From a virus: DNA of 44,344 nt. This document shows positions 1 to 44,344 of this stretch, piece after piece. The notes below the pieces were generated by a model. The model was not told where the DNA came from and did no database searches. It saw nothing but the letters and a program-made list of their open reading frames with translations. The position numbers and the translations under genes were made by a program. The DNA lies in IMG/VR virus record IMGVR_UViG_3300023301_000023, positions 1 through 44,344 of that record; one strand, 5' to 3'. Position 1 is the first letter of the stretch, and every line of letters starts with the position of its first letter.

Positions 1-282
1 ACAGACATTTAATACATCCTCTTTGTTTTCTGCCCTAACTACATGAGTATCATATTCGTCATAATCATAATCATCTCTTGTTATTATAAAAAATTTCATA
101 TAATAATCTCCCTTCGTATTTTTATCAAACTGTGTATCAATTCGCGACGACCACAAGTATCTTCCTCTTCTTAATTCCATGTGTAAGTCTATTAATTCTC
201 TTAATTCCTCTATTGTTTCACCTCCGATGATAAGGTCGTCCTCTGTTCCGTCCGATAATTCATAGTAAACATTGAAATACAT
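1..282 (-). CDS. Hypothetical acidic protein, 3' end outside window
   Basis: Open frame read leftwards from an ATG at 282 with a good AAAGGAG site, running off the window after 94 codons without a stop. The visible part is rich in Asp/Glu and Tyr (an early SDGTEDD segment, then a helical EELRELIDLHMELRRG segment). A second ATG at 99 has its own GGGAGA site and lies in the same frame, so an internal start is possible. It follows the DNA ligase gene with a 41-nt gap and is probably part of the same transcript. I do not recognise a family. Confidence 0.6.
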   Translation of the reverse strand, partial: MYFNVYYELSDGTEDDLIIGGETIEELRELIDLHMELRRGRYLWSSRIDTQFDKNTKGDYYMKFFIITRDDYDYDEYDTHVVRAENKEDVLNVC

Positions 283-323
283 TATTTTCTCCTTTCGAAA
301 CACACAAGTTCAACCCGTATGTT

Positions 324-1292
324 TTATTCCCATATACATTCCGCTGCGTTCTTATCTTCTCTAAATCGTGAGAATTTCGGGTGTCTTAACTTGCCGCTTT
401 TTAATATCTCATTACACTTGATTTCAACAACCTTCCCGACGTACGATTCCGGGGCTGCGGTTATCTCGTCAATTAATACCCCGGTGAATCCATCAAAGGA
501 CGCCCTCTCTGTGAGAACTCCGTCTTTATACTGTCCGAACAATAGCTTCGCAACCTTGTCTTGATTATACTTACCCTTTCCGTATGCGTACCCCATTATG
601 ATTCCGTCGGTAGTTATTACCTTCTTCAATTTTAGGGTGCCGCTTGACCTCTTAGACCCCGGACATAACTTGTAGGGTGATAGTAGTTCCTTTCTCATTA
701 ATCCTTCGTTCTGACCCTCAACGACTAACGTATTGAATAACTGTTTTATATCGAACTCGTCAACCTCGAAAGGAATCGGTGTGTCCATGTATATTCCACA
801 ATATTGCTTCATCATTAAGACCGCTTTATGTAGTAGTCTTCTCCTTTCGATGAACGGAAGCCCTGTCACATCGTCGCCCCTATAATATAAAATATCATAT
901 GCGATATACCCAAGTTTTTCTGTATCGTCTTGGATTGCGATTGCCCTTTCCGGGGTGCCGCTGCCCATGATACTTCTTAGATGGTCGAAACCTACGTTTG
1001 ACATTAGTTCACCGTCAAGAACTGTACCGTATAACTCCGGAATGTCGAAGTCCGTAATATGCGGCACTAGAAGTCCTTTCTCTCTTAGGTGTCCTGTCAC
1101 GTCGGATACACGTCTTCCGGTCATTGCTATGAAGTTCGGTTCTATATGAAGCAATTCCCTTTCACCGTCGAATTTTATCTCATATGTGAACTTCGGGTCT
1201 TGCCATTCCTCGAATGTAGCGTCTGCGTATTTGAAACTGTTTGCCTTCATTGGGTGCAATTCTTTTATTTGTTGACCTTCTCTTATTTCCAT
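324..1292 (-). CDS. ATP-dependent DNA ligase
   Basis: A 322-aa nucleotidyltransferase-superfamily ligase that would seal nicks in replicating phage DNA. Motif I is KFDGER, with the adenylated lysine at residue 40. TVLDGELM (about 90) is motif III, EGLMRK (about 196) motif IV and LKLKK (about 222) motif V. The C-terminal half looks like an OB-fold ending in HPKFSRFREDK, common in phage ligases. The ATG at 1292 has an AAGGGGGAA site. It is the last complete gene of an operon that starts at about 2,029 behind promoter A. The length is typical of small phage ligases with no extra DNA-binding domain. An RNA ligase or capping enzyme is unlikely given the motif set. Confidence 0.93.
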   Translation of the reverse strand: MEIREGQQIKELHPMKANSFKYADATFEEWQDPKFTYEIKFDGERELLHIEPNFIAMTGRRVSDVTGHLREKGLLVPHITDFDIPELYGTVLDGELMSNVGFDHLRSIMGSGTPERAIAIQDDTEKLGYIAYDILYYRGDDVTGLPFIERRRLLHKAVLMMKQYCGIYMDTPIPFEVDEFDIKQLFNTLVVEGQNEGLMRKELLSPYKLCPGSKRSSGTLKLKKVITTDGIIMGYAYGKGKYNQDKVAKLLFGQYKDGVLTERASFDGFTGVLIDEITAAPESYVGKVVEIKCNEILKSGKLRHPKFSRFREDKNAAECIWE

Positions 1293-1304
1293 TATGATTC
1301 CCCC

Positions 1305-1763
1305 TTATATTTTAACCGAATCCACTAGGTTCTTCGCTGCTGCGGCAAGTAACGATTCCACGGCTGCTTCGAATCTCGTTTCGAATAGTACCGCCCTTGC
1401 GATTCCTTCCGAAAAGTACGGACACAAGAAGTCAACGTTTGAATCGTCGAATCCCATGAATGATACGTTATAATGGCCCTCGGGTGTTCTCTGTATATTG
1501 ATTTCCTTATTAATATCCTCAATCATCAAACAACATACAAAGGATACGGTGGAGAACATGGGAAGCTTGACCGGAAGGTCTTCCTTCGTCCTCCATGTAG
1601 AATCCCCGGATTTCTTACCGTCAATAGGGTTCCTTATTAATCCAACTATTCCCGTATTTCTTAGGTGATACACTTCTCGGGCGATGGCTTCGTCAAGGGG
1701 TATCCCCAACTCAATCGCCATAACCTCCGCCTTAATCTTTGTAATATCTACGCCTTCGGACAC
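1305..1763 (-). CDS. Hypothetical protein, possible phage ABA-sandwich fold
   Basis: A 152-aa protein of unknown function. The middle and end (LPMFSTVSFV, then a beta-rich stretch, then EGIARAVLFET) resemble the phage 'ABA sandwich' domain, which has a P-x-(Y/F)-S-T motif and a terminal AI-x-x-A helix. That domain has no established function, and the match is by eye and tentative. The GTG start overlaps the TAG stop of the upstream gene by one base, with AAGGGGG as ribosome site, so the two are translationally coupled. DNA ligase follows after 12 nt. Confidence 0.7.
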   Translation of the reverse strand: MSEGVDITKIKAEVMAIELGIPLDEAIAREVYHLRNTGIVGLIRNPIDGKKSGDSTWRTKEDLPVKLPMFSTVSFVCCLMIEDINKEINIQRTPEGHYNVSFMGFDDSNVDFLCPYFSEGIARAVLFETRFEAAVESLLAAAAKNLVDSVKI

Positions 1764-2029
1764 TATAGCACCCCCTTTTCACTTGGTAGAAACTCGCCCA
1801 ACTTAGCAAGTATCTTGTTATTGTCTGCGACGTCTGTTTGTGCGCCCTCAATGGATTTTCTTAGTAATTTGATGGAATCCTCGTCCTCTTCGATTGCTGC
1901 CTTAATAGTATCGTTAGCTTTCAGAATTGACGTTCTCGATTTAATGAATGTGTCCAATGCTGAACCCACGTTTTTTCTAGCCGCTGCAACTCTTGATTCT
2001 GTAGTTTGTGGCACGATTTTAATTCCCAT
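1763..2029 (-). CDS. Small helical protein of unknown function
   Basis: An 88-aa, almost wholly helical protein (coiled-coil pattern about residues 25-75, with LKANDTIKAAIEEDEDSIKL). No enzyme motif is visible. It is the first gene after the phage-type promoter A (2,070-2,110), starts at an ATG with GGGGGAA, and is coupled to the next gene by a 1-nt overlap. It may be a small accessory or host-takeover protein, but nothing in the sequence fixes its role. Confidence 0.7.
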   Translation of the reverse strand: MGIKIVPQTTESRVAAARKNVGSALDTFIKSRTSILKANDTIKAAIEEDEDSIKLLRKSIEGAQTDVADNNKILAKLGEFLPSEKGVL

Positions 2030-2069
2030 AATAATAATTCCCCCTAAGTTTTTATTGTTTAACCGGTGT

Positions 2070-2110
2070 TACAATATATAAATATCGTCGTTGTGCTGCG
2101 GTTGTTTCGG
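2070..2110 (-). promoter_or_regulatory. ECF-like phage promoter A
   Basis: Read on the minus strand: CCGAAACA (2110-2103), 15 bases, then CGATATTTATATATTGTA (2087-2070). It matches nine other sites in the window and lies 41 bp before the gene starting at 2029. It immediately follows the terminator of the methyltransferase gene. Recognition by the phage sigma factor at 11,305-11,970 is inferred. Confidence 0.7.
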
Positions 2111-2116
2111 TAGGCA

Positions 2117-2145
2117 TAAAATAAACGCCGGATTTCTCCGACGTC
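2117..2145 (-). terminator. Rho-independent terminator after methyltransferase
   Basis: On the minus-strand RNA an 8-bp stem (GACGUCGG / CCGGCGUU, using G-U pairs that exist only on this strand) closes a 6-nt loop and is followed by UUUAUUUUA. It lies just beyond the stop at 2154 and just before promoter A. Confidence 0.7.
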
Positions 2146-2153
2146 CTCACGTA

Positions 2154-2834
2154 TTAACTCACGCGCGTATAATTCTTAATCCTAGTGTCTACTTTCTCGA
2201 AGTAATGGTCTTCCTTTTCTATGCCTATATACCTTCTATTATTTTCTATGCACGCGATTACATCGTTCCCGCTACCTAAAAAGGGTATCAATACAACGTC
2301 GTTTTCTACGCTTGACTTTAAGATTATCCTTTCCGCCAACTCTGTAGGCTTTTGCGTAGGGTGTAAATATTTTGACGTGTTTCCTTTGGATACTTCCCAC
2401 ACATCGCTTTCACGTTTGCCATTTAAAATATGTCGACCCTTGACCGCATATATTATAAATTCATGGTTGAACATATAGGCACCCTTTAAGTCACCTAATC
2501 CGCCGCCCCTTTTGTACCATATAATTGTATTTTTAATCTTATGTTTTTCTTGCAGCTTATCGAACCATACATTGTAAACGTCCCAACGCGTATAACAATA
2601 AATAGCGCCGCCGGGTTTTAATACTCTGTAGGCTTCGTCTATCCAATCAAGTAAGAATGTGTTGTCGTTCTCTAGCTTGTCGAACTTCTCCTTTTTATAA
2701 TTACTCTGATAGTCGATTCCATATGGCGGGTCGGCTATTATTAAATTGACCGAATCGTCGTCCATTCCTTTCATAATATCCAAGCAATCGCCGTGATAAA
2801 TATTATCGTATTCAATGCTTTTAATACCTTCCAT
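2154..2834 (-). CDS. DNA N4-cytosine or N6-adenine methyltransferase
   Basis: A 226-aa SAM-dependent DNA methyltransferase. The catalytic DPPY motif (residues 35-38, ADPPYGIDY) precedes the SAM-binding FLGSGND motif (about 188), the beta-group order of the N6/N4 family. HPTQKP before the FxGxG motif is also typical. There is no neighbouring restriction endonuclease, so it is an orphan enzyme likely to protect phage DNA from host restriction or to mark it. It stands alone between promoter B and a terminator. Which base is modified cannot be decided from the sequence; DPPY leans to adenine but is also found in cytosine enzymes. Confidence 0.92.
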   Translation of the reverse strand: MEGIKSIEYDNIYHGDCLDIMKGMDDDSVNLIIADPPYGIDYQSNYKKEKFDKLENDNTFLLDWIDEAYRVLKPGGAIYCYTRWDVYNVWFDKLQEKHKIKNTIIWYKRGGGLGDLKGAYMFNHEFIIYAVKGRHILNGKRESDVWEVSKGNTSKYLHPTQKPTELAERIILKSSVENDVVLIPFLGSGNDVIACIENNRRYIGIEKEDHYFEKVDTRIKNYTRVS

Positions 2835-2875
2835 GTTTTACCCCCCCTAAATTTTATTATGACCGTGCTGCTGCG

Positions 2876-2916
2876 TACAATGAATAAATGTCGGGGGATT
2901 TCCTCTGTTGTTTCGG
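2876..2916 (-). promoter_or_regulatory. ECF-like phage promoter B
   Basis: Minus strand: CCGAAACA (2916-2909), 15 bases, CGACATTTATTCATTGTA (2893-2876). It lies 42 bp before the methyltransferase start. The last 18 bases are identical to those of promoter E, though the spacers differ. Confidence 0.7.
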
Positions 2917-2934
2917 TAACTCCGGAATACAACG

Positions 2935-2961
2935 CAAAAGACGCCGGATTTCTCCGACGCC
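2935..2961 (-). terminator. Terminator after ribonucleotide reductase
   Basis: Minus-strand hairpin GGCGUCGG / CCGGCGUC with a 6-nt loop followed by UUUUGCG. It is nearly the same hairpin as at 2117-2145 and lies 10 bp past the stop at 2972. Confidence 0.7.
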
Positions 2962-2971
2962 TACTCTCCTG

Positions 2972-5152
2972 TTATCTTATTGGACAAACGCCACTCGCGC
3001 AATCCGTACTTCCTATAAGTTCCGCGTCCTTAATATCGACGTTTCCCTGTGCAATATCTTGCGGTTTTCCCATAATGAACTTCGAAAGTTCCGTATATTC
3101 TAACTCTGATATTGGTTCGTTTGGTGCCTGTTGGTATCCGTGTCCGCTATATGGTAGCATTGACGTGGACTTGATAGAACCCTTATACTCTCTAAGCAAT
3201 GGGGCGATTTTGTGTTTCTCGTCTGCGTTAAATGTTATCGTACAACTAACTGAATTATCTGCCCAATATGTCTGAATGAACGATTGTGTCGCGATTTGTT
3301 CCTCAATGGATACGTCACACGCTGCCTTGAAGTTAGGCTTGTCCACGTTAGGCGCCTTTGTGTAGAAGTCCACGACAACTGTATTCGCTGAATATACGTC
3401 CGGTTCAATATTGTAATTTCCTTTTCTTAGAACCGCAACAAGTGGGTCGTTCGCTTGGAATCTGATTCTTTTTATCTGCCAATCTGCGTAATTCCAATGG
3501 ATACCCGCACTTACACCCGGTAAGAGGGCCACGGTTCCGCTTGGTTTAACTGTTGTTTTCTTCTTGGATAGTTTGCACCCATATTCGTTGGAAACCTCTA
3601 CGTCGGCTTCTGCTACTAATTGATACCATGCGTTAAATGCTGCTGCTATTTCCATGTTATATATTGGTTTATTGTTTGAATCCCAACCCTTTACAATAGG
3701 GGCGTCGAATGTAGTAAGAACCCAATCTTGTATACCGGATATTGATACCCCGATTCTGCGATTCTTTTCAATAACATTCCTTGTAACTTCCCAATCATAA
3801 TTTGAAAAAGTAACTCTTTTAGTGTAACGAACCGCAAGCCTAAGAATCTTATTCATGCTGCCGCCAAGTGCCACTATTTTAGAAGGGAATATTTCAATTA
3901 GATTGCAGTTTTCGCCATTCTCAAGGGTAACTTCGCCACATGGATTCCAACCTTCAACGTCAACGTCCGCTTCCGGATTGAATCCGTCGATTATTCTTCC
4001 GAAGTATCTCGCAAGATATAGATTACCGATTCCCGGTTCCCCATTTTTAGATACCGCTTCGGCAATAGGGTCGTAGTCGTCAAAGTGTTGGTCTATCAAT
4101 ACTGTGTTATTTGAAGCCCATCTATGCGACATTAGTTTGTCAAGGTCTTGTTTCATTAGGCGGAAGTCTGTATCGTCTGCGTCACCTAATGATATTTCCG
4201 CGCTACGTCTTACGTTTCCGGCGATTACTGTTTTACCTATATAATTCATTAAGTCCGTAACATCAACCGAAGTCAATTGTTCGCCCTGTCTTTCATTAAT
4301 GAGATTGTTCGCATATATAAGAAGTTCAACCAATGCTTTCGCGCCGCTTGCGATTCCTCCGAATCCTTTTATTCGTTCGCCCTCGGGCCTTATGTCTGAT
4401 ACGTCAATAGTAATGTTTGTCGTGTCAACCGCGTTAAAATGTGCGTCGATAACTAGTGCCATTGATTCGACCCAACCCTCTCGACTATCGGGGATAACGA
4501 ATACTAGGTCGCCTTCTTTGGCTTCCGTACCGCTAAGTTTATCCGCGAATTTATTATAATCGGCGTTTGATTCCTTACATATAATTGATAGGTTGACTCC
4601 AAGACCAACTTCCGGGATTCTATTAATGTGTTCCCTCGCAACGCTGAACCCAACGCCGCCGCCTTTCATGCTTTGGTCGAATAGGAATGAAAAAGCCATT
4701 GATACAAGTTCGTCGTTTCCCTCTGAATAGAATGGTATAATTCCACTTTTGCCGTACTTCTGCGGGTATGTAGATATAAACCAACAATTATTAAGTGCGT
4801 CACCATGCTTTGCTGCGAAGTCTGTTCCACTAATCCAAAGACCTCGGCCGGGTGGTAGTGCTTGCAGCGAATAAAATACCTCGAATAATTCTTGGGCTTC
4901 TTTCGTCAATTCTGCGACCAATTTTACACTTTTCTTTGATACGCATTTTACTTTTTTAAGTCTAGGGTCAATATTGATATTACCCTCGACAACTCTTTTT
5001 ATTGTTTCGTGAAACTCTTCATTTCTTCCCGCGTACTCTATCCACCTTGCGTATGTTCTCTTATATGTTACCCAACCAAGAACACCCCACGCCGGTGCAA
5101 CCTTTGTCGCCGCTGCTATAAATTCGTCACTTAATTTAATTTTGTATTTCAT
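2972..5152 (-). CDS. nrdJ: Class II (adenosylcobalamin-dependent) ribonucleoside-triphosphate reductase
   Basis: A 726-aa monomeric B12-dependent reductase that makes deoxynucleotides for phage DNA synthesis. The layout matches the Lactobacillus leichmannii enzyme closely. A thiyl-type cysteine sits in NNCWF (Cys123). NPCGE carries Cys405 and Glu407, with the partner Cys416 exactly 11 residues on. The C-terminal tail CASGVCPIR has the shuttle cysteines Cys718/Cys723. The frame stays open upstream to 5248, but I place the start at the ATG at 5152. It has a textbook AGGAGG site 6 nt away, and promoter I lies inside the longer version. No NrdI/NrdH partner or iron-radical subunit is nearby, as expected for class II. 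It is a single-gene unit with its own promoter and terminator. Confidence 0.95.
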   Translation of the reverse strand: MKYKIKLSDEFIAAATKVAPAWGVLGWVTYKRTYARWIEYAGRNEEFHETIKRVVEGNINIDPRLKKVKCVSKKSVKLVAELTKEAQELFEVFYSLQALPPGRGLWISGTDFAAKHGDALNNCWFISTYPQKYGKSGIIPFYSEGNDELVSMAFSFLFDQSMKGGGVGFSVAREHINRIPEVGLGVNLSIICKESNADYNKFADKLSGTEAKEGDLVFVIPDSREGWVESMALVIDAHFNAVDTTNITIDVSDIRPEGERIKGFGGIASGAKALVELLIYANNLINERQGEQLTSVDVTDLMNYIGKTVIAGNVRRSAEISLGDADDTDFRLMKQDLDKLMSHRWASNNTVLIDQHFDDYDPIAEAVSKNGEPGIGNLYLARYFGRIIDGFNPEADVDVEGWNPCGEVTLENGENCNLIEIFPSKIVALGGSMNKILRLAVRYTKRVTFSNYDWEVTRNVIEKNRRIGVSISGIQDWVLTTFDAPIVKGWDSNNKPIYNMEIAAAFNAWYQLVAEADVEVSNEYGCKLSKKKTTVKPSGTVALLPGVSAGIHWNYADWQIKRIRFQANDPLVAVLRKGNYNIEPDVYSANTVVVDFYTKAPNVDKPNFKAACDVSIEEQIATQSFIQTYWADNSVSCTITFNADEKHKIAPLLREYKGSIKSTSMLPYSGHGYQQAPNEPISELEYTELSKFIMGKPQDIAQGNVDIKDAELIGSTDCASGVCPIR

Positions 5153-5189
5153 TCTCTCCCTCCTAATTTTACGGGTTCCCGTTTCTTTA

Positions 5190-5227
5190 CCCTGTATAAT
5201 GTCGCTGCCGTTTGACGATTGTTGTGG
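5190..5227 (-). promoter_or_regulatory. ECF-like phage promoter I (before RNR)
   Basis: Minus strand: CCACAACA (5227-5220), 15 bases, CGACATTATACAG (from 5204). One base of the -35 element differs from consensus. It lies 38 bp before the start at 5152 and behind the lysin terminator. Confidence 0.6.
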
Positions 5228-5245
5228 CCCTTTACCCATAAGGGG

Positions 5246-5277
5246 CAAAAAGAACCGCCCGAATAATACGGACGATT
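5246..5277 (-). terminator. Terminator after lysin gene
   Basis: Minus-strand 9-bp stem AAUCGUCCG / CGGGCGGUU, 7-nt loop, followed by CUUUUUG. It lies between the lysin stop (5300) and the RNR promoter. Confidence 0.72.
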
Positions 5278-5279
5278 AC

Positions 5280-5297
5280 TTGAATGTTAATATTCAA
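5280..5297. repeat. Dispersed 18-bp dyad, copy 1
   Basis: TTGAATGTTAATATTCAA, a variant of the dyad TTGAANNTTAANNTTCAA. It lies 2 bp after the lysin stop codon and next to its terminator. One of nine copies in the window. Confidence 0.7.
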
Positions 5298-5299
5298 TT

Positions 5300-6058
5300 C
5301 TATTTAATGTATCTATCGGATACCCAACCGCCATGGTTGCCGTAATAAATGTTATACCAACCATGTACATGACCCCCTAATCTGACGCTTTCGTTGTGTT
5401 TTAATAATCCTAGTATCCTTGAATCGGTAGTCGGTTTATCTCTGACGTGAAGTGCTGACGCCGTCACAACTCCATAATTCTTTTTAGGTGCAACCGTCAC
5501 CTTCTTAGGTAGTCCGAACGCCTTGGCGATTCCCTTAGCGTATGCGTTCGCAAGTCCTTCGATATAGCGTGCGTTGTGCTGCAACTTATTGTCCGCCCCA
5601 TTACTTATAAATAGGTTTTCGAATAATATAGCCGACGCTTTTGTTTCTCTCAATACTGCGAAGTTTGCCGTCTTTCTACCTCTTTCACGTATACCATATG
5701 GCTTGTTGTAAGTGTGTATTTTAGCATGGATTATATCCCTTGCCTTCTGTGTAGCGGCCCCGGCGTATGGGTGAATGTAACTTTCGAACCCATTTGCTGA
5801 CGCCTTACCAAATGAATTTTCATGGAAGGAGATAAACCCATCGGCGCCCAACTTGTTCGCTTTGGCTGCCCTCGCGGATAATCCGACGTATCTGTTTGTT
5901 TTTCTTGTATAGTCGATTTTAACATCATATCCCGCGGTAAGTTTTGCGCCTACCTTTAGGGTGAATGATAGTACATCGGACGCTTCGTTGAATCCGTAAC
6001 CACTCGCGCCCGGGTCTGAACCTCCGTGGCCCGAATCGAATTCCAATAATTTCGTCAT
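5300..6058 (-). CDS. N-acetylmuramoyl-L-alanine amidase (endolysin)
   Basis: A 252-aa two-domain lysin. Residues 1-175 are a zinc Amidase_3 domain: ligand candidates His11 in SGHGGSDPG, Glu25 in FNEASD and His79 in SFHEN, and a catalytic-type Glu in ILFENLFISN (about 146). It would cut the amide bond between muramic acid and the stem peptide. Residues 195-252 form an SH3b wall-binding domain (VVTASALHVRDKP ... GWVSDRYIK). No signal peptide is seen, so release would depend on the holins, which lie 12 kb away at 18,246-18,751. The ATG at 6058 has a GGGGG site, and the RuvC gene ends 4 nt upstream. Confidence 0.95.
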   Translation of the reverse strand: MTKLLEFDSGHGGSDPGASGYGFNEASDVLSFTLKVGAKLTAGYDVKIDYTRKTNRYVGLSARAAKANKLGADGFISFHENSFGKASANGFESYIHPYAGAATQKARDIIHAKIHTYNKPYGIRERGRKTANFAVLRETKASAILFENLFISNGADNKLQHNARYIEGLANAYAKGIAKAFGLPKKVTVAPKKNYGVVTASALHVRDKPTTDSRILGLLKHNESVRLGGHVHGWYNIYYGNHGGWVSDRYIK

Positions 6059-6062
6059 ATTG

Positions 6063-6662
6063 TTAACCCCCTATTCTGATATATTTCATTTTGATTATGT
6101 GTGTAAGTGCTACACCAACCGCGTCGGAAGCGTCGTCACTAGTGAACTTGTATTCCTCGGGTAGTTTCAAAAACTGCTTAACTCCGAGTGCTACCTCTTC
6201 CTTTGTGGATTTGCCGCTTCCTCCGACCTCTTTCTTTATGGTAGTGACCGCGTATTCATCAACTGTAAAATCTGCGAATAATTCTTCGGCTACTCCATGA
6301 ACCTTAAATAACGCTTGTGTTTCCCTCGGAAACCGTGAGAAACCTTTCTCCTTTACTACGTCGGTGATACGTTGGTATTTAATAACCTTCTGAATTGAAT
6401 CCCTAATCACTCGAAGCCTTTCACCGTGCGATTGTTTCACATTTGTTTTAATCTCGCCACAATCTAATAACTTAATTACACCACCGGATACTTTTACAAG
6501 CGCCCACCCACTCGATTTCAAGGAGGGGTCAAGGGCAAGGATTAATTTATCCTCGACGCCCTCGATTGCTTTCTTAGGTCTTCCGACCGGTTTCTTTAGC
6601 GCTGCGGCTTTCTCTGCTTTTGCTGCGTCCTTGATTGCCTGTGCTACCTTACTTAGTGTCAT
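6063..6662 (-). CDS. ruvC: RuvC-like Holliday junction resolvase
   Basis: A 199-aa RNase H-fold resolvase for branched DNA. LALDPSLKSSGWALV carries the first catalytic Asp. A central Glu lies in the ETQALFKVHGVAEELF region, and the C-terminal SDDASDAVGVALTH supplies the paired acids. KKEVGGSGKSTKEEV matches the conserved RuvC loop. The N-terminal 35 residues are Lys/Ala-rich with an AT-hook-like KKPVGRPKK. The open frame extends upstream to 6782, but the ATG at 6662 is preceded by GGGGG and overlaps the previous stop by only 14 nt, so I choose it. It works with the polymerase/nuclease genes upstream, probably resolving concatemers before packaging. Confidence 0.85.
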   Translation of the reverse strand: MTLSKVAQAIKDAAKAEKAAALKKPVGRPKKAIEGVEDKLILALDPSLKSSGWALVKVSGGVIKLLDCGEIKTNVKQSHGERLRVIRDSIQKVIKYQRITDVVKEKGFSRFPRETQALFKVHGVAEELFADFTVDEYAVTTIKKEVGGSGKSTKEEVALGVKQFLKLPEEYKFTSDDASDAVGVALTHIIKMKYIRIGG

Positions 6663-7596
6663 GTAAGCCGTCCCCCTTGTCACATGATGATTTATACGGA
6701 CAAAATATACATTTGTTTGGGTTTGGAATTGGAATATCTGCGTTCGGGTCTGCCTTAAATTCTTGTACATACGCCGCAACATTTACGAATTTATCAATCA
6801 ACTTTTGTCTTTGTTCGTCGGTGACCTTCACATAAAATGCTTTTATATCTGACTTTGCAGCTTCGCCCTTGTTCCAACCGTCCTTCGCGATACTCTCATA
6901 TGCCAATATAAATTCGTCTAATCCGAATAATAATGAGTATGCAACGCATTGTTCCACATGGCCGTCCTGTGGCGCCCTCATTTTGTAGTCGCCAACTGCT
7001 GCAATCGTAGTCGATTTGGTTTTGAATTCGAATCCTATCTTTGAACCGTCCGGCGTATACTCAAGGACACCGTCCATCATTCCGAACATTTGGAACCCTA
7101 AATCTGTGAAGTGTTTAACATCTTTTAAATTGTGTTCCCAAGCCGGACGTCCCGCAACCGAAGACGGTGCCTTCATTCTTACGACTTTGAACTCCGGATT
7201 CTCAACGTATTTTTCGGCGAATAATAAATCCCTTTGTACTGCTGCGTGAATTGCTGAACCATTTCTCATCCACCTTCTCTGAAACGGAAGGAATACTTGT
7301 TCGTCTTTTGGCTTACGTAACGCTTTATAGAATAATTCTCTTTCGCATTTTGACGCTGAACTTGGCGAAAAGGTAACAAGGCCCCTTTTAAAATTAATAT
7401 ATTTCGGATTCTTTATGTTGATGATTTCGTCCTCTAATATAGCCAAGTCAATCTCTTTATCCCTTGGTTCATCAAGTGTGCTATACGCATTTAAATGATT
7501 AATGAACGCCCAACGTATCGCTTCGCCCCTCTTAAATTCGCTTCCCATTCCTAAATCGTCTTTTATCTCCTGTCCTTTGCCTGTTACTAATCCCAT
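6649..7596 (-). CDS. Cas4/RecB-like PD-(D/E)XK exonuclease with Fe-S cysteines
   Basis: A 315-aa nuclease of the RecB/Cas4/AddB group. The catalytic part is MMDGVLEY (Asp) followed by GFEFKTKS (E-x-K). A first cysteine in SSASKCERELFY and three in KCIFCPYKSSC at the C terminus make the usual four-cysteine Fe-S clasp of Cas4 and AddB nucleases. It probably resects DNA ends for recombination or degrades host DNA. There are no cas genes or CRISPR repeats around it, so a role in CRISPR adaptation is not supported. Start ATG with a GGGGG site; it overlaps ruvC by 14 nt and lies 60 bp downstream of the polymerase gene. Confidence 0.85.
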   Translation of the reverse strand: MGLVTGKGQEIKDDLGMGSEFKRGEAIRWAFINHLNAYSTLDEPRDKEIDLAILEDEIINIKNPKYINFKRGLVTFSPSSASKCERELFYKALRKPKDEQVFLPFQRRWMRNGSAIHAAVQRDLLFAEKYVENPEFKVVRMKAPSSVAGRPAWEHNLKDVKHFTDLGFQMFGMMDGVLEYTPDGSKIGFEFKTKSTTIAAVGDYKMRAPQDGHVEQCVAYSLLFGLDEFILAYESIAKDGWNKGEAAKSDIKAFYVKVTDEQRQKLIDKFVNVAAYVQEFKADPNADIPIPNPNKCIFCPYKSSCDKGDGLHDTK

Positions 7597-7656
7597 GTTA
7601 ATGACCCCCTATATATTTTATCTGAATGTTTCTATCTGAACGTTTTTATCAAACAA

Positions 7657-9921
7657 TTATTTCTTATCTCTGCTGAACCATTCTTTTTTATTCAATTCGT
7701 TTTCGCCCCATCGGTAAGTGAACATTGCGTCGACCTTAACCGGTATGTCTAAGGTGCAAGCGCCTGTCATTGCTTCCTCTAAGAAGTCCACTTCCTCAAC
7801 GGTGATATTTTCATCGACGTATAACAACGCTTCATCGTGTACGGTCGCCAACATCGCGTATCCCAACGTTGTGGCTGCTGCGTCTAATCTAATAAGTGCT
7901 AACTTCATAACGTCGGCGGCTGACCCTTGAATGATTGCATTAACCGCCATTCGTCGAACTCTCTCGACCTTTCCTTTGACGTCTTGAAACGCCCTTTTGA
8001 GTTTGTACGGTAGTTCCTTTTTGAACGCCCATATATTCGACGGTAGCTTTTCAACTCCTAGTCGTTCGCATATCTCCTTCGCAAGTTTGTCGTACTGAAT
8101 AGCCTGTTGACCGTGTCCCGGGAATCTGCGTTTCCTTCCGTACATTGTAGTGACAAACTCGTCGCGCTTGACTTGTTCCCATACCGATTTAATCCATAAC
8201 CCTACTTGTGGGTAGCTGATATAAAAATCCTCGATGAACTGTTCGGCTTCCTCGACGCTGATTCTTAATTGTTTTGCCAACGTCCTCATGGTAGTTCCGT
8301 ACATTACCGCTAATAGTCCGACCTTCATCATCTTTCTTAATTTGGTACCGTCGCCACATTCTTCAATCGGCTTTTTAAATACCTTTGCCGCAAGTGTGGC
8401 GTATAAATCTATTCCCTTGTTGTACGGTTCTCTGAAATGTTCATCGCCGGATATATGCGCCAATACGCGGGGTTCAATCTGTGAATAATCCGCCCCGAAT
8501 ATTATTTGTCCGGGTGGTGCGATGAATAACCGCCTTGCTAGTGTGGGAATGTTTTGTAAGTTCGGATTGTTTGACGCGAACCTTCCGGTTACTGTGCCGT
8601 TTTGTTTGAATCCTCCGTGAAGTCTGCCGTCCTCTTTTATGTTGTTGGGTAGTTTGTCCACGTATGTTCCAACCAACTTCGTCAATTCTCGGTATCTTAG
8701 CAACGTTTTAATCCCATCATGTTCGACTTCATCGTTTAACCTTTTCAATGTGTCGGCGTCGGTGCTTTGCTTTTTGCTAATGTCCGGAAGCTGCCAATCC
8801 TCATAGAATATTTTCTTTAGCTGCGTCGGACTATTAAAATTAATATCTTTCGGGAAATAGTTCCACAACTCGGCTTCGGCTTCTGCAAGTTCCGCTTTCA
8901 ATATGTCGCCATATTCCTTCGCGAATTTCGTGTCCACAATGAATCCGGTTTGTTCCATGTTGATACATACCTCGACAAGCGGGTTCTCTACGGTTTTATA
9001 TAATGTGTGTACCTCTTTCAACTTGTCTTTGCTTAAGTGGGATAGCTGCCATTGGTAGAATCTCCACGTCAAGTCGGTGTCCTTCGCTGCATACGCAAGG
9101 GCTATGTCTAACGGTATGGTATTAAATTTACAATTCTTCCCGAATAACTCGGCGAACGTGTCGGACGGTTCCTTCAAGAACTTAGTCGCAAGGTCTTTCA
9201 ATCTATACGAAAGTAAGTCCTCGGATAATAACCACATAATAATCATTGCGTCGGCTGCTAATCCATTTAGTCGTACACCCTCGTTAATCAATACATGGGT
9301 GTCGAACTTGGCGTTAAATAGAACCTTACCTATTGCCGGATTCTCGAAACATGGTCGTAATTTATTCATAACCACATCGTTCGGAATCTGCTTTCCCTCG
9401 TCGTGTCTTGTTGGTATGTAATAATGTAGGTCTGCAACCGGTAGGGTAACGGATAACCCGACAAGGTGGTCTATTCCGAATAGGTCAAGCCCTGTGGTTT
9501 CTGTGTCTACCGATATAATTGGTTCTTTTTCCATAAGTTCGACCATAGTGTCAAGCGCTGCTTCGTCTTGAATCAATGTATAATTTTTCGGTGTATTTGC
9601 AACCATATCAATTAATGTTTGTTCTCTTCTTTCGATGGAAAAACGCTTCCACATTCTAAGGGCTTCGGTCTTTGAGAACTTGGCTTGTGGTAGTGTGTCG
9701 CCGCTGCGCCATGATTCTCTGACGTCCCGAATTTTTACCATATCGGGGTTACTATTCTTCATTAATAGAACCCGTTCCCAATCCGCTTCGGTTACGTTTA
9801 AGGACGTTTCTTTTATTTCCTTGGCCTGTTTTGCCCTCGTGGTTTTTTTCTCTGCTGCTGCTGCGGGTGCTTCCCCTAAATTAATCTTTAAATTTTCGAT
9901 TGATGTTTGAACTTTACTCAT
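7657..9921 (-). CDS. polA: Family A DNA polymerase with 3'-5' exonuclease
   Basis: A 754-aa replicative polymerase. Proofreading acids are Asp139/Glu141 (VDTETTG), Asp207 (NAKFDTH) and Tyr277-x3-Asp281. Polymerase motifs are TGRFASNNPNLQNIP, motif A GADYSQIEPRVLAH (Asp478), motif B KMMKVGLLAVMYG (about 530-541) and motif C HDE (695-697). The first 110 residues are Lys/Ala/Thr-rich and not part of the classical 5' nuclease, which is absent. Between RKRRFPG (about 600) and AVNAIIQGSAAD (about 660) there are some 40 more residues than in host Pol I. ATG with TAGGAGG site. Promoter J lies just upstream, so it can be transcribed with the nuclease, RuvC and lysin genes. Confidence 0.96.
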   Translation of the reverse strand: MSKVQTSIENLKINLGEAPAAAAEKKTTRAKQAKEIKETSLNVTEADWERVLLMKNSNPDMVKIRDVRESWRSGDTLPQAKFSKTEALRMWKRFSIERREQTLIDMVANTPKNYTLIQDEAALDTMVELMEKEPIISVDTETTGLDLFGIDHLVGLSVTLPVADLHYYIPTRHDEGKQIPNDVVMNKLRPCFENPAIGKVLFNAKFDTHVLINEGVRLNGLAADAMIIMWLLSEDLLSYRLKDLATKFLKEPSDTFAELFGKNCKFNTIPLDIALAYAAKDTDLTWRFYQWQLSHLSKDKLKEVHTLYKTVENPLVEVCINMEQTGFIVDTKFAKEYGDILKAELAEAEAELWNYFPKDINFNSPTQLKKIFYEDWQLPDISKKQSTDADTLKRLNDEVEHDGIKTLLRYRELTKLVGTYVDKLPNNIKEDGRLHGGFKQNGTVTGRFASNNPNLQNIPTLARRLFIAPPGQIIFGADYSQIEPRVLAHISGDEHFREPYNKGIDLYATLAAKVFKKPIEECGDGTKLRKMMKVGLLAVMYGTTMRTLAKQLRISVEEAEQFIEDFYISYPQVGLWIKSVWEQVKRDEFVTTMYGRKRRFPGHGQQAIQYDKLAKEICERLGVEKLPSNIWAFKKELPYKLKRAFQDVKGKVERVRRMAVNAIIQGSAADVMKLALIRLDAAATTLGYAMLATVHDEALLYVDENITVEEVDFLEEAMTGACTLDIPVKVDAMFTYRWGENELNKKEWFSRDKK

Positions 9922-9943
9922 ATGTTTGCGACCTCCTAAATTC

Positions 9944-9984
9944 TTATACTAGTTAATGTCGCAAAAAAAGACGGGTTGTTTCGC
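9944..9984 (-). promoter_or_regulatory. ECF-like phage promoter J (before DNA polymerase)
   Basis: Minus strand: GCGAAACA (9984-9977), 15 bases, CGACATTAACTAGTATAA (from 9961). Its -35 element lies in the loop of the upstream terminator, and the T-run of that terminator is the promoter spacer. Confidence 0.65.
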
Positions 9985-9989
9985 CCGTC
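9963..9989 (-). terminator. Terminator overlapping promoter J
   Basis: Minus-strand stem GACGGG / CCCGTC with an 8-nt loop, then seven T. It ends transcription of the membrane-protein gene whose stop is at 9997. A strong candidate. Confidence 0.8.
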
Positions 9990-9996
9990 ATATAAA

Positions 9997-10305
9997 CTAT
10001 TCGTTATTTGATTTTATAAGTTTTACTGTTATCTTAATCATAATTACCATTGCGAACGATTGCCCATATGTTACGACCGGTAGGCTGCTATTAAACACGG
10101 GGGCCACAATATTAAATCCCCATGTTAATAGTACCGTAGGGATACCGAATACCACCGCCACGCTGATTCCTACCATTACGACCGATACTACGATTACCGC
10201 CATAAGTGACAACGCCGTGAATATAATCCCGCGCCCCTCTGTTATATCTGCAAAGCTTTCGTTCAACTCGCCCCATGATGTATGAACTGATTTAATTTGT
10301 CGCAT
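9997..10305 (-). CDS. Small membrane protein, unknown
   Basis: A 102-aa protein with hydrophobic segments at about 28-55 (IIFTALSLMAVIVVSVVMVG onward) and a weaker one at about 58-95. It has a soluble N terminus (SVHTSWGELNESFADI) and a Lys-rich C terminus. No family is recognised. It sits between the SSB-like gene and the DNA polymerase, is preceded by a dyad repeat and ends at the terminator at 9963-9989. ATG with AAGGGGGAA. It could anchor replication to the membrane or act in exclusion; this is guesswork. Confidence 0.7.
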   Translation of the reverse strand: MRQIKSVHTSWGELNESFADITEGRGIIFTALSLMAVIVVSVVMVGISVAVVFGIPTVLLTWGFNIVAPVFNSSLPVVTYGQSFAMVIMIKITVKLIKSNNE

Positions 10306-10324
10306 ATAAATTCCCCCTTATTGT

Positions 10325-10342
10325 TTGAATATTAACTTTCAA
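10325..10342. repeat. Dispersed 18-bp dyad, copy 2
   Basis: TTGAATATTAACTTTCAA, the exact reverse complement of the common 18-mer. It is 20 bp upstream of the start codon at 10305, just ahead of its ribosome site. Confidence 0.75.
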
Positions 10343-10344
10343 GT

Positions 10345-10457
10345 TTAACTAAGTATGGCCGAAGCGTATTAAACGCCCCGGCCATTGCTTAACTAATTAA
10401 TTAAATTTAACTATATATAATTAGGTCTTAACTACCACTTAACTATTGCTTAACTAA
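10345..10457. repeat. Six TTAACTA repeats around a hairpin
   Basis: TTAACTA occurs six times between 10345 and 10457, the last copy running into the SSB stop codon. Inside, 10357-10383 forms an 11-bp hairpin on the minus-strand RNA (GGCCGGGGCGU / ACGCUUCGGCC, with two G-U pairs) but lacks a clear U-tract. The repeats resemble the core of the adjacent dyad (ATTAACTTT). They could be partial binding sites or an attenuator region. Confidence 0.5.
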
Positions 10458-11194
10458 AATGCAACTTCCGGGTCAACTGCGCCCCCTACTGCTGCGGCTT
10501 CATTGTTTGGGTCTGCAACCTTCACGTTGTCGCTTGGCGCCTTTCCTTCCTCTCCGAATACCTCGATAACCGGGAACCCACAATCTTTTAATTCCTTAAC
10601 TTGTTGTTCTCTAGTTCTCGATTGTAAAACTGCTTCAAAGAATGAAACCTCTGCAACTGATTCGTCGAATTTATCGAATGATTCTTGTTCTGCTGCCTTC
10701 ATTTTAAGGACGGGACTTAATGAATAAGCCGTATCTGTACCGCTGCCCACTCTCTTAAATGTGAACATGATTTCTTTTACATTATCCGCATATTCGTCGA
10801 TGGAATCAATGATTGACTTTGCTTGATTCTTAGTTGCGTCGAATACTCTAGTTTCTCCGGTTTCAATATCTGCGAACGCGAACACATATCTTTTCTTAGC
10901 ATAGAGGTGATTCCATTCCGGCTTACCATATGCGTCGGGTTCTCCGCCCTCATGCTTTGACGCTTCACATAATGCACATTCTCCACCTACACCTTTTGTA
11001 CACGGTTGTGTGTATATACCTTTGTTGAATGAACCATGTGCCATATACTCAACATAGTCTTCTGCGCTTAATATTCTGACTTTGATTCCCTCTTTGTCTT
11101 TTAGTTTAATAAATACCTTTTTAAAATCAATGTCGCTGCCACCCTTGTTCGCACTCTCTTTCGCCTGTTGTCCTTTCGCACTAATTATGCCCAT
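10454..11194 (-). CDS. Probable single-stranded DNA-binding protein (gp32-like, zinc motif)
   Basis: A 246-aa protein with the general build of T4 gp32-like SSBs. It has a basic N terminus, a cysteine cluster C-TKGVGGE-CALC at about 68-79 that could bind zinc within an OB-like core, aromatic residues (WNHLYAKKRYVFAF), and an Asp/Glu-rich tail ending near DPEVAF. Position between the sigma factor and the DNA polymerase fits a replication role. ATG with AAGGAGG. A sigma-A-like promoter with an inverted repeat in its spacer lies at 11,227-11,256. The assignment rests on pattern and context. Confidence 0.7.
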   Translation of the reverse strand: MGIISAKGQQAKESANKGGSDIDFKKVFIKLKDKEGIKVRILSAEDYVEYMAHGSFNKGIYTQPCTKGVGGECALCEASKHEGGEPDAYGKPEWNHLYAKKRYVFAFADIETGETRVFDATKNQAKSIIDSIDEYADNVKEIMFTFKRVGSGTDTAYSLSPVLKMKAAEQESFDKFDESVAEVSFFEAVLQSRTREQQVKELKDCGFPVIEVFGEEGKAPSDNVKVADPNNEAAAVGGAVDPEVAF

Positions 11195-11226
11195 AAATTC
11201 GTCCTCCTTATTTTAAACCTTCAATT

Positions 11227-11256
11227 TTTATATATGAACGGTATATCCGTTATCAA
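11227..11256 (-). promoter_or_regulatory. Candidate sigma-A promoter with operator before SSB gene
   Basis: Minus strand TTGATA (11256-11251), 16 bases, TATATA (11234-11229). The spacer contains a 15-bp inverted repeat AACGG-TATAT-CCGTT (11237-11251), a likely repressor site. The start codon is 35 bp on. No ECF-like element is present here, unlike at neighbouring units. Confidence 0.45.
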
Positions 11257-11304
11257 TAAGTTATTAGGCGACACCCATATTCTACAACGGACACCGTACT
11301 TTAA

Positions 11305-11970
11305 TTAAAATATGTTTGCTACGTTTGTCTTTTGTTGAATAAACACCTTGAACGCGGCCCTTGCACGGAATACAACCGAACGAACCTTCCCATTGTATAC
11401 TGCTTCACCTAATACCTCGGCGATGTCGTCGTTTCCGGCGCCTGTGCTTAATGCTTTAATAACTAGGTAGAATCTTTCGTTGTACTCTTTGAACTCTTCT
11501 ATTATGGAAACTACACCGTCCAACGAATCCTTGCGGCAATGCTTATCCTCCGGGCTTTCGTCTGCGAACTTGGCAAGTATTATATCGCCTAATGTGTCGC
11601 CCTCTTCGTTAATAGTTTCATTGAGATAAACGCTTTGGCCCTTTTCATATGTAGGCTTTTTCTCCTTAATTGTTCGGTAGCTTCTCCAAACGTCGGCTTC
11701 TCTCATACTCATGTAGGTTCTTAACCTCTGCATAAAATGGCTTGAACCATCGTACTCTTTAGCTGATTGCCATATCGAAAAGTTATACGCACTCTCAAAG
11801 TCTTCTTTCGGAATAAATACGTTGTGTGATTCGGCGTTCTGTGAAGCCCTTATCGACTTTGCTACTACGAATCCTCTTAGTTCTTCGAATAAATCCACGA
11901 TTGATTGTGCATCGCCTTTTGCATAGTTTATTGCTAATTTGTCAAGAACCTCATTATTATTTTTAAACAT
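11305..11970 (-). CDS. Phage RNA polymerase sigma factor (ECF-like)
   Basis: A 221-aa sigma-70 family protein that appears to hold only regions 2 and 4. Region 2 is at about 55-108: an acidic FIPKEDFESAYNFSIWQSAKEYD segment (as in EDLxQe-W--i-kfd) followed by FMQRLRTYMSMREADVWRSYR. A roughly 50-residue acidic linker follows. Region 4, a helix-turn-helix, is at about 163-212 (YLVIKALSTGAGNDDIAEVL ... KVRSVVFRARAAF). Two-domain proteins of this size are typical of group IV/ECF sigma factors. It should redirect host RNA polymerase to phage promoters. Its own gene is preceded by promoter C, suggesting positive autoregulation, and by a sigma-A-like promoter farther up. The family call is firm; the ECF label and target motif are inference. 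Confidence 0.8.
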   Translation of the reverse strand: MFKNNNEVLDKLAINYAKGDAQSIVDLFEELRGFVVAKSIRASQNAESHNVFIPKEDFESAYNFSIWQSAKEYDGSSHFMQRLRTYMSMREADVWRSYRTIKEKKPTYEKGQSVYLNETINEEGDTLGDIILAKFADESPEDKHCRKDSLDGVVSIIEEFKEYNERFYLVIKALSTGAGNDDIAEVLGEAVYNGKVRSVVFRARAAFKVFIQQKTNVANIF

Positions 11971-12010
11971 TTAAAATTCCACCTTCGCATATTATTTAAG
12001 AAGTTTCCCT

Positions 12011-12051
12011 CATACTAAATAAATATCGAAAGGTTTTCGGTGTTGTTGCGG
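12011..12051 (-). promoter_or_regulatory. ECF-like phage promoter C (before sigma factor)
   Basis: Minus strand: CCGCAACA (12051-12044), 15 bases, CGATATTTATTTAGTATG (12028-12011). The sigma gene starts 41 bp on. A GTCGTATAA motif abuts the -35 element at 12051-12059. Confidence 0.7.
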
Positions 12052-12181
12052 TCGTATAAATATTTATATTAATTGAATACATAATATTTACACATAATTT
12101 TATATAATCATAATTTCGGTCACAACCCTACTTATTACCCCATATCTACTCGTCGTATAAACGTCCCTTGCAATAAGTATA

Positions 12182-12210
12182 ATTATATACGTCGTCGTAT
12201 AATAAGTAAA
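12182..12210 (-). promoter_or_regulatory. Candidate sigma-A promoter upstream of sigma factor
   Basis: Minus strand TTTACT (12210-12205), 17 bases, TATAAT (12187-12182). A GTCGTATAA motif (12194-12202) lies in the spacer, as an operator would. It would allow host polymerase to start sigma-factor expression. Confidence 0.45.
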
Positions 12211-12260
12211 AAGGCGTGAGGTTGGATTGATGGTCGTATAATACTAATGATATGCATATC

Positions 12261-12332
12261 CTTTAATATCCTCGTTTGTTCTTTAATATCCTCGTTTGTT
12301 CTTTAATATCCTCGTTTGTTCTTTAATATCCT
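12261..12332. repeat. 20-bp tandem repeat (3.6 copies)
   Basis: CTTTAATATCCTCGTTTGTT occurs perfectly at 12261-12280, 12281-12300 and 12301-12320, then its first 12 bases again at 12321-12332. It is iteron-like and has no coding potential. Confidence 0.95.
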
Positions 12333-12382
12333 ATGTTAAACCATGGGTTTTAAGGGAAATTTTATAATTCGTATTTTCCGAC

Positions 12383-12410
12383 ATAAAAAGGACAACCTTT
12401 CGGCTGCCCT
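12383..12410 (-). terminator. GAAA-tetraloop terminator, copy 1
   Basis: Minus-strand stem GGGCAGCC / GGUUGUCC with a GAAA tetraloop, then UUUUUAU. It follows the gene at 12,426. Almost the same cassette recurs at 13129-13156 and 14057-14084. Confidence 0.85.
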
Positions 12411-12425
12411 ATCTCTGTTATTCTA

Positions 12426-12992
12426 CTAATTCCAATCACCATAGACCGGTGTATTAGTTGAATTTAAGTCAATTTCTGTGTCGATAAACATTTCGGAAGC
12501 GTGTACGTAGCTGCCGTCGCCCGGTAATGAATAGCCATAACCGAACATATATTCCGGGTGAGTGTACCCACTCGTTGTGGCATAGTCGGAGAAGAATAAA
12601 GAACCGGCGGGTATTGTCCTCATAAAGTCACCGGAAGTAAAGTATACATTGACGTCTGCGTCGATGTGAAACTCAAGACCATTACCATCGGGGGAATATG
12701 CTAAACCTGTTCTTATGCCGAAACTCAATTGGCCCCACGGTATAAAGAACAAATCATAGTTAGACTGCGGGTACCCTGTGGAAAGTTCTGTTGGTTTCGG
12801 ATTCCCTAGTTCAAAAGTTCCCCATGATGTTCTGAACCTTATAATGTCTTCCCCGTTTGCCGCCACGTCCCTATCTGATTTGTTTATGGTTGTGAATCTT
12901 TCCTTTGGGTAGATGTGTCCTATAATCGACGTGTCGTACATACTTTGTACCTCTACAACTTCGCCTGTGTAATTAATTGATAAAAAACCCAT
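12426..12992 (-). CDS. Orphan protein with SH3-like N terminus
   Basis: A 188-aa protein of unknown function. Residues 5-60 look like a bacterial SH3-type beta barrel (TGEVVEVQSMYDTSIIGHIY then FRTSWGTFELG). The rest is beta-rich and aromatic (YDLFFIPWGQLSFGI, GYGYSLPGDGSYVHASEMF). No signal peptide or transmembrane helix is seen. It is a single-gene unit with promoter D in front and a terminator behind, so it is probably made when the phage sigma factor is active. It may bind cell-wall material, but lacks any catalytic motif I can name. ATG with ACGGAGG. Confidence 0.6.
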   Translation of the reverse strand: MGFLSINYTGEVVEVQSMYDTSIIGHIYPKERFTTINKSDRDVAANGEDIIRFRTSWGTFELGNPKPTELSTGYPQSNYDLFFIPWGQLSFGIRTGLAYSPDGNGLEFHIDADVNVYFTSGDFMRTIPAGSLFFSDYATTSGYTHPEYMFGYGYSLPGDGSYVHASEMFIDTEIDLNSTNTPVYGDWN

Positions 12993-13082
12993 ATATTAAA
13001 AACCTCCGTTTGTCGTGAGGGTTGTACCCTTGTCCAAAAAGTTTCCCTCACAACGATTATTTGTAAGCAACTCTTCGCCACT

Positions 13083-13123
13083 TACAATAAATAAATATCG
13101 TCGCGTTTCTCGTTGTGTTGCGG
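13083..13123 (-). promoter_or_regulatory. ECF-like phage promoter D
   Basis: Minus strand: CCGCAACA (13123-13116), 15 bases, CGATATTTATTTATTGTA (13100-13083). It starts 5 bases after the T-run of the preceding terminator. The leader before the ATG at 12992 is about 90 bp, longer than usual here. Confidence 0.72.
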
Positions 13124-13128
13124 TGAAT

Positions 13129-13156
13129 ATAAAAAGGACAACCTTTCGGCTGCCCT
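13129..13156 (-). terminator. GAAA-tetraloop terminator, copy 2
   Basis: Same hairpin as at 12383-12410, followed by UUUUUAU and directly by promoter D. It ends the antirepressor-like gene (stop at 13172). Confidence 0.85.
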
Positions 13157-13171
13157 CATTACTGTGCTATT

Positions 13172-13972
13172 TTATAAGTCGGAATCTTTAAGCATTTTGT
13201 ATATTGTATTAATTCCCTTATGTGTGATTCTTGTTTGTGGTACGGAATACCTATCCCCGAAGCGTTCCACTACTACCAACAACCCCTCTGTCACATACTT
13301 GGTATATGGCTTCCATTGTTGATTCTTACCTTCTAATTTATAAATGAATTTCTTATTTAAAAAAGCGGTGAATTTCCCAAGGGGTACGCCTAACTGTTTT
13401 GCCGCGTCGCTGATAAGTGTCGTTCCCTCGTTCTCAATATATGTGTCGTGTGCCGCAACCTTTGGCGCTGCGATTGCAATTTGTTCTTCCTTTGCTGCGA
13501 TTTCGATTTTAGAATCTTTCATGTTTTGGAAGTATGCAAGTCCTCGTTCGTCCTCTGACATTGACAAGTATTGTTCCAACTTTCCGACCGGCTTTAATTG
13601 TTGGGCTTCGTCCATATCAACTAAAAAGTTTTTATACCTCATTGCCTTCTCGCTATGACATTCAAGTGCTAATCTTTTGCTTAACCAAGTTGACATATAA
13701 ATTGAATTTCTATCGTTCGTGTTTTCTATTTCATCAAGAACGTAGGCTATATCTGAGGTGTGTACTTTGTCCACACCTGTGGACACCCTTATTAAGTTTA
13801 GCTTTTGGGTTATTCCTCTATCTGTCCATCTTATTTTTGTGTATCCATTTTGTATCCTTGTTAATCCGCAGCATTTCGCGGTATGTACTAAATTGATTAA
13901 TGTTTTTCCCTCTGTTGTTTTAACTGATATGTCTTGTCCCTCGAATGTTTCTGTTTTAATATTATTCATCAT
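13172..13972 (-). CDS. Phage antirepressor-like protein with KilAC (ANT) domain
   Basis: A 266-aa two-domain regulator. The N-terminal half (GKTLINLVHTAKCCGL ... MSTWLSKRLALECHSEKAMRYKNFLVDMDE) has the look of Rha/BRO/KilA-N-type phage regulatory domains. The C-terminal 110 residues (NEGTTLISDAAKQLGVPLGK ... ITHKGINTIYKML) match the KilAC antirepressor DNA-binding domain with its winged-helix pattern and final HKG-helix. Proteins of this type often counter a lysogeny repressor. It is a single-gene unit between promoter E and a terminator. Two adjacent ATGs follow AAGGTGG, and either can be the start. The exact N-terminal family is uncertain. Confidence 0.75.
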   Translation of the reverse strand: MMNNIKTETFEGQDISVKTTEGKTLINLVHTAKCCGLTRIQNGYTKIRWTDRGITQKLNLIRVSTGVDKVHTSDIAYVLDEIENTNDRNSIYMSTWLSKRLALECHSEKAMRYKNFLVDMDEAQQLKPVGKLEQYLSMSEDERGLAYFQNMKDSKIEIAAKEEQIAIAAPKVAAHDTYIENEGTTLISDAAKQLGVPLGKFTAFLNKKFIYKLEGKNQQWKPYTKYVTEGLLVVVERFGDRYSVPQTRITHKGINTIYKMLKDSDL

Positions 13973-14010
13973 TTTAAAAAACCACCTTCATATTTATTAT
14001 TTTAAATCTG

Positions 14011-14051
14011 TACAATGAATAAATGTCGCGGTGACTATTGTCGTGTTGCGG
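14011..14051 (-). promoter_or_regulatory. ECF-like phage promoter E
   Basis: Minus strand: CCGCAACA (14051-14044), 15 bases, CGACATTTATTCATTGTA (14028-14011). It lies directly after the primase terminator and 39 bp before the gene at 13972. Confidence 0.72.
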
Positions 14052-14056
14052 TGAAT

Positions 14057-14084
14057 ATAAAAAGGACAACCTTTCGGCTGCCCT
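14057..14084 (-). terminator. GAAA-tetraloop terminator, copy 3
   Basis: Same hairpin as copies 1 and 2. Its first stem base (14083) is part of the primase stop codon TAG (14083-14085). It ends the replication operon. Confidence 0.85.
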
Positions 14085-15033
14085 ACATTTTCAAGAACCC
14101 GAATCCCACCGGCTTGACCTTAATGTCTGCTAGTTCCTCGGTGCTAAAATTATTTATATCTTTTCTATTCTTCGGGAATATGATTTCCGCAAGGTCTACG
14201 AATCCCGCTAATTTTTTAATGATACTTTGCTTCGCTTTTTCTCCGGCTGCGTCGTTATCTGTTGCGATAACAATTCGTTTAATACCGGTCATTAGTACAA
14301 GGCGCCTTTGTTCTTCTGTTAACGATGAACCACCCATCGCAACCGCAGACTTTCCATTCTGCCATAATGTCAATGCGTCAATCTCACTTTCTACAACGAA
14401 TACTTCGTCGAATCTTTTTAACTTAACCACAAGCCATAATCCATAAAGGTGATTCTTTATTCTCTGCCCGTGTTCTGCATACCAAAATATTTTGTCCTTA
14501 ACGCTGCGGTGCTTCCAATTTACAAGTCTACCCTTATAATCTACCCAAGGTATAACTATCGACCGTGTGGCGGGGTCATACCCTATTTGAACCGCCCTTT
14601 GTGTTTTGGCGCTAAGTCCTCGGCGTTCCAAGTATGGGTGACTATATGCGAAAGGCTGCAACAATTCCATAGGTAAGAATGTTTTTATCTCCGGTCGAAG
14701 TTTTAACTTCAATCCTAATTTTAAATTTTCGACGTCTGCATAGTCTGACGAATAGGTTTCAAGTATGTATTCCTCGGCTTCATCGTAGGTTTCATTCCTA
14801 AGATACGCCATTAACTTGATGAAGTTTCCCTTGCCCCATTCGTCGCTGACGCTGCCGGAATCAATCCACACGCCGGATTCTAGGTTACACGCAAAGGACG
14901 GGTTCCCCTCGTCCCTAAATGGGGAACAAGCGATTAACTTGTCGCCTGTCCACTTTTCCCTATTCCATGTATATAAACTTAACTCGGTTTCTATATCGAC
15001 CGGAACTTCTTTCCCTCTCAATAAAACACCCAC
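14083..15033 (-). CDS. dnaG: DnaG-type DNA primase
   Basis: A 316-aa compact primase that would make RNA primers for the lagging strand. The N terminus is a CHC2-like zinc-binding remnant (CSPFRDEGNPSFACN ... GNFIKLMAYL), with fewer zinc ligands than the classical CHC2. The Toprim part has VVESEIDAL (catalytic Glu) and ATDNDAAG (D-x-D). The normal C-terminal helicase-interaction domain is missing, so the protein is about half the length of bacterial DnaG. The start is GTG at 15033 with an AAGGGGGAA site. It is the last gene of the initiator-loader-helicase-primase operon. Confidence 0.88.
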   Translation of the reverse strand: MGVLLRGKEVPVDIETELSLYTWNREKWTGDKLIACSPFRDEGNPSFACNLESGVWIDSGSVSDEWGKGNFIKLMAYLRNETYDEAEEYILETYSSDYADVENLKLGLKLKLRPEIKTFLPMELLQPFAYSHPYLERRGLSAKTQRAVQIGYDPATRSIVIPWVDYKGRLVNWKHRSVKDKIFWYAEHGQRIKNHLYGLWLVVKLKRFDEVFVVESEIDALTLWQNGKSAVAMGGSSLTEEQRRLVLMTGIKRIVIATDNDAAGEKAKQSIIKKLAGFVDLAEIIFPKNRKDINNFSTEELADIKVKPVGFGFLKM

Positions 15034-15059
15034 AATAATTCCCCCTTTTGGATAACTCT

Positions 15060-15077
15060 TTGAATATTAACTTTCAA
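15060..15077. repeat. Dispersed 18-bp dyad, copy 3
   Basis: TTGAATATTAACTTTCAA, exact. It fills the gap between the helicase stop (15079) and the primase start, inside an operon where no promoter is seen. Confidence 0.75.
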
Positions 15078-15078
15078 T

Positions 15079-16341
15079 TTAAAACATATCTGACGGTTTC
15101 GGTTCTTGTATATACCCAAGATTAAAATTGCATATTAGGTCTACCACCTCACCAACCCCCGGTTCTCTCGCTTTTCTTATTGCTACCTTTCCGATTCCGT
15201 CGCAAGCGTCGAATGTTAGCACCGTCGCCGCGTCTTGGATTACTGAAATAGTTTCCGAATACTGTTCTAGTGAAGGCGGCTTTACGATTCTAAGACCGGC
15301 TTCGTCCTCTTCCTTATTCTCTTTCTCTGCTGCGCCACCTACTTGATGTATTACTAATCCCGCTACGCCGTACCTTCCGAATAACTGACGTAAATTTCTC
15401 GACGTATTTGTCATTGCGTTACGGTTTCCGTCCTTCCCTCTATGAACCATAAGGTTGAATCCGTCGATAATAACGAACTTAGTATCCGGATACAATGCAA
15501 GGTCGGCTTCTATTACCTCCGGCGTAAGTCCTCCGGGTAAGTCCTCCATGGTTTTAATGATATAACTTGCGTCGTGTACACCCGGTTTGAAGTCCCCTAA
15601 ATATTTTATATAATTGGATTCCTCGGTCGTGAGTTCTCCACGTTTTAACTCGGAATTATTGAAGTGTCCGTCTAACGTTTCGATTCTCGTTTCCTGTTGG
15701 TTCTTGCTTAACTCCGGTGAGTAGTGGAGGACGTCGAAGCCATTTCTCCATGCGTGCTGACCCATATGGGAACCAATCCAAGACTTCCCACGATTCGTAA
15801 ACGCGGTTAACAATATATAGTCGCCCAACTCCATTCCCCCAAGGTGCTTATTAAGTGTTGGGTACGGATACGGTACATATTGGAGGTTCTTCTTTGATTT
15901 CCTAGCGAAATAGTCGGCTTCTCTGTCCTCTCCATTGGTGGCGAAATTGGTACCAACTGAAAAGTCGGTTGATGTGAGTTGAACTATTTTGTCGGCTTCC
16001 GATTTTAGCCATGCTGCGAACTTATCCCCGGTCATTGATTGGAACTTCTGCGCCGCTTCCGTTTGCAGCAACTCATACGATTTACGTTTTGCCGTGTCTT
16101 GCTTTAATCTTGTGATAATTCCCTTCATGGGTTCATTTACATTCGCTTGATACTCGAATCCCTCGAAGTCTGCCACTATGGTTCTATAGTCCGGTAAGCC
16201 GTCGTGGTTTGTGTTGTACTCCATGATGTAATTGAATACCTTGGATTGTGTCGGGAAGTCAATCGCCGATACACCGTATCTATTTAAGTCAATGACCGAA
16301 CCTTCATCAAGTATTTTCGAAATTAATTGTAATTCAACCAT
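15079..16341 (-). CDS. dnaB: DnaB-like replicative helicase
   Basis: A 420-aa RecA-fold hexameric helicase. The N-terminal 110 residues are helical and DnaB-N-like (AIDFPTQSKVFNYIMEY). The ATPase core has Walker A AFTNRGKSWIG (about 200), a base-sensing HYSPELSKNQQETR segment and Walker B KFVIIDGFNLM (about 290). The C-terminal GLVIHQVG and FDACDGIGKVAIRKAREP match the DnaB arginine-finger region. It would unwind phage DNA together with the loader and primase on either side. ATG with GAGGGGGAT; the gap to the upstream loader gene is 1 nt. Confidence 0.92.
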   Translation of the reverse strand: MVELQLISKILDEGSVIDLNRYGVSAIDFPTQSKVFNYIMEYNTNHDGLPDYRTIVADFEGFEYQANVNEPMKGIITRLKQDTAKRKSYELLQTEAAQKFQSMTGDKFAAWLKSEADKIVQLTSTDFSVGTNFATNGEDREADYFARKSKKNLQYVPYPYPTLNKHLGGMELGDYILLTAFTNRGKSWIGSHMGQHAWRNGFDVLHYSPELSKNQQETRIETLDGHFNNSELKRGELTTEESNYIKYLGDFKPGVHDASYIIKTMEDLPGGLTPEVIEADLALYPDTKFVIIDGFNLMVHRGKDGNRNAMTNTSRNLRQLFGRYGVAGLVIHQVGGAAEKENKEEDEAGLRIVKPPSLEQYSETISVIQDAATVLTFDACDGIGKVAIRKAREPGVGEVVDLICNFNLGYIQEPKPSDMF

Positions 16342-16342
16342 A

Positions 16343-17107
16343 TTAAATCCCCCTCTTTCTGTGGTCTACGCCACCAAACGAAACCGGAATCGTTGCGCCC
16401 TCTATTCGTGAAGCGATACGGTCGTCTAATATTGTTACTAGGTCGTCAATAGGTACGTTTGACGTGAATATTGTTGCTAACATTTCATTGTTGCGGTCGT
16501 CTATTACCTCATAGAACTCGGACTTGAACGCTTCGGTAGCGTCCCGAACTCCTATGTCGTCCATTACTAACAATGGAACTTTACTCATTAAATCTTTTAA
16601 TTTATAATAGTTAATCGCTGCGGTATCCTTTAGCGCCAACGTGCCACGGAACATCGAATTGAATGTGTTTTGGAACTTACTAACATTCATAAATAATGCC
16701 GGTACATCGTCAAGTCGTGCTTCCTTTTTAACGTCTTGGATAACTCGGGCCGCTATGTACTCATTAATTATTATTGCGGCTGCGGTCGTTTTTCCGTTCC
16801 CACAACCCTTCCGATTCGTTTCGCTTGGTGTCCCGTGAAGGTACAATCCGACGCCCTCGTTAACTTGGGCCACTAGGTCACTAATATATAAGTTCAGCTT
16901 ACGGAACGCCCTCGGATTGGATTCCTCTATCGGTAGGTCTTTCATTAACTTGTTAGCGAATAACTTGGGAATACCGGCAAGACCTAACGCCCCGCCGTTC
17001 CCTTTCTCTCCATGTAACTTAATGTAGGGGAAACATAGTTCGCCACATTGCGGCGTACCCGCCTTTTTACATTTTGAAGATAGTAAGCATTTGTTTTCAT
17101 ATGTCAT
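16343..17107 (-). CDS. dnaC: DnaC-like helicase loader ATPase
   Basis: A 254-aa AAA+ ATPase that should load the DnaB-like helicase at the origin. Walker A is GCGNGKTTAA (about 100), Walker B LLVMDDIG (about 178), and sensor I is likely ATIFTSNVP. The first 30 residues hold five cysteines (CLLSSKCKKAGTPQCGELC and Cys7), an unusual possible zinc finger that may contact the initiator or primase. ATG with TAGGGGG. It lies between the initiator and the helicase with gaps of 12 and 1 nt. Confidence 0.88.
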   Translation of the reverse strand: MTYENKCLLSSKCKKAGTPQCGELCFPYIKLHGEKGNGGALGLAGIPKLFANKLMKDLPIEESNPRAFRKLNLYISDLVAQVNEGVGLYLHGTPSETNRKGCGNGKTTAAAIIINEYIAARVIQDVKKEARLDDVPALFMNVSKFQNTFNSMFRGTLALKDTAAINYYKLKDLMSKVPLLVMDDIGVRDATEAFKSEFYEVIDDRNNEMLATIFTSNVPIDDLVTILDDRIASRIEGATIPVSFGGVDHRKRGI

Positions 17108-17119
17108 ACGGTTAACCCC

Positions 17120-17983
17120 CTATTTCCTTTTAAAACTCTTAAACTGTGCTTCGTCCTCTGCAATCTCTCTTTGTAGCTGCGCTTCCTCGTCCTCTGTGCG
17201 TACTGTTGCGCCGCCTGTTTTCTTGTGGTCGAATACTGAATCAACCCCGCCGGCTGCGTCTTCTCGTTCTTCCTCTGCCTTTGCTGCTGCCTGTGCCTTT
17301 GCGATTCTTTCGTCCTCGTCCTTGGTGTCGGTGCTTTCTGCATTTGCTATATCAATACATTTAGGAAATACCCACGTCACAAAGTTCCACAATGTAGGGG
17401 CTTCGAATCCGGGCTTCTTAAAAATCTCGTCGTACCTCATAACTAATATATCAATGGCACTAAATACAAGGTCTTTATCTGCATAAACTGAAACAACCTT
17501 TTGAGTTATTAACTTTGTAAACTGCGCCCAAGCCGCTTTCGGCATTGGATATTCATACGAATACTTCTCAAAATATAACCTTCTGAATCGTGATATTACG
17601 TCCCCGGCTTTGTACCCCAGTGCCTTCGCTTCCCTCTCCTGTGCTTCTGCCGTTACTGCTTCCGCTATATTGTCAACGGTTGGGTATACTGTGTAATGGC
17701 TATAGTAAAACGCATTTGCTTGCGATTTCTTTTTCGATACTAGTAAGATTGAGTCGCCCGAAGGTGTTCTGTAGGTTAACAATTTATCAATATATTTCTT
17801 AACGCTACGTTCTCCGACCCCCGCCGTGTCTGCAAGTGTTGCTTGTGTAGGATAACAACAACCCTTACTGTCGACATATGTTCCCAATACCATAAATACT
17901 TTGAAACTGTTACCGTCTAAATTAGTCAACATTCCTTCGCCTATTAACTCCGTCGTAGTCTGTAAAAATAAATCAAGATTCAT
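17120..17983 (-). CDS. Replication initiator / DnaD-type protein with HTH
   Basis: A 287-aa protein. Residues 10-100 are a winged-helix DNA-binding domain of the HTH_36 kind (FKVFMVLGTYVDSKGCCYPTQATLA... VKKYIDKLL). The middle (YLEKYS..MPKAAWAQFTKLI) is helical and the tail is an Ala/Glu-rich, probably disordered segment. Such genes directly before a helicase loader are usually phage replication initiators. A longer version starting at 18001 exists, but the GGAGG site lies between that ATG and the one at 17983, so I use 17983. Promoter F is 158 bp upstream. The origin it binds may lie inside this gene or at 12,261-12,332. Confidence 0.8.
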   Translation of the reverse strand: MNLDLFLQTTTELIGEGMLTNLDGNSFKVFMVLGTYVDSKGCCYPTQATLADTAGVGERSVKKYIDKLLTYRTPSGDSILLVSKKKSQANAFYYSHYTVYPTVDNIAEAVTAEAQEREAKALGYKAGDVISRFRRLYFEKYSYEYPMPKAAWAQFTKLITQKVVSVYADKDLVFSAIDILVMRYDEIFKKPGFEAPTLWNFVTWVFPKCIDIANAESTDTKDEDERIAKAQAAAKAEEEREDAAGGVDSVFDHKKTGGATVRTEDEEAQLQREIAEDEAQFKSFKRK

Positions 17984-18140
17984 AATAGTTAATACCTCCA
18001 TCGTTTTAATATCGCTTGTGGCATATAGACCGACCGCAACTTATGTCACTACTCTTTAAGTTCTTTAATAATAAATAAGGTTAGATATATAAAGACAAGA
18101 CTTTGTAGGCAACCTCTGCGTACTATCTAAATGCAATATG

Positions 18141-18181
18141 CGTATGATATATAATGTCGTCGCATATTATTATTGTTTCGG
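18141..18181 (-). promoter_or_regulatory. ECF-like phage promoter F (replication operon)
   Basis: Minus strand: CCGAAACA (18181-18174), 14 bases, CGACATTATATATCATACG (from 18159). It is the only site with a spacer of 14 rather than 15. It lies just behind the holin terminator and in front of initiator-loader-helicase-primase. Confidence 0.6.
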
Positions 18182-18201
18182 TATGGCGTATAATCTTTTA
18201 T

Positions 18202-18237
18202 AAAAAAAGAACGCCCTCGGTATCACCCGAAGACGTT
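18202..18237 (-). terminator. Terminator after holin genes
   Basis: Minus-strand 11-bp stem AACGUCUUCGG / CCGAGGGCGUU, 6-nt loop, then CUUUUUUUA. It marks the end of the structural/lysis transcript. Confidence 0.85.
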
Positions 18238-18245
18238 TGTGTGTT

Positions 18246-18479
18246 CTATTTCCTTTTAGCAACCTTTGTTATATCGAATAACCCGGCCGCACTTAATCCT
18301 AATAATACCCCTTTAAATAATGTCAATTGGATTGTAGCTTCCGGAACGATGAACACCGCCCCAAGCATTCCGGTACCTAATGAAACCAACGGTATAAACT
18401 TTTTAGGAACTCCCACACGTTTTAATACTTCGTTAATTGATAGGATTGCCGCAACAATTATTGGTAATGAATATGTCAT
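18246..18479 (-). CDS. Holin (multi-TM)
   Basis: A 77-aa membrane protein with two to three hydrophobic helices: about 4-18, 29-47 (IPLVSLGTGMLGAVFIV) and 53-68 (LFKGVLLGLSAAGLF). It has a KVAKRK basic C-terminal end. Size and topology fit phage holins that open the membrane for the endolysin. ATG with AAGGGGG. It follows the BhlA-like gene by 14 nt and ends at a strong terminator. Confidence 0.75.
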   Translation of the reverse strand: MTYSLPIIVAAILSINEVLKRVGVPKKFIPLVSLGTGMLGAVFIVPEATIQLTLFKGVLLGLSAAGLFDITKVAKRK

Positions 18480-18493
18480 ATAATAACCCCCTT

Positions 18494-18751
18494 TTATTTA
18501 TCTTCGTCTTTTGCCTTTTTAGCAACGGCCACTTTGATGTAGTCGACGTCTTCGGTAAGTCTGCCGTACTGTGCCGCTAGTTTCTCGAAATTCTTTGATA
18601 TATCGTTAATGAAAGTGATAAGCTTATCCTCTCGAAGTTTTGATTCGTCCCTCGACGTCTTGTTCTCCCTCAACTGATACATAAATAGGAATATAAATAG
18701 TGCTGCCCATATTCCTTGTGTGTTTGCCATTTCGACTAATGTGCTTTCCAC
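18494..18751 (-). CDS. BhlA/UviB-type holin
   Basis: An 85-aa protein with one N-terminal transmembrane helix (about 12-27, GIWAALFIFLFMYQL) followed by a charged helical domain (ENKTSRDESKLREDKLI ... KKAKDEDK). This is the BhlA/UviB pattern known from Bacillus and Clostridium phages. The start is GTG at 18751 with AAGGGGG 7 nt away. It probably acts with the multi-TM holin next to it. The lysin itself is not here but 12 kb downstream. Confidence 0.85.
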   Translation of the reverse strand: MESTLVEMANTQGIWAALFIFLFMYQLRENKTSRDESKLREDKLITFINDISKNFEKLAAQYGRLTEDVDYIKVAVAKKAKDEDK

Positions 18752-18775
18752 TTCATCGCCCCCTTGTTTAAATTA

Positions 18776-21652
18776 TTATGTCGGTGGAACCACGTCCGGA
18801 ACTCTCGGAAATAACTTCGGGTCCTCCTGTCCTAATACCCATAAGCCAAGGCCCTTCGCCCCATAGTCGTCGACCGCAATGTTCATTAATGTGTTGAATG
18901 TGTCCGCGTCACCTACATATGCAATCGAACACCCTTCGGCGTCACCGACGTATATGTTTGCGAACCATAGCCCCGCGTCAATTAATTTTATTTTAATGTC
19001 TGCGGCACCTTGGAACCCCGGGATATTTATTAATTGGAATTGATAGTCTAGCGAAACCCCCGAAGTGTCCGTCCTTGTGTTTGGTTCATTAAGTCCGGAG
19101 TATATCAAATAACCCCATTTGTCATAGGAATATCCGGGCCGTTCTAATTCACCAAAGTGAAAAGTCTGCCCTCCAACCTCAACGTCGAACTTCTCCATCG
19201 GTTCCCATCTGTCGGTCGATGATATGCCCAAGACGTAAACTCTGACTTTTGAATCATTCGCATATATACCACAAGCGCCGCCGGCGGTTCTTGACAATGT
19301 AAGCGGTGTACTTCCGAATACCTGTTTTAAGCCGCCATTTGCACCCATGTAGAAGTAACCTTTTCCCTCGTGCATTATTACCTTTAGACTAAGACGGTCG
19401 CCCACAACCACGGAATCGCTTAAACTCTCGGTCGCTAATACTGTCACGTCCGGATATGGATTTTCTAATAATAAATCGACCTCACGGGTTACAAAATTAA
19501 TAGAAAAGACGTACCCATTGCCCGCGCCGGTAGACCCGAAACGGATTCCCACCTTGGTTCCTTCCTCAACCAATACGTCCGCGGTTACTTGGACGTTACC
19601 ATTAAACATATGATTGAATATAAGTTGACCGCTGCCGTTTAATGCTGCGGGGTCTGTATAATCAAAGTACGCGTATCCGGTGTAATCGTAGGTGTCTATG
19701 TGTGGCGACCAATGGCCCCGTGAAAAGCCGTCGGTGTAACTCCTAACACATTGACCGTCCAAGTATGTCGAACCATTCGAAATGTATGTTCCTTCCGTCC
19801 TATAATATGAGGTATCTTCTAACGACGGATTAACGTCCACATAATGCGAATACCTATCTTCCCATAGAATAACGGGCCGCGCTTCCTGTCGTAGTATCTC
19901 GGTGGATATTACTAGCGTTTCGGGAATAGCAACGTCGACCTTGTCCTTGTTCTTAAATGGTTTTATATTGACCGGAAGGGTAATGTCCCCGCCGCGAAGA
20001 TTTTCATTGAATCCACCGCATATTACGAACCCGTAAATCTGCGTGCCGTAGTCGCCTAACTCGCCATTAATAGTAATATTGCAGCCGTCTGCGTCGAACG
20101 TATGTGGCCCCAAGTCATACCAATGGGAAGCCTTAAACATATATGGATAGTAGTCCGGAAGACTTTGTCCGCCTAATGTAAACCCTACCCCGTCAATATT
20201 GCCACCTAACGTCGATTGACTATATCCGGGAAACGATACAAGGGCAACAACTCGGAACGTTCCTACCCCCGGATTAACGCCATATATTAGACTTCCTTCG
20301 GTTTCGTCCTCAAGTGTGCAAGTACCGTCTACATCGTTCACAAGATAATCAACCCTATCGCATTGGTTCCCCGCGAATGATGTTAAAACACCGTTAACGT
20401 TTCGGTTGACCGGGTTGGGCGCTGCTGACACTTTTCCCGAGGACGAACTCACGCTTTTAACTATTTGCCTTATATCCGTGAAGCTGCTTTGCTGCGTTTT
20501 CGAATATGATGTAATATAATTCTTTGCGTTATATGTTCCGTGGGCTGCCGTTTCCTCCACGATTTGTCCATACTGTGCGCCCCTAAAATCATAAACATGG
20601 GGAAGCAATAATTGATTCTTAGATAGTGGGTCTTCGAATCCGCTTTGCATTAAGAACTCTTGATTCTCATATATGATGGTTACCCCGTCTATACCGTAAT
20701 GGTAGTGGCGCCTTAATCCGTTTTCCCACTCCAATAAATTACGGAATGTAACGGAAGAACCGTGCAAGTTGTCCGGGTCGCTAATTCCCCAACGATTGCC
20801 ATAACCGGCGCACCCTAAGAATACTTTGTCTATGGTAAGAACTGCTGCGGGATTATTCGCCTTGTCGAAACAATTCGAAGCCCAAGCTGCCACGTCATTA
20901 AACCACCACGTCGGAGTTGACGCCCCCGGCGCTGAACCGCCCCAAGCGAAGTCATAACTCATTAATTGTATTTCGTCTATTAGGGCGGCGCCTGTGTCGT
21001 CTGTGCTTATAGCGAATAACTCATAATTATGGAATCTGTAATAATAAGGTATTTGAACGCCCCACATTGCGAACGAATTTATTCTAAGTTTTAAATCCCT
21101 CGGAGTGCATAGGTCACGTTTTAATAACTTTAAAAACTCGACGTACTTCTCGTCATAAGCCACGGTGGTGACTACTCCGGACAAGGTGGCTTCGACGTCC
21201 ATTTCGATTCCTTCCCATTGTAGCGGAACCGATTCGGGTATGTATCCGTTGATAACTCTTGACATTGCATATAAGTCGAATATCTTTCCCATTTCATAAA
21301 TAAATTGTCGTTGTGGGTACCTACCCTCTGCATTGATTACGTCGTTATCAAGGAACGGCTGAACCTTCCCCCACCCGAAACATACTGCTTGCATATACCA
21401 CTCAATGTCCGGGTATTTTATATTATCCCTTTCATTCTCAAACTTCATATACATTCCTGTGTGCGTTCCATCGGCGTTAAAATATAGGGCGCTTTCACCC
21501 CATGAATAATTATAGACTTTACCTTCTGCCGTGACCCCGAACTCGTGTAACCCTATCGAATAAATCTTATGTGAGAATTGTTCTAAGTCTTTATTGTATG
21601 CGGCGCTTCCCGCATTTAAAGACCAAGTCAATATTTTTCTATCATCTGACAT
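18776..21652 (-). CDS. Tail fibre / receptor-binding protein with GH18-like hydrolase domain
   Basis: A 958-aa protein. Residues 1 to about 390 resemble a family 18 glycoside hydrolase barrel. WEGIEMDVEA (Asp152, Glu154) is the DxxDxDxE-type catalytic strand with the first Asp replaced. IQLMSYDFAWGG (Tyr233, Asp234) and DKVFLGCAGYGNRWG are the usual later strands, closest in style to the YaaH/spore-lytic group. Residues about 440-900 are beta-rich and lectin-like, and the C terminus is AYVGDADTF... . It would let the virion cut a GlcNAc-containing wall or capsule polymer. ATG with AAGGAGG. It is the last morphogenesis gene before the holins. Enzyme activity is not certain because one acidic motif position is changed. 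Confidence 0.75.
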   Translation of the reverse strand: MSDDRKILTWSLNAGSAAYNKDLEQFSHKIYSIGLHEFGVTAEGKVYNYSWGESALYFNADGTHTGMYMKFENERDNIKYPDIEWYMQAVCFGWGKVQPFLDNDVINAEGRYPQRQFIYEMGKIFDLYAMSRVINGYIPESVPLQWEGIEMDVEATLSGVVTTVAYDEKYVEFLKLLKRDLCTPRDLKLRINSFAMWGVQIPYYYRFHNYELFAISTDDTGAALIDEIQLMSYDFAWGGSAPGASTPTWWFNDVAAWASNCFDKANNPAAVLTIDKVFLGCAGYGNRWGISDPDNLHGSSVTFRNLLEWENGLRRHYHYGIDGVTIIYENQEFLMQSGFEDPLSKNQLLLPHVYDFRGAQYGQIVEETAAHGTYNAKNYITSYSKTQQSSFTDIRQIVKSVSSSSGKVSAAPNPVNRNVNGVLTSFAGNQCDRVDYLVNDVDGTCTLEDETEGSLIYGVNPGVGTFRVVALVSFPGYSQSTLGGNIDGVGFTLGGQSLPDYYPYMFKASHWYDLGPHTFDADGCNITINGELGDYGTQIYGFVICGGFNENLRGGDITLPVNIKPFKNKDKVDVAIPETLVISTEILRQEARPVILWEDRYSHYVDVNPSLEDTSYYRTEGTYISNGSTYLDGQCVRSYTDGFSRGHWSPHIDTYDYTGYAYFDYTDPAALNGSGQLIFNHMFNGNVQVTADVLVEEGTKVGIRFGSTGAGNGYVFSINFVTREVDLLLENPYPDVTVLATESLSDSVVVGDRLSLKVIMHEGKGYFYMGANGGLKQVFGSTPLTLSRTAGGACGIYANDSKVRVYVLGISSTDRWEPMEKFDVEVGGQTFHFGELERPGYSYDKWGYLIYSGLNEPNTRTDTSGVSLDYQFQLINIPGFQGAADIKIKLIDAGLWFANIYVGDAEGCSIAYVGDADTFNTLMNIAVDDYGAKGLGLWVLGQEDPKLFPRVPDVVPPT

Positions 21653-21668
21653 ATAGTGAACCTCCTTC

Positions 21669-21686
21669 TTGAAAGTTAATATTCAA
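21669..21686. repeat. Dispersed 18-bp dyad, copy 4
   Basis: TTGAAAGTTAATATTCAA, exact. It lies 17 bp upstream of the GH18 gene start. The adjoining AT-rich gap (to 21,740) has two more TTAACTA-like repeats (TAGTTAA on the plus strand). Confidence 0.75.
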
Positions 21687-21749
21687 TTAAATTCTAGTTA
21701 AATTTTATTTAATTCTAATTAAGTATTAGTTAAATTTGACCGGTGAAAT

Positions 21750-21778
21750 CGTTCGTCTTTTATGTGATAACACGAACG
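21750..21778. repeat. Inverted repeat after receptor-binding gene
   Basis: Perfect 7-bp arms CGTTCGT (21750-21756) and ACGAACG (21772-21778) separated by 15 bases, 8 bp past the stop at 21787. No U-tract follows, so it is a weak terminator or a protein-binding site. Confidence 0.45.
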
Positions 21779-21786
21779 TTCAACCC

Positions 21787-22671
21787 TTATATTCTCGAAC
21801 GTCCGTAAGTCCATTGCATAAATTCGGCGGTTCCATAAAATCCAATCCCGACGTCTTTTAAATATGCTATACCCCCGGAAGTGTACGCTATTTTATAGAA
21901 CTCAATTCGAAACTTTGCCGAACCGCTTGGGGCAAGTAGGAAACGCCTTCGCCCTATATAGAACGGGTTATTATTAATATTGACGAATCGTTCGCCCGCA
22001 AGTGGAATAGGTGTACCGTCAACCTCTGCAATTATCGTCGACGCGTGGATTTTTATTTCCGTGTCGGCTGCTGCGCCATCAACCCAAAATTCCCTTGTAT
22101 ACTTATAATGTAGCGGGTGGTTATTAAACAATGATTGGATACCCGAATCGTCCGGGTTGTCCTCCATAATTTTATCGTAAACTCTGCCGCCGGGTTCCAA
22201 CAATACGCCGGACGCCGTGCTTATTCTGCATAGGTCGAAGTCGTCCTTTGGGTATATCGTAAAGTCAACGCCCGCCGGTAGAATCTCGACGTCCCAATCG
22301 TCCGGGTAATAGTTGGGTAGTGTAATAACTTGGTGTCCTCGGCCCATTATGTTATAACATCGTGTATCTAGGTTTAACGTTTGTGCTGCGCTGCCTTCCT
22401 CGACATAGGGGTCATTGACCGGAAGTGTCGACGTTTCATCACTTATATTAGTTTGTCGTTTAAGCATTTCTCGCGTGTTAGGAACCCACCCGGTTAATGT
22501 GTCCCCGGGTTGGAACTGCATATCTGTAAAGTAGAACGGTGCGTCGTTGTTGTCCTCATCACGGCTGACCGTATCATCGACACATAATACTAGGTCTAAA
22601 AATTCTACTTGTTTGGTATCGTCTGACGGATTGACGGTTCCATAATATCTCTTATAATCCTTATTAGGCAT
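21787..22671 (-). CDS. Putative baseplate / tail adhesin protein
   Basis: A 294-aa beta-rich protein with no known catalytic motif. The N terminus (VEFLDLVLCVDD ... FYFTDMQFQPGD) is similar to the 69-aa protein encoded just upstream (VDYIDVSLEM ... IYLTDVMFQGG), suggesting a duplicated domain. Typical tail features follow (INNNPFYIGRRRFLLAPSGS). The frame is open to a GTG at 22731. I choose the ATG at 22671 because it has GGAG 8 nt upstream and overlaps the previous stop in a coupled ATGCCTAA. Position after Tal and before the GH18 fibre suggests a baseplate part. Confidence 0.6.
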   Translation of the reverse strand: MPNKDYKRYYGTVNPSDDTKQVEFLDLVLCVDDTVSRDEDNNDAPFYFTDMQFQPGDTLTGWVPNTREMLKRQTNISDETSTLPVNDPYVEEGSAAQTLNLDTRCYNIMGRGHQVITLPNYYPDDWDVEILPAGVDFTIYPKDDFDLCRISTASGVLLEPGGRVYDKIMEDNPDDSGIQSLFNNHPLHYKYTREFWVDGAAADTEIKIHASTIIAEVDGTPIPLAGERFVNINNNPFYIGRRRFLLAPSGSAKFRIEFYKIAYTSGGIAYLKDVGIGFYGTAEFMQWTYGRSRI

Positions 22672-22873
22672 TGTCGAAACTCCATCGTATTTCCGAAACA
22701 TGGCCCACCCATGAACAAGGTATTCCGCCACCTTGGAACATTACATCGGTAAGGTATATCGTTCCGGTATAATCTATCATTTCAAGCGACACGTCTATAT
22801 AGTCGACCTTCTTCGACGTGTCTGCTGCTACTACTTTACTTAATATGCTGAATGAAGAACTATTCACCGCCAT
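22664..22873 (-). CDS. Small tail-associated protein
   Basis: A 69-aa protein (MAVNSSSFSILSKVV start, ending VSEIRWSFDNA). Its middle resembles residues of the following 294-aa protein, so it may be a split or duplicated version of the same domain. ATG with AAGGGGG. It sits between the Tal-like gene and the baseplate gene and is translationally coupled to the latter. No family is recognised. Confidence 0.6.
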   Translation of the reverse strand: MAVNSSSFSILSKVVAADTSKKVDYIDVSLEMIDYTGTIYLTDVMFQGGGIPCSWVGHVSEIRWSFDNA

Positions 22874-22888
22874 ATTATCGCCCCCTTT

Positions 22889-25411
22889 TTATTCTGTAGT
22901 GTCTGCTATTGAAAGGAACTTTTCTTCGGAAGTCCCGTCGACATAATGAACAACCACCTTTAACCCGACGAAGGGTTCCGCTAATGTTCCGCCCCTTGTG
23001 ATTGTGCCTTCGGTAGCAACTGCCGCCGATATGGTGTAAGAACTACGATTGGATACACCAAACACCCTTTGCGTCAACTGATTTGTTGCGCCATAACTTC
23101 CCACGCATTTGTAAGACCAATCGCCGGAATATCCTTGGTTATCTAAACCGAACCCGGTTCCTACTTGCGCCCATTCTGCGCTGCCCTCGTCAAACCTCGT
23201 ATTTAATAAATAGTTGAATACCGACAATTGCTTCACGTCGGTGGTACTTACTAAATCGGTGGAAGCTAACGTCTGCGCTTTGTCGTCCACCGCCTTACGC
23301 ATTGCGTCCGACAATAGTTTCTTAGGTTGCGCCAACTCAACGACCGTCTTTTGTGGTTCTCTGACGTTGAACTGACGGCGCATAATACGGGACTTGACTT
23401 CTGTGTATAGTAGTTCTTTGTCTACTGTATATACTGTGTCACCTATCTCGAAGCTTTCGTGTTCGTGTCCGCTTAATATTGATAAATCTTGAATAGTAAT
23501 AACGTAAGCAATCTGCGGTTTGCAGCCGTCGGCAAGAATGAATTCCCCGTCGTCCTTAAGGTTCTGCGGGTATACGTAAGTTTCGTCTTTGAACTGTCCA
23601 ATCCTCACGCGGTTACGTAGTCCAAGGGTATCAACCCATGTAAAATCCTCTATATACTCAAGGTTATTATTTACGGATTTGACGGTTAAATCACCCTTAC
23701 CATAAAGGTATAATCTAGTCACTAGGTCATATGTGTTTATGTTTCTTACGATTTTCTTTAGGTTTTTAGCGTAATAGAATCGCACTCCATTGTCCTTCCC
23801 GCTTGTTATTACTAAACTAATCTCTTTCGCTTCCTCATTAAAAACAATCTCGCCGCCCCACGTGCTGACTATATCCCGTAAACATTCAAGAACTGACTTC
23901 CATTCGGCCTTAAAATCTCGAAGTTTCGTGTCCGGAATCTCACAACGAACTAATGTCCAACCGGTATCGGGTAAGGCTGCATTTAGTACCGTCTGAATTG
24001 CCATGTAAGCCGTAACTTGTGTTAAGTCCACGGATATAACCTTGAAGTCCCTTAACTCATAGAAGTACGCTTCACACGTAAATGAAGTGAAGACCTTTCC
24101 GTCCTCGCCCCTTTCGTCGATTGCTTCCCGAATTATAAACATTCTAGTACCAATTTTCGCAATCATTTCGACCGGTTCGTCCCCTAGTTCTTTTCTTCTC
24201 GGGTCATTGACCGGAAGCTTAAATGTCAAGGTACACGCTTCGTTTATTGTTTCGTCAATGATTATGTCGTAGGCGTTTCGCAACTCTCCGGCGTAAACCA
24301 TACCGGAAGCCAAGTCCCTAAACATATTTAGAGGTTCACCCGTCAATGCAACCATTTTCGCAATGGCATATCCTAGAATCTGTATCTCGTCGATTACCGG
24401 TGTCACCGATGTGTATTGAGTGCTTAACTCTAGCTTGACTTTTATATATCTTTCATTTGAGGATATAATGGTTCCGTCCCCTCGTATCTTTTGGTATGAT
24501 TCCCACGTGTTACTGTCGCTGCTTGTGCTTGTGTAAATATCAACGGTACACGCCGAAGGATTTGTAAAATTAAGTTGAATCCTTCCATAATTCTCGAACG
24601 GAATTCCTAAGTCCATGACCTCACTTTCCCACGTATAAACTCCGGTGGCATATATCCCGGCGTCATTCGCAAGCTGCAACGAACCCGGCGAAGTCCAATA
24701 GTCCAACATTTGTTTGTCAATAACCGCATTTCTGTATAATTCCATTTGTTCCGGCGTCCATACTTCCCCGGATTGATATATAAATTCGTCAATGAATCCG
24801 TCGAATGAATATTGAAGTCCGGCCCAACTACTTAACATATCGCCCACGGTTAAACTTCTTGTATAACTACCAACCGCCACCGCCGTGCTGCTTAACAACC
24901 AACGAACGCCATTGACGTACACTTCGTCTTTATAACTCGCGTTATCGTCGTGTACCCAAACGATATGATATAACGTATCCGCAACGAATAGGTTATTTGT
25001 TTGACCGCCGCTTCCATCGGAGTATAAACTTATGCTACCATTGCTGCCATAAAGCCTAAAGTTTAACTGTGCGTTATACATCGCCATATGTATTCCGTAA
25101 TTACCCCAACCGTCGCCCCTATTGGTCGCTAGTATGTGCCAACCGGATACGTCGGAAGCTGCGGGTTTTACCCACATAGAAACCATTCTTTTCGTGCTAC
25201 TCGGGAACGCTTGATTCTTCCACCTATAAGCAAAGTTATTAAACGTAGTGGCTTCCCCCCTAACCCCTTCAACGTAAGTTGGTGTCCCTGTTACTACCAC
25301 ACCGCCCAAGTCCTCTGAATTACAATATAAGAACGGTTTAATCGGTACGGCTTCGACCCCGGCTTGAACGAAGTCGGCCTTATTCGTTATTAATGCTTTT
25401 TGTACTGCCAT
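22889..25411 (-). CDS. Tail-associated (Tal-like) protein with LamG domain
   Basis: An 840-aa tail-tip protein. Residues about 25-230 form a laminin-G/concanavalin-like fold (MVSMWVKPAASDVSGWHIL ... SFDGFIDEFIYQSGEVWTPEQ). About 330-660 is the conserved Tal/prophage-endopeptidase-tail region (MVYAGELRNAYDIIIDETIN, FTCEAYFYELRDF, GWTLVRCEIPDT, LYLYGKGDLTVKSVN). The C terminus (residue about 700 on) is a carbohydrate-binding-like segment. In this family the middle region is the hub below Dit. The lectin domain at the N terminus is an unusual placement. I use the ATG at 25411 (GGAGG 7 nt away) rather than the TTG at 25426. Confidence 0.82.
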   Translation of the reverse strand: MAVQKALITNKADFVQAGVEAVPIKPFLYCNSEDLGGVVVTGTPTYVEGVRGEATTFNNFAYRWKNQAFPSSTKRMVSMWVKPAASDVSGWHILATNRGDGWGNYGIHMAMYNAQLNFRLYGSNGSISLYSDGSGGQTNNLFVADTLYHIVWVHDDNASYKDEVYVNGVRWLLSSTAVAVGSYTRSLTVGDMLSSWAGLQYSFDGFIDEFIYQSGEVWTPEQMELYRNAVIDKQMLDYWTSPGSLQLANDAGIYATGVYTWESEVMDLGIPFENYGRIQLNFTNPSACTVDIYTSTSSDSNTWESYQKIRGDGTIISSNERYIKVKLELSTQYTSVTPVIDEIQILGYAIAKMVALTGEPLNMFRDLASGMVYAGELRNAYDIIIDETINEACTLTFKLPVNDPRRKELGDEPVEMIAKIGTRMFIIREAIDERGEDGKVFTSFTCEAYFYELRDFKVISVDLTQVTAYMAIQTVLNAALPDTGWTLVRCEIPDTKLRDFKAEWKSVLECLRDIVSTWGGEIVFNEEAKEISLVITSGKDNGVRFYYAKNLKKIVRNINTYDLVTRLYLYGKGDLTVKSVNNNLEYIEDFTWVDTLGLRNRVRIGQFKDETYVYPQNLKDDGEFILADGCKPQIAYVITIQDLSILSGHEHESFEIGDTVYTVDKELLYTEVKSRIMRRQFNVREPQKTVVELAQPKKLLSDAMRKAVDDKAQTLASTDLVSTTDVKQLSVFNYLLNTRFDEGSAEWAQVGTGFGLDNQGYSGDWSYKCVGSYGATNQLTQRVFGVSNRSSYTISAAVATEGTITRGGTLAEPFVGLKVVVHYVDGTSEEKFLSIADTTE

Positions 25412-25521
25412 TGCTACCACCTCCAAAATTTTAACCTCATAGGCATTACTCTACTTGGTACATATACAATAGGGATTAAACTATCCGGAGTTAATACAAC
25501 CGTTCAATGATATTAGGACGT

Positions 25522-25550
25522 AAGAGAAACCGGAGGGGATTCCTTCCGGT
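25522..25550 (-). terminator. Terminator after Dit gene
   Basis: Minus-strand stem ACCGGA / UCCGGU, an A-C mismatch, then GG/CC, followed by UUCUCUU. It is 23 bp beyond the Dit stop and may reduce expression of the tail-tip genes. Confidence 0.55.
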
Positions 25551-25554
25551 TATA

Positions 25555-25572
25555 TTGAAAGTTAATATTCAA
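25555..25572. repeat. Dispersed 18-bp dyad, copy 5
   Basis: TTGAAAGTTAATATTCAA, exact, directly abutting the Dit stop codon (25573-25575) and followed by the terminator. Confidence 0.75.
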
Positions 25573-26301
25573 TTATAGATATGTGTCCCGGTAAACAAGG
25601 CTTAAACTTGTTACCCCTCCGGTATTTGCAACGGTGTTTTCACCTTCTGATAAGGCGAAGAAGTCACCGCTTAAATATTGGTACGCCCCGGAAGTTCCCT
25701 TCGTGATAGTGGCTTCCTTACAATCCACGACGTATGTTCCCGCTACTGCGGTACTATTAAACGTTAATGTCTGAACAATACCGTCGGCCCTCGTATTAAC
25801 AACCGTGCCCGCACCGCCACCGTGTACAATAGCGATTATTGGTTGCGATAAGTATGTCCCATTATTAACCGCGGATAAGGTACCACTTCCGGATACTGTG
25901 GTTGGTGTTATTGAATACAGAAACGGGTCACTACAAATAAATTGTAAAGTGAATGTTCCCATCGCCCCGATTTGGTCTAATGGTATTTGACTGGTGATTC
26001 TCGCATAATATAGCTTGTCGGGTTCATCGTCGAATATTAGAGGCCTAGCCCCCAACCTCGGATTAAGGAATCCAACCAATGTGCGTAACTTTGTCTTTAG
26101 GTCTGCGGCACTCGCCGCTATAATTGTACAAGTTGTACCTAATGGCCTTGAACCATATTGAACCCCGAAGTCCCATGCACCGTCTTTCCCCGGTATGGGT
26201 TCGAAGTTCTCCCTTAATGGGGGAATCATAGGCACATTTTTACTATTCATAAGAATACTTAATGTGTCGCTATGCGTCCCGTCATATTTAAAACCTATCA
26301 T
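25573..26301 (-). CDS. Distal tail protein (Dit, SPP1 gp19.1-like)
   Basis: A 242-aa distal tail protein that joins tail tube, tape-measure end and baseplate. Diagnostic features are the N-terminal beta region, IPGKDGAWDFGVQYGSRPLG, the DLKTKLRTLVGFLNP helix, LIFDDEPDKLYYARI and FTLQFICSDPFLYS, which is the classic Dit/phage-tail-family signature. The last 80 residues are the C-terminal galectin-like part. ATG with AAAGGAGG; it lies between tape measure and Tal as usual. Confidence 0.92.
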   Translation of the reverse strand: MIGFKYDGTHSDTLSILMNSKNVPMIPPLRENFEPIPGKDGAWDFGVQYGSRPLGTTCTIIAASAADLKTKLRTLVGFLNPRLGARPLIFDDEPDKLYYARITSQIPLDQIGAMGTFTLQFICSDPFLYSITPTTVSGSGTLSAVNNGTYLSQPIIAIVHGGGAGTVVNTRADGIVQTLTFNSTAVAGTYVVDCKEATITKGTSGAYQYLSGDFFALSEGENTVANTGGVTSLSLVYRDTYL

Positions 26302-26334
26302 CTGAACACCTCCTTTTATGTGACTTCGGGTTTA

Positions 26335-28728
26335 TTATTTACCCCGTGACCGGTCTGCGTTTCGCTGCAAGTCATATAGTTCGTTTGATATTGTTCTCGC
26401 GTCGTTTTTATCACTAACGGTCATATTAGCAACTTGAACTAATGGCGCATTGTAGTTTGTGCTTCCGTCGGTTGTGCTACTCTCTCCGCCGCTGCCACTT
26501 TTACCGCCTACCATCGACGCGACGTCTACTCTTCCCGCTTGGTAGTTTCCTACCTTTGGAGGGTCGACCTTCATGTCACCGATACCGCTATATGTCTTTT
26601 TGATTACATCTACACCCGCAAGCACATTGTCGACAAGTGACGGTGAATGGCGTTTGAACGGATTTAATTCGCCTAAGAACTCTTTGGCCCTCGCAACCTT
26701 TTTCTTAATACCTCCGATTAACGAACCAAGTGAACCCATTACGGTTCCTACCAACCCGCTAAATACTCCGGCGATGAACGTTTTAATTCCGCCGAATATA
26801 CCGAATACGGATTGTGACAATCCGCTGAACCTTCCAAGTATCCGACCGATGAATCCACCTACGCTACGTATAACGGTGCTAAATAATCCGCTGAATAATC
26901 TAATAAAGCCGCCTACGAATCCAACAATTACCTTTATGATTTTACCCATAAACCATAATTGAATTAGGTTCCATACTAGCTTAAAAGCTGACTTGGCAAG
27001 GTTTTTAATACTGTCCCATAATTTGCCCCATTGACCCGTTAATGCGTAGGAGAATACTTCAATAATACCTTTTATAACCCCAAGCGCGCCACTGATTACG
27101 CCCTTGATGTTGTCCCATACTTGCATAATAATTGCTAGGATAAGTGGGAACGCAAACTTAATAATTGCGACAATAAGATTTATGATGGGTTTTAATACTG
27201 CCCATATCATTTTCCATGCGTTCGAAGCTGCTGCAAGGAACGTCGGCATAATTTTATTCCACCACGCGGATAAGGCCGCGAATTGTGTTCGGACGAATCC
27301 AACGATTGCCGCGATTGCCGGTCGTACAAATGCAAGTATCGCGTTCCATATTGTGATTACCTTCGCGCGGAACTGTTCGTTTGTCTTCCACAAGTGAATA
27401 AGCGCCGCAACGAATAATCCTATCCCTAATACGACCAAGGTTATAGGACTAAACAACGCCGCGATTGCGCCACCCACTGCCGATAGAACCGTCATTAAAC
27501 TCGCGAACCAACCTAGTAAGACCGGAAGGAATCCGACGAATAACAACAACCCACCCACTACCAATAAGAAGGCTGCGGATATTGCTAGTGTGTAACCGAT
27601 GAACTTTTGCATTGATGGGCTTAAACTCGTAAACCAATTGATTAACTTAGTCAACCACTCGGTTACTTTCCTTATTATGGGAATGAACATCGTCCCGATT
27701 ACAATTTGCGCCGTTTCGAATGAACCGCCAAGGGCTTCAAGTGAACCGTCCAAGTTGTCCAATTGGTCTGTTGCTACCTTGTCCGCGGTTCCCCCGGCTT
27801 TTTCTAGCCCCGCCGTATATTCTGCCAAGCCTTTCGGGTCTTCCATTAACGCCAACATTCCGGACATTGCTTGGGTTCCGAATATTGTTTGTGCTGCGGC
27901 TGCCCTTTGAACGTCTGACATACCGGCGAACTTGGTTTTCATACTCCCAAGTATTGACGATAGTGGCTTCATTTTACCGTTTGCGTCTGATATTTTAATC
28001 CCGTATTTATCCATGATTGAAGCGGCTGCGTCTGATGGTGCCGCAAGTCCCGCGATTGAAGACCGGAGAACTGTTCCGGCTTGTGACGCGTCAATTCCAA
28101 CGTCGCCCAACTTTCCGGCTGCTGCTGCAACTGATTCAATCGACCACCCAACGGCTTTCGCTGCCGGTGCTGCGTACTTCATTGTTTCCCCAAGTCCCGC
28201 AACCGTGGTGTTTGACGATGTGAACGTCTTTGTTAGTACGTCCGCAACTCTTCCGGATTCGCTTGCTTCTAGTCCAAAGGCACTTAATGCGTTCGACGCT
28301 ATGTCTGCCGCAACTGCTACTTCTACCCCTCCGGCCGCTGCCATGTTGAGAACTCCGGGCATTGCTGCGATTATCTCTGTGGCGTTGAATCCCGACATTG
28401 CTAAGTAATTCATTCCTTCCGACGCTTGTACTGCGCTGAATGAGGTTTCCGCCCCTAGTTGTAACGCCTTCGAACGTAGGTCGTCAAAGTCTTTACCGGT
28501 TGCCCCGGATACTGCGCCAACTTGTGACATACCCTTCTCAAACTCTGCCGCCTTTTTGACGGCCTTACCTATTCCATACGCCGCGGCGCCACCAACAACA
28601 GCCATAGTCGCGCCTATCTTTTTAAAATCGGCGGAAGTCCTTTGCATTGACGCTTGCGCTTCGCTAAGTCCTTGTCTAAATTCGTCCGTTCTTAACTGTA
28701 AATGTGCGATGATATTACCGGCGTTCAT
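26335..28728 (-). CDS. Tail tape-measure protein
   Basis: A 797-aa protein that sets tail length and is ejected with DNA. Residues about 60-350 are the TP901-type core (FEKGMSQVGAVSGATGKDFD ... LVTGIDASQAGTVLR region). Several hydrophobic helices follow at about 365-460 (FIGYTLAISAAFLLVVGGLLL and neighbours) and more to about 680. The C terminus is Gly/Ser-rich. ATG with AAGGGGGTGGAG. It is short for the group and predicts a relatively short tail. It follows the frameshifted chaperone genes. Confidence 0.94.
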   Translation of the reverse strand: MNAGNIIAHLQLRTDEFRQGLSEAQASMQRTSADFKKIGATMAVVGGAAAYGIGKAVKKAAEFEKGMSQVGAVSGATGKDFDDLRSKALQLGAETSFSAVQASEGMNYLAMSGFNATEIIAAMPGVLNMAAAGGVEVAVAADIASNALSAFGLEASESGRVADVLTKTFTSSNTTVAGLGETMKYAAPAAKAVGWSIESVAAAAGKLGDVGIDASQAGTVLRSSIAGLAAPSDAAASIMDKYGIKISDANGKMKPLSSILGSMKTKFAGMSDVQRAAAAQTIFGTQAMSGMLALMEDPKGLAEYTAGLEKAGGTADKVATDQLDNLDGSLEALGGSFETAQIVIGTMFIPIIRKVTEWLTKLINWFTSLSPSMQKFIGYTLAISAAFLLVVGGLLLFVGFLPVLLGWFASLMTVLSAVGGAIAALFSPITLVVLGIGLFVAALIHLWKTNEQFRAKVITIWNAILAFVRPAIAAIVGFVRTQFAALSAWWNKIMPTFLAAASNAWKMIWAVLKPIINLIVAIIKFAFPLILAIIMQVWDNIKGVISGALGVIKGIIEVFSYALTGQWGKLWDSIKNLAKSAFKLVWNLIQLWFMGKIIKVIVGFVGGFIRLFSGLFSTVIRSVGGFIGRILGRFSGLSQSVFGIFGGIKTFIAGVFSGLVGTVMGSLGSLIGGIKKKVARAKEFLGELNPFKRHSPSLVDNVLAGVDVIKKTYSGIGDMKVDPPKVGNYQAGRVDVASMVGGKSGSGGESSTTDGSTNYNAPLVQVANMTVSDKNDARTISNELYDLQRNADRSRGK

Positions 28729-28754
28729 TCTCCACCCCCTTTAAATGGACACTC

Positions 28755-29165
28755 TTATATTAATGTTTTTTTCTTTTCTGCATTTTCTTTCATAACTTTA
28801 CGAACATTATTCATTTGGTTCTCGGCTTCCTCGTCCATTGTTTCCTTTGTGTAGTAGGCTTCATCGGTGCCGCTGATTTGGCTTTCGAATTGTGATATAA
28901 GTTTCTGTGGGTCGTTAACTTTTGGATTGTGCGCTATCGCAAGCAACGTCAAGTTCTTACTAGCTTCACCCTTTCTGATACGGCCTAAATACGGTTCTAT
29001 ATCATCGGGATAAACGTCCTCTAGTATCTGCTTTTTACTCCACCCATAGCAGGACGAAAGGGCATGGATAACGTCGTACAACCATGCCCCATCGTCTTCA
29101 TTATTGGATTCGCCCGTAATGGTGGGTTTTTTTATTTCTCCATCTTGCGGGTCATTGCGTTTTTT
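28755..29165 (-). CDS. Tail assembly chaperone GT extension (made by -1 frameshift)
   Basis: The second half of a G/GT chaperone pair. From the slippery site at 29159-29165 the -1 frame is open through the upstream stop: RNDPQDGEIKKPTITGESNN, then a DDGAWLYDVIHALSS-CYGW stretch. It ends 26 nt before the tape-measure gene. The domain (GWSKKQILEDVYPDDIEPYL) is typical of GT proteins in Gram-positive siphophages. The only independent start would be a TTG at 29081 without a good ribosome site, which supports translation by frameshift only. Confidence 0.8.
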   Translation of the reverse strand, partial: KKRNDPQDGEIKKPTITGESNNEDDGAWLYDVIHALSSCYGWSKKQILEDVYPDDIEPYLGRIRKGEASKNLTLLAIAHNPKVNDPQKLISQFESQISGTDEAYYTKETMDEEAENQMNNVRKVMKENAEKKKTLI

Positions 29166-29530
29166 ACTGTATTAAATACGTTTTGAAGGTTGTTAATCTC
29201 CCATATTGCGTTTAGTAATTCAATTCCGCCTTCTAGTCCGATTGTTGGGTCTTCTGCGATTGTCTTTTTACTCAACCCGGAACCTAACGATATTACATCA
29301 ACGACTTGTTCCCATGATTCCGCCGCTGCGCCTAAAATTGCATTGATGAATGAACCTTCGTCGTCCTTGTCAATCTTGGACATATCAGTTAATACCTTTG
29401 TCGGCATTGTTTTTAATATGAGTAACACCTTTGCATATTTTCCAAGCGGTAACTTACTGATTGTGTATGTATTACCTCCGAACTCTACCTCTTTACTCAT
29501 AGCAATAATGTTGTTTAATTTCTCTGACAT
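29132..29530 (-). CDS. Tail assembly chaperone G
   Basis: A 132-aa helical chaperone (MSEKLNNIIAMSKEVEFGG, SKLPLGKYAKVLLILKTMP) encoded between the major tail proteins and the tape measure, as expected for the protein that coats the tape measure during tail assembly. Near its end GTA AAA AAC provides the -1 slippery heptamer that joins it to the GT extension. ATG with AAGGGGGAA. A frameshifted copy of its first ~45 codons lies at 30,147-30,281. Confidence 0.85.
   Translation of the reverse strand: MSEKLNNIIAMSKEVEFGGNTYTISKLPLGKYAKVLLILKTMPTKVLTDMSKIDKDDEGSFINAILGAAAESWEQVVDVISLGSGLSKKTIAEDPTIGLEGGIELLNAIWEINNLQNVFNTVKNAMTRKMEK
29159..29165 (-). promoter_or_regulatory. Programmed -1 ribosomal frameshift site
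   Basis: On the minus strand the heptamer A-AAA-AAC is in the correct phase of gene G (codons GTA AAA AAC). After slippage the -1 frame has no stop until 28755. Position and codon phase are those of known tail-chaperone recoding sites. Confidence 0.75.
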
Positions 29531-29581
29531 TATGATTCCCCCTTTCTATTTTGTGTTATTTAATTTTCAATACGTATCTAA

Positions 29582-29613
29582 TAAATAAACCCGGAAGCTT
29601 TCGCCCCGGGGTC
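29582..29613 (-). terminator. Terminator after second major tail gene
   Basis: Minus-strand 8-bp GC-rich stem with GAAA tetraloop (CCCGGGGC / GCUUCCGGG region) followed by UUUAUUUAUU. It probably keeps downstream tail genes lower than the tail tube. Confidence 0.7.
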
Positions 29614-29618
29614 TGTAC

Positions 29619-30134
29619 TTATATTGCCGCAGTATCTCCAATCGCCGCAAGGTAGTTTCCGTCTGATTTTGTTTCGTCGATAAGTGCCACGAATGTAACT
29701 TCGTATACTGTCTTTTCATCGAACTTATAGGGAAGTTTTACCTCTCCAACAATAACCGCCTTATATAATGTTATATCAAAAGACGCGTCGCCCACCGGTT
29801 TGAATGCCGGGTGTAATGTTAACTCTAACGCACTATCACTCAATTTCTTTCCCGGTGCTGACCCTAGTTCCATTGAAGTAGTACCCACCATTGTTCCTGT
29901 CGGCATTGCTATTTTTAATTTATCAAGTGTAATTTCCGCAAGTGTAACTTTAACAGAAACCGCTTCACCTACAAGGACTTTATCCGCCACGGTTTTTCCG
30001 TATGCGTCAACCACAATGTCTGTGTATTCCGGTTCATAGCTAAACTCGCACCCACCGTCTGTATGTCCTAAGTCTTCCGTACCGAAAGTTAAAATCTGTC
30101 TTCCTATTTGGATATTCGCTAAATCGTTTGCCAT
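29619..30134 (-). CDS. Major tail protein paralogue 2
   Basis: A 171-aa tail-tube protein (SFEYEPEYTDIVVDAYGKT, TGTMVGTTSMELG). It is very similar over its whole length to the 173-aa protein at 30,377-30,898, differing mainly in one region (LGSAPGKKLSDSALELTLHP) and the C terminus. It was produced by a tandem duplication that also copied the start of chaperone G. Its ribosome site AAAGGAGG lies at the duplication joint. Both copies are intact, so both may go into the tube, or one may be a specialised or spare copy. Confidence 0.9.
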   Translation of the reverse strand: MANDLANIQIGRQILTFGTEDLGHTDGGCEFSYEPEYTDIVVDAYGKTVADKVLVGEAVSVKVTLAEITLDKLKIAMPTGTMVGTTSMELGSAPGKKLSDSALELTLHPAFKPVGDASFDITLYKAVIVGEVKLPYKFDEKTVYEVTFVALIDETKSDGNYLAAIGDTAAI

Positions 30135-30146
30135 AATCTTCTCCCT

Positions 30147-30281
30147 CCTTTGTCGGCATTGTTTTTAATATGAGTAACACCTTTGCATATTTTCCAAGCG
30201 GTAACTTACTGATTGTGTATGTATTACCCCGAACTCTACGTATGTACTCATATCAACAATGTTATTTAATTTCTCTGACAT
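30147..30281 (-). pseudogene. Truncated, frameshifted copy of chaperone G start
   Basis: From an ATG at 30281 with an intact AAGGGGGAA site the sequence matches the first ~45 codons of chaperone G. A one-base deletion (GGAGG to GGGG) and a few substitutions make it stop at 30165 after 38 codons. The fragment ends where the ribosome site of the second major tail gene begins. It is a remnant of the tandem duplication. Confidence 0.85.
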
Positions 30282-30343
30282 TATGATTCCCCCTTTCTAT
30301 TTTGTGTTATTTTGTACACTAATTTTCAATACGTATCTAATAA

Positions 30344-30371
30344 ATAAACCCGGAAGCTTTCGCCCGGGAAC
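30344..30371 (-). terminator. Terminator-like hairpin after first major tail gene
   Basis: A duplicate of the hairpin at 29582-29613 with one stem G lost (CCCGGGC), GAAA loop, then UUUAUUUAUU. It is slightly weaker than the other copy. Confidence 0.6.
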
Positions 30372-30376
30372 ATTAA

Positions 30377-30898
30377 CTAAATCGCTGCAATATCTCCAAT
30401 GGCTGCAAGATAATCGCCGTCTTCCTTTAGTTCGTCGATAAGTGCCACGAATGTAACTTCATATACTGTCTTTTCATCAAACTTATATGGAAGTTTTACC
30501 TCTCCGATGATTGCCGCTTTATACAATGTGATGTCGAACTCTAAGTCGTCCACCGCTTTAAAAGCCGGGTGCATTACTAATGCTAGTGCGCCGGTGCTTA
30601 ATTTCTTTCCCGGTGCTGAACCCATTGTCAGCTTTTGTGAAGTAGTACCCACCATTGTTCCTGTCGGCATTGCTATTTTTAATTTATCAAGTGTAATTTC
30701 CGCAAGTGTAACTTTAACAGAAACCGCTTCACCTACAAGGATTTTATCCGTCACGGTTTTTCCGTATGCGTCAACCACAATGTCTGTGTATTCCGGTTCA
30801 TAGCTAAACTCGCACCCACCGTCTGTATGTCCTAACTCAATAGCGCCGTAAGTTAAAATCTGTCTTCCTATTTGGATATTCGCTAAATCGTTTGCCAT
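30377..30898 (-). CDS. Major tail protein paralogue 1
   Basis: A 173-aa tail-tube subunit (IQIGRQILTYGAIELGHTDGG, FDEKTVYEVTFVALIDE), first of the two tail-tube genes after the connector genes. Sequence layout and position between tail terminator and chaperone genes indicate the tube protein. ATG with AAAGGAGGGG. Followed by a hairpin that should lower downstream transcription. Confidence 0.9.
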   Translation of the reverse strand: MANDLANIQIGRQILTYGAIELGHTDGGCEFSYEPEYTDIVVDAYGKTVTDKILVGEAVSVKVTLAEITLDKLKIAMPTGTMVGTTSQKLTMGSAPGKKLSTGALALVMHPAFKAVDDLEFDITLYKAAIIGEVKLPYKFDEKTVYEVTFVALIDELKEDGDYLAAIGDIAAI

Positions 30899-30963
30899 AG
30901 GTTTTTCCCCTCCTTTATGTCCCGTATATCCGGGCGTATTAGTTGACTTCGCTTATAATAGAA

Positions 30964-31332
30964 CTAATCTTTGACTTTACAAGTGAAGTTTAATGAATAA
31001 ATAGAATTACTGTTCTCGTCCTTACCTATGAATATTGGAATCGCTTGGTCTGCCAAACAAAAGGCGACCCACGTTTCCCCAACGTCAAAGAACTCGGCAC
31101 CGTTAAGGCCTTCGAATATGTCAAGGGCCAACGTTTCACCCGCTGATTGTTTATGGGTTCTTATTAACACTTGGAAACTAATCTTTTTTATTCTCGGAAT
31201 ACTAGGGTCTACCGTTCCGCCGGTTAACTTTACCGCAGCACAATCAACCTTCGATTCTGCCGGGAACCCATTCGCGTAATATTTATATGGATAGTTCGTC
31301 TTTAAGAACCCTACTAAATCCATGATTTTCAT
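30964..31332 (-). CDS. Tail terminator / minor capsid protein
   Basis: A 122-aa protein (KIMDLVGFLKTNYPYKYYANGF, AVKLTGGTVDPSIPRIKKI, SYLVLIRT-type strand, ALDIFEGLNG) matching the phage minor-capsid/tail-completion group that caps the tail at the head end. It lies between the HK97 gp10-like gene and the major tail gene. ATG with GAGGGGGAT. Confidence 0.78.
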   Translation of the reverse strand: MKIMDLVGFLKTNYPYKYYANGFPAESKVDCAAVKLTGGTVDPSIPRIKKISFQVLIRTHKQSAGETLALDIFEGLNGAEFFDVGETWVAFCLADQAIPIFIGKDENSNSIYSLNFTCKVKD

Positions 31333-31348
31333 AATAAATCCCCCTCTT

Positions 31349-31801
31349 TTAATACCCCATCGCGGTTCTAACCTCGTCCGCTATGTGTCTATAGAAACTT
31401 TCTTCCTCACCTTTTAACGGTCTTTCTAGGTATTTATTTCCGACCGTGTAATTAGTTCCCGACCACCCGGTTGTCCCCGGCTTTGCTAGGGATTGGGCGC
31501 CAAGATTATATTCCCCTTCGTGAATCCATAACGCATAATTAAAATCGCCACTGCCGTTACTCTCCGACACGGAATATTCAACCGTTCCGTCGACCTCTCC
31601 GACCTTCGTATTTAATGCCGTACTGTGTGACCTCTGCAATACTCCTTTGTCTGTGGGTGCAATCTCTGACGATATACGAACCAACTCGTCAAGACAATCT
31701 TGTAGCCCAAGCATTGCGCCGTCGTAAGCCCTACGTTCTGTAAGTACCATATTTTGTAGGAAATCACTTGGGTCGAATGATACTGTCATATTATCCGCCA
31801 T
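31349..31801 (-). CDS. HK97 gp10-like head-tail joining protein
   Basis: A 150-aa connector protein. GLQDCLDELVRISSEIAPTD-KGVLQRSHS is the standard gp10 start (helix, then 'P-x-D-x-G-x-L'), followed by VEYSVSESNGSGDFNYALWIHEG and KYLERPLKGEEE. It helps close the head and attach the tail. Its ATG overlaps the stop of the stopper gene by one base, with AAGGTGG as site. Confidence 0.85.
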   Translation of the reverse strand: MADNMTVSFDPSDFLQNMVLTERRAYDGAMLGLQDCLDELVRISSEIAPTDKGVLQRSHSTALNTKVGEVDGTVEYSVSESNGSGDFNYALWIHEGEYNLGAQSLAKPGTTGWSGTNYTVGNKYLERPLKGEEESFYRHIADEVRTAMGY

Positions 31802-32112
31802 TAGACCACCACCTTAGTGATTAAAATTACGCCGCCTAAATCCTTTTTAAAATTGATATTTAAAGGGTGTTCAATAACGACGTTTCCGTTTGCTTCTGTA
31901 AACTCTAAATTGTCCGCATATCCAATATCTACAAATCCATTAAAATATATGGTACCTTTTCCGATTACCTCTACCCCATTACTGTCGGTTGTCAATACTG
32001 TGGAGTTATTTACCCGCGCCTTTATAATATCTACTACGCCCGGGATAGTATCGCCCCAACCATCAAGCCCCGCTGACCTCGTGATTGTGACTTTATCATT
32101 TACCGGAATCAT
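31801..32112 (-). CDS. Head-tail stopper / closure protein
   Basis: A 103-aa beta-barrel-like protein (VTITRSAGLDGWGDTIPG, GKGTIYFNGFVDIGYADNL, KDLGGVILITKVVV) in the position of SPP1 gp16-type stoppers. It overlaps the previous gene by 4 nt and the next by one base, so all three connector genes are translationally coupled. Confidence 0.75.
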   Translation of the reverse strand: MIPVNDKVTITRSAGLDGWGDTIPGVVDIIKARVNNSTVLTTDSNGVEVIGKGTIYFNGFVDIGYADNLEFTEANGNVVIEHPLNINFKKDLGGVILITKVVV

Positions 32113-32525
32113 ACTCGTTCATTCCCATACTCGTCGTAGTATCTCTTGCGAGGAATCGAACCAACCCGTCCACTTACTGATTGACCAATTTTACGCCCTA
32201 ATATTCCTATAACTTGCGGTGCGATTGTGCGGTCTATTCTAGCAAGTGCGACCTGTATCCCGTCAACCATAAACGATGTGACGCCCTGTTCGGCACGCTT
32301 CATCATATCGTCAATTCTTAATAACCATATAGCTTGTTCAAAGATTGCTTCTTCCGGGATAGGTCTATACTCAACGTCGTACTTGTACCCGTAGATACGA
32401 TATAAAACTTTAGACGCATTATTAACCGCCCTCGTTTTCAACGAATTATCTGCGTCAACCCATGCGTCGTTATTTACAACGAATCCTTCGAAGTATGCGT
32501 CTGCCTGTGTTAAATCTAGCAACAT
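32109..32525 (-). CDS. Head-tail connector adaptor
   Basis: A 138-aa mainly helical protein (LTQADAYFEGFVVNND-AWVDADN, KTRAVNNASKVLYRIYGYKY, IFEQAIWLLRIDDMMKRAEQG). This is the SPP1 gp15/HK97 gp6-like adaptor pattern in which the protein ring sits under the portal. It ends with a basic Arg-rich tail. ATG with AAAGGGG. It lies just after the small gene that follows the capsid. Confidence 0.8.
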   Translation of the reverse strand: MLLDLTQADAYFEGFVVNNDAWVDADNSLKTRAVNNASKVLYRIYGYKYDVEYRPIPEEAIFEQAIWLLRIDDMMKRAEQGVTSFMVDGIQVALARIDRTIAPQVIGILGRKIGQSVSGRVGSIPRKRYYDEYGNERV

Positions 32526-32543
32526 AATATCAACCCCTTTTAA

Positions 32544-32783
32544 TTATTTACGTTTTCTAGCTGCTGCTTTTGGTGCCGCTGCTTTTGGTTCTTCGACTTC
32601 CGGTTCCTCAACTTTTGGTTCCTCTGCTTTCTTAGCTGCTGCTTTCACAACTTCCAAGCCGAACTCTGCCGCGATTCTTTTGCCAAGTTTTTCGTCCTCG
32701 AATGTTCCCAAGCCCTTTCTGAATCTAGTCCCCGCGATTGTTCCCTCATAGTTTGTGTTCGCCGCTTTTAGCTTAACTGACAT
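32544..32783 (-). CDS. Small structural protein with Lys/Ala/Glu/Pro tail
   Basis: A 79-aa protein. The first 45 residues are a small globular domain (ANTNYEGTIAGTRFRKGLGTF). The rest is a low-complexity tail of EEPK/EEPE-type units ending AARKRK. Small genes of this type behind the capsid are often decoration or joining proteins, but I cannot assign it. ATG with TAGGGGG. A dyad repeat lies 26 bp upstream. Confidence 0.65.
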   Translation of the reverse strand: MSVKLKAANTNYEGTIAGTRFRKGLGTFEDEKLGKRIAAEFGLEVVKAAAKKAEEPKVEEPEVEEPKAAAPKAAARKRK

Positions 32784-32808
32784 ATTTATTCCCCCTAGTA
32801 TTTATTAT

Positions 32809-32826
32809 TGAAAGTTGATATTCAAC
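32809..32826. repeat. Dispersed 18-bp dyad, copy 6 (variant)
   Basis: TTGAAAGTTGATATTCAA, one base off the common 18-mer. It lies between the capsid stop and the next gene's ribosome site. Confidence 0.65.
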
Positions 32827-32887
32827 TATATGTTTATAAAAGAAAAGGGTGGCGACGGTCATTAAACCATCAACCACCCAAAGACTA

Positions 32888-33787
32888 CTACGCCTTTATA
32901 ATTCCTTTAAGTCTAGCCGCTGCTTTCGGATTGAATATTGCAAGTCCGCAGTAAAATTCGATTCTAGTTCTGAATACCGGAAGTGAATCCAATTCGCCTA
33001 AATCTCTTACTGAAACTTCTCCGTTTTTTAATCCGGAAACAAACTCTTCCGCGCCGAACTTAATCGCATAGATTGAACCGGTAGAACCTATTGTAGTTCC
33101 TTGGTCTTCTGTCATTGGAAGGATACTGTCCTCTACTGTTCTGATTGCAACGTCGCCGAAGTATTCAACGATTCTTCCGAACTCGTCTGTTCCATTCTGT
33201 AAGTAATGAGTTGAACTAACTAGGATTTTCTGTACTTCCCTTTTCATTGACTTGGACATAATTAGAACGTCTGCACCACCTTCTACTTTGTCAAGTAATT
33301 CGTTAAGTTCGTTAACTCCGATTACTGCGCCGTCCGGTGCCATTTCCATCTCTTGCGCTGAACCGGCAAGTCTGATGTTTATTCCGTCAAACTCTAGTGG
33401 GTCTGTAGAAGAATTACCATGGAAAAACTTATTTGTGAATGTTCTCGATAGTGCTTTGGACTTCATGCTTGTTTGGTTAGCCCTAATGTCGTTTATGTTA
33501 CCTCTAGTCTGAACGATGTATCTGTCAACATCTACGTCACCACCAACGATAACAAGTCCTTCGCTTGCCTGTGTAAGTGTTCCGCCACCTTCAACGTAGG
33601 GTTCTCCTACCCCTCTGAACGCAACTGATGGTAATATACCCTCAATATTGTACTTGTATGAGTTACCCGCTATATCCATAAACGGTAGTAATTCTAAGAT
33701 AGGTGAAGTTCTAGCAAATATTTCAATTACGCCTTTCTGCAATACGTCTGTGGAATATTTTGCTGATTCTAATAATGTTAAAGCCAT
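32888..33787 (-). CDS. Major capsid protein (HK97 fold)
   Basis: A 299-aa coat protein (ALTLLESAKYSTDVLQKGVI, then FARTSPILELLPFMDIAGNS). It continues with GDVDVDRYIVQTRG, FTNKFFHGNSSTDPLEFDGI, EYFGDVAIRTVE and a C-terminal VFRTRIEFYCGLAIFNPKAAARLKG. It follows the scaffold gene, as expected. There is no separate prohead protease in the window, so assembly is likely of the scaffold-dependent SPP1 type. ATG with AAGGGGGG. Confidence 0.94.
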   Translation of the reverse strand: MALTLLESAKYSTDVLQKGVIEIFARTSPILELLPFMDIAGNSYKYNIEGILPSVAFRGVGEPYVEGGGTLTQASEGLVIVGGDVDVDRYIVQTRGNINDIRANQTSMKSKALSRTFTNKFFHGNSSTDPLEFDGINIRLAGSAQEMEMAPDGAVIGVNELNELLDKVEGGADVLIMSKSMKREVQKILVSSTHYLQNGTDEFGRIVEYFGDVAIRTVEDSILPMTEDQGTTIGSTGSIYAIKFGAEEFVSGLKNGEVSVRDLGELDSLPVFRTRIEFYCGLAIFNPKAAARLKGIIKA

Positions 33788-33827
33788 TTTAAGTCCCCCC
33801 TTTAATCCGCTTAGTAGCGGTTATGTT

Positions 33828-34448
33828 TTATTTTTTAATACTCGAATACGCTGCTTTTAATAGTTCCATTGGTGTCAATTTGCTAGTGTCGGCACTCTGA
33901 TTACCACTCGGATTCGTAGACCCTCCGATTGCTTTCTCTGAATTATCTTCCTTAACTCCGAATAATCCTTTTGATTCCGCGTTCGTAAGCCATGCAAGTT
34001 TTGCTTCCGGTGCCAACTCGGGAATTAATCCTCTGTATTCTTCCGGGATAGTTTCAAGTTTTGCGTCTAACATAACCGTGATAATTCCCTCTAATGATTC
34101 AACCCTATCTTTTCCGGTCTTGGATTCGCCTTTGTACTTCTCCAAGTCTGTATTAGATTGATTATAGAGATTTTCAAAGTCACCCGCTTTTTTCTTATCG
34201 TCTAATTTTTTAGCTTCATTCTCGCGGTCTTCCGTTTCTTTCAACGTTAGAATGTTATCAAGTTGTGTCTTCATTTCTTTGTACTTGTTATTAATTTCGT
34301 CGAATCTAGTTTTAGGAATCATGTTGTCCGCGCCCTTACTGTTTTTCTCGTCTGCGCCTTTCTCACCTTTCTCGTCTGCTTCTTTCTTCTCGGCTGCCGC
34401 CGCGTCTGCAACTAATTTGTCCGCTGCTGCTTGTTCTTCTACTGTCAT
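33828..34448 (-). CDS. Capsid scaffolding protein
   Basis: A 206-aa, highly charged, helical protein. It has an Ala/Lys/Glu-rich start (EEQAAADKLVADAAAAEKKE), a long coiled coil at about 45-130, and a C-terminal EYRGLIPELAPEAKLAWLTN segment then a low-complexity linker and short LTPMELLKAAYSSIKK helix. That is the standard phage scaffold/GP20-like arrangement directly before the capsid gene. ATG with TAGGGGGAAT. Confidence 0.88.
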   Translation of the reverse strand: MTVEEQAAADKLVADAAAAEKKEADEKGEKGADEKNSKGADNMIPKTRFDEINNKYKEMKTQLDNILTLKETEDRENEAKKLDDKKKAGDFENLYNQSNTDLEKYKGESKTGKDRVESLEGIITVMLDAKLETIPEEYRGLIPELAPEAKLAWLTNAESKGLFGVKEDNSEKAIGGSTNPSGNQSADTSKLTPMELLKAAYSSIKK

Positions 34449-34536
34449 TTTAATTCCCCCTATGTCCTACACTTTTTATCGTGGTTCGTGTCCACGGGAC
34501 TTCTATTTTAATAAAATCAAAAAATACAAAAAAGGC

Positions 34537-34554
34537 TTGAAAGTTAATATTCAA
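34537..34554. repeat. Dispersed 18-bp dyad, copy 7
   Basis: TTGAAAGTTAATATTCAA, exact. On the transcribed strand it is followed by GCCTTTTTTG. It lies in the 160-bp leader of the scaffold gene, just downstream of a possible promoter. Confidence 0.75.
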
Positions 34555-34567
34555 ACCACCTTCATAT

Positions 34568-34597
34568 ACTATAATTATCTGTCGTACTGTTATACAA
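34568..34597 (-). promoter_or_regulatory. Weak sigma-A promoter candidate before scaffold/capsid
   Basis: Minus strand TTGTAT (34597-34592), 18 bases, TATAGT (34573-34568). The dyad copy at 34537-34554 lies 13-30 bp beyond. Low confidence. Confidence 0.3.
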
Positions 34598-34612
34598 GCA
34601 ACTACATAATAT

Positions 34613-34771
34613 TTATTTTACTAGGGTTCCATGATTGTATAATCGTTCCTCATTCATAAACTCGTTAAACTCTTTTACAATCTCCGCCGGTGCGCCATCT
34701 AAAAGGTGCCAATTGTCTTTATCATCAACGAAGTATTCACTTGACGCGAAATTCGGTTCACTTCCTATCAT
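34613..34771 (-). CDS. 52-aa hypothetical protein in head module
   Basis: A short ORF between minor head protein and scaffold: ATG at 34771 with AAGGGGGAA at the right distance, 52 codons, stop at 34613. The product is acidic (SSEYFVDDKDNWHLLDGAP, then a helix FNEFMNEERL). It begins 12 nt after the minor head gene's stop. The spacing and ribosome site make it a probable real gene. No family is known to me. Confidence 0.65.
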   Translation of the reverse strand: MIGSEPNFASSEYFVDDKDNWHLLDGAPAEIVKEFNEFMNEERLYNHGTLVK

Positions 34772-34783
34772 TACGATTCCCCC

Positions 34784-36535
34784 TTATTTTCTAATCTTTT
34801 TAAATGCGGCTTCCATATCTGCGCCAACCTTTGCGGCTATTGCACGGGGCTTCGGATTGTGTATATATTCCCCGAAGGCTTCTGCGAAAAACTCCGAACT
34901 ATTCTTGGCGCCATATCTACTTAATCCGGTCTTTATATCGTCGGTACTTAAACTTCTATAGTGTGTGTCAACTACATCATTACGGTACCCATTCTTAGTA
35001 ATATAATTATCGACTTGGTGTCCGTACTCATGTGTCATAACTGACGCCGGATTCTCCGTTCCTACCGGGTGCCACGTACTAGCCACGTCACTCGCTACTG
35101 AATCCGATAACATCTTGTAGTCCTTTGCGAACTTCTCGTTGAAACATATACCCTCAAGTCGCCCCCATGCGCTGCCTGTGGATTCTGCATATGTGTGTCC
35201 GCTGACCTTACGTTTTGTAAGTCCGGAAGCTGCGTGCTTTGCTGCCGCTACTTCGTCGTATCCCATTTTCTCATATATAATCATACGACTTGATAGTCTA
35301 TCTGCATATTCTGCCGCATTTCTCGCTTGGGAAGTCCCAATAAATTTCGTATCTTTTATAACCTCCGGGAACCTATTCCCCAATGTCTGCAATGTTCTAT
35401 TCGTTGAGTTCGCAAGTTCTACCGCGTACCCCTTATAATTTATATTATCAATATTAAGATTATCTATCGCCCACGCCGTAGCTTCTTGGTGTGTCTGCGC
35501 CATACCTACCCCACTATTTGAATTAGGTGTTGCCGCTGCCTTTTTCTTTCGTGGTTTTGCTGCTGCCTTCGGTGGGACCCCTTTATACACACCCGGAGAA
35601 TATAGACCCTTATAGTTTTTAGTCTTCGCCGTCTTTGCTGCGGCTTTGGTCGCCTTTTCTGCCTTCGCCTTTACTGCTTCCGGTAGTGTCGCCGGGTCAC
35701 GTATTGGATTAACTGAGTGCTTACAGTTTGGGTGGAATATCTCGCCGGTCGCTTTTAGCTGCGCATATGACGGGTATCCCGGTGTATTACCGGATAAGGA
35801 TACAATCGCGCCTTCATGTGCCGCGCAAGCGTCTGTGGCGCCATGGCTTGTGATGATACCCAAGTCAACGCCCCTTTTGTTACTTTCGAATCTTACACCC
35901 TCGACATATGCCTGTTGTAACTTAGTACGAACTACCATATCCGAATATGTGTTGAGGTTCCAACGTCTACCGGCTGCGTCTGTGATTCCGACCCAACCGT
36001 CTTCCTTTACCCTACGGGATAAACCCCTAAGCGTCAAGCCTTTTTTAATACCCCGAACCATGGTCTTTCTTCCTAGCTGCTGCGCCCCTTTAACTCTCAT
36101 AGTATCCGCCGTTACCTCTCGTACTACGTCCTTGACGGCCTGTTCTGTGTGTTTCGTAGCAACTAATAAGTCTTGGTATGTATCGGCAATCAACGAATTG
36201 ATAGTTGATGTTGCCAACATAGAAAAGGAAGCCGCCGAAGCTGCCCCTCTTAATGATTCGGCTTTTAATCCCTGTTGTAATATACTCGCACCGGCGCCCG
36301 TCTGCCCGTCGGTGAAAGCCGTTCTAATTGTACGCGTGGCCCATAACCTATTAGTGACGTCTATATCCTTTAGTATATATGTTACTTGGGACATGGTGGA
36401 AGACATTTGTTTTGCCCCCACCGTGGTTAAGTCTGCCAAGGACGCCACCCTTCCGGTAACTTCTACCATTGCCTTTTTATAATAGGTATTCAATTTACTT
36501 ACTTCGCGGCTATACGTTGGGTGTGCCTTGTACAT
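34784..36535 (-). CDS. Minor head protein (SPP1 gp7-like) fused to zincin metallopeptidase domain
   Basis: A 583-aa two-part protein. Residues 1 to about 300 are a minor capsid/head-morphogenesis protein with long helices and the signature IFHPNCKHSVNPI (about 270), DACAAHEGAIV and GLTLRGLSRRV. After a Lys/Ala-rich linker (about 300-345), residues 350-583 form a separate domain with HEYGH (502-506) and a later EFFAEAFGEY (Glu548/Glu552). Together these match a gluzincin zinc site (HExxH plus a downstream Glu). The second domain might process capsid proteins or be injected with the DNA. ATG with AAGGGGGAA directly after the portal gene. Confidence 0.82.
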   Translation of the reverse strand: MYKAHPTYSREVSKLNTYYKKAMVEVTGRVASLADLTTVGAKQMSSTMSQVTYILKDIDVTNRLWATRTIRTAFTDGQTGAGASILQQGLKAESLRGAASAASFSMLATSTINSLIADTYQDLLVATKHTEQAVKDVVREVTADTMRVKGAQQLGRKTMVRGIKKGLTLRGLSRRVKEDGWVGITDAAGRRWNLNTYSDMVVRTKLQQAYVEGVRFESNKRGVDLGIITSHGATDACAAHEGAIVSLSGNTPGYPSYAQLKATGEIFHPNCKHSVNPIRDPATLPEAVKAKAEKATKAAAKTAKTKNYKGLYSPGVYKGVPPKAAAKPRKKKAAATPNSNSGVGMAQTHQEATAWAIDNLNIDNINYKGYAVELANSTNRTLQTLGNRFPEVIKDTKFIGTSQARNAAEYADRLSSRMIIYEKMGYDEVAAAKHAASGLTKRKVSGHTYAESTGSAWGRLEGICFNEKFAKDYKMLSDSVASDVASTWHPVGTENPASVMTHEYGHQVDNYITKNGYRNDVVDTHYRSLSTDDIKTGLSRYGAKNSSEFFAEAFGEYIHNPKPRAIAAKVGADMEAAFKKIRK

Positions 36536-36549
36536 AAACTATTCCCCCT

Positions 36550-38112
36550 TTACTCTTCTGTTGATTCTGCGGCTGCTACCTCGTCTTCCGCGTCGTCCTC
36601 TGTGCCTTCCTCATTCATTAGGTCGCTTTTATTAGTGTCCATTTTGTCCGTTATTTCGTCGTTAAATATCGAAGGGTCTGCGCCTTGATTCGCTTTCGCT
36701 TCCTCTGCCATTCTTTTGATTTCTTTATCGGCCTGTTCCTCTGTCAATCCGTCCATTACCATCAATGCTGACTTTTGGGATAATGTAGCCTTCCCGCTGG
36801 TTCTTATAGACATAATGTTCGCCTGTTCTAAGTCGTCTTTAGGTAGCCCGTCTTGGAATTTAATTTTCGGTGTGAACGGTTCGAAACCTAACTTCTTAGT
36901 TCTCGATTCTTCTAGTGTCTGCGCCAAAAAGATAGTCCATTGAAGCCCCTTGTTATAAAACTGACGCTTACGATTTATTTTCGCTAATAGTGAACTAAGT
37001 CGGAATTTAATCGCAAGACCCGAAGACCCGCTTGTTCCCGCGTCGCCGGCGCCAAGTGCAACCTCCGGAATCTCCGCCGTTATCAACAATAGGTCAACAA
37101 GTTTTTCAAGTTCTTGGAACGCTGAATTAAGTTGTCCATTCCATGTGAGGTACTCCGGAACGATGTCGTCCTTCCCCATGATTTCGAATACTTTGTCCCT
37201 TCCAATATTAAATATCGGATTACCATGTTCGTCTTCGCCAAGGGTTCCCGTAGGTACTGCGATGGCCGGGTCTGCGTGTTTGTCAAGTATATTAGCAATC
37301 TGTGTCAACCTCGTATTTATTTCATCGAATAGCGCCATGTGTTCGCTTAAATCGTCGATACCTTCCCATGATTCATCGGTTGAATAGTTTGCAACATGAA
37401 CAACCAACGGGAATGGAACGCCTGTGTCGACCCTCTCAACCTCGACCTTAAGGGCCGCGGATATTCTCCACGTTTCAATTACATTTTTTCTACTTATAAG
37501 GTACGGTTCCATTTCATACTTACTATATTCAATATATCCCGGGTAATGGCTTTCTACATTTAGAACCCATACTTCACCAACGCCCTCAACTTGTACCGAT
37601 TCGGGGTACGCAATATGGAATACGAATATCTTTGTCGCGTTGCCCGGCATTGTTTCCGGGAATACATATTCCGGATTCTGCGCTTCGATGATAGAACGGA
37701 ACGGGTCGGCCTTTTTGTTAACCATACCTTCCCACTCTTGGCCCCAACGTACCTTATAGAAACTATCTCCGCGATATGCGTTTCCTAAAGCTGACTTATA
37801 ATTCAGATGGTCAAGGTCGTTATCGTCGATTAATTTCTCTAGTGCGTCCTGTTCCTTTGAATCGTCGGCCTTTCCCGCGCTATATATTGGGGATTCCCCG
37901 AATAATAAATCCGCTGATTTCTTGCAGATTACGCCGGGCAAGTTAACCGATAAATAAAGTAGTTCCTTTCTATCTCCACCAACGCGGTTTTGTACTTCCT
38001 TTATGGCTTCGTAATGATTTCCCTTAAATAGCTTTCTGTTTGTTCTGTATTTTTTTATTCTGTCAAGATGTTCATTAGGTGGATACATCGCACCAATTCC
38101 AAACAATCCCAT
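36550..38112 (-). CDS. Portal protein (SPP1 gp6-like)
   Basis: A 520-aa portal that forms the DNA entry ring. It shows VNLPGVICKKSADLLFGESP near the N terminus (about 55-75), YKSALGNAYRGDSFYKV, FPLVVHVANY, LFDEINTRLTQIANILDKHADPAI and GLAIKFRLSSLLAK (about 355), which are family hallmarks. The acidic C-terminal tail is usual. ATG with AAAGGGGG. It lies next to the minor head protein, while an unrelated lectin-like gene separates it from the terminase. Confidence 0.93.
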   Translation of the reverse strand: MGLFGIGAMYPPNEHLDRIKKYRTNRKLFKGNHYEAIKEVQNRVGGDRKELLYLSVNLPGVICKKSADLLFGESPIYSAGKADDSKEQDALEKLIDDNDLDHLNYKSALGNAYRGDSFYKVRWGQEWEGMVNKKADPFRSIIEAQNPEYVFPETMPGNATKIFVFHIAYPESVQVEGVGEVWVLNVESHYPGYIEYSKYEMEPYLISRKNVIETWRISAALKVEVERVDTGVPFPLVVHVANYSTDESWEGIDDLSEHMALFDEINTRLTQIANILDKHADPAIAVPTGTLGEDEHGNPIFNIGRDKVFEIMGKDDIVPEYLTWNGQLNSAFQELEKLVDLLLITAEIPEVALGAGDAGTSGSSGLAIKFRLSSLLAKINRKRQFYNKGLQWTIFLAQTLEESRTKKLGFEPFTPKIKFQDGLPKDDLEQANIMSIRTSGKATLSQKSALMVMDGLTEEQADKEIKRMAEEAKANQGADPSIFNDEITDKMDTNKSDLMNEEGTEDDAEDEVAAAESTEE

Positions 38113-38138
38113 AATATGAACCCCCTTTCGTTTTATTT

Positions 38139-38918
38139 TTAGACAACTTGAGTAACTTTAAAATTATCAAAAGTAACCGTATCATTTTGGAATGTGTATA
38201 ATCCGCAGTATGTTTTTTCCATGTGTGCTGAATCGTTGGCGCTTATTATTAAGGCGCCATCTAAATAAATGCCAATACTGCTTCCCCTCACTACAACCTT
38301 AATGTTGTATGTAGTGCCTATTAAGGGCGTAAAGTTATACGTTCTTATTGGTTCCGGGGAATTACTGTCCACATACTTGAACAACCCTATAGAACTTGCG
38401 TTCATTCGAACCATTAATTGATTGGTTAAATCTTTGTGCCTAAAGCATAGACCCGAATACCCTGTAAAGGTAGTATCGGCGGCCAATGTGAAGTCACTTT
38501 TTCCGGTGTCAACTACTATAGCACTTATGTCGGCAGCGTCTTGGCATTGCGCTTTATTAGTCGCGATTCCCCATGCCCCGTATACAAGTTTCCACGGTTG
38601 CCCTGTGTCTGCATTTCCTAATACCGTATTATCTGCGCGATTAAAATTATCCGAAACCAATGTGCGGATAAAATCATTATGAATAAAAGTCGCCCATGCG
38701 GTTGTTATGTCTGTATCCCCCGTGTGTTCTCGGTAGAATCCGCACAGCATATCGCCAAGCGTTCCCTTAAATCCTTGCTTTCTTAGTGCTGCAACCGCCG
38801 CGTCATTCATTCCTGCGCTTTGGTTGCCCGCCATAGTTCTCCAATAACCTAAGTCCACTTTGTCATTTACTAATAACGCCCCAAACGGTGCGCCGCTTCT
38901 GTTTATATTTTGTGCCAT
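38139..38918 (-). CDS. Lectin/LamG-like virion protein between TerL and portal
   Basis: A 259-aa protein with two parts. The first 85 residues (GAPFGALLVNDKVDLGYWRT, FKGTLGDMLCGFYREHTGD) are of unknown kind. Residues about 90-259 form a concanavalin/LamG-like jelly roll (DNFNRADNTVLGNADTGQPW, FTGYSGLCFRHKDLTNQ, GIYLDGALIISAND, VTFDNFKVTQV). Such domains normally belong to tail fibres or head decorations that bind sugars. No enzyme motif is seen. Its position in the packaging cluster is odd. ATG with GGAGGGGG. Confidence 0.7.
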   Translation of the reverse strand: MAQNINRSGAPFGALLVNDKVDLGYWRTMAGNQSAGMNDAAVAALRKQGFKGTLGDMLCGFYREHTGDTDITTAWATFIHNDFIRTLVSDNFNRADNTVLGNADTGQPWKLVYGAWGIATNKAQCQDAADISAIVVDTGKSDFTLAADTTFTGYSGLCFRHKDLTNQLMVRMNASSIGLFKYVDSNSPEPIRTYNFTPLIGTTYNIKVVVRGSSIGIYLDGALIISANDSAHMEKTYCGLYTFQNDTVTFDNFKVTQVV

Positions 38919-38932
38919 CTAACCCCCTCCGT

Positions 38933-40657
38933 TTATAAGCCTTGCGGCTTTTTAAAATGTGACCTTTTAGTGCTGCGGCTGCATACATCAACAACCATTT
39001 GTAGGCAATCGGGTAAGTCGTCGTGGTGTCCATTGGGAAACTGTTCTAATTGTTCTATTAACAATCGTTGCGTCTTCATAAATAATATTGCGCCGTTCTC
39101 GAATAATGGTTCCATCGTTTCGATACGGGATTCCTTATTGCTGCGGCTTGTTACCGGTTTTAGTTTGGTAGCATAATACTTCCGTTTTAAAAGTAGTTCC
39201 CTCAACTGACGGTATAAATCGTACTGCGCCGCCACTGTTTCAACCGCGAATATCTTAGGTCGGTACTCCTTAATCTTTGCAGCTGCAACTTGAAGCGCTT
39301 CGTGTGCCGGAACCTTTTTCGCCCATGTTTCTACAACGTAAAGAACACCGGACTTTTTATCTCGCCCAATGATAATGATTGCGTTATAATCTGACCGATT
39401 GTTTTTTCCCATTGCTATGTCCCATGCCCCAAAATACTCGAAATTTCGTTTTGCGTCCCCTAGTTCAACCTTCGTAAAATACTGAAATAGTTCCGGATTA
39501 AATACTTGGGATTCCGGGTCAATAGGATTATTCATAAACTCGGAGTTGAACGCCCTTGTTCCCATGTTCACCTTCTCCGCGATAAGTGCTTCATAATTCC
39601 AACGTGTGGCCCATAATACCTTTACGCCCTTATTCATTTCGTCCAAGTTCGCATAATAGAAGTCGTGCGCGACGTCCTTCCTGTCTGCGATTTCCTTGTT
39701 CCTAAGAATCTCTTCGAACTGTTCCCACAAGTCGTCCCTGTCCGGTGAAGATACTATTGCAGCATATACACGGGATTCAAAGTCTGACCTATTCAATACG
39801 TGAGGTAACAACCCTTCCATGTGAACGATTGTACCCATGTACACGAACGCGGTCTTATCCGGGTCGCCTATTGGGACTACAACCTTATTAAACCAATCAA
39901 GATTTTTCACTCTAAGTTCCGGGGTGTTCGTATTCTTTGAGGATTCCAAGTCGTCAAGAACGACCAAGTCCGGTCTGTGTGCGCCGTTTCTTTTACCTCT
40001 TAACTGTTTCCCTATTGAGGACGATTCGACCAATATTCCGGTCTTCGTTAAAAAGCTTTCTTGATTATCCTTGTCGTTCGATTGCTTTTGCGGCGCTAAA
40101 ATGTTCCCGAAGTCCTTTCGAAGTTTCTCGTTAAATTTTAGCTGCAACGCTATCCACTCAAGGAATTTCTTTGACGCGCCATCTGTTTCGGATATAATAA
40201 GAATATAATTTCTAAGGTCATATACGATTTGATGTACCGGGAATATGTTACTTAAATAAGCGGACTTCGCGTGTCCTCTAGGGGCTGCGTATCCTACTCT
40301 TTTATTTACTTGTGTGTTGGAAACCTCGTCAAGTATATTGCACAAGTCACGGTGAAACTCCGGGGCGTTCTCTGATGTACTGCCTTCCGGAATTAAGTTC
40401 CCTTCGTTCTCCGGATTTAAGTCGTCCGAAAAGTATTCGTAGGTGAACCGTAATATATCGCCCTCACAAGATTCGACCCTCTCTAGGGATTCCAACTCTT
40501 GAAGGGTTTCATAGTAATTTAATTTATCGTTCGCGTTGCCAACCTTGGCGTCGATAACTTCCTCGTATACTGAACGCATTTCCTGTAATTGTGTTATTCT
40601 CGTGTGACGTTTGGGTTGGTCTGACATATCATACCCATAGTCATTAACTACGCCCAT
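38933..40657 (-). CDS. terL: Terminase large subunit
   Basis: A 574-aa packaging motor. The ATPase part has Walker A-like APRGHAKSAY (about 110), Walker B PDLVVLDDLE and coupling-type TVHMEGLLPH. The nuclease part has GAWDIAMGKNNRSDY (first Asp), IFAVETVAAQYDLY (second acid) and HHDDLPDCLQM (third). I start at the ATG at 40657: AGGAGG is 8 nt upstream, and the GTG at 40666 lies inside that site. No small terminase subunit was recognised upstream; the 82-aa and 64-aa genes do not look like one. Confidence 0.92.
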   Translation of the reverse strand: MGVVNDYGYDMSDQPKRHTRITQLQEMRSVYEEVIDAKVGNANDKLNYYETLQELESLERVESCEGDILRFTYEYFSDDLNPENEGNLIPEGSTSENAPEFHRDLCNILDEVSNTQVNKRVGYAAPRGHAKSAYLSNIFPVHQIVYDLRNYILIISETDGASKKFLEWIALQLKFNEKLRKDFGNILAPQKQSNDKDNQESFLTKTGILVESSSIGKQLRGKRNGAHRPDLVVLDDLESSKNTNTPELRVKNLDWFNKVVVPIGDPDKTAFVYMGTIVHMEGLLPHVLNRSDFESRVYAAIVSSPDRDDLWEQFEEILRNKEIADRKDVAHDFYYANLDEMNKGVKVLWATRWNYEALIAEKVNMGTRAFNSEFMNNPIDPESQVFNPELFQYFTKVELGDAKRNFEYFGAWDIAMGKNNRSDYNAIIIIGRDKKSGVLYVVETWAKKVPAHEALQVAAAKIKEYRPKIFAVETVAAQYDLYRQLRELLLKRKYYATKLKPVTSRSNKESRIETMEPLFENGAILFMKTQRLLIEQLEQFPNGHHDDLPDCLQMVVDVCSRSTKRSHFKKPQGL

Positions 40658-40685
40658 GGCGCCCACCTCCTTAATGTTAATGTCT

Positions 40686-40703
40686 TTGAAAGTTATCCTT
40701 CAA
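40686..40703. repeat. Dispersed 18-bp dyad, copy 8 (variant)
   Basis: TTGAAAGTTATCCTTCAA, outer arms kept and centre changed. It lies 28 bp before the TerL start and behind a terminator. Confidence 0.5.
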
Positions 40704-40716
40704 TAAATAACTAAAT

Positions 40717-40740
40717 AAAAAAGCTGCGAAATATCGCAAC
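40717..40740 (-). terminator. Terminator before terminase operon
   Basis: Minus-strand stem GUUGCGA / UCGCAGC with a 4-nt loop then UUUUUUAUUU. It separates the early genes from the structural operon. Confidence 0.8.
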
Positions 40741-40796
40741 TGTTTCATAAATTAACATTATGGTGTGGTGGTTTTTTACAAGTACCGCCCTCCCAT

Positions 40797-40883
40797 TTAG
40801 ACTATTAGTACAACCATTATTATATTGAATACCGCTAGTATAGTGGCGGCCTTAATATATAAAATATCGGATTCATTATTCAT
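40797..40883 (-). CDS. 28-aa single-TM micropeptide
   Basis: ATG at 40883 overlaps the stop codon of the upstream gene (ATGAATAA) with GAGGG 8 nt ahead. It has 28 codons and stops at 40797. The sequence is MNNESDILYIKAAT followed by a hydrophobic helix of about 14 residues (ILAVFNIIMVVLIV). The coupled start and membrane-helix composition favour a real gene, perhaps a membrane regulator, but it is small enough to arise by chance. Confidence 0.45.
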   Translation of the reverse strand: MNNESDILYIKAATILAVFNIIMVVLIV

Positions 40884-41124
40884 AGGTAGTCCCTCGCGTT
40901 ATGCTGACAATACTGCCTTCGTCGTCTATCTCCGAAAGTGATACCGCAACGCTTACGGACGACTTGTCACACTCCGAAGTATCGAACTCGTCGTGTAGCA
41001 TTTCTTCGACGTCCTCAACCATGCGTTCCACGCCCTCTTGTCTGTCCTCAACTGCGAACCCCTCCATTATCTCCGGCTTGATTTCGTTCTGTACTAATAT
41101 TGATACTACTAATTGACCTTTCAT
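40876..41124 (-). CDS. Small acidic protein, unknown
   Basis: An 82-aa acidic protein (GQLVVSILVQNEIKPEIMEG, ERMVEDVEEMLHDEFDTSEC, VSVAVSLSEIDDE). It looks like a small alpha/beta fold and has no known motif. ATG with TAGGAGG. It lies 12 nt after the 64-aa gene and is coupled to the micropeptide. Confidence 0.7.
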   Translation of the reverse strand: MKGQLVVSILVQNEIKPEIMEGFAVEDRQEGVERMVEDVEEMLHDEFDTSECDKSSVSVAVSLSEIDDEGSIVSITRGTTYE

Positions 41125-41136
41125 ATAAAACCCCTC

Positions 41137-41331
41137 CTAGTTGAACCTAAAATGTTCCCTATCCTCGATATAGTCGTTCAAGTCGACAACCTCTTCTTCC
41201 TTGTCCTCAAGGTCTGATTCTAAGTCGTAGATTTTGTAGTCCTTTTCGTCGATGGCTTCTTCTAACTCATTAACTAACTCGGATAAGTATTTGATTTCCT
41301 GTCTAAGTTTCTTACGGTTTTTAATTCTCAA
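41137..41331 (-). CDS. Small coiled-coil protein
   Basis: A 64-aa protein, nearly all one heptad-pattern helix (KYLSELVNELEEAIDEKDYK, DLEDKEEEVVDLNDYIEDRE) after a basic start (RIKNRKKLR). The start codon is TTG at 41331 with AAGGGGG. It is the first gene behind promoter G and is probably co-transcribed with the next two. Function unknown; a small DNA- or protein-binding modulator is possible. Confidence 0.6.
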   Translation of the reverse strand: MRIKNRKKLRQEIKYLSELVNELEEAIDEKDYKIYDLESDLEDKEEEVVDLNDYIEDREHFRFN

Positions 41332-41353
41332 CCTTCCGCCCCCTTTGTGTGGT

Positions 41354-41394
41354 TATACTATATAAATATCGGGGCTTAAGGCTTATTGTTGCGG
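41354..41394 (-). promoter_or_regulatory. ECF-like phage promoter G
   Basis: Minus strand: CCGCAACA (41394-41387), 15 bases, CGATATTTATATAGTATA (41371-41354). It lies behind the integrase terminator and 23 bp before the gene at 41331. Confidence 0.7.
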
Positions 41395-41496
41395 GGTTTA
41401 TGTGAATAGTATTAATTTTAGGTGAGGGCGTATAAGTGCGGTCTGCCTATGGGTGTGTGTGATACTTCGCGGGGTTGGGTGGTGTGATTGTATGGG

Positions 41497-41541
41497 CAAA
41501 AAGAAAAGCGCTTAAAACGCCACTAGGGACGCCTTAAACGC
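41497..41541 (-). terminator. Terminator after integrase
   Basis: Minus-strand 14-bp stem (GCGUUUAAGGCGUC / GGCGUUUUAAGCGC, several G-U pairs), loop CCUAGU, then UUUUCUUUUUG. It stops integrase transcripts before promoter G. Confidence 0.85.
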
Positions 41542-41553
41542 TATGTGTATATT

Positions 41554-42570
41554 TTATTTAAACTCTATGCCTTCAATAACCTTTGTAAGTTCTTCCTTAC
41601 TCGGTGTGGTGTAAATCCTCGTGGTGTTTATATTGCTATGGCCCGCAAGTTCTGCGACTAACTGAATCTTTCCGGTGGCGTCTGCTATCTGTTTACAATA
41701 AGTATGTCGTAATGTGTGTGGTGAGAACTCAACCCCGGACAACTTCGAAAGGTTTTGGGTTAGGTGCTGAACCCCTCTTTCACTAAACTTCATATTAGTA
41801 GTGTTGTTCCGTTCGGCCACGAATACATAAGAATCTTTAGGTAGGTGCAATTCTTCATCGACGGCCCCGCCGAAACTTAATGAACCTCTAACGGCCGCCA
41901 TCGTTCCCTCGGTGATTGGGACTTGTCTAAACTTCCCACCCTTACCGTCACGAACTGTAAGAACGCCGGTTGTGAAGTCGATGTCGCCTACTCTAAGGTC
42001 GGTCAATTCTTTTACACGTAAACCACAATTTACAAGAACCAATATAATGGCGCGGTTCCTTGCGATTCTATCCGGAGTGATTCGGTATAGTTGGGGGATT
42101 GATTCGATTATTTTGTCTACCTCTTCGCGCTTCAACCATTTAACTGCGCCTTGATTACCCCCTTGCACTTTTTTCATTGTTATATTATTGCCGTATTTAG
42201 TAGTGATATACTTATCCTCATATAGAAACTCGAAGAATTTACGTATTGATATGATACGTCGGTTTGTTGTGGTGGGTGCATACTTCGGTGACTTCTTAAT
42301 ACTCGTCGCGAACTGAACGAATGATTGTCCGGCGGATTCTAATATCGTGCTATCTTTTAAGATAAGGTCTTTCTTTTTATCTAGCCAAGCGACGAACCCA
42401 CGTAAGTCTGCAATATAGTTTTTTATAGTTATTTCGCTTTTACCTTCTTCAATTAAAGCTGCTTCGAATAGTTTCATTGCTTCCGGTAGTGTGGTCTTTT
42501 TTATGTTGGGCTTGCGTGTCCTTTTCTTGGGGAACGGTGTATATTCTGTGTTATCCGTTTGCTTTTTCAT
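41554..42570 (-). CDS. int: Tyrosine recombinase / phage integrase
   Basis: A 338-aa XerC/D-type recombinase. The N-terminal SAM-like core-binding domain is at about 28-130 (MKLFEAALIEEGKSEITIKN...RIISIRKFFEFLY). The catalytic domain has Arg in NCGLRVKELTDL, Lys in GKGGKFRQVP, His285-x-x-Arg288 (HTLRH), His311 (GHSN) and Tyr320 (RIYTT) as nucleophile, so all active-site residues are present. There is no N-terminal arm-binding domain as in lambda Int. ATG with GAAGGGA. It has its own sigma-A-type promoter and a terminator, so it is regulated separately from the rest. Confidence 0.95.
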   Translation of the reverse strand: MKKQTDNTEYTPFPKKRTRKPNIKKTTLPEAMKLFEAALIEEGKSEITIKNYIADLRGFVAWLDKKKDLILKDSTILESAGQSFVQFATSIKKSPKYAPTTTNRRIISIRKFFEFLYEDKYITTKYGNNITMKKVQGGNQGAVKWLKREEVDKIIESIPQLYRITPDRIARNRAIILVLVNCGLRVKELTDLRVGDIDFTTGVLTVRDGKGGKFRQVPITEGTMAAVRGSLSFGGAVDEELHLPKDSYVFVAERNNTTNMKFSERGVQHLTQNLSKLSGVEFSPHTLRHTYCKQIADATGKIQLVAELAGHSNINTTRIYTTPSKEELTKVIEGIEFK

Positions 42571-42645
42571 AATGAATACTTCCCTTCAAACTGTATTATA
42601 CTACTATTAGGTGTCGTGTCGCAATCGCCTTGTCGTATAATAACA

Positions 42646-42674
42646 ACTATAAACCATTTGTTTGTGATTGTCAA
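42646..42674 (-). promoter_or_regulatory. Sigma-A promoter of integrase
   Basis: Minus strand TTGACA (42674-42669), 17 bases, TATAGT (42651-42646). A GTCGTATAA motif at 42632-42640 covers the expected start site. A second -10 (TATAAT) with a TTGCGA -35 lies further downstream. The leader to the ATG at 42570 is about 70 bp. Confidence 0.7.
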
Positions 42675-42887
42675 TATCTTTTTGTTCGACACTATTCGAC
42701 TTTACAACTTATTTAAAAGTTTGGCGCATTGCAAGCGGTACTCCTTATGGTGAAGGGGAACGTTGGGGGCTGCTTACAATATAGTCATTTATAAATTGTT
42801 TATGTGATAGTCGTCTTTTATTATATATAGTTTAATACAAGTCGTCTATCACTAAGGCCCTACCGCCCTTTCGGTTGGTGCTACCGC

Positions 42888-42926
42888 GGGGAAGCATTGG
42901 AAGGTGAATCTTTCCAACCCCTCCCC
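42888..42926. other. Extended hairpin near integrase
   Basis: TTGGAAGG / CTTTCCAA (8 bp, one G-U) with a 5-nt loop. A GGGG / CCCC pair extends it below a 5-nt bulge. No T-run follows on either strand. It could be a structured RNA element or a recombination/packaging site. Confidence 0.45.
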
Positions 42927-43535
42927 TTGGTGTTTCCTTGATTGCCGCCTTAAACCTTTTCGATTTTCTCTATTATTTATATTATTTACTTGACATTTGG
43001 TTTATCGTTTGGTTTTCTAAATGTTCCGGGAAGAAAGGAACGGAAGCGAAACTCCCTCCCTCCCTAATCTTTGAATTACAATAATGTAACTCTAAGAACT
43101 AAGAAGGTGATTTGTTCCGTACAAGTTAAGTACATCGCTTCACACCGCTATTACTAGCTAATCATTCAAGAATTTTCATTCTAACTCACTCATTCAATGC
43201 CTTGCATTAAGTTTCTGATTACTCCCTCTCGCATTGCTGCGAACATATATCCAACCGTATAATGAGATTTTTTGTCCCCTCCACGACTGCCAACTAATCG
43301 CTTCACCGGGGGCGTATATCCCTCTAACGAATATCGAATACGATATTAAGTCCTAACTAGCGTCAATATTTCCTAATCGTATGAGGTGTATTTTAAGAGT
43401 AGCACCTTCACCACTCGCCTTAATTGCGGACTTTCCTATCATTCGATTGTACTGCTTGTCCCTATAATTTCATGTACATTTTAAAAATGGACAAAATAAA
43501 AGCCTTCCCAAGTGAAATACATTCACTCAAAAAGG

Positions 43536-43563
43536 TTGCGGGATTCTGCTATTGTGGTATAAT
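43536..43563 (+). promoter_or_regulatory. Plus-strand sigma-A promoter inside a 30-bp operator-like dyad
   Basis: TTGCGG, 16 bases, TATAAT with an extended -10 (TGG before TATAAT). The arms TGCTATTG (43547-43554) and CAATAGCA (43569-43576) form a perfect dyad centred on the -10 box. On the minus strand TTGACA (43571-43566), 17 bases, CAGAAT (43548-43543) forms a possible opposing promoter. Confidence 0.6.
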
Positions 43564-43569
43564 GGTGTC

Positions 43570-43670
43570 AATAGCAAATTCTTCGACGGTCTTTAAGTGT
43601 GTTCAGACACTTACTGAATCGGCTTACCGGTTAGTTTGACGACTAACCGATATGCGCGAAGGATTTTTAT
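43570..43670 (+). ncRNA. Candidate small RNA of about 100 nt
   Basis: Downstream of the plus-strand promoter there is no ORF with a ribosome site but two perfect hairpins: UAAGUGU-GUUCAG-ACACUUA (43594-43613) and CGGUUAGU-UUGACG-ACUAACCG (43628-43649). UUUUUAUUU follows about 14 nt later. The only plus-strand transcription unit I can support. A role as antisense or regulatory RNA is open. Confidence 0.4.
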
Positions 43671-43750
43671 TTAGTTATTTATCTATTATATTACAACATA
43701 ACTTTCCATTAAGCAAACTAATTCTCATATCTGTTATACATTTCTACTTA

Positions 43751-43768
43751 TTGAATATTAACTTTCAA
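43751..43768. repeat. Dispersed 18-bp dyad, copy 9
   Basis: TTGAATATTAACTTTCAA, exact, 7 bp past the stop of the 86-aa gene. Confidence 0.75.
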
Positions 43769-43775
43769 CAATATT

Positions 43776-44036
43776 CTAATTATTCTCTTTCCAATCCCAT
43801 GATTCACAATTCGTATTATTCATTATGTAGTCGAACACCGGCGCCTTCTTAACCTTCATAACATTGACCGCGTATCCGTTTCCCCTTAAATCTCTAATAG
43901 CGTCCTTTTTAGTTCTTTGGTATATCTCAACGATTATCTTTTTGTTGTCGTTAAACTTATCTGTTACGATTGCCTTGTATGCTATGTGTTTTAGTTCGAT
44001 TCTCATTTCTTCAATTTCTGTTAATTGTGTATTCAT
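43776..44036 (-). CDS. Hypothetical small protein
   Basis: An 86-aa Lys-rich protein (EEMRIELKHIAYKAIVTDKF, IVEIYQRTKKDAIRDLRGN) ending in an Asn/Trp-rich tail. It is of unknown family. ATG with AAAGGCGG. It is the rightmost complete gene; both a sigma-A-like promoter (44170-44197) and a weak ECF-like site (44066-44106) precede it. A dyad repeat follows its stop. Confidence 0.65.
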   Translation of the reverse strand: MNTQLTEIEEMRIELKHIAYKAIVTDKFNDNKKIIVEIYQRTKKDAIRDLRGNGYAVNVMKVKKAPVFDYIMNNTNCESWDWKENN

Positions 44037-44065
44037 TATTAAAACCGCCTTTCGTTTATCTCAAT

Positions 44066-44106
44066 TTAATATTTATTATTACGATTGTGCTTCGATTGTG
44101 GTTCGG
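44066..44106 (-). promoter_or_regulatory. Weak ECF-like promoter H
   Basis: Minus strand: CCGAACCA (44106-44099), 15 bases, CGTAATAATAAATATTAA (from 44083). Two elements differ by one base from consensus, but the spacing fits. About 45 bp before the ATG at 44036. Confidence 0.35.
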
Positions 44107-44169
44107 TGGGCTGCGGTGCGTTGTTTGTGTGGGTGTTCGTAGTTCGTCGTATATGTGAATCTAAGTTCT

Positions 44170-44197
44170 ATTATACGCCTTCTTATTCAAAAGTAAA
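44170..44197 (-). promoter_or_regulatory. Sigma-A-like promoter at right end
   Basis: Minus strand TTTACT (44197-44192), 16 bases, TATAAT (44175-44170). A partial GTCGTATA motif lies at 44146-44153, just beyond the start site. It drives the 86-aa gene. Confidence 0.5.
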
Positions 44198-44280
44198 GAC
44201 ATTTATTATATATTTTTTATTGACGGTTAATTGTAAATATACGTAAGTTGGGGAATCTATCGTTATGTGATGGAACGGTG

Positions 44281-44316
44281 GGAAGTGAGGGAAGTGAGGG
44301 AAGTGAGGGGAAGTGC
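44281..44316. repeat. Short G-rich tandem repeat
   Basis: GGAAGTGAG is repeated about three times, then GGGAAGTG, in a purine-rich stretch at the very right end. The rest of 44037-44344 holds only the promoters listed and no gene. Confidence 0.8.
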
Positions 44317-44344
44317 TGGGTGACGTTGTGGAACGTTGGTGGGG

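Follow-up and report, generated by a model that had tools for sequence, protein, structure and literature searches.

Sigma factors encoded by phages are known from several systems. Gp47 of Salmonella phage 7-11 (SaPh711_gp47), whose nearest homologues include a sigma24, directs the host core polymerase in vitro to the promoter GTAAtg-(16)-aCTA, and both this protein and the sigma factor of phiEco32 drive late genes (PMC8948821). The promoters of phiEco32 gp36 consist of a single element (PMC8948821, PMC4331800). A phage ECF-like sigma factor with a bipartite promoter is thus already known from 7-11. In SPO1, gp28 and gp34 are sigma factors controlling middle and late genes (PMC9429907).

Here we analyzed a 44,344-nucleotide stretch of viral DNA, referred to as the window. 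It resembles 7-11 and phiEco32 in that the sigma factor is phage-encoded and that sigma factor and promoter differ between related phages, and it shares with 7-11 a bipartite promoter. Those two are enterobacterial phages and were compared by literature description only. Whereas 7-11 gp47 serves late genes, the sites in the window precede replication, nucleotide and regulatory genes of an integrase-bearing phage, with one site on the sigma gene. The SPO1 proteins, likewise sigma factors with which a Bacillota phage controls its genes, are set apart by their described middle and late targets. The bacterial ECF sigma factors sigE and SigW have in common with the window protein the two-domain layout, the region-2 fold, the AAC...CG spacing and the VRSxxFRAR helix. 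In contrast to these, the window sigma is phage-borne and its promoters have a long conserved stretch downstream of the -10 box. The closest named family is BacL2 of the enterococcal bacteriocin-41 plasmid locus, where two-box sites like the phage promoters occur. BacL2 differs in sitting on a bacteriocin locus and is 18% identical to the window protein in our family alignment. The literature covered here contained nothing on the regulation of BacL2.

Nine two-box sites in the window

A pattern scan of the 44,344-base record for CCGMAACA-N15-CGAY resulted in six exact matches, all on the minus strand and none on the plus strand, starting (first -35 base) at 2110, 2916, 12051, 13123, 14051 and 41394. 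A reversed control pattern did not occur in the whole record. Allowing at most two mismatches to CCGMAACA-N15-CGAYATT gave nine matches, compared to 0.44 expected in shuffles (maximum 2), and added 5227 before the ribonucleotide reductase (RNR) gene and 9984 before the DNA polymerase gene. The site at 18181, before the replication initiator, was gained by a two-block matrix that allowed spacings of 14-16 and scored every site with itself left out. The nine sites took leave-one-out ranks between 1 and 10 among 88,688 positions, and ten positions scored 17 or more, versus a mean of 0.16 in second-order random sequence. The sole interloper among these ranks was 16496, a high-scoring match without CG inside the helicase-loader gene, which may be a chance match or an internal promoter.

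The minus strand bears most of the window genes as well as all nine sites. Eight sites read AAC-N16-CGAY and one AAC-N15-CGAY, that is, an AAC-containing -35 and a CG-containing -10 about 16 bases apart, as in ECF-type promoters. The conserved stretch of the best sites, CGAYATTTATWNATTGTA, is longer than stated before. The original prediction had listed ten sites with a 15-base spacer in nine of them. Nine proved real and eight of these keep N15, with N14 at 18181; the "weak" site before the gene at 44036 was rejected, as its best matrix score (6.4) is at background level. Comparison of the spacers confirmed different bases, which shows that the sites did not arise by recent copying or duplication. 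It was also correct that none precedes a structural gene, as judged by the first downstream gene at all nine sites. Searching the sequence collection for the exact window motif found only L140, another contig of the same phage, which is not independent support since its annotated genes are 100% identical to those of the window.

Table 1. Positions of the sites and the sigma gene in the window, and two-box motifs of related genomes.
Feature	Genome	Position	Strand	Remark
Promoter	window	2084..2110	-	before 88-aa gene 1763-2029, then 152-aa gene and DNA ligase
Promoter	window	2890..2916	-	before DNA methyltransferase 2154-2834
Promoter CCACAACA-N15-CGAC	window	5201..5227	-	before ribonucleotide reductase 2972-5152
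Promoter	window	9958..9984	-	before DNA polymerase I 7657-9921
ECF-like, BacL2-related sigma factor, 221 aa	window	11305..11970	-	profiles, AlphaFold/Foldseek
Promoter CCGCAACA-N15-CGAT	window	12025..12051	-	before the sigma gene itself
Four copies of [CG]GTCGTATAA	window	12050..12243	+	upstream of sigma gene
Candidate host sigma-A promoter TTTACT-N17-TATAAT	window	12182..12210	-	scan count not above chance
Promoter	window	13097..13123	-	before 188-aa unknown gene 12426-12992
Promoter	window	14025..14051	-	before antirepressor-like gene 13172-13972
Promoter (N14)	window	18156..18181	-	before replication initiator 17120-18001
Promoter	window	41368..41394	-	before 64-aa gene 41137-41331
Motif TGTCACA..CGCAACAC	G001			
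Motif TGTAACAA..TTTACTAAATACTTGA	G003			
Motif TGTGACA..CGTATT	G005			eight sites in own genome
Motif TGTCACAAA..ATACATTA	G006			
Motif TCACAAATG..CGGTTATTAAGTAGTG	G007			
Motif GTCACA..CCGGTAGA	G011			
Motif TGTCTG..TGTGTAGGAATTAGA	G012			

The genes for a DnaC-like loader, a DnaB-like helicase and a primase lie downstream of the replication initiator. The virion cluster (18246-40666, holin to terminase) has no sigma-type site at its head. Nevertheless, a general middle/late sigma factor that also drives the virion genes would be conceivable, since on that strand no strong site lies upstream of the cluster other than the promoter at 41394, about 700 bp before the terminase gene, and late genes are the targets in 7-11 and phiEco32 (PMC8948821). 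However, a terminator-like hairpin (40741-40722) separates this promoter from terminase, and in the relatives the annotated targets are mostly replication or nucleotide genes, one relative having a holin homologue among them. We therefore regard such a wider role as unlikely.

Terminator-like hairpins are also present directly before several promoters (18237-18210, 14084-14063, 13157-13134 and 41542-41507), and terminator counts in those promoter regions are only modestly above shuffles. At 9958-9989 on the minus strand an intrinsic-terminator-like hairpin encloses the promoter -35; its T-run falls within the spacer and is followed directly by the -10. This compact terminator-promoter layout was seen, as a raw count, at 7 of 94 sites (9984 in the window, one each in G010, L017 and L013, and three in G005).

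Upstream of the sigma gene, the sigma-A-type sequence (Table 1) is a possible entry promoter, and one [CG]GTCGTATAA copy overlaps it. Exact copies of the 11-mer GTCGTATAATA lie at 12194, 12233 and 42632 (42632-42642, plus strand), the last of these upstream of integrase. Both types of repeats are possible repressor operators. A direct repeat of CTTTAATATCCTCGTTTGTT with a 20-base period, likewise upstream of the sigma gene, occupies 12261-12332. The integrase gene at 41554-42570 suggests that the phage is temperate.

Related genomes carry their own motifs

As relatives we used 12 virus records fetched by a related DNA polymerase. An iterated profile search resulted in 13 family proteins from the window and 11 of the 12 records; the twelfth, the fragment G008, contains only the end of a homologue at its edge. 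The contig recorded as both L007 and G010 shows synteny with the window, with 53% identity for the polymerase, 55% for RNR, 52% for the helicase and 32% for sigma. It has no set of window-type sites, and TGTCACA-N16-CCACA is found before its replication initiator, sigma, ssb, polymerase and RNR genes. De novo dyad counts revealed a differing two-box motif in most of the other records (Table 1), some with 3-5 sites only, and the dyad search found no motif in G009. Cross-scanning the motifs gave a near-diagonal pattern, with the exception of L011, which matched the G001 motif, and a few single stray matches; the zero for G005 in its own genome is an artefact of a pattern with gap 14 instead of the true 15. 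In G007, G011, G012 and G003 conservation extends over a block of 15-19 bases that includes the -10 and reaches into the presumed start region, and thus exceeds the usual length of an ECF -10.

The sigma gene is preceded by a site in the window, G001, G002, G003, G005, G006, G010, G011 and G012; no site was seen before it in G004, G007 and G009. Target types shared among the relatives are sigma itself, DNA polymerase, replication initiator, ssb, RNR and dNMP kinase, as well as dUTPase, thymidylate synthase and thymidine kinase. Other annotated targets are endonucleases and, in G011, the holin homologue. A host ECF sigma factor of the SigW type could also be imagined to read a real promoter class, leaving the protein at 11305 with some other function, and the window motif does resemble host ECF promoters (AAC-N16-CG). 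But the motifs of the relatives are quite different, each tracking the phage's own sigma, and the motif sits on the sigma gene itself in most genomes, which makes reading by a host factor highly improbable.

The original prediction had called such a regulon unusual and suggested searching relatives with the window motif. Most of them have genome-specific dyads, and the regulon is not a one-off, as a lineage of phages and prophages with known hosts in Bacilli has it. Bacterial contigs with the sigma family come from Sporosarcina, Sporolactobacillus, Marinococcus and Terribacillus. Judged by the BacL2 model the family is rare, with matches in 3 out of 399 genomes belonging to one class. G006 encodes a second, more canonical sigma factor (L111:5675-6298, minus strand) beside the BacL2-like one. 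Among named phages, tblastn gave no match to the window protein or to three of its relatives. The sigma factors annotated in Bacillus phages 268TH002 and KLEB27-1 and in Listeria phage P70 were unconvincing as members of the family (E 0.005-0.05 for 268TH002 gp52), and a search of these three genomes did not reveal a matching dyad.

The 221-aa protein and its recognition helix

Region 2 spans approximately residues 5-102 and region 4 residues 147-220, with the recognition helix NGKVRSVVFRARAAF. Pfam and PHROG scans with the single window protein gave no match. The NCBIfam BacL2 model NF041508 matched it with an E-value of 2.6e-24 and 86 bits. As the curated cut-off is 200 bits, which the proteins of G010 and G001 pass with 216 and 200 bits, the window protein is related to the BacL2 family without being a member. 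Having regions 2 and 4 only, its 221 aa fall within the approximately 160-230 aa of group IV sigma factors. The window protein alone stayed below the cut-off of the general NCBIfam sigma70-ECF model (E 0.026), and it is as a family that the profile, built from 11 members and leaving out the two most canonical-looking sigma members, matched sigma-H (3mzy, 1.6e-7) and a WhiG-type sigma (6pfv, 5e-5) in the PDB, both across the two regions. Judged by profile, the protein is a distant BacL2 relative and a member of the sigma-70 family. No anti-sigma gene was identified, short of a systematic search; such a partner is not present in every ECF group.

The AlphaFold model (pLDDT 82, pTM 0.47) shows two helical domains and a low-confidence linker. 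Its PDB matches in Foldseek are overwhelmingly sigma factors; the uncertain arrangement of the domains keeps the full-length E-values modest (7e-3). Taken by itself, region 2 could be superposed both on SigC (2o7g; rmsd 2.2, TMt 0.80) and on sigE in complex with its -10 DNA (4lup; rmsd 3.3, TMt 0.73). Among viral models, an RpoE-like sigma of a phage and further phage sigmas come closest. That the protein is instead a helix-turn-helix activator or repressor binding the two boxes as an operator would fit the weak single-protein family matches but is very improbable, given a region-2 fold that matches sigma -10-binding domains, profile matches to sigma-H and WhiG over both regions, and boxes that are spaced like -35 and -10 and lie upstream of genes, solely on the coding strand.

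In structures of sigma-4 with DNA, sigE R176 and SigW R175 contact G-35, sigE R171 and SigW K170 contact G'-31, and sigE S172 and SigW T171 contact the -34 purine (PMC6713349). In our family alignment, the position equivalent to R176 is R in 19 of 19 members and G-35 is present in 19 of 19 motifs, where G-35 was favoured by the TGTNACA-type patterns used to find sites in several of the genomes whose motifs rest on few sites (G004, L013, L133-L138 and BacL2). The R171-equivalent position is R in all 17 members with C-31 (Fisher p 0.006, treating related sequences as independent and with the -35 register set by hand). The exceptions, Q in G012 and A in L017, belong to the two motifs with G or T at -31. 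L011, L013 and L017 were checked after this rule was seen, and all fit. The window helix VRSVVFRAR and that of sigE, which we take to be VRSRIFRAR, consistent with the published contacts at all numbered positions, have R171, S172, F175, R176 and R178 in common. The window -35, CCG(A/C)AACA, resembles the sigE GGAAC.

A proposed autoregulated regulon and its meaning

Taken together, we propose, with a probability of about 0.9, that an autoregulated ECF-like phage sigma factor drives a replication, nucleotide and regulator regulon via the nine promoters. An ECF-like sigma with matching promoters was the core of the original prediction, and it is upheld by the sigma fold, the ECF spacing AAC-N16-CG, the sigE-like helix and the co-variation of sigma and promoter across relatives. 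The nine-copy promoter is very probably read by the phage's own sigma factor. The two-domain protein would join the host core RNA polymerase and direct it to the nine promoters, each with CCG(A/C)AACA as its -35 and, at ECF spacing, a -10 that begins with CGAY. The promoter on its own gene would provide positive feedback, and the other sites would turn on genes for replication, nucleotide metabolism, a methyltransferase and an antirepressor, as well as small genes of unknown function. Virion genes would not be directly switched on. The first sigma expression would come from a host sigma-A promoter, which a repressor might control in this integrase-bearing phage. We infer binding, transcription, this early host-polymerase step and the timing.

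On the E. faecalis plasmid L129, which carries bacteriocin 41, TGTCACA-type dyads are located on the plus strand at 1877, before an amidohydrolase gene, and at 3872, before bacL2; from its position and annotation, the adjoining amidohydrolase gene is presumably bacL1. It seems likely that a lineage of phages and prophages with known hosts in Bacilli carries one BacL2-related sigma family, whose -35 and -10 preferences diverged together with the promoters into about a dozen matched, largely non-cross-matching pairs, and that BacL2 is a member now on a plasmid. As far as the published work compared here shows, the family, the replication-centred autoregulated regulon of a phage with an integrase, the diverged pairs and the BacL2 link are new. 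For BacL2 of enterococci, a mechanism as a sigma factor is suggested. Homologous sigma factors with promoters readable in each genome make specificity and its evolution testable residue against base. They are also candidate orthogonal sigma/promoter pairs for Gram-positive bacteria, and they offer a readable transcription map for many unannotated phages.
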